Virus record (IMG/VR): IMGVR_UViG_3300032282_005050
Span: 1 to 28,938 of that record
Reading direction: 5' to 3' (one strand)
Length of the DNA stretch: 28,938 bases
Origin: a virus
Shown here: positions 1 through 28,938 of the stretch, one piece after another
Numbering within the stretch: position 1 is the first letter of the stretch
Layout of the letters: the number at the start of each line of letters is the position of its first letter
Position numbers and translations under genes: made by a program
Notes under the pieces: model-generated
Seen by the model: only the letters and a program-made list of their open reading frames with translations
What the model was told of the DNA's origin: nothing
Database searches by the model: none

Positions 1-19
1 CCCTAGAGAATATATAGAA

Positions 20-706
20 ATGGATTGGGATTCACTTCCCGAATATGTTTCTACTGGTATATCAAAAGATAAACAATTTATAGATTTTAAATTACAAGAA
101 TCTAAATTACGTTTAATGATAAGCCAATTAATTAGTGAAATATTAAATGAAGATAAAAAATATACTAATGAAAAAACTATAAAATCACATGTTCAGAATG
201 GAGATAAATCATATGATATTATTTATGATGATGATACTAGAGATACAATATATGTAAATCAAGATGGATGGGATGAACTTGATGCTTTACCTAAACAAAA
301 TGTTAGTGAAAAATTATATAACATTATTAAAGAAGAACTTGATTTAAAAGAAATTGAAAAAGTTGGGAAAATGGCTGAATATGAAGCCAAATCAAGAAAA
401 ATCAGTGAAGAAATAACTAAACGTAGAAAAAAACTTAAGGCTTTAACTACACTAGAAGAAATAGAATCAGGTTCTATTAATCTTAAAACAGTTAAAGAAT
501 TAAAAAATGATATTAAGAAACTCGAAAAAATTAAAGAGAAGTTAGATAAAAAATATACTCCTAAAGAAGGAGTTATTGATGAAGATACTACTACTATATA
601 TACTTCTGATGGAACAGAAAAAACATCTACTCCTCCACAAAAAAACACAGCTAAAGAGGTTGGAAAAGTAGGAGGTACTGTATTTTATAAGAAAAGAGGA
701 GCCTAA
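20..706 (+). CDS. Hypothetical charged coiled-coil head-region protein (possibly 5'-truncated)
   Basis: I do not recognise this 228-residue protein. It is rich in Lys and Glu. The stretch from about residue 105 to 180 looks like a long charged coiled coil, followed by a Thr/Ser-rich linker and a basic C-terminus. Residues 28-45 (SKLRLMISQLISEILNED at its core) resemble the N-terminal helices of the proteins at 1345, 1685 and 2088, which I read as capsid-targeting leaders. The frame stays open to the window edge (codons from position 2), so the true start may lie upstream. An upstream gene could equally end at the TAG at 4-6, with the ATG at 20 used. The gene ends on the A of the next gene's ATG. 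Its place directly before the gp21-like protease is where T4 carries prohead core genes (67, 68), so an internal head or core role is plausible but inferred. Confidence 0.7.
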   Translation: MDWDSLPEYVSTGISKDKQFIDFKLQESKLRLMISQLISEILNEDKKYTNEKTIKSHVQNGDKSYDIIYDDDTRDTIYVNQDGWDELDALPKQNVSEKLYNIIKEELDLKEIEKVGKMAEYEAKSRKISEEITKRRKKLKALTTLEEIESGSINLKTVKELKNDIKKLEKIKEKLDKKYTPKEGVIDEDTTTIYTSDGTEKTSTPPQKNTAKEVGKVGGTVFYKKRGA

Positions 707-1317
707 TGAAACAAATATTAATAGAAACAATCCCATTTAGTTTTTCTAAAAATAAATTAAATGAAAATACTAACCCTACTACAGGTAACCCTATTGTAGA
801 AGGAATATTAGCCACAGCCGAAGTTAAAAATGGTAATGGAAGATTATATTCTAAAGATTTATGGGAAAGAGAAATTGATAAGTACCAAGAAATTGTTAAA
901 GAAAATAGAAGTACTGGAGAATTAGACCACCCAGATAGTTCAATTATTAATCTTAAAAATGTATCTCATATTATTAGAGAAATATGGTGGGATAAAGATC
1001 ACATAATGGGTAAAATAGAAATACTCCCTACAATATCAGGTAATATATTAAAAGCATTAATTGATAATAATGTATTAGTAGGAGTATCATCTAGAGGTAT
1101 GGGTAGTTTGAAACCATTAGGTGAAGGAACAATGGAAGTACAAAATGATTTTAATGTTATAGCATGGGATTTTGTTAGTACACCATCCAATCCAGGTTCA
1201 TGGATGAATCCTATAAAAGAAGGAAAAGAGTATAATAATATTATTAATAAATATTCAAAAGTAAATTCAATTATGACAGAAATCCTTTGTTCAAAGGGTA
1301 GTTGTCCTATTTTATAA
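706..1317 (+). CDS. 21: Prohead core maturation protease, T4 gp21-like
   Basis: This serine protease cleaves scaffold, capsid and internal proteins after Glu residues during prohead maturation. The 203 residues align well with T4 gp21: N-terminal LIET, the block GRLYSKD near residue 46, GELDHP with His75, then WW at 94-95, GVSSRG with Ser128/Ser129, and WDFVSTPS with Asp155. These give the His/Ser/Asp set expected of the family. T4 gp21 is about 212 residues, so the length is normal. The C-terminus ends with MTEILCSKGSC; the MTE could be a self-cleavage site, as T4 gp21 processes itself. The gene overlaps its upstream neighbour by one base (AATGA-type junction), so the two are translationally linked. 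The genes just downstream encode proteins with likely cleavage sites for this enzyme. Confidence 0.93.
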   Translation: MKQILIETIPFSFSKNKLNENTNPTTGNPIVEGILATAEVKNGNGRLYSKDLWEREIDKYQEIVKENRSTGELDHPDSSIINLKNVSHIIREIWWDKDHIMGKIEILPTISGNILKALIDNNVLVGVSSRGMGSLKPLGEGTMEVQNDFNVIAWDFVSTPSNPGSWMNPIKEGKEYNNIINKYSKVNSIMTEILCSKGSCPIL

Positions 1318-1361
1318 AATAAAAAACAATAATAAAAAACAATAATGAAAAAATCGGAATT
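1318..1361 (+). repeat. 44-bp direct repeat, copy 1
   Basis: This copy is identical to 1658-1701. It spans the A-rich leader, the ATG and the first five to six codons of the gene at 1345. The leader itself holds a 13-nt unit (AATAAAAAACAAT) twice in tandem. Confidence 0.95.
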
Positions 1362-1659
1362 TAAAAAGCTAATCCGTGAAGAGGTTGGAAAAGTTGTTGC
1401 AGAAATGGATTCAACAACAACTGGAGATGATAATTTATTTGACGATCTACCAGCTGTTGATTTGCATATTGATGATAGTGGTAATATGAGTATATCAATA
1501 CAGGCTATGTATCATGATTCTTCTAATCATAAAGTCCCTATACTAATGAGCAATCCACACTTAAGAGAAAAGGTAGTTCAAATAATACGACAAAAAGCAC
1601 AAGTCTTGTTTAGATCAGTTATACATGGTGTAGCTGGTGAACCATATGGATTAAAATAA
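1345..1659 (+). CDS. Small protein with putative capsid-targeting leader (LIREE family, 1)
   Basis: This is a 104-residue protein of unknown body fold. Its first 20 residues (MKKSEFKKLIREEVGKVVAE) form a predicted amphipathic basic/acidic helix. That helix closely matches the starts of the proteins at 1685 and 2088. The leader ends in VVAE before MD, which fits the hydrophobic-x-x-Glu pattern cut by T4 gp21-type proteases. T4 internal proteins carry a similar short leader that sends them into the prohead and is then removed. The mature part would be acidic at first (DDNLFDDLP) and then mixed alpha/beta. The gene lies 27 nt after the protease gene, with an A-rich leader that is duplicated before the next gene. 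Internal head protein, possibly injected with the DNA, is an inference from leader and location; the body matches nothing I know. Confidence 0.8.
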   Translation: MKKSEFKKLIREEVGKVVAEMDSTTTGDDNLFDDLPAVDLHIDDSGNMSISIQAMYHDSSNHKVPILMSNPHLREKVVQIIRQKAQVLFRSVIHGVAGEPYGLK

Positions 1660-1701
1660 TAAAAAACAATAATAAAAAACAATAATGAAAAAATCGGAAT
1701 T
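1658..1701 (+). repeat. 44-bp direct repeat, copy 2
   Basis: Identical to 1318-1361, offset by 340 bp. It covers the end of the preceding stop region, the leader, the ATG and the first codons of the gene at 1685. This points to a recent duplication of the expression and targeting leader. Confidence 0.95.
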
Positions 1702-2080
1702 AAACCAACTTATTAGAGAAGAAATTTCTAAAATGAATGAAGGGTTTTTAGACAGGACTAAAGCTAAAGTTTTAGGAACAACTTCATATGTAGGAACAGG
1801 TATAAGTAATATAGGGAAATCTTTCTTAGGTAAAAAAGATCAAATAAAAGATCCAACTCTTGTTAAAGGTATAACTATGTTACAACAAAAAGCTAAAACA
1901 TTCGAAAAAGAAATCGATGATATATTAAATGATGTAAACATATTATTTCCATCAACTAAATTAAAACAGGGTCCAGCAGAACTAACTAAATTAATATCAG
2001 CATATAAATCTATATTAAATCAAGCAAAAAGTTTTAATGCCCAAATATCCTCAGGAATCCTACCACAAACACAAAAATAA
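1685..2080 (+). CDS. Small basic protein with putative capsid-targeting leader (LIREE family, 2)
   Basis: This 131-residue basic protein begins MKKSELNQLIREEISKMNE followed by GFLDRTKAKV. The leader shares MKKSE and LIREE with the protein at 1345, and the first codons are identical at the DNA level. A gp21-type cut after KMNE would free a Gly-starting, Lys-rich, mainly helical protein of about 112 residues. The Gly/Thr/Ser segment at residues 36-48 (TTSYVGTGISNIG) could bury in a membrane interface, but it is too short to call a transmembrane segment. No known domain is visible. Position after the prohead protease and the shared leader suggest packaging inside the head; a DNA-binding or host-takeover role would be a guess. 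Confidence 0.8.
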   Translation: MKKSELNQLIREEISKMNEGFLDRTKAKVLGTTSYVGTGISNIGKSFLGKKDQIKDPTLVKGITMLQQKAKTFEKEIDDILNDVNILFPSTKLKQGPAELTKLISAYKSILNQAKSFNAQISSGILPQTQK

Positions 2081-2087
2081 AACAACA

Positions 2088-2495
2088 ATGAAAAATACAA
2101 AATTAAAACAAATAATCAATAAACTCATTAAAGAAGTAATGTCAGAAGATTTCCCAGATATTGAGGCTAAAAACTATCCTGAAGCATTATTTAATCAAAT
2201 GGGGATGGATGATTTAGATATCATATATGATAATTTAATTGATGAATATAACGAAAAAGAAGCTATTTCTCAATTAGCTAATTTATTATATAATAATATG
2301 AAAAATCAAGATGATATTATTGAAGCTATTGAAAAAAGTAAATTAAATGAAGAAATTAAAATAGCTTTAATAGATGAAGTAAATGATATTTTTGAAGAAA
2401 AAAATGATTTAAATCGTTTTGATGAATCATATAACAGAATGAAAAAACTAGCAGGTATTGTTAATGAAAATAATTTCAATAGTAAAAATAGGTAA
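2088..2495 (+). CDS. Small acidic protein with putative capsid-targeting leader (family 3)
   Basis: The start is set at 2088 rather than the in-frame ATG at 2037, because the latter lies inside the upstream gene. Position 2088 follows an ACAACA-type A-rich leader and puts the leader helix at the N-terminus. The 135 residues begin MKNTKLKQIINKLIKEVMSE before DF, matching the spacing and Glu end of the leaders at 1345 and 1685. The body is acidic and helical. Near the C-terminus is RMKKLAGI, and the scaffold protein ends in WQKLAGIK, so the two share a short C-terminal tag. The gene starts 8 nt after the previous stop and is the last of the first unit, followed by a strong terminator at 2615. 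Function unknown; an internal or core head protein is inferred. Confidence 0.78.
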   Translation: MKNTKLKQIINKLIKEVMSEDFPDIEAKNYPEALFNQMGMDDLDIIYDNLIDEYNEKEAISQLANLLYNNMKNQDDIIEAIEKSKLNEEIKIALIDEVNDIFEEKNDLNRFDESYNRMKKLAGIVNENNFNSKNR

Positions 2496-2614
2496 TACTA
2501 ACTTACAATCTTACACAGTAAAGGGTTTAAGCATGAATTTATTGTCATTATAAATTAATTAAACATTTAGATCGATTCATAGCCGATCGCTTAGAAATAT
2601 AAAATATGACAGCT

Positions 2615-2650
2615 GTGACGTCCAAACAAAATGGACGTCACTTTTTTTTT
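2615..2650 (+). terminator. Strong intrinsic terminator after the protease/leader-protein unit
   Basis: A perfect 9-bp stem (GTGACGTCC / GGACGTCAC) with a 9-nt loop is followed by nine T residues. The 120 nt before it (2496-2614) hold no gene I can support, only a small inverted repeat GATCG/CGATC at 2570-2588. Confidence 0.93.
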
Positions 2651-2671
2651 GGTTTTTAAAATTAAAATTAG

Positions 2672-2683
2672 TATATTTATAAT
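2672..2683 (+). promoter_or_regulatory. Late-promoter-like motif ATATTTATAAT before denV
   Basis: The core TATTTATA lies at 2674-2681, 24 nt after the terminator T-run. It ends only 2 nt before the denV ATG, the shortest spacing in the window. Confidence 0.65.
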
Positions 2684-3061
2684 ATGACAAGAATAAATTC
2701 TGGAATTAATCCAAATGAATTAACAGACAGACATCTCTTAGCCGAAGCTAGAGAAATTAAGCGAGTACCGAATTGTGTATCTAGAGGTAGGTATAATTTA
2801 AAAAATGTTCCTTTAAAATTTACTTTAGGTAAAGGACATGTAGCATTCTTTTATAATAAATTAGGATATCTAAAAAATAGATATGAAGATATATATCAAG
2901 AATGTAAAATTAGAGGATTTAACGTCCAATATTGGGGAAGCGCTTGGGATATGGTACCTAAAGAATTAATGAATGATTATCTTCCTACTAAAGAAGATAG
3001 AGAAATTATTACCCAACGAATTAATGAAAGATTAAATAAAATTAATAAACATGGAAAATAA
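2684..3061 (+). CDS. denV: Pyrimidine-dimer DNA glycosylase / AP lyase, T4 endonuclease V-like
   Basis: This base-excision repair enzyme removes UV-induced pyrimidine dimers and nicks the abasic site. The protein begins MTRIN exactly like T4 endonuclease V. Thr2, whose free amino group is the nucleophile once Met is removed, and Arg3 are present. His17, Arg23, catalytic Glu24 and Arg27 match T4 His16, Arg22, Glu23 and Arg26 with a one-residue shift. GKGHVAFFYNKL and the ECKIRGFN block also match. Because Thr2 must be residue 2, the start at 2684 is certain. At 125 residues it is shorter than T4 DenV (138) and lacks the aromatic C-terminal tail. It overlaps the next gene by 11 nt. A repair enzyme suits a phage of sunlit water, though that habitat is inferred. 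Confidence 0.95.
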   Translation: MTRINSGINPNELTDRHLLAEAREIKRVPNCVSRGRYNLKNVPLKFTLGKGHVAFFYNKLGYLKNRYEDIYQECKIRGFNVQYWGSAWDMVPKELMNDYLPTKEDREIITQRINERLNKINKHGK

Positions 3062-4379
3062 AAAAATAGTATATATAGGAGCGGGTGTATCAACACAGTA
3101 TGGTGTTCTTCACCTCCTAAAGAATGGATATAACCCTAAAAATATAACAATTATAGATAAAGGAAATTCTATATATAATAGAAAACCTGAAGAAGTAATG
3201 ACAGGTGCTGGTGGAGCAGGAACATGGAGTGACTTTAAAGTAATACCATCATTTAAACAAGGTGGATTGTTTTACCCTCACTATTGTCAAGATGAAGAAT
3301 ATGCAAATAAATTATCTAAACAATTATATAATTATATAGTTGAATATCATCCTGATCCAACTAAAATAATGTATACTGAACCAACAGAAGAACCTCAATT
3401 CATTAAAGATTCTCCATTTGAATTAAGACAATCTCCATGTTATCATTTAGGTACAGATTATGGTCAACAACAAGTTAAAGCTATATTTGAATATTTTGAT
3501 AAAGTAGGAGTTAATCAAATATATAATGCTGAAGTTTTAAATATTGATCCTACAAAAAATATAATAACATATTCATATCAAGAAAATTCTGAAAAATATT
3601 ATAATACTATTTTTGGAGATAAACTCATTATAGGAACAGGGAAATCAGGTATGGATTTACTTACTAAATTAATTGAACAATTTGAATTAAATACAACTCC
3701 TAAACCTGCCCAGTTTGGAGTACGTTATGAAACAGATGGTAAGTATTTTACTGAATTAAATAAAATAGCTTATGATTTTAAATTATATAAGAAATTTGGT
3801 GAAGATAGTGGGCGTAGTTTTTGTACAAATAATTTTGCAGCATTTGTAGCAGAAGAAGAAACATATGGAATGAAATCATACAATGGTCATGCTCATAAAG
3901 ATAAAAATAAATTTAATGGTTTAACTAATTTTGGTATATTATTAGAAGCACGAGGTATTGATGATCCATTTAAATTTAGTCAAGATTTAGTTCAATTCTT
4001 TCAATTAAATGGTGAAGCTACATATTATTCTCCAACAAATAGACAACCATCATTAACAGATCAGGGAACACTAGTACCAGGATATAAAATATCACTAGAT
4101 AAATTTAAAGAAGGCTTTGAAAAATATGCTGATTATATTTTAGAATTTATAGATGATTTAAACAATACATTCGGAATAAATGATGATTATATATTTTATT
4201 GTCCTGAGGTAAAATTCTTAACAAATGAAATATTATTAAATAAAAAAGATTTATCTATCCCAAAATTTCCTAATATACAATTACAAGGAGATGCAGCAGG
4301 AGCTAGGGGTATATTTATATCAGCTATTCATGGTTTATATTGTTCTGAAGCTATCCTTCAAGATCTTAATAAAAATTAA
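3051..4379 (+). CDS. FAD-dependent oxidoreductase, COG2509-like
   Basis: This 442-residue flavoprotein starts with a Rossmann dinucleotide-binding motif (IGAGVSTQYGVLHLL, residues 9-23), then a strand ending in Asp/Lys (IIDKG) that would bind the ribose of FAD. The GAGGAGTWSDFK segment (about residues 52-63) resembles the GGAGTFSDGKL signature of COG2509 FAD-dependent dehydrogenases. LIIGTGKSGMDLL near residue 190 looks like the second conserved glycine block. The C-terminal GDAAGARGIFISAIHGLYCSEAI is the usual FAD-contacting end of the family. No transmembrane segment is seen. The substrate is unknown, as for most COG2509 members. The gene overlaps denV and is followed within 5 nt by a small gene, so it belongs to the non-structural cassette. 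It is probably a host-derived auxiliary metabolic gene. Confidence 0.85.
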   Translation: MENKKIVYIGAGVSTQYGVLHLLKNGYNPKNITIIDKGNSIYNRKPEEVMTGAGGAGTWSDFKVIPSFKQGGLFYPHYCQDEEYANKLSKQLYNYIVEYHPDPTKIMYTEPTEEPQFIKDSPFELRQSPCYHLGTDYGQQQVKAIFEYFDKVGVNQIYNAEVLNIDPTKNIITYSYQENSEKYYNTIFGDKLIIGTGKSGMDLLTKLIEQFELNTTPKPAQFGVRYETDGKYFTELNKIAYDFKLYKKFGEDSGRSFCTNNFAAFVAEEETYGMKSYNGHAHKDKNKFNGLTNFGILLEARGIDDPFKFSQDLVQFFQLNGEATYYSPTNRQPSLTDQGTLVPGYKISLDKFKEGFEKYADYILEFIDDLNNTFGINDDYIFYCPEVKFLTNEILLNKKDLSIPKFPNIQLQGDAAGARGIFISAIHGLYCSEAILQDLNKN

Positions 4380-4383
4380 CACA

Positions 4384-4611
4384 ATGGAAATAAAATTTAT
4401 AGAAGGTAAAAAGATTATATCAGAAGATGGTACAATACGAATTATTAAAGACGGAAAACTTCACAATTCAGAAGGACCAGCTCTAATTCCTTTAGGTGAT
4501 TATCGTAAAAGAGAATATTATATTAATGGTATAAAATTTTCTGAAAAGGATTGGAAATCAGCTAAACGTAGTTTAACAGGCTTACCTTGGTTTAAGGCAA
4601 AACGGGGATAA
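4384..4611 (+). CDS. Small MORN-like / KLHxxxGPA-motif protein
   Basis: I place the start at 4384 (MEIKFIEGKK). The longer open frame to 4291 runs back into the flavoprotein gene, and 4384 has the ACACA leader typical here, 4 nt after the previous stop. The 75-residue product contains DGKLHNSEGPALI, then YYINGIKFSEKDW. That pattern (K-L-H-x-x-x-G-P-A followed by YY-x-N-G and a Trp) is seen in MORN-repeat-like beta-hairpin proteins common in phages and bacteria. Their function is generally unknown. It sits between the flavoprotein and kinase genes and is probably cotranscribed with them. Confidence 0.75.
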   Translation: MEIKFIEGKKIISEDGTIRIIKDGKLHNSEGPALIPLGDYRKREYYINGIKFSEKDWKSAKRSLTGLPWFKAKRG

Positions 4612-4626
4612 AATTAAAATAAAACA

Positions 4627-5163
4627 ATGGCAAAAATAGGATTAACTGGAACAATGAGTGTTGGTAAAAGTAGTTTAGTTAAAGCATTACAAGAGCTACC
4701 TGAATTTAAAGATTATGAATTCGTAACTGAACGAAGTAAATATTTAAGAGATCAAGGTATAGCATTAAATAATGACTCTACATTTAAAGGACAAGTAGTA
4801 TTTGCTGCTGAACGTAGTTTAGAATTAATGAAAGAAAACATAATAACAGATAGAACAATTTATGATGTTTGTGCTTTTACTTTAAGTTCTAAATCTATGT
4901 ATTGGGAAACAAAAAGACAATTTGTTAACTTAATGATGGAATGGGGTGAAATGTATAAGGATTATGATTATGTAATTTATGTAGATCCTGAAGGTGTAGA
5001 AATTGAAGATAATGGAGTTAGAACTACGGATAGTGATTATAGAAATAAAATAGATAAAACTATTAAAGAATTATTATTTGAATGGCCTCCTAAAAAAAGA
5101 ATAGATGTGAAAGGTTCTATTGAAGAAAGAATTAAAACAATAAAAGAATTTATGTCTTTATAA
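4627..5163 (+). CDS. P-loop nucleotide kinase / NadR-like AAA_28 ATPase
   Basis: The 178-residue protein has a Walker A motif at residues 8-15 (GTMSVGKS) right after an N-terminal beta strand. It also has a putative acid pair at the strand DYVIYVDPEG near residue 120, and a lid-like region DNGVRTTDSDYRNKID that resembles NadR/AAA_28 and thymidylate-kinase-like enzymes. TDRTIYDVCAF around residue 74 corresponds to the substrate-binding DR motif of nucleoside and nucleotide kinases. It may phosphorylate a nucleoside or nucleotide for phage DNA synthesis, but the sequence does not fix the substrate. It is the last gene of the 2684-5163 cassette, followed by a strong terminator. Confidence 0.8.
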   Translation: MAKIGLTGTMSVGKSSLVKALQELPEFKDYEFVTERSKYLRDQGIALNNDSTFKGQVVFAAERSLELMKENIITDRTIYDVCAFTLSSKSMYWETKRQFVNLMMEWGEMYKDYDYVIYVDPEGVEIEDNGVRTTDSDYRNKIDKTIKELLFEWPPKKRIDVKGSIEERIKTIKEFMSL

Positions 5164-5202
5164 TAAGATAAGAACCCCTTTATATATAGTATATATAAAC
5201 TG

Positions 5203-5236
5203 ATGCCTCCCCTAAAAAGGAGGCATTTCTCTTTCT
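5203..5236 (+). terminator. Intrinsic terminator after the metabolic cassette
   Basis: An 8-bp perfect stem (ATGCCTCC / GGAGGCAT) with loop CCTAAAAA is followed by a T-rich tract, TTCTCTTTCT. It separates the repair/metabolic cassette from the scaffold-capsid unit. Confidence 0.9.
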
Positions 5237-5280
5237 AAAAGAAGCGATTTTGAAAAAAACATATATACGTATACACGAAT

Positions 5281-5299
5281 ATATCATTTTGTATGATAT
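5281..5299. repeat. Inverted repeat in the scaffold-capsid promoter region
   Basis: Perfect 7-bp arms ATATCAT and ATGATAT flank a 5-nt spacer, TTTGT. It lies 73 nt upstream of the scaffold start and could be an operator or a short RNA hairpin. Confidence 0.6.
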
Positions 5300-5312
5300 T
5301 TAAATATATTAT

Positions 5313-5321
5313 TAATTTATA
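5313..5321 (+). promoter_or_regulatory. Degenerate late-motif candidate before the scaffold gene
   Basis: AATTTATA at 5314-5321 matches the recurrent TATTTATA core at 7 of 8 positions. A TTTG at 5288-5291 lies about 21 nt upstream, the Bacteroidota -33 to -7 spacing, so a host-type promoter is an alternative. This would drive the scaffold and capsid genes. Confidence 0.35.
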
Positions 5322-5322
5322 T

Positions 5323-5346
5323 TACGCTACAACTTTATTAAGCGTA
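5323..5346 (+). promoter_or_regulatory. 5'-UTR hairpin upstream of the scaffold gene
   Basis: TACGCT (5323-5328) pairs with AGCGTA (5341-5346) over a 12-nt loop. It ends 25 nt before the ATG at 5372 and may shape the leader of the scaffold-capsid transcript. Confidence 0.4.
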
Positions 5347-5371
5347 TTTCCTTAACAAAATTTAAGAAAAA

Positions 5372-6385
5372 ATGAACAGAGATCTATTAAAAGATGCTAT
5401 TGCTGATGCAAAAACTGTAAAAGAAACAGCTATAGCAAATGCAAAGATTGCCCTTGAAGAGGCATTCACACCACACCTAAAAGAAATGTTCGCCCAAAAA
5501 TTAGATGAAATGGACGAAGAAAGTATGGAAGAAATGGAAGACGATGATTATGTATCAGAAGATGCTTCAGAAGATGTTTCTTTAGATGAACTTCTTGCAG
5601 AATTAGAAGAAGAAGATGATGAAGAAATCAACATTGGTGATGATGATTTATTTGAAGTAGAAGATGATGAAGAATCAAATGATGAAGAAGGTATCGAAGA
5701 CATGTCTGAGGAAGACCTTAAATCATTTATTGAAGACATCATCAAAGACATGATTACTAATGGTGAGTTAGAAGCTGGTGAAGAAGAAACTGAAGATGAA
5801 TCTGAAGAAGAGGAAGAAGAAGTTTCTATTGATGAGCTTTTAGCAGAAATGGAAATGGAAGAAGAAGATTTAAATGAGTATGCAGAAACTTCTCCTGAAG
5901 AAATGTTAGCTTCAATTTGCAATGATTATCCTAATCATCAATCTTGTAAAAATTACAAACCTGTAGCAGAAACCAAGAAAATGAAAATGGATGATGAGTT
6001 GGAAGAAGCTAAAAAAGATGAAGAATTAGAAGAAGCATATGATGCTATTAAATCTATTAGATCCGAACTTGAAGAAGTTAAATTGTTAAATTCTAAATTG
6101 CTTTATACAAATAAACTCTTCAAAACACAAAACTTAACTGAAAGCCAAAAAGTTAAGATATTAAACGCTTTTGATAAAACTACAAACACAAAAGAAGCCA
6201 AATTAGTATACGAAACATTGTCAGCTAATGTTAAAAATACTAATAAAAAACCATTAAATGGAGGTTTTAAAGGTGGTTTTGCATCAAAAGCTACTTCTTC
6301 TAGTTTAATTGCTGAATCTAAAAAACCAATAGTTGAAATAGATTCTCAATTTGCTAGATGGCAAAAATTAGCTGGAATTAAATAA
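5372..6385 (+). CDS. 22: Prohead core scaffold protein, T4 gp22-like
   Basis: This 337-residue protein is the internal scaffold around which the capsid shell assembles. The order is an Ala-rich N-terminal helix (residues 1-45), a very acidic Asp/Glu-rich centre (about 45-190), a charged coiled coil (about 205-240), and a conserved helical C-terminal part containing LLYTNKLFKTQNL and KILNAFDK. It ends WQKLAGIK, a short tag shared with the protein at 2088. Several ELLAE and similar sites could be cut by the gp21-like protease. Identification rests on this architecture and on its place directly before the major capsid gene, as in T4 (22-23). It begins a new transcription unit after the terminator at 5203. 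The antisense Ser-rich open frame is a shadow of the acidic repeat. Confidence 0.9.
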   Translation: MNRDLLKDAIADAKTVKETAIANAKIALEEAFTPHLKEMFAQKLDEMDEESMEEMEDDDYVSEDASEDVSLDELLAELEEEDDEEINIGDDDLFEVEDDEESNDEEGIEDMSEEDLKSFIEDIIKDMITNGELEAGEEETEDESEEEEEEVSIDELLAEMEMEEEDLNEYAETSPEEMLASICNDYPNHQSCKNYKPVAETKKMKMDDELEEAKKDEELEEAYDAIKSIRSELEEVKLLNSKLLYTNKLFKTQNLTESQKVKILNAFDKTTNTKEAKLVYETLSANVKNTNKKPLNGGFKGGFASKATSSSLIAESKKPIVEIDSQFARWQKLAGIK

Positions 6386-6387
6386 TT

Positions 6388-6414
6388 AAAACAAAAACAA
6401 AAACAAAAACAAAA
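6388..6414 (+). promoter_or_regulatory. A-rich hexanucleotide-repeat leader of the capsid gene
   Basis: Cytosines at 6392, 6398, 6404 and 6410 give a perfect AAAAAC period-6 repeat running up to the ATG at 6415. There is no Shine-Dalgarno sequence. An unstructured A-rich leader fits efficient initiation in Bacteroidota-type hosts. Confidence 0.7.
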
Positions 6415-8121
6415 ATGAGCAACATTCAAAACTTACTCGAATCTGCTGCTGGTGGTTGGAAAAATATGCAATCCGATGCCACTAAATTAGCACGCAAATG
6501 GGATAGAACAGGATTGTTAGAAGGTCTTAATGAATTAGACCGTAACAATATGTCAATTATCCTAGAAAACCAAGCTAAACAGCTTGTTGTTGAGTCCTCT
6601 CAAACTGGTACTGGTGGAACTTTCACAGTAGGTACTGGTGAACAGTGGGCTGGTGTAGCATTACCTTTAGTTCGTAAAGTATTTGGTCAAATAGCAGCTA
6701 AAGAATTCGTTAGCGTTCAACCAATGAACTTACCTTCAGGTCTTGTATTCTATCTAGATTTCCAATATGGTACTACTAAAAATCCATTTACTCAAGGTGG
6801 TTCAATGTATGGTAATACTGGTTCTCAGTATCCATTTTCAACCGCAGCTACTAATGGAGGTTTATATGGTGCTGGTAGATTTACTTATTCAACTAACAAC
6901 TTCTCAAGTTCAGTAATTGGATTAATTTCTGGTTCTACTGCAGTTCCTGCTAATGCTAGTACTGGTAGTATTACTGCAGCTACTTGGGCTGATATTAATT
7001 ATGATTCAGCATTTTCAGCTTCTGTAGCTGCTGGTCAAATCTTAAAAGCTACCATCTCTGCTTCTGCTGCTTCTAACTATGATTTAGATGCCGTTCGTGG
7101 TTTTGTATTAGTATCTGGTTCTGCAACTACTGAATCTGGTGTTGCTGTAGCTACTGTAGCTAATTCTTTACCTGCTTTCACTAACTTAGATTATACAAAC
7201 CAAAGAATTACTTTCTATTTCACTGGTTCAGGTACTTCTTTAACTAGTACTGGTTCTTATACTTTATTCTACAATAAGAAAACAGCTGATAACCAACGTG
7301 GTGATTTTGAAGATGTAACTTCAGGTTACTCAGTTCCAAATGCTGAATCAGCTACTACTGTTGTTATCCCTGAAATTAATATAGGTATGAGATCTGATTC
7401 TATTGTTGCTAAAACTAAAAAGTTAAAAGCAGTATGGACTCCTGAGTTCGCTCAAGATTTAAATGCTTACCAATCTTTGGATGCTGAAGCTGAATTAACT
7501 AGTATTATGAGTGAATATATCTCTTTAGAGATTGATCTTGAAATTCTAGAAATGTTAGTTGAAGATGCTGCTGCTGGAACTGAATATTGGAGTGTTATTA
7601 ATAATACAGTATTGAATGCTGGTGGAACTGATTTTACTGCTTCTTTAGGTTTCTATAATAGCCAAGGACAATGGTTCCAAACTTTAGGAACTAAACTTCA
7701 AAAATTAAGTAACAAAATTCACCAATTAACTTTGCGTGGTGGTGCTAATTTCTTAGTTTGTTCTCCTACAGTTGCTACTATTATCGAATCTATTCCTGGA
7801 TTTGCTAGTACTTCTGATGGTGAAGCTAGTAAAATGAACTATGCATTTGGCGTTCAGAAAGCTGGTCAATTAAACAGCCGTTATAATGTTTATAAGAATC
7901 CGTATATGACTGAAAATACTATTTTATTAGGATTTAGAGGTACGCAATTCTTAGAAGCTGGTGCTGTATTTGCTCCATATATTCCATTGATCATGACTCC
8001 ACTTATCTACGATCCTAATACCTTCACACCACGTAAAGGTCTTATGACAAGATATGCGAAGAAAATGTTGAGACCAGAATTTTATGGTAAAATATATGTG
8101 AGTGGTTTAAACTCACTGTAG
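6415..8121 (+). CDS. 23: Major capsid protein, T4 gp23-like
   Basis: This 568-residue protein forms the hexamers of the icosahedral or prolate head. The T4 gp23 pattern is visible: a helical N-terminal propeptide, then a cleavage-like site QLVVE before SSQTG (after Glu60; T4 gp23 is cut after Glu65 in FLTE). Next come the GPL/VRKVFGQIAAKEFVSVQPMNLPSG block (about residues 84-108) and the C-terminal TPEFAQDLNAY and FLVCSP segments of the HK97-like fold. A Ser/Thr/Ala-rich region at roughly 165-290 probably forms the inserted surface domain. The ORF ends in TAG and is followed at once by a strong terminator. Codons look richer in GGT, GCT and ACT than in neighbours, as expected for the most abundant protein. 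The leader is a period-6 A-rich repeat. Confidence 0.95.
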   Translation: MSNIQNLLESAAGGWKNMQSDATKLARKWDRTGLLEGLNELDRNNMSIILENQAKQLVVESSQTGTGGTFTVGTGEQWAGVALPLVRKVFGQIAAKEFVSVQPMNLPSGLVFYLDFQYGTTKNPFTQGGSMYGNTGSQYPFSTAATNGGLYGAGRFTYSTNNFSSSVIGLISGSTAVPANASTGSITAATWADINYDSAFSASVAAGQILKATISASAASNYDLDAVRGFVLVSGSATTESGVAVATVANSLPAFTNLDYTNQRITFYFTGSGTSLTSTGSYTLFYNKKTADNQRGDFEDVTSGYSVPNAESATTVVIPEINIGMRSDSIVAKTKKLKAVWTPEFAQDLNAYQSLDAEAELTSIMSEYISLEIDLEILEMLVEDAAAGTEYWSVINNTVLNAGGTDFTASLGFYNSQGQWFQTLGTKLQKLSNKIHQLTLRGGANFLVCSPTVATIIESIPGFASTSDGEASKMNYAFGVQKAGQLNSRYNVYKNPYMTENTILLGFRGTQFLEAGAVFAPYIPLIMTPLIYDPNTFTPRKGLMTRYAKKMLRPEFYGKIYVSGLNSL

Positions 8122-8146
8122 TATTTTTCAAGCTAATTAAACAAGT

Positions 8147-8178
8147 AAGCCGAGCTTTTGCTCGGCTTTCTTATTCTT
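8147..8178 (+). terminator. Strong intrinsic terminator after the major capsid gene
   Basis: A 9-bp perfect stem (AAGCCGAGC / GCTCGGCTT) with a TTTT loop is followed by TCTTATTCTT. It ends the scaffold-capsid unit. Confidence 0.95.
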
Positions 8179-8183
8179 AACAA

Positions 8184-8315
8184 AATTTAAAATTAAAAGG
8201 AATTGATATAAAAAATAAAACAGAAAAGGATATAATGAATGAATTAGGTTATTGTAGAGTATGGGATTGTGGAGTTACTAGATTTGGATTAAATATTAAT
8301 TCTATTTTATTTTAG
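8184..8315 (+). pseudogene. C-terminal relic of a homing endonuclease (EDxHD/Vsr-like family)
   Basis: The frame open from 8181 to the TAG at 8313 encodes a fragment containing GIDIKNKTEKDIMNELGY followed by CRVWDCGVTRF. The intact homing endonuclease on the minus strand at 19138-20625 ends in a matching segment: HKLNKL, a spacer, then YRRVWDCGNKKYV. The R-V-W-D-C-G block aligned at equal distance from a helical E-rich stretch is the typical C-terminus of that family. No catalytic part remains: the fragment begins just after the capsid terminator, without a proper start. An ATG at 8235 could give a 26-residue peptide, but I see no reason to think it functional. The remnant marks an old homing-gene insertion between the capsid and neck genes. 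Confidence 0.75.
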
Positions 8316-8317
8316 TA

Positions 8318-8328
8318 ATATTTATAAT
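8318..8328 (+). promoter_or_regulatory. Late-promoter-like motif ATATTTATAAT before the neck genes
   Basis: The core TATTTATA is at 8319-8326, 14 nt before the ATG at 8341. It lies just after the homing-endonuclease relic and would drive the neck operon. Confidence 0.65.
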
Positions 8329-8340
8329 TAAATTACTAAT

Positions 8341-9492
8341 ATGAATATACCAATATATAATGGTAATCCTACATTTACCACAGGTTCTACTCCATTTGGG
8401 TTTTATGATAATGACACCGATTTTCAATTAGATGCTGTTAGAGTAGCTAAATTTTGCGCTAATAGATTAGGTTACCCCTTAGTAGATATTGAATTACAAT
8501 CAGGCTCATTTTTTACAGCGTTTGAAGAAGCTATAACTAAATATGGTAATGAAATATATGCTTATAAAATAAGACAAGATTTTTTAGATTTAGAAGGAAA
8601 TTCCACAGGTTCTTCTTTAAATAATGCTTTAATAAGACCTAATTTAGGAAATTTACTAAGAATATCAGATCAATATGCTGTTGAAGTTGGAACGGGGGGC
8701 GATTTAACATGGTATACTGGTTCTATAAGATTACAAGAAGGTGTTCAAGATTATGATTTAAACCAATGGGCCTTAGAACATGGATTACAAAATCAAGATA
8801 TAGAATTTAAACGTTTATTTCATTCTCAAAAACCAGCATCTGTTAGATATCTAGATCCTTATTTAGGTGTAGGAGGTGGTTTTCAAAATGTATTAAATGA
8901 TTTTGGGTGGGGTAATTATGGTGTTGCTAACCAAGCTACTTTATATCCTATATATTTTGATGTTCAGAAAATTCAAGAAATTGAAATGAATGATACTATT
9001 AGAAGATCTCAATTAAGTTTTGAAATAGCTAATAATATGTTAAGAATATTTCCTATACCTGATAATGGAAGTCATAATATGAATTTATGGTTTAATTATA
9101 TATTAAAATCTGAAAGAAGTAATCCAATAGCGATGTCGGGTTCAAATAAAATAACTAATGTATCTAATGTACCATTTAATAACCCAACATATTCACAAAT
9201 AAATTCAATAGGAAGAAGTTGGATTTTTGAATATACATTGGCCGTATGTAAAGAGATGTTAGGATATGTTAGAGGAAAATATTCAACGATCCCTATTCCA
9301 AATTCAGAAATATCATTAAATCAAGGAGATTTAATTACAGCTGCTACATCTGAAAAAGAAGCATTGATAGCAAAACTTAAATTATTTCTAGAGGAAACAT
9401 CTAGAGAAAAAATACTTGAAAGAAAGTCTTTAGAAACTATTTCAAGAGTACAAGAATTACAACAAGTTCCATTTTTAATATATATGGGATAA
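8341..9492 (+). CDS. Neck protein, T4 gp13-like
   Basis: This 383-residue protein probably belongs to the head-tail connector. The N-terminal third has CANRLGYPLVDIELQ and FFTAFEEAITKYGNEIYAYK, a pattern I associate with the gp13-type neck proteins of marine T4-like phages. The helical C-terminal part, from about residue 290, contains WIFEYTLAVCKEMLGYVRGKYS, and charged helices follow. No signal peptide or membrane segment is visible. It starts a unit with the genes at 9494 (1-nt gap) and 10000, the T4 13-14-15 order, and that order is the main support. T4 gp13 is shorter (about 309 residues), so the match is partial. A generic head-tail adaptor is the alternative. Confidence 0.72.
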   Translation: MNIPIYNGNPTFTTGSTPFGFYDNDTDFQLDAVRVAKFCANRLGYPLVDIELQSGSFFTAFEEAITKYGNEIYAYKIRQDFLDLEGNSTGSSLNNALIRPNLGNLLRISDQYAVEVGTGGDLTWYTGSIRLQEGVQDYDLNQWALEHGLQNQDIEFKRLFHSQKPASVRYLDPYLGVGGGFQNVLNDFGWGNYGVANQATLYPIYFDVQKIQEIEMNDTIRRSQLSFEIANNMLRIFPIPDNGSHNMNLWFNYILKSERSNPIAMSGSNKITNVSNVPFNNPTYSQINSIGRSWIFEYTLAVCKEMLGYVRGKYSTIPIPNSEISLNQGDLITAATSEKEALIAKLKLFLEETSREKILERKSLETISRVQELQQVPFLIYMG

Positions 9493-9493
9493 T

Positions 9494-10000
9494 ATGAGTA
9501 TGTATGGTGGTTTAAGAGATATTTCTTTATTTAGAAATTTAAATAGAGAGTTGTTAGGTAATATTATTACTCAACAAATAGTTTATTATAAGTTTGATGT
9601 TGTTAAAAATAAAATTAATATGTATGGGGAGGCAGTAATCAAAAATTTTCTTCAACCGGTTTTATTAAATTGTTTAGTTGAAAGAACAGATCAAGTGTGG
9701 GAATCAAGTGATTTAGGACCTGATATAACCGCTCCTTTTAAATTTGCTTTTTTTAAAGATGATTTAATAGATGCTAATGTATTTGTAGAGGTTGGTGATA
9801 TAATAATGTGGTATGAAAGATATTTTGAAGTACAATCATTAATTGAAAACCAATTATTTGCAGGTAAAAACCCAGATTATCCATATAATCAAAATCCCCT
9901 AAACCCAGGATTAGAAAATTTTGGTTCTAGTATATCCTTAGTAGTAGATTGTCAATTAGTACCTGCCGATAAATTAGGTATAACAAAAGAAAGATCATAA
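9494..10000 (+). CDS. Neck protein, T4 gp14-like
   Basis: This 168-residue protein has NRELLGNIITQQIVYYKFD near its start and then KINMYGEAVIKNFLQPVLLNCLV. The YGEA and PV-x-L-x-C-L-V pattern is typical of the gp14-like neck proteins of distant T4-like phages. The middle is rich in Asp, Phe and Trp, with EVGDIIMWYERYFEV suggesting a beta-barrel segment. T4 gp14 is longer (about 256 residues), so this is a compact version. The gene starts one base after the previous stop. Its own stop overlaps the next start by one base (TAATG), so the three neck genes are translationally coupled. Confidence 0.7.
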   Translation: MSMYGGLRDISLFRNLNRELLGNIITQQIVYYKFDVVKNKINMYGEAVIKNFLQPVLLNCLVERTDQVWESSDLGPDITAPFKFAFFKDDLIDANVFVEVGDIIMWYERYFEVQSLIENQLFAGKNPDYPYNQNPLNPGLENFGSSISLVVDCQLVPADKLGITKERS

Positions 10001-11646
10001 TGACTGAAAGAAGAAAACCAATACCAAAAACCCAAAAGGAAATAAGTAATGATCAAATTAATCCTTATGATAAAACTATAGGTAATCCTAATGATGCTGC
10101 TAAAATAAATGATCCAAAAAATAGAGCTAATCAATTAACATTTAAAGGAGATACAGTAAAACCTTTTAGTGTTGGTATTCAAGATATAGATGAATCTATA
10201 ATTTATTATTTTCAAAACATTATTAAACCTGTAGTTTCACAAAATGGAACCCAAATTCCAGTACCTATAATATATGGTGCTCCTGAACGTTGGAAATCTG
10301 TTCAAAGAGATGGATATTATAGGGATAAAGATGATAAAATTATGGCTCCTCTTATTATGTTTAAGAGAAATACTATTGAAAAAAATTACTCTATAAGTAA
10401 TAAATTAGATGCAAACCAACCAAATAATTATGCTGTATTTACTTCTAAGTGGAGTGATAGAAATAGTTATGATAATTTTAATGTATTAAATAATAGAAAA
10501 CCTCAAAAAACATATCATGCTGTTGTAATCCCAGATTATATAACATTAAGTTATAGTTGTATAGTTTATACATACTATATTGAACAAATGAATAAAATAG
10601 TTGAATCTATTAATTATTCATCAGACGCATATTGGGGTGATCCTCAGCGTTTTAAATTTAGAGCTAAAATTGATTCATTTAATACTAATACTTCATTAAA
10701 TCAAGGAGAAGAACGTTTAGTTCGCACTGAATTCAACATTAAATTATATGGTTATATTATACCTGATACTATTAATAAAAGTTTAAGTGCATTAAATAAA
10801 TTTCCTGATAAAACAAAATTTATATTTTCATTAGAAACATCCAATACATTAGAAAACACAGAAACTACCCCTAATAATAAAACTAATAATGGTGGGTATA
10901 GAACAAATTCAAATGCTAGATTTTTAGATCAAACACCATTAGGAGCGTTTCAAGGAATTAATAATATTGATATAGCTAGTGTTATAACAAGTGGAAGTTT
11001 TACAAATCCTAATTTACAATTATATAGAGGAGATGATACTATAATTAGTATTGATTTAAGAACATTAATACCTTATACATCATCTTATGCTTTAACAGCA
11101 TCTTATGCTCTAAATGCTGGAATAACTATAGATACGGGTTCATTTGTAACAACTAGCTCATTTAATTCATTTACAAGTTCATATAATACTGGTAGTTTTA
11201 CTGGTTCATTTGTAGGAAACGGTAGTGGATTAACAAATATACCTACTCAATCTTTTAATACTGGTTCATTTGCTACAACAGGTTCAAATATATTTTTAGG
11301 TAACCAAATAATATCAGGATCTTTAAATATTAATGATTCCCAAATAATAGAAATAAAAATAACATCATCAATAGCAGGTACAAATATTTTATTACAACAA
11401 CCAACAGGTTCTTTTACCTCAATCAATGGACGATATACTTTATACAAAGGAACTTCATCAAGAGCTGGGGAATTTATAACAGTATGGAACGGAATATCAA
11501 CTTCATATTATGAAAATTCAACATCAGATATAGGAGATACATCCGATGTAACATTTCAATCATCTATAGCATCAAGTCAGATCCGAATAAATACTACAAC
11601 TGTTTCACCAGGATGGTATATAAAAATGTTAATTACATATTTATAA
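10000..11646 (+). CDS. Tail completion / sheath terminator (gp15-like) fused to a fibre-like domain
   Basis: Residues about 50-275 resemble T4 gp15, the hexameric ring that caps the tail and joins it to the head. Shared patterns are IPVPIIYGAPERWK near residue 87, LSYSCIVYTYYIEQMNKIVE near 186, and a final RTEFNIKLYGYIIPD near 245. After a Thr/Asn-rich linker and the conserved FLDQTPLGAFQG, the protein continues for over 200 residues. That part has fibre motifs: SYALTASYALNAG, TGSFTGSFVGNGSGLTNIP, and a C-terminal beta domain (GTSSRAGEFITVWNG ... GWYIKMLITYL) like those of phage fibres. T4 gp15 is 272 residues, so the extension doubles its size. The fused part may form neck whiskers or fibres. 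The frame is continuous with no sign of a frameshift. Its stop codon lies inside the promoter-like motif for the next gene. Confidence 0.82.
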   Translation: MTERRKPIPKTQKEISNDQINPYDKTIGNPNDAAKINDPKNRANQLTFKGDTVKPFSVGIQDIDESIIYYFQNIIKPVVSQNGTQIPVPIIYGAPERWKSVQRDGYYRDKDDKIMAPLIMFKRNTIEKNYSISNKLDANQPNNYAVFTSKWSDRNSYDNFNVLNNRKPQKTYHAVVIPDYITLSYSCIVYTYYIEQMNKIVESINYSSDAYWGDPQRFKFRAKIDSFNTNTSLNQGEERLVRTEFNIKLYGYIIPDTINKSLSALNKFPDKTKFIFSLETSNTLENTETTPNNKTNNGGYRTNSNARFLDQTPLGAFQGINNIDIASVITSGSFTNPNLQLYRGDDTIISIDLRTLIPYTSSYALTASYALNAGITIDTGSFVTTSSFNSFTSSYNTGSFTGSFVGNGSGLTNIPTQSFNTGSFATTGSNIFLGNQIISGSLNINDSQIIEIKITSSIAGTNILLQQPTGSFTSINGRYTLYKGTSSRAGEFITVWNGISTSYYENSTSDIGDTSDVTFQSSIASSQIRINTTTVSPGWYIKMLITYL

Positions 11647-11647
11647 T
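11637..11647 (+). promoter_or_regulatory. Late-promoter-like motif before the large fibre gene
   Basis: The core TATTTATA at 11638-11645 overlaps the last codons and TAA of the gp15-like gene. It lies 42 nt upstream of the fibre start at 11688. Confidence 0.55.
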
Positions 11648-11687
11648 AAAATATAAAGGTTGGATAGGGAAAACTAATATATAAAAA

Positions 11688-14624
11688 ATGAATGAATTTA
11701 TAATAAAAAATGGATTAATATCCAAAAATAATTCTATAATTAGTGGTTCACTAATAGTTACTCAAGGTATAACAGGATCACTGTTTGGAACAGCATCTTA
11801 TGCTACAAATGCATTAACATCTTCATATGCTCTAAATGGGGGAGTAACACAATTACTAGCAGGACCAAATGTAACACTATCACCAACCAATGGTTTAGGG
11901 CAAGTTACAATTAGTTCAACTGCTGGTGGTGGTTCAAGTTTTAATACTGCAACTGGTTCATATGGATCATTTTATGATACAACTACACAAACAAATCCTG
12001 TTGCAAATATACCTCGTTCAATGTCTTTTAACACAACAGATATTACAAATGGAGTATCAATATCAGGATCAACAAACCCCTTTAACACTTACATTAAAAC
12101 ACAAAATGCAGGTGTATATGATATACAATTTTCTGCTCAAGTAGATAAAACAGATTCAGGAACAGATGAAATAGTAATTTGGTTAAGAAAAAATGGAACT
12201 GATTTAACTAATACTGCCACTACTATAACACTAAGTGGTAATAATGATAAACAAGTTGCAGCCTGGAACTGGTTCGTGACCTCAGCAGCCAACGACTATT
12301 ATCAAATCATATGGTCTTCAGCAGATACTGATTTAAGATTATTAGCTGAAGCAATATCAGGTACTCACCCAGGTATTCCTTCAGTAATAGTAACAGCAAA
12401 TAGAGTAGATCAATTTTTATCAAACACAGGTTCATTCTCAGGATCATTTACAGGACAATTTACAGGTTCTTTATTTGGAACATCAAGTTGGGCTAATAAC
12501 GCTATAACTTCTTCATATATACTTAATGCTGTAAGTTCTTCATTTTCTCAAACAGCATCTTATATATTAAATGCAATTTCAAGTTCATTTGCTTCAACAG
12601 CTTCTTTTGTCATTACAGCTCAAACAGCATCATATGTTTTAAACGCAGTTTCAAGTTCATTTGCTAGTACAGCATCCTCTGTAAATATATTAAACCAAAA
12701 CGTTATAGTAACAGGTAGTGTTAATGTTAGTACTTCTTTATTTTCTCCAGCAATTTATGGAGGAAGTAATTCTGGAAATAATTTAATACTAGGATCAACA
12801 ACCAATGCTACTAAAGGTAATATTGTATTTGGTACTTCAAATTACTCTGAATTAAATAATACTTTAGGATTAGGTGTAGCAGCAAACTCACTTGATAGAC
12901 TATCCATACAAGGTATAGGTAATACATCAGCTACAGATGTTATAAACGCTGTAAATTCTAATGGAAATATATTATTTAAATCACAAGATAACGGACAGTT
13001 ATTTATAGGACCAGTCTCATCATCAACTGCTATGGGAACTAATAACGCGTTACTTTTTATAAGTCAATCTTTAGTAACTGGTAGTACTCATACAACAACA
13101 ATTTATGGAACTTTAGTAAATCAAAATATCTTCTCCAGATCTAGTAATAATGCAGCTAGTATGTTTGGTTCTTTTAATCAATATAATTTACAAATAGATC
13201 CATCACAAACTGCAACAGGAACGATTTTAGTCGGTAGAAGAGATAATATTAACTTTACTGGTTCATCACCAACATCAACAACATATATATTAGCTGACAT
13301 AATTTTTGGTGGAGGAAGTACTACCCCAATATGGAGAATATCAGCAGCATCAGGTAGTGCTGTAGCTAATAATAATCCTAATAATGTAAATTTTGGTCAT
13401 CAAATATTAATAAGTCAAGGTCTTACATCCAATAGTATTAATGCTGCAGGAGGTGTTATTATAGGAGGAGGTGGAAATACATTAGGTATGAATGTTGGAC
13501 CGGGTGTTATTATTGGTACTGGTAATACTTTAACTAACACAGGAGGAGGCACTCAATTTGTTATTGGATTAAATAATAATATAAATGGTAATTTTAATTC
13601 CGCTATAGGGTATTATAATTCTGCAACTTCTGCAAATCCTCTAACGGGACCTAATTTATCAATAGGTACTGGAGTTCAGGGATGGAATTGGGGAATAGGT
13701 TTAGCCGGATCTGCAGCAGCATCATCTTCAATAGCTTTACAATTAAAATTAGGTGGAAATATTGTTAGATATAGAAATACTAATCTTATCCCTGGTAATG
13801 GTGTTGGATATCCATTAGGTTTAGGATCTCATTCTAATATGTCTACTTTACTTATTGGAGGTCTTATTTTATCAATGGAAGGTAGCGGAAGTATTAATAG
13901 TGTAAGTGGGGTTGCTCTTGTAACTGGTTCATTATTACAAAACACATCCTTTAATTTTGGAAATAGCTTTACAGAACCCGGCACCACAATAATAGCTACT
14001 ACAGGTTCTAATGCTGATTTGAGGTTAACAAATTCTGGATGGGTAAATACAACAGCAGTTTATGTAGGAACAGTATTTAGTTCTTCATTAGATATAAACA
14101 ATACTGGTAGTTTATTTATTGATTGGGCTCCAAATACAGATAATGCTCAAAGAATAGGTACAGGAGGAATCCCTCCTACAGGAAGTAATTATTGGATTTG
14201 GAGAAAACCAGATGAATTTAGATTTTCAAAATCTGCAGGTCAAGCTGTATTAAATATAGATACAGCAGGTAAAATAGGTATATGGGCTGATGTTACATCA
14301 TCATATTCATCTACTACTCAATTATCTGCTATGTTAGATATTAATGTAGGTTCTGTAGTTAACTCAAATGGTCAAGTATCTGTTAGTGGAAGTAATATAT
14401 ATCCACAAATAAGACTTAGAGGAATGTCAGGTAATCCATCATCCATTTTTACTTTAGATGGAAGCTTATGGTATTTATCAACAAATAGTAGATTAATGAT
14501 TAAACAAGGTAGTAATACACGAGAAATAATAACGTCTTCAGGCTCTGTAGGAGCAGCATCAGTAGCAGCAGGATCTATTGACATAGTAGTAAATGGTACA
14601 ACATATAACGTTTTATATAAATGA
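11688..14624 (+). CDS. Large fibre/appendage protein with C1q/TNF-like and beta-roll domains
   Basis: This 978-residue Ser/Thr/Asn/Gly-rich fibre has several parts. Residues 1-50 hold the shared SGS and TASYAT/SSYALN repeats. About 98-245 look like a C1q/TNF-type jelly roll (AGVYDIQFSAQVDK, EIVIWLRKNGTDL, AAWNWFVTSAANDYYQIIW, VIVTANRV). About 250-335 hold SYILNAVSSSF repeats. About 590-660 have IGxGN-type beta-roll repeats (GVIIGGGGNTLG, GVIIGTGNTL, FVIGLNNNING) like trimeric adhesin heads. A long beta-rich C-terminus follows. No intramolecular chaperone signature is evident. It probably trimerises and contacts the host surface or decorates the neck or collar. The start follows an A-rich leader and the late motif at 11638. 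Its TGA overlaps the ATG of the next gene. Receptor and exact site on the virion cannot be told. Confidence 0.85.
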   Translation: MNEFIIKNGLISKNNSIISGSLIVTQGITGSLFGTASYATNALTSSYALNGGVTQLLAGPNVTLSPTNGLGQVTISSTAGGGSSFNTATGSYGSFYDTTTQTNPVANIPRSMSFNTTDITNGVSISGSTNPFNTYIKTQNAGVYDIQFSAQVDKTDSGTDEIVIWLRKNGTDLTNTATTITLSGNNDKQVAAWNWFVTSAANDYYQIIWSSADTDLRLLAEAISGTHPGIPSVIVTANRVDQFLSNTGSFSGSFTGQFTGSLFGTSSWANNAITSSYILNAVSSSFSQTASYILNAISSSFASTASFVITAQTASYVLNAVSSSFASTASSVNILNQNVIVTGSVNVSTSLFSPAIYGGSNSGNNLILGSTTNATKGNIVFGTSNYSELNNTLGLGVAANSLDRLSIQGIGNTSATDVINAVNSNGNILFKSQDNGQLFIGPVSSSTAMGTNNALLFISQSLVTGSTHTTTIYGTLVNQNIFSRSSNNAASMFGSFNQYNLQIDPSQTATGTILVGRRDNINFTGSSPTSTTYILADIIFGGGSTTPIWRISAASGSAVANNNPNNVNFGHQILISQGLTSNSINAAGGVIIGGGGNTLGMNVGPGVIIGTGNTLTNTGGGTQFVIGLNNNINGNFNSAIGYYNSATSANPLTGPNLSIGTGVQGWNWGIGLAGSAAASSSIALQLKLGGNIVRYRNTNLIPGNGVGYPLGLGSHSNMSTLLIGGLILSMEGSGSINSVSGVALVTGSLLQNTSFNFGNSFTEPGTTIIATTGSNADLRLTNSGWVNTTAVYVGTVFSSSLDINNTGSLFIDWAPNTDNAQRIGTGGIPPTGSNYWIWRKPDEFRFSKSAGQAVLNIDTAGKIGIWADVTSSYSSTTQLSAMLDINVGSVVNSNGQVSVSGSNIYPQIRLRGMSGNPSSIFTLDGSLWYLSTNSRLMIKQGSNTREIITSSGSVGAASVAAGSIDIVVNGTTYNVLYK
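12513..12674 (+). repeat. 45-nt tandem repeats within the fibre gene
   Basis: Three 45-nt units (12513, 12558, 12630) and one shorter 27-nt unit (12603) encode SYILNAVSSSFSQTA-type 15-residue repeats. The related motif SYALTASYALNA also occurs in the gp15-fusion gene. Confidence 0.85.
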
Positions 14625-15010
14625 TAACAACTATAATAAACAAAGAAATTAGTATTTTTGATAAGTTTGGAAAAATAGAAGCTATTTATCAAAATGGTAT
14701 TTTAATTGAAAGTAATTTTATAATTATTAATGACTTTTATAAAATAGAGTCAAAGATATATGAAAATATTTCTTATACTGACGAAAATAAAGAATTAATA
14801 ATTTGTAAAGGATCTAATATATCTAATAATTTTCAAGAATACATAAATTTACAAATCAATTGGACATCAACACCTAAAAATTTTGATGTAGTAAAAGATA
14901 ATATTGTCGAAACTGTAAATACATATATAATGAACGTAATAAAAAATTATTGTTTATTACAATCAAATAATCAATATAAACCTGAAGATATTTATCAACA
15001 AATAAACTAA
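14621..15010 (+). CDS. Hypothetical protein downstream of the fibre gene
   Basis: This 129-residue protein matches no family I know. Its start overlaps the fibre stop as ATGA, so it is translationally coupled to the fibre gene and perhaps serves it, for example in assembly or attachment. The N-terminal half is beta-rich with alternating Ile/Asn. The middle has NFQEYINLQINWTSTPKNFD and the C-terminus is helical and polar. There is no signal peptide, membrane segment or cysteine motif. A fibre assembly helper is possible from position alone. Confidence 0.75.
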   Translation: MITTIINKEISIFDKFGKIEAIYQNGILIESNFIIINDFYKIESKIYENISYTDENKELIICKGSNISNNFQEYINLQINWTSTPKNFDVVKDNIVETVNTYIMNVIKNYCLLQSNNQYKPEDIYQQIN

Positions 15011-15023
15011 ATTAAACCAAGTT

Positions 15024-15425
15024 ATGAAAAAAATTACATTAAAACTTTTAGAAATACTAAATCTATATATAGAAATTACAGGAACAAATCCATTAAATAG
15101 TATTATTACACATGATCATGATCATGATGTATTATTAAAAGAAAACTTATCAATTTCAACTAAATTCAAATTATATAAATTAATAACATCTTTAGATAAA
15201 GAAATTGATATTTTTATTAAAAATAGAGATGAGCTAGTTAAAAAACACGGAACTACAACAGATAAAACAACTTATACTGTTATTCATGTTGATGAATTTA
15301 ATAAAGAAATTGAAGAATTATTACAATTAGATATAGAGATAGAGTATCATGAGTTAATATTATCAGAATTTGAACATATTAAAACTTCAAATATTCAACC
15401 AACTTTATACAAAATGTTTTCATAA
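15024..15425 (+). CDS. Hypothetical helical protein
   Basis: This 133-residue, mostly helical, charged protein is cytoplasmic in character. It contains HDHDHD at residues 30-35, then STKFKLYKLITSLDKEIDIFIKNRDELVKKHG. The C-terminal part has FNKEIEELLQLDIEIEYHEL. The layout (a helix with NRDELVKK-G, a short loop, then an E-rich helix with a hydrophobic strand) resembles small proteins often found near tail genes of phages, of the DUF1617 kind. I cannot confirm membership. It lies 13 nt after the preceding gene in the same unit. Confidence 0.72.
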   Translation: MKKITLKLLEILNLYIEITGTNPLNSIITHDHDHDVLLKENLSISTKFKLYKLITSLDKEIDIFIKNRDELVKKHGTTTDKTTYTVIHVDEFNKEIEELLQLDIEIEYHELILSEFEHIKTSNIQPTLYKMFS

Positions 15426-15439
15426 AATTCTAATCGTCT

Positions 15440-15450
15440 ATATTTATAAT
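15440..15450 (+). promoter_or_regulatory. Late-promoter-like motif before the gene at 15462
   Basis: The core TATTTATA is at 15441-15448, followed by AATAAAATAAAAC and an ATG 13 nt downstream. Confidence 0.6.
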
Positions 15451-15461
15451 AAAATAAAACT

Positions 15462-15704
15462 ATGAAAGAAATAAAATTATCCAAACAAACTGAAATTGAT
15501 ATTGTTATCAAAGAATCAATAAAAGTTATTACAGATACCATTCAAATAAAACAATTAATAGATGATGGAAATTCTGTAAAAGCTGTTATAACTGCTAATG
15601 ATAAAACTACTATGATAACATTATGGGAAGATCAATCTTATACAAATATGGGTCAATGGACAGATAATGATGTTGAAAATAGAATAATAGTATTATTTAG
15701 TTAA
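15462..15704 (+). CDS. Small hypothetical protein
   Basis: This is an 80-residue protein with alternating hydrophobic and charged residues. It appears to be a small alpha/beta domain with KAVITANDKTTMITLWEDQSY in the middle and a NRIIVLF terminal strand. I do not recognise a family. It has its own late-type motif and an A-rich leader, so it is probably expressed with virion genes. It lies between fibre-type genes. Confidence 0.7.
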   Translation: MKEIKLSKQTEIDIVIKESIKVITDTIQIKQLIDDGNSVKAVITANDKTTMITLWEDQSYTNMGQWTDNDVENRIIVLFS

Positions 15705-15712
15705 GTTTTATA

Positions 15713-15722
15713 ATATTTATAA
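15713..15722 (+). promoter_or_regulatory. Late-promoter-like motif before the 47-residue basic protein
   Basis: The core TATTTATA is at 15714-15721, only 6 nt before the ATG at 15728. With T4 late-promoter geometry the transcript would carry almost no leader. Confidence 0.55.
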
Positions 15723-15727
15723 ACATA

Positions 15728-15871
15728 ATGGCTCCAAAATCAAAAATAGCAACAACTACATTTTTAGTTAAATCTAAAAAAGATAGAAAAGGAATTCATT
15801 CTAAAAAGAAAAATTCAAAACTAAAAACTTCAAAAAATTACACTAAACCTTATAAAGGACAAGGAAGATAA
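15728..15871 (+). CDS. Very basic 47-residue protein
   Basis: This small open frame encodes MAPKSKIATTTFLVKSKKDR at its start and ends KPYKGQGR. About a third of its residues are Lys or Arg. It has its own upstream promoter-like motif, an ATG with normal context, and a stop 2 nt before the next ATG, which supports a real gene. The Lys-rich composition and the GQGR tail suggest binding to nucleic acid or to an acidic virion partner. Small basic proteins with this kind of tail occur in marine phage genomes as far as I recall, without known function. Confidence 0.72.
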   Translation: MAPKSKIATTTFLVKSKKDRKGIHSKKKNSKLKTSKNYTKPYKGQGR

Positions 15872-15873
15872 TA

Positions 15874-16344
15874 ATGGCTATAACTTTTAATAAAACTAAT
15901 ATTTCCACAGGAAATACAATAGAACCATCACATATAACTCAATCATATGATGCTTTTACTGCTCAAACAGCATATAATATAACATTATCAGGCTCATTAA
16001 CTTTAACAGGCTCGATAAAATCATATAATGGTTTTACAGGTAGTTTTACTGGAAGTTTAAATGGAGATTTTATTGGATATAATAATACATCTCCAGTTTC
16101 TATTAAAGTAGGTTTTACGAGTGTGGTAATTATTAATCCTTTAACTCCATCATCTGTTGCCCCACCATTTCCAGTTAATAATATTATAAACGTAACATTA
16201 ACTCCTCAAACATCAGCAATAGGATTAGATTGGTATCCAGTTCTAACAAGTATTTCATCACCAACATTCACAATAACAGCTAATAATCCCTCTGCAACTT
16301 ACTCATCTCCAGTCACAGTCATTGCTACAATATTTTACAACTAA
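15874..16344 (+). CDS. Small fibre-like / decoration protein
   Basis: This 156-residue protein is Ser/Thr/Asn-rich. Its first half has fibre-type repeats (LSGSLTLTGSIKSYNGFTGSFTGSLNGDF) shared with the gp15-fusion and the large fibre, which suggests the same fold or common ancestry. The second half is a beta-sandwich-like domain with Pro-rich loops (NPLTPSSVAPPFPVN) ending VTVIATIFYN. It is probably a short fibre tip or head/neck decoration protein. It begins 2 nt after the small basic gene, so the two are cotranscribed. It has no transmembrane segment or signal peptide. Confidence 0.75.
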   Translation: MAITFNKTNISTGNTIEPSHITQSYDAFTAQTAYNITLSGSLTLTGSIKSYNGFTGSFTGSLNGDFIGYNNTSPVSIKVGFTSVVIINPLTPSSVAPPFPVNNIINVTLTPQTSAIGLDWYPVLTSISSPTFTITANNPSATYSSPVTVIATIFYN

Positions 16345-16359
16345 TAAAAATTATATATC

Positions 16360-16605
16360 ATGAATCAAGTTTTAACCCAAGAAGAATTAAACATTTTAAA
16401 ATCTATTAGAGAAGAATATAGTAATCTAATAGTTAATTTAGGTCAAATAGAAGTAGATTTAGTTAATTTACTTGAATATAAAGAAAGTTTAAAACAAACT
16501 TTAAAAAGTATTAAGCAAAAAGAAACTAATGAAGTTGACCAAATTAGAAAAAAATATGGAGATGGTAATATTAATTTAGAAACAGGAGAATTTTCTGTTA
16601 TTTAA
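16360..16605 (+). CDS. Small coiled-coil protein near tail genes
   Basis: This is an 81-residue protein. Residues 5-65 form a predicted coiled coil (EELNILKSIREEYSNLI, then repeated Leu/Ile heptads), followed by RKKYGDGNINLETGEFSVI. The helix plus GxG-N-I-x-x-x-T-G-E-F ending is a pattern I have seen in small proteins beside tail genes of T4-like marine phages, with no proven function. It could be a chaperone for the sheath or fibres. It lies 15 nt after the fibre-like gene and just before the sheath unit. Confidence 0.75.
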   Translation: MNQVLTQEELNILKSIREEYSNLIVNLGQIEVDLVNLLEYKESLKQTLKSIKQKETNEVDQIRKKYGDGNINLETGEFSVI

Positions 16606-16628
16606 TATTATCTTTAAATAGTTTTATC

Positions 16629-16638
16629 ATATTTATTA
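16629..16638 (+). promoter_or_regulatory. Variant late-promoter-like motif before the tail sheath gene
   Basis: TATTTATT at 16630-16637 differs from the core at the last base. It lies 29 nt before the sheath ATG, followed by an A-rich leader. Confidence 0.5.
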
Positions 16639-16666
16639 ACAAACAATAATTTAATATAAAATAAAA

Positions 16667-18391
16667 ATGGCTGAAACTTTATTATCCCCAGGAGTATTAG
16701 CAAGAGAAAACGACCAATCTTTTGTTAGTCAAATCCCTGCCCCTGTTGGTGCAGCAATTATAGGTCCTACTGTAAAAGGTCAAGTTAATGTTCCTACTAT
16801 AGTAACATCATATAGTGATTATTTACTTAAATTCGGAGACACTTTTAATAGTGGTTCAGATCAATATTCTTACTTTACATCAATATCAGCATATAATTAC
16901 TTTTTAAATGGAGGAAATAGTTTATTAGTAACTCGTGTAGCAAGTGGTTCTTTCACTTCAGCTACATCTTCATTTGTATCATCATCTTTAGCTCCAGTTA
17001 ATGGTTCATCTTTTGTATTAGAAACTATTTCTCAAGGTATTAATCAAAACAGCACAGGACCATTAAATTCTGATGGAACTTTAGATAGTGGATCTGCTGA
17101 TAATATTAGATGGGAAATTGTATCTCCAAATACATCATCAGGAACATTTTCATTATTAGTAAGAAGAGGAGATGATAGTACTAATGTAAAAACTGTATTA
17201 GAAACTTGGACTAACTTATCATTAGATCCTTTCTCAACTAACTATATATCTAAAGTAATAGGTGATTATTCCAATACTCTAACTTTAGATAGCAGTACAG
17301 GAAACTATTATATCCAACAAAGTGGAAGTTTTCCGAATATGAGTAACTATATTAGAGTTAAAAGTGTAGGATTCAAAACACCTAATTTCTATTCAAATTC
17401 TGGTACTGCAAAATCAATATATACAGCTTCAATTCCGTTAGCCTCTAGTGGTTCATTTGGAAGTGCTTTAGGATTTTTAGCTGTAGGTACTGCTAACTAT
17501 TATGAAAATATTAATAATAGTAATACTCAAGGATTAGTAGCTGGAAATTATACAACAGCAATTAATATTTTAGCTAATCAAGATGATTATCAATATAACG
17601 TAATAACTGTTCCTGGATTAGCATATACTAATGCTAATCATCAATCAACTATAAATTCATTAATTAATACTATTACAACAAGAGGAGATGCTATCGTAGT
17701 TATAGATACCAATAATTATGGAGCTAATGTTCTTAACCCAACTACTATAGCAAACGGTATCGATTCTAGTTATGCTGCTACTTATTGGCCTTGGATACAA
17801 ACAAATGATCCAGGAACTGGAAATACAGTATGGGTTCCCACATCTACAATGATTCCATCAGTATATATAGCTAATGATAATCAATCCGAACCTTGGTTTG
17901 CACCTGCAGGTGTAAATAGAGGTGGTTTAACTAGAGCTATTAGAGCAGAAAGAAAATTATCTAACTCAGATAGAGATACTTTGTATCAAAATAAAGTTAA
18001 CCCAATAGCTACATTTCCAGGATCTGGAGTTACAGTATTTGGTCAAAAAACATTACAAACTAGAGCATCAGCTTTAGATAGAGTAAATGTTAGACGTTTA
18101 TTAATATCTCTTAAATATTATATATCACAAATAGGTAAAACTTTAATATTTGAGCAAAATACAATAGCTACTCGTAATTCATTTTTATCACAAGTAAATC
18201 CATATTTAGAATCTGTTCAACAAAGACAAGGTTTATATGCTTTTAAGGTCGTGATGGATGATAGTAATAATACTCCTGATGCTATAGATAGGAACCAATT
18301 AATTGGTGCTATTTATTTACAACCAACTAAAACAGCAGAATTTGTATATTTAAACTTTAATATACTTCCAACAGGCGTGTCGTTTGATTAA
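16667..18391 (+). CDS. 18: Contractile tail sheath protein, T4 gp18-like
   Basis: This 574-residue protein is the contractile outer tube of the tail. The N-terminus LLSPGVLARENDQSF, then APVGAAIIGPTVKGQVNVP and a YFLNGGNSLLVTRV segment, is characteristic of myophage sheath proteins. The C-terminal domain contains RKLSNSDRDTLYQNKVNPIATFPG, GVTVFGQKTL and NVRRLLISLKYYI, the conserved inner domain that binds the tube. It is slightly shorter than T4 gp18 (659), which has larger outward domains. It is followed by a terminator and then by homing endonucleases that separate it from the tail tube gene; in T4, genes 18 and 19 are adjacent. Confidence 0.95.
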   Translation: MAETLLSPGVLARENDQSFVSQIPAPVGAAIIGPTVKGQVNVPTIVTSYSDYLLKFGDTFNSGSDQYSYFTSISAYNYFLNGGNSLLVTRVASGSFTSATSSFVSSSLAPVNGSSFVLETISQGINQNSTGPLNSDGTLDSGSADNIRWEIVSPNTSSGTFSLLVRRGDDSTNVKTVLETWTNLSLDPFSTNYISKVIGDYSNTLTLDSSTGNYYIQQSGSFPNMSNYIRVKSVGFKTPNFYSNSGTAKSIYTASIPLASSGSFGSALGFLAVGTANYYENINNSNTQGLVAGNYTTAINILANQDDYQYNVITVPGLAYTNANHQSTINSLINTITTRGDAIVVIDTNNYGANVLNPTTIANGIDSSYAATYWPWIQTNDPGTGNTVWVPTSTMIPSVYIANDNQSEPWFAPAGVNRGGLTRAIRAERKLSNSDRDTLYQNKVNPIATFPGSGVTVFGQKTLQTRASALDRVNVRRLLISLKYYISQIGKTLIFEQNTIATRNSFLSQVNPYLESVQQRQGLYAFKVVMDDSNNTPDAIDRNQLIGAIYLQPTKTAEFVYLNFNILPTGVSFD

Positions 18392-18416
18392 TACAATATG
18401 TTATTTTATATTAAGA

Positions 18417-18447
18417 AAAGCCACAATAAGTGGCTTTCTTTAATTTT
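18417..18447 (+). terminator. Intrinsic terminator after the tail sheath gene
   Basis: An 8-bp stem (AAAGCCAC / GTGGCTTT) with loop AATAA is followed by CTTTAATTTT. The late-type motif of the next gene begins 4 nt later. Confidence 0.9.
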
Positions 18448-18450
18448 GCA

Positions 18451-18461
18451 GTATTTATAAT
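18451..18461 (+). promoter_or_regulatory. Late-promoter-like motif before the GIY-YIG gene
   Basis: The core TATTTATA is at 18452-18459, 25 nt before the ATG at 18485 and immediately after the sheath terminator. Confidence 0.55.
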
Positions 18462-18484
18462 CGACTAAAATTTTAATTATTGCG

Positions 18485-19105
18485 ATGATACATACTACAA
18501 AAATTTATCTAGTAACTAATTGTTATAATGATCCTAATAAAGTTTATATAGGAAAAACTAAAAATAACAGAAATTCTAATCATAAAAGAATATTTGGGGA
18601 AAATATTGTATATGTTGAAATAGATCAAATAAACTCTTTAAATAGATATGATTGGGAACCCCTAGAATCATATTGGATAGAACAATTCATACAGTGGGGA
18701 TTTAAAGTTTTAAACAAAAATCGAGGTGGAGGGGGTCCTATTACTCATTCTCAAAAAACAAAACATAAGCTTAAAATAGCTAACATAGGTCGTTCTAAAC
18801 CTGAAGGGTTTAGTGAAAAACTAAGTCAAATAAAAACAGGAATTAAATTATCTAAAAATCATTGTGATAAAATTTCTCAAGGAAAATTAGGTAAAAAACA
18901 ATCTCAATCATTTTTAGATAAAAAATATAAACCAATACTTCAACTAGATAAAAATAATAACCTAATCCAAGAATTTAAAAGTATAGAAGAAGCATCAAAT
19001 AGTAATAATAAATTTAAAAGATCAAATATAAGTTGTTGTTTAACTGGATTCTCAAAAACAGCTTATGGTTATAAATGGATATATAATATAAATCAATTTA
19101 CCTAA
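18485..19105 (+). CDS. GIY-YIG homing endonuclease with NUMOD DNA-binding motifs
   Basis: This 206-residue selfish endonuclease nicks DNA at a target in related phages and spreads by repair. The N-terminal GIY-YIG domain shows IYLVTN (residues 7-12), VYIGKTKNNR (20-29) and catalytic Glu61 in PLESYWIEQF. From about residue 85, NUMOD3-like helices follow (HSQKTKHKLKIANIGRSKP, SEKLSQIKTGIKLS, KISQGKLGKKQS). A NUMOD1-like C-terminus comes next (PILQLDKNNNLIQEFKS, then SNISCCLTGFSKTAYGYKW). All expected parts are present, so it may be active. It is free-standing between sheath and tube genes and converges on the next gene. The nearest T4 parallels are the seg and I-TevI-type enzymes. Confidence 0.92.
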   Translation: MIHTTKIYLVTNCYNDPNKVYIGKTKNNRNSNHKRIFGENIVYVEIDQINSLNRYDWEPLESYWIEQFIQWGFKVLNKNRGGGGPITHSQKTKHKLKIANIGRSKPEGFSEKLSQIKTGIKLSKNHCDKISQGKLGKKQSQSFLDKKYKPILQLDKNNNLIQEFKSIEEASNSNNKFKRSNISCCLTGFSKTAYGYKWIYNINQFT

Positions 19106-19125
19106 AATATACAAAACAAATAAAG

Positions 19126-19152
19126 AGCGTTAAGAAATTAGTCGCTTTTTTT
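19126..19152 (+). terminator. Weak terminator candidate between convergent homing genes
   Basis: AGCG (19126-19129) can pair with CGCT (19143-19146), followed by a run of seven T. The stem is only 4 bp plus A-T pairs and overlaps the 3' end of the minus-strand gene. Confidence 0.3.
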
Positions 19153-20625
19153 CTTGAAAACATATTTTTTGTTCCCGCAATCCCAAACACGCCTATATTT
19201 GTTAGCTAACATATTTTCATATTCTGATATATTATTATCAAATATTGGTAATAATTTATTTAATTTATGTTTTTGACATGACATTCTATTTAATATATTA
19301 GAATTTTTCCAATAAAAATAAGAGGGACTAGTATTTTTATCAAATACAAATCCTAATTGTTTATATAAATTACCTTCCGAAAATCTCCTATCAGCAAAAG
19401 TAATAATTTCTTCTTCTATATTTAAATGATTTTTTACAAAATGAGAAAATAATTTAGATGCCCCTCCAACAATCATATGGTTTAATTTATTACAAAAACG
19501 TACTAATTCCATTTGATTAGAATTTTTCTGAAAACGATTTTTCCCAAAGGTCATAACAGATACTAATTCATTATTATAATATAAACCTAAATTAACTTTA
19601 GAATAACAATAACCTTGTATATGATTATTATTTAAAAATGTTCTTAATACGGATGTATCAATTATTGGTTTAATAATACATTTACGAGCGTATATTTTAT
19701 TAGTAATTTTACCTAATTTACTTCTAATAATTGATTCTAATATAGGTTTTTTATAAATCCATTCATAATCAAATATATGTATAAGCTGTATATTCTTTTC
19801 ATTACAATGGTTTGTTTTATATAAATGATAATCTTTATATTTTCCCATAGATTCTGAATGCCAATAAATCCCATTAATTTCAAAAGCAATATTTAATTCT
19901 GGTATTAATATATCTAATTCTAATCTATTTGGTAATATATCTTTATTTCTTAATTGTATAACATTTTTAGGTAATAATTTATTAATAAAAGTATATATTT
20001 CCTCTTCTATTATTGAATATCCTTTATTATCTGAACAATCACAAGAGGGTAAATAACCATTTGCTAATGATACTGTGGAAGTATTATTACATAATTTACA
20101 TTTAAATCCAAACTTATTATCTTCATAAAATGTTAATTTATTATCTAATAATGTTTTTTTATCAAAAAGTGGAATTAAATTTGTTTGTTCACAATATTTA
20201 ACTATTTTTTCCCATTTTATATTAACAAAATTTATTCTATCTTTAGGTTTATTTTTAAGTGAAATAGATACTTTATCAGCAATATCTTTATTCATCATAG
20301 CCACAGGTACATTATATCTCTCTTGGATAGTATTATCTGATTTTTCCTTAAATTCAGGAACTAAAAAAGGATTTTCAACTCCATATTTTTTCCTTAAATT
20401 ATTTTTATATGTATCTTGTACTTCTTTAGATTTAAAAGCAATTTCATTTCCATATTTTTCTAAACAAGTTTTTTTTCGCTTTTCCATCCATGTTTTATCA
20501 ACACCCTTAAATTGTTGAGCACAGGGACCAGAACAAAATTGTCTGGTTTTAGATAATAAAGTAAAAAATTCTTTATTACATAATTTGCAAATATTACTTA
20601 CTTGTTCTTTTTTAGGTCTAGCCAT
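19138..20625 (-). CDS. Large homing endonuclease, EDxHD/Vsr-like nuclease with zinc fingers
   Basis: This 495-residue protein is on the minus strand, opposite to every structural gene. Residues 13-35 form a treble-clef-type zinc site (C13, C16, C31, C35). About 50-125 carry YGxExPF-type repeats (EKYGNEIAFKSKE, KKYGVENPFLVPE). A second Cys cluster is at C176, C179, C195 and C197. The nuclease core follows: RLELDILIPELNIAFEINGIYWHSE with Asp238, Glu249 and His256, and then LIHIFDYEW near 281-289. This matches the Vsr-like EDxHD homing endonucleases such as I-Bth0305I. The C-terminus has KYRRVWDCGNKKY, the block also left in the relic at 8184-8315. It is apparently intact and has its own upstream motif on the minus strand. 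Confidence 0.88.
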   Translation of the reverse strand: MARPKKEQVSNICKLCNKEFFTLLSKTRQFCSGPCAQQFKGVDKTWMEKRKKTCLEKYGNEIAFKSKEVQDTYKNNLRKKYGVENPFLVPEFKEKSDNTIQERYNVPVAMMNKDIADKVSISLKNKPKDRINFVNIKWEKIVKYCEQTNLIPLFDKKTLLDNKLTFYEDNKFGFKCKLCNNTSTVSLANGYLPSCDCSDNKGYSIIEEEIYTFINKLLPKNVIQLRNKDILPNRLELDILIPELNIAFEINGIYWHSESMGKYKDYHLYKTNHCNEKNIQLIHIFDYEWIYKKPILESIIRSKLGKITNKIYARKCIIKPIIDTSVLRTFLNNNHIQGYCYSKVNLGLYYNNELVSVMTFGKNRFQKNSNQMELVRFCNKLNHMIVGGASKLFSHFVKNHLNIEEEIITFADRRFSEGNLYKQLGFVFDKNTSPSYFYWKNSNILNRMSCQKHKLNKLLPIFDNNISEYENMLANKYRRVWDCGNKKYVFKKKSD

Positions 20626-20653
20626 ATCATTTAGGTTTAAATACTTATACGTT

Positions 20654-20662
20654 GATAAATAT
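20654..20662 (-). promoter_or_regulatory. Variant late-promoter-like motif on the minus strand
   Basis: Read on the minus strand, ATATTTATC (core 20661 down to 20654) lies 28 nt before the ATG of the homing endonuclease. The gene-sense orientation is thus kept on the opposite strand. Confidence 0.45.
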
Positions 20663-20693
20663 TATAAAAATAATCAAAAATTATATTAATATT

Positions 20694-20706
20694 ATATTTA
20701 TAAATA
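20694..20706 (+). promoter_or_regulatory. Late-promoter-like motif before the tail tube gene
   Basis: The core TATTTATA at 20695-20702 overlaps a T4-orientation TATAAATA at 20699-20706. The ATG follows at 20716. This is the only gene-proximal site with both orientations. Confidence 0.65.
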
Positions 20707-20715
20707 AAAAATAAA

Positions 20716-21204
20716 ATGGCAACAATAAACGCAAACGAAATATTCTATACAGCTTTCGAGCCCAAACAACAAAACAGATTTATACTATATGTAGATGGTT
20801 TTCCATCATATATAATCAAAGCAATCTCAGGTTTAGGATTCTCACAAGATGAAATAGTATTAAACCATATGAATATTTTACGTAAAGTAAAAGGTAAAAC
20901 TAAATGGAATGATGTTACTTTAACCCTATTTGATCCTATTACCCCTTCAGGTGCACAAGCCGTAATGGAGTGGGTTCGTTTACATCACGAATCTGTAACT
21001 GGACGAGATGGTTATTCTGATTTTTATAAAAAAGACATCACATTAAATGTATTAGGTCCAGTAGGCGATATTGTATCTGAATGGATACTCAAAGGAGCAT
21101 TCATTAAGAGTGGTGAATTTGGAGAATATAACTGGGATAATGAATCAGCAGCTCAAAACTTAACTATGACACTTGCTGTTGATTATTGTGTCCTCAATTT
21201 CTAA
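20716..21204 (+). CDS. 19: Tail tube protein, T4 gp19-like
   Basis: This 162-residue protein (T4 gp19 has 163) stacks in hexameric rings to form the inner tail tube through which DNA passes. It shows the gp19 pattern: N-terminal FEPKQQNRFILYVDGFPSYI, the conserved GLGFSQDEIVLNH, the KVKGKTKWNDVTLTLFDPI strand pair, MEWVRLHHESVTGRDGY, and the C-terminal GAFIKSGEFGEYNWDNES followed by a final beta strand. It is separated from the sheath gene by two homing endonucleases, with its own late-type motif and A-rich leader. Confidence 0.95.
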   Translation: MATINANEIFYTAFEPKQQNRFILYVDGFPSYIIKAISGLGFSQDEIVLNHMNILRKVKGKTKWNDVTLTLFDPITPSGAQAVMEWVRLHHESVTGRDGYSDFYKKDITLNVLGPVGDIVSEWILKGAFIKSGEFGEYNWDNESAAQNLTMTLAVDYCVLNF

Positions 21205-21252
21205 GTTTGGTTAAGAAAACAACCATCTAATCATATTTTTAAACCTCCTCAT

Positions 21253-21263
21253 ATATTTATAAC
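21253..21263 (+). promoter_or_regulatory. Late-promoter-like motif with no gene, 37 nt before a terminator
   Basis: The core TATTTATA is at 21254-21261. The next strong feature is the terminator stem at 21298, so any transcript from it would be short. Confidence 0.5.
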
Positions 21264-21266
21264 AAA

Positions 21267-21324
21267 ACATTACTTTCCCGAAGTATACAGGAAAATTGGT
21301 TTGGTTTTTGCCAAACCTTTTTTT
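21267..21324 (+). ncRNA. Candidate short RNA between a promoter-like motif and a terminator
   Basis: If the motif at 21254 is a promoter, the RNA would run about 58 nt. It holds a possible 5-bp stem (TTTCC 21274-21278 with GGAAA 21290-21294) and then the terminator hairpin. There is no ORF. The alternative is that this is only the tail of the tube transcript. Confidence 0.3.
21298..21324 (+). terminator. Intrinsic terminator after the tail tube gene
   Basis: A 7-bp stem (GGTTTGG / CCAAACC) with loop TTTTTG is followed by seven T residues. A late-type motif follows 1-2 nt later. Confidence 0.92.
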
Positions 21325-21335
21325 ATATTTATAAT
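21325..21335 (+). promoter_or_regulatory. Late-promoter-like motif before the lipoprotein gene
   Basis: The core TATTTATA is at 21326-21333, directly after the terminator and 42 nt before the lipoprotein ATG. Confidence 0.6.
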
Positions 21336-21352
21336 ACAAATTATATTTTAAT

Positions 21353-21361
21353 ATATTTATT
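21353..21361 (+). promoter_or_regulatory. Second, variant late motif before the lipoprotein gene
   Basis: TATTTATT at 21354-21361 lies 14 nt before the ATG at 21376. It is the second motif in tandem with the one at 21326. Confidence 0.4.
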
Positions 21362-21375
21362 ATCAAAAAACAAAC

Positions 21376-21543
21376 ATGAAAAACATTATTTTAATTAGCT
21401 TAATTGCTGTAACTTTAACCCTCACATCTTGCTCTGGGGAAAACAATTCAAAACAAATTACCACAGATTCTACATCTGTTGATTCATTAAAAGTTGATTC
21501 TATTGTGATAGATAGTATTTATGGATCGGATTCTATTAAATAA
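21376..21543 (+). CDS. Small phage-encoded lipoprotein
   Basis: This 55-residue protein has MKNIILISLIAVTLTLTSCS at its N-terminus: a short basic n-region, a hydrophobic core, and a lipobox LTSC with Cys19 as the lipidation site. The mature part is about 37 residues, rich in Ser, Thr and Asp (DSTSVDSLKVDS, VIDSIYGSDS), and probably unfolded on the membrane surface. It has two late-type motifs upstream and sits between the tail tube and baseplate genes, so it is probably made late. Small phage lipoproteins can block receptors and prevent superinfection (T5 Llp) or help lysis (Rz1). No Rz partner is seen here, and the first mature residues lack a clear Bacteroidota surface-export signal. The function is therefore open. 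Confidence 0.85.
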   Translation: MKNIILISLIAVTLTLTSCSGENNSKQITTDSTSVDSLKVDSIVIDSIYGSDSIK

Positions 21544-21564
21544 CATTAATAACCAATAAAAATT

Positions 21565-22326
21565 ATGGATAATCAAGTTATAGATCAAAACACCAAACCA
21601 AAGTTCCCAACAGAAACTATTACTCTTCCTTCTAAAGGTTTAATATATCCCCAAGATAATCCACTATCAAGTGGTAAAATCGAAATGAAATATATGACTG
21701 CTAAAGAAGAAGATATTTTAACAAATGAAAATTATATTAAACAAGGAATTGTTTTTGATAAATTACTACAGTCATTAATTATATCTCCTATAAACTATGA
21801 TGATTTAATTATTGGAGATAAAAATGCTCTATTAATTGCTGCTCGTATATTAGGATATGGTAAAGATTATAATTTTAAATATAATAATGATAATATAACA
21901 GTTGATTTAACCGAATTAGCTGAAAAACATCTTGATGATTCTTTAATTACACCTAACACTAATGAATTTCATTTTGAATTACCTCATTCAAAAAATAAAA
22001 TTACATTTAAAATATTAACATCAGGTGATGAAAAGAAAATTGATAGTGAAATAAAAAATTTAAAAAGAATTAATAAAAACATTTCAGCCGAATTATCAAC
22101 ACGAATGAAATATATTATTACTTCAATAGAAGGTGATTCATCAACTAAAACTATTAGAGATTTTATTGATAATTATTTATTAGCTAAAGACTCTCAAGCA
22201 TTAAGAGAATATATTAAAAAAATACAACCCAACATCGAATTAGTATTTGATTATGATGGTCCTAATGGTCTTGAGGAGGAGATTGTATTGCCACTAACGG
22301 CTAACTTTTTTTGGCCTTCAAATTGA
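21565..22326 (+). CDS. Baseplate hub assembly protein, T4 gp26-like (PF12322 type)
   Basis: This 253-residue protein shows the signature of the T4 baseplate/gp26 family: ITLPSKGLIYPQDNPLSSGKIEMKYMTAKEEDILT at residues 18-52, then GIVFDKLLQSLII and GDKNALLIAARILGYGKDY. The helical C-terminal part ends ELVFDYDGPNGLEEEIVLPLTANFFWPSN. Such proteins act in assembling the baseplate hub and in tail initiation. The 3' end has a run of seven T (22306-22312) just before the TGA. A startless ORF in the +1 frame continues beyond it, directly before the tape measure gene. That arrangement resembles frameshifting tail assembly chaperones (lambda G/GT type). It starts 21 nt after the lipoprotein stop. Confidence 0.85.
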   Translation: MDNQVIDQNTKPKFPTETITLPSKGLIYPQDNPLSSGKIEMKYMTAKEEDILTNENYIKQGIVFDKLLQSLIISPINYDDLIIGDKNALLIAARILGYGKDYNFKYNNDNITVDLTELAEKHLDDSLITPNTNEFHFELPHSKNKITFKILTSGDEKKIDSEIKNLKRINKNISAELSTRMKYIITSIEGDSSTKTIRDFIDNYLLAKDSQALREYIKKIQPNIELVFDYDGPNGLEEEIVLPLTANFFWPSN

Positions 22327-22540
22327 GGATAGAGTTAATCTATTTAAACAAATACATGAAATAATATTTTATGGAAAAGGTGGATATAATTGGGAAACAG
22401 TTTATAATTTTCCTATTTGGTTAAGGAATTATACTTATCAATTAATAGTTGAAGCATATGAAAATGAAAGAAAAGCTAATGAAAAAAACCAAAATCAAAT
22501 AGATTTAAATAATCCATCCAATTTCAAAAATAAAAGGTAG
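22298..22540 (+). CDS. Startless downstream ORF, probable frameshift extension of the gp26-like gene
   Basis: The frame is open from the TAA at 22295 to the TAG at 22538. It lies in the +1 frame relative to the gp26-like gene and overlaps its end. It has no in-frame ATG, GTG or TTG; only an ATT at 22322. The translated piece (EDRVNLFKQIHEIIF, YGKGGYNWETVYNFPIWLRN, then a charged helix) looks like real protein. The G-x-x-W-x-x-V-Y-x-x-P-x-x-L-R pattern recalls the second half of phage tail assembly chaperones and gp51-like proteins. It could be reached by +1 or -2 ribosomal frameshifting, or by transcript slippage on the T7 run at 22306-22312. A one-base sequencing error in that run would also make one long ORF. 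The coding nature is clear; the mechanism is not. Confidence 0.75.
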   Translation, partial: RLTFFGLQIEDRVNLFKQIHEIIFYGKGGYNWETVYNFPIWLRNYTYQLIVEAYENERKANEKNQNQIDLNNPSNFKNKR

Positions 22541-22560
22541 TATCAAAAGTACTACCTTTT
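22532..22560 (+). terminator. Intrinsic terminator before the tape measure gene
   Basis: An 11-bp perfect stem (AAAAGGTAGTA / TACTACCTTTT) with loop TCAAAAG. A/T symmetry could let it act in both directions. It overlaps the stop of the startless ORF and is followed 2 nt later by a late-type motif. Confidence 0.88.
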
Positions 22561-22561
22561 C

Positions 22562-22572
22562 ATATTTATAAT
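22562..22572 (+). promoter_or_regulatory. Late-promoter-like motif before the tape measure gene
   Basis: The core TATTTATA is at 22563-22570, right after the terminator and 15 nt before the ATG at 22586. Confidence 0.65.
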
Positions 22573-22585
22573 AAAATAGATATTA

Positions 22586-24874
22586 ATGGCCAAAGCTAAA
22601 AAAAATACAACAGAAGCTGAATTAAGACAAGAAATACATGAATCATCAGTTATTATTGAAGATACTTTACGAAGTGTAGCAGATAATATAGGGAATGTTA
22701 TGATGCAATTAGTAAAAGATGGAGCAAATATAACTAAGAGTATGGTTAGAGATTTACAATCTGATTTAAATAATATTGCTAGAAGTGGGAAAGTTTTAAA
22801 TGATATAACTGAAAAAGCTGTTAAAGGTAAATTAACAGAAAGAGATATTTCTAAAGAATTGTTAGCTAGAGAAATCAAATTAAAAGTTATTAAAGCTCAA
22901 ATTGAAATAGCAGAAAATAATAGTAATAAAAATAGCAAAGAACATAAAAAAAATATTAAAGAATTAAATAAACAATATCAAATAGCTGTTTCAAATAATG
23001 AAAAAGTGGAAGAAGAAATGAGGAAACAACTAAAATATTCTAATGAAATGAAAAAAGCATTAGGATTAACAGGAACTGCTATGGCTGGATTAGAAAAAAT
23101 AACTAATAAATTAGGACTTAGTGGTTTAGATGATGTTTTTGCTAGGGGTAGGGAAGAGGCTGAAAAAATGGCAAAAACATTAAATGAAAACCAAAAAAAT
23201 ATGGGAAGCTTTTCTACTAAATTAAAAGTAGCATTTGCTGGGATGAAAGGGATGGCAAGTGGAATTGGACAATTTTTCAAACCAGAAGCTATATTAGCAG
23301 GAATAACTGGGATTATTTCTAAAATAGTAAGTTTTATTAAAGAGGCTTATGAAGAAGGAAAAAATGCAGCTGAAAGGATAAGTGAGGAAAACGTTGGGAT
23401 GGCTAGAAGTATAGGTTTAGCCCAAAGTGAAGCTACTAAATTAGCTGAAAATTTTAAAGGAATAGGCCCAACAGTAGCCGCATCTAAACAATCAGTAGAA
23501 GGAATATATACTGCTTTAGGCACTACTGAAAAATTAAGTAATAATACTTTAAAAACATTTATTAAATTAAATACCTATGCTGGTATGTCTGCTGAAAATT
23601 TAGCTGAAATCCAAAGATTATCTAAAGTATCAGGACAAGATGCTGGAGTATTAGCTTCAAATATGGCTAATACTGCATTGCAGATGAAGAAAAATTATAA
23701 TTTATCTATTAGTGTAAAAAATCTATTAGCGGAAACTAGTAAAGTATCAAATATATTAAAAGTTAATTTAGGAGGTTCAGGAACAGCTTTAGTAAAAGCA
23801 GTTGCCCAATCTAAAGCTTTAGGTTTAGAATTTGACAAAATTGAAGGTATAAGTAATAGTTTACTTAATATAGAAGATTCAATATCAGCTCAAATGGAAG
23901 CTGAATTATTAACTGGTAAATCTTTAAATCTTGAAAAAGCAAGAGAATATGCTTTAAATCATAATATAGAAGGATTATCTAGTGAAATAGCTAAGAATTT
24001 TGGTTCAATAAATGAATTTCAAAATTTAAACACCATCCAACAAGAAGCCTATGCTAAAGCTATAGGAATGAGTAAAGAAGATTTAGCTGGTATTTTAATA
24101 GCACAAAAAGAAAATCGTAACATACAAGGTGATTTAGTTAAAGGACAAAAAGATGGTATAGCTTCTATGTCTTCAGAAATGAGTTTGGCAGAAAAACAAG
24201 CCAATATAGATAGACAAAGAGAAGAAGCATCTATTAAATTTTATGAAACTTTAGTTCCATTAGTTCAAGAATGGCAAAAATTAATGGGTGCTATAAAAGA
24301 AGTATTTGCTAGTATATTTAAAGAAATAGCAGGGCCAGGAATGCAAAATTTATCTGGGTCTATTAGTCATATTACAAAAAATATCAAAAGTTTCACATAC
24401 AGTATAGTAAATACATTTAAAACCATTTATAAATACCGGGCACTTATAACGGCTCTCTTAGGAGCTGCTGCAATTGGGATGAGTTTTGTCCCTGGTGGAG
24501 CTATTTTAGCAATGCCTTTAGGTACAGCTGCTTTGGCAATGGGATCGATAACAGCTATAGGTGATGATGTAGTTTCTTCAGGATATGGAGATAGAAAACT
24601 TGTAACATCAAGTGGTACATATGCTTTAAATAACCAAGATACAGTTATAGCAGGAACTAATTTATTTAGAGCAAATGATATAATGAGTAAAGCAGATGAT
24701 GTAATGTCATATCCTAAAGGAGCTTTAAGTGTTGGAGGAGGTAGTAGTGATAATAGTGGTGTTATAGCAGCTATTAAAGAATTAATTGATGAAGTTAGAA
24801 GAGAAAAACCTATAATGTTAGATGGTAATAAAGTAGGAGTAGCTCAAGGTTTATCAAATTACAAATCTAGATAA
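22586..24874 (+). CDS. Tail tape measure protein
   Basis: This 762-residue, mostly helical protein fills the tail tube and sets its length. At about 1.5 angstrom per residue it would fit a tail of roughly 110 nm, comparable to T4. The N-terminal half is coiled coil (EAELRQEIHESSVIIEDTL, then Lys/Glu-rich heptads). Residues about 205-255 are Gly/Ala-rich and helical. About 610-660 hold a hydrophobic stretch (YRALITALLGAAAIGMSFVPGG, split by Pro/Gly; then LAMPLGTAALAMG) that may insert in the host inner membrane. The C-terminal SSGYGDRKLVTSSGTYALNNQDTVIAGTNLF resembles the tape measure ends of myophages. It is preceded by the gp26-like/startless pair and followed by baseplate genes, as expected. 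Confidence 0.88.
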   Translation: MAKAKKNTTEAELRQEIHESSVIIEDTLRSVADNIGNVMMQLVKDGANITKSMVRDLQSDLNNIARSGKVLNDITEKAVKGKLTERDISKELLAREIKLKVIKAQIEIAENNSNKNSKEHKKNIKELNKQYQIAVSNNEKVEEEMRKQLKYSNEMKKALGLTGTAMAGLEKITNKLGLSGLDDVFARGREEAEKMAKTLNENQKNMGSFSTKLKVAFAGMKGMASGIGQFFKPEAILAGITGIISKIVSFIKEAYEEGKNAAERISEENVGMARSIGLAQSEATKLAENFKGIGPTVAASKQSVEGIYTALGTTEKLSNNTLKTFIKLNTYAGMSAENLAEIQRLSKVSGQDAGVLASNMANTALQMKKNYNLSISVKNLLAETSKVSNILKVNLGGSGTALVKAVAQSKALGLEFDKIEGISNSLLNIEDSISAQMEAELLTGKSLNLEKAREYALNHNIEGLSSEIAKNFGSINEFQNLNTIQQEAYAKAIGMSKEDLAGILIAQKENRNIQGDLVKGQKDGIASMSSEMSLAEKQANIDRQREEASIKFYETLVPLVQEWQKLMGAIKEVFASIFKEIAGPGMQNLSGSISHITKNIKSFTYSIVNTFKTIYKYRALITALLGAAAIGMSFVPGGAILAMPLGTAALAMGSITAIGDDVVSSGYGDRKLVTSSGTYALNNQDTVIAGTNLFRANDIMSKADDVMSYPKGALSVGGGSSDNSGVIAAIKELIDEVRREKPIMLDGNKVGVAQGLSNYKSR

Positions 24875-24884
24875 TATTTATAAT
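24874..24884 (+). promoter_or_regulatory. Late-promoter-like motif before the repeat protein at 24888
   Basis: The core TATTTATA at 24875-24882 begins right after the tape measure stop and ends 5 nt before the ATG. T4 geometry would put the transcript start exactly on the A of the ATG. Confidence 0.6.
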
Positions 24885-24887
24885 TAA

Positions 24888-25172
24888 ATGGCACTTATAG
24901 ATTCATTAAATAAAACTCAATTAGATTTAACTGGTAATGGACCTAAAAATTCCCCACAGTATAAACACGTTCAAACGTATACTCCTAACAAACAATATGA
25001 TCCTGGAGGAGTAAATAATGATAATTTATCTAAAAAAGATTATGTACTTGAAAAATCTAAATTAGATTTAACTGGTAATGGACCTAAAAATTCCCCACAG
25101 TATAATTATGTTCAAAAATATACTAATAAAAATACATATTTAAATAGTTTACCTCCATTAAACCAACAATAA
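24888..25172 (+). CDS. Small protein with two perfect internal repeats
   Basis: This 94-residue protein holds LDLTGNGPKNSPQY twice, at about residues 12-25 and 59-72. Each copy is followed by x-x-V-Q-x-Y-T. The repeats are identical even at the DNA level over 46 bp. The rest is polar and Pro/Asn-rich with little predicted helix, which suggests an extended linker or two binding peptides that grip repeated partners. Its position between tape measure and baseplate genes (the stop overlaps the next ATG by one base) suggests a baseplate or tail-tip component. It matches no family I can name. Confidence 0.78.
   Translation: MALIDSLNKTQLDLTGNGPKNSPQYKHVQTYTPNKQYDPGGVNNDNLSKKDYVLEKSKLDLTGNGPKNSPQYNYVQKYTNKNTYLNSLPPLNQQ
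24919..24964 (+). repeat. 46-bp in-frame direct repeat, copy 1
   Basis: Identical to 25060-25105, offset by 141 bp (47 codons), within the gene at 24888. Confidence 0.95.
25060..25105 (+). repeat. 46-bp in-frame direct repeat, copy 2
   Basis: Identical to 24919-24964. Both copies encode the LDLTGNGPKNSPQY motif. Confidence 0.95.
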
Positions 25173-26878
25173 TGCTTAAAGATTTACTAAATAACCCAGG
25201 AAAATTTAAATACTATGGTGGAGGAAAAGGTTCAACATCAACACCACTTACATTTGGTCAAAAAACTATACCATTTGGAAATGACAGACCTGGGGGTGGA
25301 AATAGTAATCAACCATATATTATTTCAACAATCCCAAAAGATATAACATCCAATAGTCCTGATTTTTTAAATAGAGGAGGTGATAAGTATTTAAATATAG
25401 TAAAGGATAATGTTAGTAGATTAAAACAATTTTTAGATCCTAAAAATCCATTATCTCAAAATTTTATAACTAAACAAAATCTTTTATTTCAACAACAATC
25501 AAAACTCCCATTCTCTATATACCCTAATTTATCATATACAACAACCAATCTGTTATTAAACACATCTGAACCAAATATGGGAATACATTTTGGTGGTAAA
25601 GGAAATGATCCTTTAGGGGTATTTGTTAGTACTAATAAATATATTTACCAAACATTTAATTATTATAATAAAGATGATAGTAATAGATTAATGTTATTAT
25701 ATGGAACTAAACTAGGAAATAAATCAAAAGTAAAAGGTAGACTATCAGATTTTAATATTAATACTTTATCTAAAGATACATTATTTAGTTATGTTATTGG
25801 ACCTAATGGTCCTTTAACCAATTATAAAAGATCAGTAAATACAACAAATTGGTCTAATTCATCAGACTATAAAAACACATTTTTAGTATGGGATCCTCAA
25901 ACACTAATAGATGTTGGTGATAATAGAGTTTATAGTAAAACAAAATCACAATTCACAGATTTTAGAAAATTTTTACCTACCCCAAATACTAATTCAGTAG
26001 CATATAAAAATAATACTAGTACTGATTATATATTTTGGAATAGAACTATAAAATACGGTTTAGGAGATCCAGGTAAATCTTTATTAGATAGAAATAATTT
26101 TAGTAAAGGTATAACTTCAAATGGAACTCCAGATTTTTCAACAGTAGATCAAGTTAATTTTAAACCAATATATTCTTCAGGATCAGTAGATAATACTGTA
26201 AAAAATCAAGATTTAGTTCCATTTTATATTAGTGTATTAAATCCTGATGCTCCAACACAAGAAAATTTTATTCATTTTAGAGCGTTTTTAGATGGAGGAA
26301 TAACTGATGCTTTTGCAGCAGAATGGTCAGATATAAAATATATGGGAAGAGGTGAAAAATTCTATAAATATAATGGATTTTCTAGAGAGATATCTCTTAA
26401 TTTTAAAGTTCATGTACAATCAAAATATGAACAGCAGATAGTATACACTAAATTAAATTATTTAGCTTCTCTAACAGCCCCAAATTATGGAAAGAGTGGT
26501 GTGATGCGAGGAAATATAATTAAATTAACTATTGGGGATTATTTAAAAGAAACCCCAGGTATATTAAAGGGATTTTCATTTGTTATAGATGAAAACTATC
26601 CTTGGGATATAGGTAGAGATACATCAGGTAATATTGATTCTAATAGTAATATATTACCAATGATAATATCAGTTAATTCATTTCAATTCACCCCAGTCCA
26701 TTCATTTTTACCTGAATTAGGTTCTAAGTTTATAAACACTCCATTACAAACAGAACCCCAAACTCAAGGTCCAACAAATTCACCTCCCCCAGAACTCCCT
26801 CCTCAATCTCCTTTACTCACAGAAGAAACGCTGAATCAAAGAAGGAATGATTTTAATACACCAATATTTGGAAAGTAA
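25172..26878 (+). CDS. Baseplate protein (possible gp48/gp54-type tube-cap role)
   Basis: This is a 568-residue protein. The N-terminal 40 residues are Gly/Lys-rich and extended (KFKYYGGGKGSTSTPLTFGQ). The middle is beta-rich and polar. The C-terminal third has the more conserved part: HFRAFLDGGITDAFAAEW, YMGRGEKFYKYNGFSREIS, FKVHVQSKYEQQIVYTKLNY, then APNYGKSGVMRGNIIKLTIGDY and GILKGFSFVIDENYPWDIG. This GRGE-F-Y-x-Y-x-G-F-x-R signature occurs in baseplate proteins of distant T4-like phages with a tail-tube-like fold. It ends in a Pro-rich tail. Its place after the tape measure matches T4 genes 48 and 54, which start tube assembly on the baseplate. The exact counterpart is uncertain. Confidence 0.75.
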   Translation: MLKDLLNNPGKFKYYGGGKGSTSTPLTFGQKTIPFGNDRPGGGNSNQPYIISTIPKDITSNSPDFLNRGGDKYLNIVKDNVSRLKQFLDPKNPLSQNFITKQNLLFQQQSKLPFSIYPNLSYTTTNLLLNTSEPNMGIHFGGKGNDPLGVFVSTNKYIYQTFNYYNKDDSNRLMLLYGTKLGNKSKVKGRLSDFNINTLSKDTLFSYVIGPNGPLTNYKRSVNTTNWSNSSDYKNTFLVWDPQTLIDVGDNRVYSKTKSQFTDFRKFLPTPNTNSVAYKNNTSTDYIFWNRTIKYGLGDPGKSLLDRNNFSKGITSNGTPDFSTVDQVNFKPIYSSGSVDNTVKNQDLVPFYISVLNPDAPTQENFIHFRAFLDGGITDAFAAEWSDIKYMGRGEKFYKYNGFSREISLNFKVHVQSKYEQQIVYTKLNYLASLTAPNYGKSGVMRGNIIKLTIGDYLKETPGILKGFSFVIDENYPWDIGRDTSGNIDSNSNILPMIISVNSFQFTPVHSFLPELGSKFINTPLQTEPQTQGPTNSPPPELPPQSPLLTEETLNQRRNDFNTPIFGK

Positions 26879-26897
26879 AAAGAATTTAATAAAATTA

Positions 26898-26908
26898 ATA
26901 TTTATAAT
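26898..26908 (+). promoter_or_regulatory. Late-promoter-like motif before the gp53-like gene
   Basis: The core TATTTATA is at 26899-26906, 9 nt before the ATG at 26916. Confidence 0.6.
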
Positions 26909-26915
26909 TAAATAA

Positions 26916-27230
26916 ATGTCTAGATATTCATCATTACCCAAAATATCATTACCTGATGGTATTAATAAATTTACTCAAGGATACAAAACTATAAGATACC
27001 CTGAAGTCCCTCAATCAGATAATGATATTTGGGTTTTAACTACTGTTGGAGATAGATTAGATATTTTAGCTAATGATTTTTATGGTGATGATAGTTTATG
27101 GTGGGTAATTAGTATAGCTAATCCTGATAAAGTAAATTTTGGTTCAATATATTTAACACCAGGGGTTGAGATACGAATCCCTATAAATTATGATCAAATT
27201 GTATCATCTTTTTTAACACTAAATAAATAA
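26916..27230 (+). CDS. 53: Baseplate wedge protein with LysM-like domain, T4 gp53-like
   Basis: This 104-residue protein has a LysM-like core: WVLTTVGDRLDILANDFYGD, then SLWWVISIANPDKVN and YLTPGVEIRIP. The V-G-D-R-L-D-x-L-A-x-x-F-Y-G-D and WW-x-I-x-x-A-N-P patterns are those of gp53-type baseplate wedge proteins, in which a LysM fold binds other baseplate parts rather than peptidoglycan. T4 gp53 is about 196 residues, so this is a short form. It begins a unit with its own late-type motif. The next gene starts 4 nt after its stop. Confidence 0.85.
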   Translation: MSRYSSLPKISLPDGINKFTQGYKTIRYPEVPQSDNDIWVLTTVGDRLDILANDFYGDDSLWWVISIANPDKVNFGSIYLTPGVEIRIPINYDQIVSSFLTLNK

Positions 27231-27234
27231 AGTT

Positions 27235-28938
27235 ATGGGAAATATTGTTGGGGAACCTTTAAATGATAAGGTAAAAAAACAAATAGATGTAAGACAAAGT
27301 AAATTAGGAAAAATAAATCGTGATAATAAAGATTTATTATTCTATAATAGTAAGACTGCTTGGTTAAGATTAGCATCATCTGTTGATGTAAATAGTAAGG
27401 CTAGTATATTCAAATCAGTAGCAGGATTACAACCTAAAGATTATGAGGGAAGTAAGTTAGCTGAAAAATGTGTATTATTTGGAGGAATATCTTCATTTAA
27501 TAATACAGATAATGGTACCAATTCCCTCCGTTATGGGATAAATACAAATCCGAGTGATATTTTAGGTATAGGAGCTTATGGATTTGGGGGAAATTTAGGA
27601 ACATATGGTTTTTCTTCAATGCCTGGATTAATAGGAGCTAATGTTAGTTTTTATAATAGAGGAGCTTTAAAAAAAGCAACAATACAATTAAAAGTATCTA
27701 ACTCAACTCAATTAGAAATAATAGATACTCTTTATTTACGAATAGGATATACTATGTTATTAGAGTGGGGATGGTCTTTATACTTGAATAAAGATGGAGA
27801 TTTAGAATCTTCTAAATACCAAACAGACCCCCTTGATTTATTATTTGGTAAAACCAAAATCGCTCAAAATACAGAAAAAACCACCCAAAATACAAAAAAT
27901 GATTCATATCAAAATTTATTATTAGAATCAATTAAAATAGAAAGAGAAAAAAGATCATATAATTATGATGCTATGTTTGGTAAAGTATCTAATTTTAATT
28001 GGAAATTTAATGATGATGGTTCATATGATGTAGAAATTACATTAATAGGATTGGGTGATGTTGTTGAAGCTTTAAAAACCAATATATCAACAGGAACTGG
28101 AGATATTATAGATTTTACAAAAATAGTTCAAGCAGAGGAAAAAAATAGGAACAGAACATTAGTTAGCGCTTCTAAAAGTGAAGATGATTTGATAGCACAA
28201 TTTGAAAATTTATTAAAACAAGAAATTTTAGTAATAGATAAATTTGATTTTACTAACGAATCAGAGTGGAGATTTGAAGATAATTCTTTTTCGTTATTTG
28301 GGATTGGTCCGGAAAAAGTATTCGCTACAGGAACACCATTAATAGAAAGTGAGTTATTTAAATCATGGTTAAATGCTAAAAACTTTCAAGGTGATATTAA
28401 TATATTAAATAATAGATATGAAAAAGGAAAAGAAAATGAAATTGATAGTATACTTAATCAATTAGATGAATTTTCAAAAATTAAATTATGGGAAAAAGAT
28501 GATTATAAAAGTAAAAGGGGATTATTTAATATTTTATTTACAGATTATGGTAAAGATTTAGATGAAAATATTTTACAATCATCAAATTTCTCACAACCAA
28601 ATGAAATATTAGGTATAGATCCCATCCAACAAGGTTATATCGATAATGTAAAAAATATTGTATCAAATTTTCAAGGAACATCTGTTAAATATTTTACACG
28701 AATAGGAGAATTTAAAGCAAAAGATAATGAAGAAGATAATCAATTATTTAAAAAATGGATTGATAGTTTTGATAAAAAATTAAAAGAACAAGAAGAAAAT
28801 AACACTCCAATTTTTAATGGTGGATATAGACCATATGATTCACCCACAGTAATACTATCCCCAGATTTTGGAAATTGGATAACTAAATTGCAAAGTTTAT
28901 TACAACAAATAAAAAAACAACAAAATATAGAAATTCAA
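27235..28938 (+). CDS. Large baseplate-type structural protein, 3' end beyond the window
   Basis: An open frame from ATG 27235 runs to the last base without a stop, giving 568 residues so far. Recognisable parts include TAWLRLASSVDVN near residue 42, AEKCVLFGGISS near 80, SSMPGLIGANVSFYNRGALKKATIQLKV at about 127-154, and IIDTLYLRIGYTMLLEWGW at about 162-180. A later beta-rich part follows (SNFNWKFNDDGSYDVEITLIGLGDVVEALK). These blocks recur in large structural proteins of marine T4-like phages found with baseplate genes. The exact T4 counterpart (a hub protein such as gp27 or gp5 is possible) cannot be fixed. The region from residue about 400 on is charged and helical. It is coupled to the gp53-like gene by a 4-nt gap. 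Confidence 0.8.
   Translation, partial: MGNIVGEPLNDKVKKQIDVRQSKLGKINRDNKDLLFYNSKTAWLRLASSVDVNSKASIFKSVAGLQPKDYEGSKLAEKCVLFGGISSFNNTDNGTNSLRYGINTNPSDILGIGAYGFGGNLGTYGFSSMPGLIGANVSFYNRGALKKATIQLKVSNSTQLEIIDTLYLRIGYTMLLEWGWSLYLNKDGDLESSKYQTDPLDLLFGKTKIAQNTEKTTQNTKNDSYQNLLLESIKIEREKRSYNYDAMFGKVSNFNWKFNDDGSYDVEITLIGLGDVVEALKTNISTGTGDIIDFTKIVQAEEKNRNRTLVSASKSEDDLIAQFENLLKQEILVIDKFDFTNESEWRFEDNSFSLFGIGPEKVFATGTPLIESELFKSWLNAKNFQGDINILNNRYEKGKENEIDSILNQLDEFSKIKLWEKDDYKSKRGLFNILFTDYGKDLDENILQSSNFSQPNEILGIDPIQQGYIDNVKNIVSNFQGTSVKYFTRIGEFKAKDNEEDNQLFKKWIDSFDKKLKEQEENNTPIFNGGYRPYDSPTVILSPDFGNWITKLQSLLQQIKKQQNIEIQ

What the first reader, a model, noticed from the sequence alone, without database searches (positions are those of the whole stretch)
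22295..22540. Startless ORF after the gp26-like gene: probable programmed frameshift before the tape measure
The gp26-like frame ends in TGA at 22324. A clearly protein-like ORF in the +1 frame overlaps it from 22298 and runs to 22540 with no ATG, GTG or TTG anywhere. A run of seven T (22306-22312) lies in the overlap and allows re-pairing of Phe-tRNA by +1 or -2, or transcript slippage to T6. The pair lies directly before the tape measure gene, where long-tailed phages commonly encode frameshifted tail assembly chaperones (lambda G/GT; -2 in Mu). This would link T4-type gp26/gp51 to that general scheme.
Basis: partly seen in the sequence, partly recalled or inferred. Interest (0 to 1): 0.8.

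Follow-up and report, generated by a model that had tools for sequence, protein, structure and literature searches.

The report
Plus-one frameshift in phage tail chaperone
Two overlapping reading frames just before a phage's tail-length ruler gene are almost certainly joined when some ribosomes slip forward one base, making a short and a long tail-assembly helper protein from one gene; this is a known trick, used here with a forward slip where the gene's better-known relatives slip backward.

Summary
The gp26-like ORF (21565-22326) is overlapped in the +1 frame by a startless ORF (22298-22540) just before the tape measure gene, with T7 at 22306-22312. Startlessness alone is weak (P about 0.2 by codon usage). 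The conserved arrangement is not: the window and all 160 environmental relatives fetched keep the +1 relation, and 141 of 142 distinct junctions keep a [T/C]TT_T slip codon at one place. The second frame evolves as protein. Variants TTC TTT TGG and TTC CTT TGG exclude -2 re-pairing and a poly-T requirement, so +1 slippage of the P-site tRNA, as at prfB CUU_U, fits best. The one relative without a slip site has an ATG-started second ORF in another frame. The fused protein extends the match to the gp26/gp51 family (phrog_150) into the C-terminal part that T4 gp51 has and gp26 lacks, so the pair is TAC-N plus TAC-NC. Tail chaperones of T4-like phages, and -1 poly-T frameshifts in them, are already published (Vladimirov et al. 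2022, seen only as cited). Apparently new: the +1 sign at the codon pair where cyanophages and several jumbo phages slip -1. No expression data exist.

The parts
21565..22326 (+). ORF1, gp26-like protein of 253 aa = TAC-N, the short form of the tail assembly chaperone
   Evidence: phrog_150 baseplate hub, E 1.4e-11, profile positions 9-233 of 282; PF12322 in 25 of 42 aligned relatives; predicted N-terminal domain resembles tail assembly chaperones 3klu, 2ob9
22298..22326 (+). overlap in which the frame change must happen (+1 frame open, frame 0 not yet stopped)
22306..22312 (+). T7 slip site: frame 0 TTT TTT TGG; proposed P-site codon 22309-22311 re-pairs on 22310-22312, A-site TGG is replaced by GGC
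   Evidence: [T/C]TT_T at this codon in 141 of 142 distinct junctions; TTTTTTTGG or its variants in all loci
22298..22540 (+). ORF2, startless +1 frame; from about 22310 it codes TAC-C, the C-terminal extension of the long form (fused protein 324 aa)
   Evidence: the fused protein extends the phrog_150 match to profile position 264, bits 45.3 to 52.6; phrog_634 (gp51) in 12 of 82 relatives
22586..24874 (+). tape measure protein gene, 762 aa, directly downstream
   Evidence: 28% identity over 384 columns, E 1e-29, to the annotated tail tape measure protein of Flavobacterium phage immuto
20716..21204 (+). tail tube protein gene upstream (context)
   Evidence: phrog_4542 E 1.1e-22, PF06841 E 6.3e-06

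Best explanation
The two frames are one gene for the tail assembly chaperone of a distant T4-like myovirus. Most ribosomes read ORF1 to TGA 22324 and make TAC-N (253 aa, gp26-like). A minority, after decoding TTT at 22309-22311 and with TGG waiting in the A site, slip the P-site tRNA forward one base onto TTT 22310-22312. They read on through ORF2 and make TAC-NC (324 aa, ...TANFFGLQIEDRV...), the counterpart of T4 gp51. By analogy with lambda gpG/gpGT, both forms would coat the tape measure protein and the TAC-C part would recruit tail tube subunits. Shown here: the reading frames, the slip site, their deep conservation, protein-level selection on ORF2, homology of the fusion to gp51. Inferred: that slippage occurs, its rate, and the chaperone function.
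For: (1) 161 of 161 loci keep ORF2 in the +1 frame; TTT TTT TGG CCT GAC in 131. (2) 141 of 142 distinct junctions have a [T/C]TT_T codon at the same place, the only position conserved throughout as a re-pairing site. (3) In L174-L181 the shift can only occur within about 20 nt, e.g. GGC TTC TTT TGG CCT GAC GAA TGA, where TTT_T is the only +1-capable codon and no -2-capable codon exists. (4) CTT_T variants (TTT CTT TGG/TAC; TTC CTT TGG in L189; immuto TTT CTT TGG) match the prfB slip CUU_U, where UUU_U also occurs (PMC5009743; PMC12421855). (5) ORF2 third-position bias 1650/1024/3897. (6) The frame-0 stop varies in identity and distance (15-36 nt) while the slip site is fixed. (7) L184, the only locus without a slip site, has an ATG-started ORF2 in another frame. 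(8) Rhodothermus phage RM378 keeps T7GG and a +1 ORF2. (9) The fusion aligns into the gp51-specific end of phrog_150. (10) Tape measure gene next.
Against: No expression data. No prfB-type Shine-Dalgarno directly upstream and no strong conserved downstream structure (mean fold z -1.14 downstream, -0.75 upstream). The +1 A-site codon GGC is rarer than TGG in the window (11 against 64 of 6016), the reverse of what helps +1 shifts. L184 shows that a separate ATG-started ORF2 is tolerated at least once. Many relatives have an unconserved start codon upstream in the +1 frame (70 of 129).
Confidence: 0.88

Rival explanations
1. The ribosome shifts -2 (as in phage Mu), with tRNA-Phe re-pairing two bases upstream within T7. 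The product would carry one extra Phe (FFFGL).
For: In the T7 form TTT(22309-22311) can re-pair at -2; such a codon exists in 131 of 142 distinct junctions. -2 shifting is known in Mu (PMC5009743).
Against: 11 distinct junctions have no -2 re-pairing codon there, including the TTC TTT TGG group (L174-L188) and L189 (TTC CTT TGG), yet ORF2 stays in the +1 frame.
Confidence: 0.05
2. RNA polymerase slips on T7 and a share of transcripts has T6 (or T9), joining the frames in the mRNA.
For: T7 in a very AT-rich gene; most relatives have an unbroken run of seven or more T.
Against: TTTCTTT, TTCTTTT and TTCCTTT variants break the run but keep the arrangement.
Confidence: 0.03
3. ORF2 is a separate gene started at a rare codon (CTG two codons after the slip, ATT 22322 in the window) or by reinitiation at the ORF1 stop. 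T4 gene 26 itself has an internal product gp26' (from memory started at AUU).
For: CTG in 121 of 129 relatives two codons after the slip; L184 has an ATG right after the ORF1 stop.
Against: The window has CTT there, Mel-JY01 and others CTA, RM378 ATA; no start codon of any kind is conserved throughout. The ORF1 stop is not fixed in place. Conservation centres on TTT/CTT T, which a start codon would not need. The fused form matches gp51.
Confidence: 0.04
4. Sequencing error or a decayed gene: the real sequence has T6 and one long ORF.
For: Homopolymer next to the frame change; a single metagenomic contig.
Against: 160 other contigs and the isolates immuto, Mel-JY01 and RM378 have the same +1 relation; several lack a long homopolymer; ORF2 is under protein-level selection.
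Confidence: 0.01

Closest known systems
[quoted passage not shown]
   Same: Same protein family (gp26/gp51, PF12322, phrog_150), short and long form; poly-T frameshift signals are cited for T4-like TAC-N genes (PMC12846349)
   Different: Cited there as -1 signals; here the shift is +1 at [T/C]TT_T. The full paper could not be read, so whether it lists +1 groups is unknown to me
T4 gp26 and gp51
   Same: Both are PF12322; gp51 carries the C-terminal extension that corresponds to ORF2
   Different: T4 uses two separate genes and no frameshift; here one gene and a slip
Lambda gpG/gpGT
   Same: Chaperone gene before the tape measure gene, C-terminal domain reached by a low-rate frameshift (PMC5009743)
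   Different: Lambda shifts -1; sequence similarity was not tested
prfB (RF2) +1 frameshift
   Same: P-site re-pairing at CUU_U or UUU_U, followed by G (PMC5009743, PMC12421855)
   Different: Sense codon TGG (or TAC, TTC, TAT) instead of a stop in the A site; no Shine-Dalgarno three bases upstream; makes two products instead of autoregulating
gp26-like genes of cyanophages S-SM2 and P-SSM2, KVP40, PA5oct, XacN1, RAS14
   Same: Frame change possible at the same Phe-Phe codon pair, TAC-C-like extension behind it
   Different: T_TTT_TTC or T_TTT_TTT heptamer and the -1 frame

Membership tests
Tail assembly chaperone pair TAC-N / TAC-NC | Located directly upstream of the tape measure gene | tested here: met
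   22586-24874 matches the annotated tape measure protein of immuto
[quoted passage not shown]
   By sequence only; one relative (L184) differs
Tail assembly chaperone pair TAC-N / TAC-NC | TAC-N fold | tested here: inconclusive
   Model pLDDT 91.7; the three best second-look matches are YqbN 3klu Z 5.8, HK97 TAC 2ob9 Z 4.9, 5ir0 Z 4.0, all others 2.3 or less; Z under 8; the plain Foldseek search gave no match at E 0.001
Tail assembly chaperone pair TAC-N / TAC-NC | Both forms are made in a fixed ratio and bind tape measure and tail tube proteins | not testable with these tools
   Needs proteomics and binding assays
T4 gp26/gp51 family (PF12322, phrog_150) | Sequence profile match of ORF1 | tested here: met
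   phrog_150 E 1.4e-11; PF12322 not reached by the window protein itself but by 25 of 42 aligned relatives, best E 1.5e-28
T4 gp26/gp51 family (PF12322, phrog_150) | Extension corresponds to the gp51-only C-terminal part | tested here: met
   gp26 ends at profile position 235, gp51 at 280; ORF1 at 233, fusion at 264 with higher score; phrog_634 in 12 of 82 ORF2 relatives, best E 2.5e-4. Single-sequence hhalign found nothing
prfB-type +1 frameshift | CUU_U or UUU_U slip codon | tested here: met
prfB-type +1 frameshift | Stop codon in the A site and Shine-Dalgarno-like sequence three bases upstream | tested here: not met
   A-site codon TGG; no conserved purine-rich stretch next to the slip. It works like prfB but is not of that family
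-1 frameshift of T4-like TAC genes | Extension in the -1 frame behind X_XXY_YYZ | tested here: not met
   Extension is in the +1 frame in the window and all 160 relatives

The most novel reading that the evidence does not exclude
In T4-like tail chaperones one conserved Phe-Phe codon pair serves as frameshift site in both directions: -1 at T_TTT_TTC in cyanophages, KVP40 and several jumbo phages, +1 at [T/C]TT_T in the window's clade, RM378 and the SP-15 group, with T4 having replaced slippage by two genes and L184 by a new start codon. The sign of a programmed frameshift can then flip in evolution while site, product and function stay.
Probability: 0.65. Interest if true: 0.6.

Novelty: new variant of a known kind. 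Interest (0 to 1): 0.5.

Why it matters
Frameshifted tail chaperones are widespread in long-tailed phages, and T4 was long named as the exception. A +1 site with a sense codon in the A site and no obvious stimulator is a simple test bed for how forward slips are driven. The same codon pair lying before a -1 frame in relatives makes it possible to ask what decides the direction.

Tried and rejected
hhalign of the narrow fusion, ORF1 and ORF2 profiles against single T4 gp26, gp51 and gp28 sequences found nothing; the comparison was made through phrog_150 instead. A fold of the fused protein was not possible: four-letter codon words are restricted in that tool, so ORF1 and ORF2 were folded apart. 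Sequence searches of solved structures gave nothing useful for either part. Foldseek with ORF1 in PDB and ORF2 in viral structures gave no match at E 0.001; the weak viral list does hold a Moogle tape measure chaperone and the ZZ1 gp51, too weak to count. Rfam gave only a sub-threshold chance match. Considered and rejected: sequencing error, -2, transcript slippage, rare start codon (see rivals). Scans of viral contigs for relatives of RM378 and RAS14 gave only RM378 itself or nothing. Monophyly of the +1 groups is not rejected (AU p 0.26), so the number of sign changes (3 on the best tree) is not established.

Full report
Observation. The sequence is as described. ORF1 (21565-22326) ends ...LTANFFWPSN*. 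The +1 frame opens after TAA 22295-22297 and runs to TAG 22538-22540, reading RLTFFGLQIEDRVNLFKQIHEIIFYGKGGYNWETVYNFPIWLRNYTYQLIVEAYENERKANEKNQ... It holds no ATG, GTG or TTG. Two cautions: an 80-codon frame without a start codon has P about 0.20 here, and T7 or longer occurs seven times in the window. The case rests on comparison.

Neighbourhood. The window carries a T4-like structural module: major capsid Gp23 (PF07068, E 2.3e-74), tail sheath, tail tube, then the gp26-like gene, ORF2, tape measure and baseplate genes. The tape measure assignment rests on similarity to the annotated one of Flavobacterium phage immuto (E 1e-29). ORF1 matches phrog_150 (baseplate hub; T4 gp26 and gp51) with E 1.4e-11.

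Relatives. ORF1 and ORF2 were each used to scan IMG/VR. In all 161 loci, the window included, ORF2 lies in the +1 frame relative to ORF1. The core is TTT TTT TGG CCT GAC in 131 loci; the rest are variants such as TTT CTT TGG, TTT TTT TTC and TTT CTT TAC. The frame-0 stop differs in identity and mostly lies 15-36 nt after the start of the slip site. Most ORF2s run 75-105 codons beyond it. Beyond the overlap, substitutions between ORF2s fall mainly on third codon positions (1650/1024/3897), so ORF2 is translated. In-frame start codons upstream of the slip exist in 70 of 129 distinct relatives but at no conserved place.

Mechanism. A re-pairing analysis listed, for each junction, every frame-0 codon inside the open overlap whose tRNA could re-pair one base downstream or two bases upstream. 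The second slip codon, [T/C]TT followed by T, is +1-capable in 141 of 142 distinct junctions. In L174-L181 the overlap is only about 20 nt (for example GGC TTC TTT TGG CCT GAC GAA TGA); TTT_T is the only +1 site and there is no -2 site. L189 has TTC CTT TGG. So neither a long T run nor a -2 step is needed. The choice between CTT_T and TTT_T is the one seen in prfB (PMC5009743, PMC12421855). The prfB features that are missing are a stop codon in the A site and a Shine-Dalgarno-like sequence; no strong downstream structure was found either (mean z -1.14). A low rate would suit a chaperone that needs few long forms, but the rate is unknown.

Natural control. L184 is the only locus without the slip codon (TTC TTG TAT). 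It is also the only one found whose ORF2 lies in another frame, with an ATG directly behind the ORF1 stop. In the tree it sits beside frameshifting relatives, so it looks like a recent replacement. It is a single metagenomic contig.

Deep conservation. Rhodothermus phage RM378 has TCC TTT TTT TGG AAT AAG TTA TGA and a 76-codon +1 frame. Flavobacterium phage immuto has TTT CTT TGG, and its ORF2 is annotated only as a short piece from an internal ATG; Microcystis phage Mel-JY01 has T7. SP-15, LIS04 and GXN1 also have a +1 extension (TTT TTT CAC, TTT TTT AGT, TTC TTT CGT). In S-SM2, P-SSM2, KVP40, PA5oct, Atu_ph07, Serratia BF, Munch, XacN1 and RAS14 the extension is in the -1 frame behind T_TTT_TTC or T_TTT_TTT at the same Phe-Phe pair. 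The best tree needs three changes of sign, but a single +1 clade is not rejected (p 0.26); at least one change is needed if the family is one.

What the extension is. T4 gp26 ends at position 235 of phrog_150 and gp51 at 280. ORF1 ends at 233; the fused window protein reaches 264 and the score rises from 45.3 to 52.6 bits. Twelve of 82 ORF2 relatives match phrog_634 (gp51) and ten match a tail assembly chaperone family, weakly. ORF2 is predicted as a helical domain (pLDDT 85). The ORF1 model (pLDDT 91.7) has three second-look matches that stand above the rest: YqbN, HK97 tail assembly chaperone and a PICI protein, Z 5.8, 4.9 and 4.0. These Z values are low and count as a hint only.

Prior knowledge. 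Lambda-type G/GT frameshifting was described as widely conserved among long-tailed phages except T4 (PMC5009743). Vladimirov, Gautam and Davidson 2022 then identified the tail chaperones of T4-like phages; I could not read the paper. Its title and two citing papers say that some T4-like phages use separate short and long genes and that poly-T -1 signals exist in T4-like TAC-N genes. From memory, its abstract names genes 26 and 51 of T4 and frameshifting in several groups. PRFect notes that 350 of 2718 annotated frameshift slip sites of SEA-PHAGES phages, nearly all in tail chaperones, are forward ones, so a +1 chaperone as such is not new. The finding is therefore a new variant of a known kind.

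Verdict. The mechanism is narrowed to +1 slippage at [T/C]TT_T with about 0.88 confidence. Everything about expression, ratio and function remains to be measured.

Noticed in passing
window 18485-19105 (+) and 19138-20625 (-): Two likely mobile or selfish genes sit between tail sheath and tail tube: a GIY-YIG-looking endonuclease with a NUMOD1 domain (just under the curated cut-off) and a 495-aa ORF on the other strand with DUF7487 and a weak Mom match.
   Followed up: partly
window 21376-21543: A 55-aa lipoprotein-like ORF (MKNIILISLIAVTLTLTSC..., lipobox) lies between the tail tube and gp26-like genes; no Pfam match. It could be a superinfection exclusion lipoprotein.
   Followed up: no
L184 2130-2540 (IMGVR_UViG_3300001528_000621): The only relative without the slip codon has ORF2 with its own ATG in another frame, with about 25 new N-terminal residues.
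   Followed up: partly
window 24888-25172: The 94-aa ORF after the tape measure gene contains two near-identical repeats (LDLTGNGPKNSPQY.xVQ.YT), about 45 residues apart.
   Followed up: no
L162 4845-4955: In Flavobacterium phage immuto ORF2 is annotated only from an internal ATG; the frameshifted part is missing from the GenBank record.
   Followed up: yes
window 2684-3061: A pyrimidine dimer DNA glycosylase (PF03013, E 1.3e-11), the T4 DenV type, lies in the structural region.
   Followed up: no
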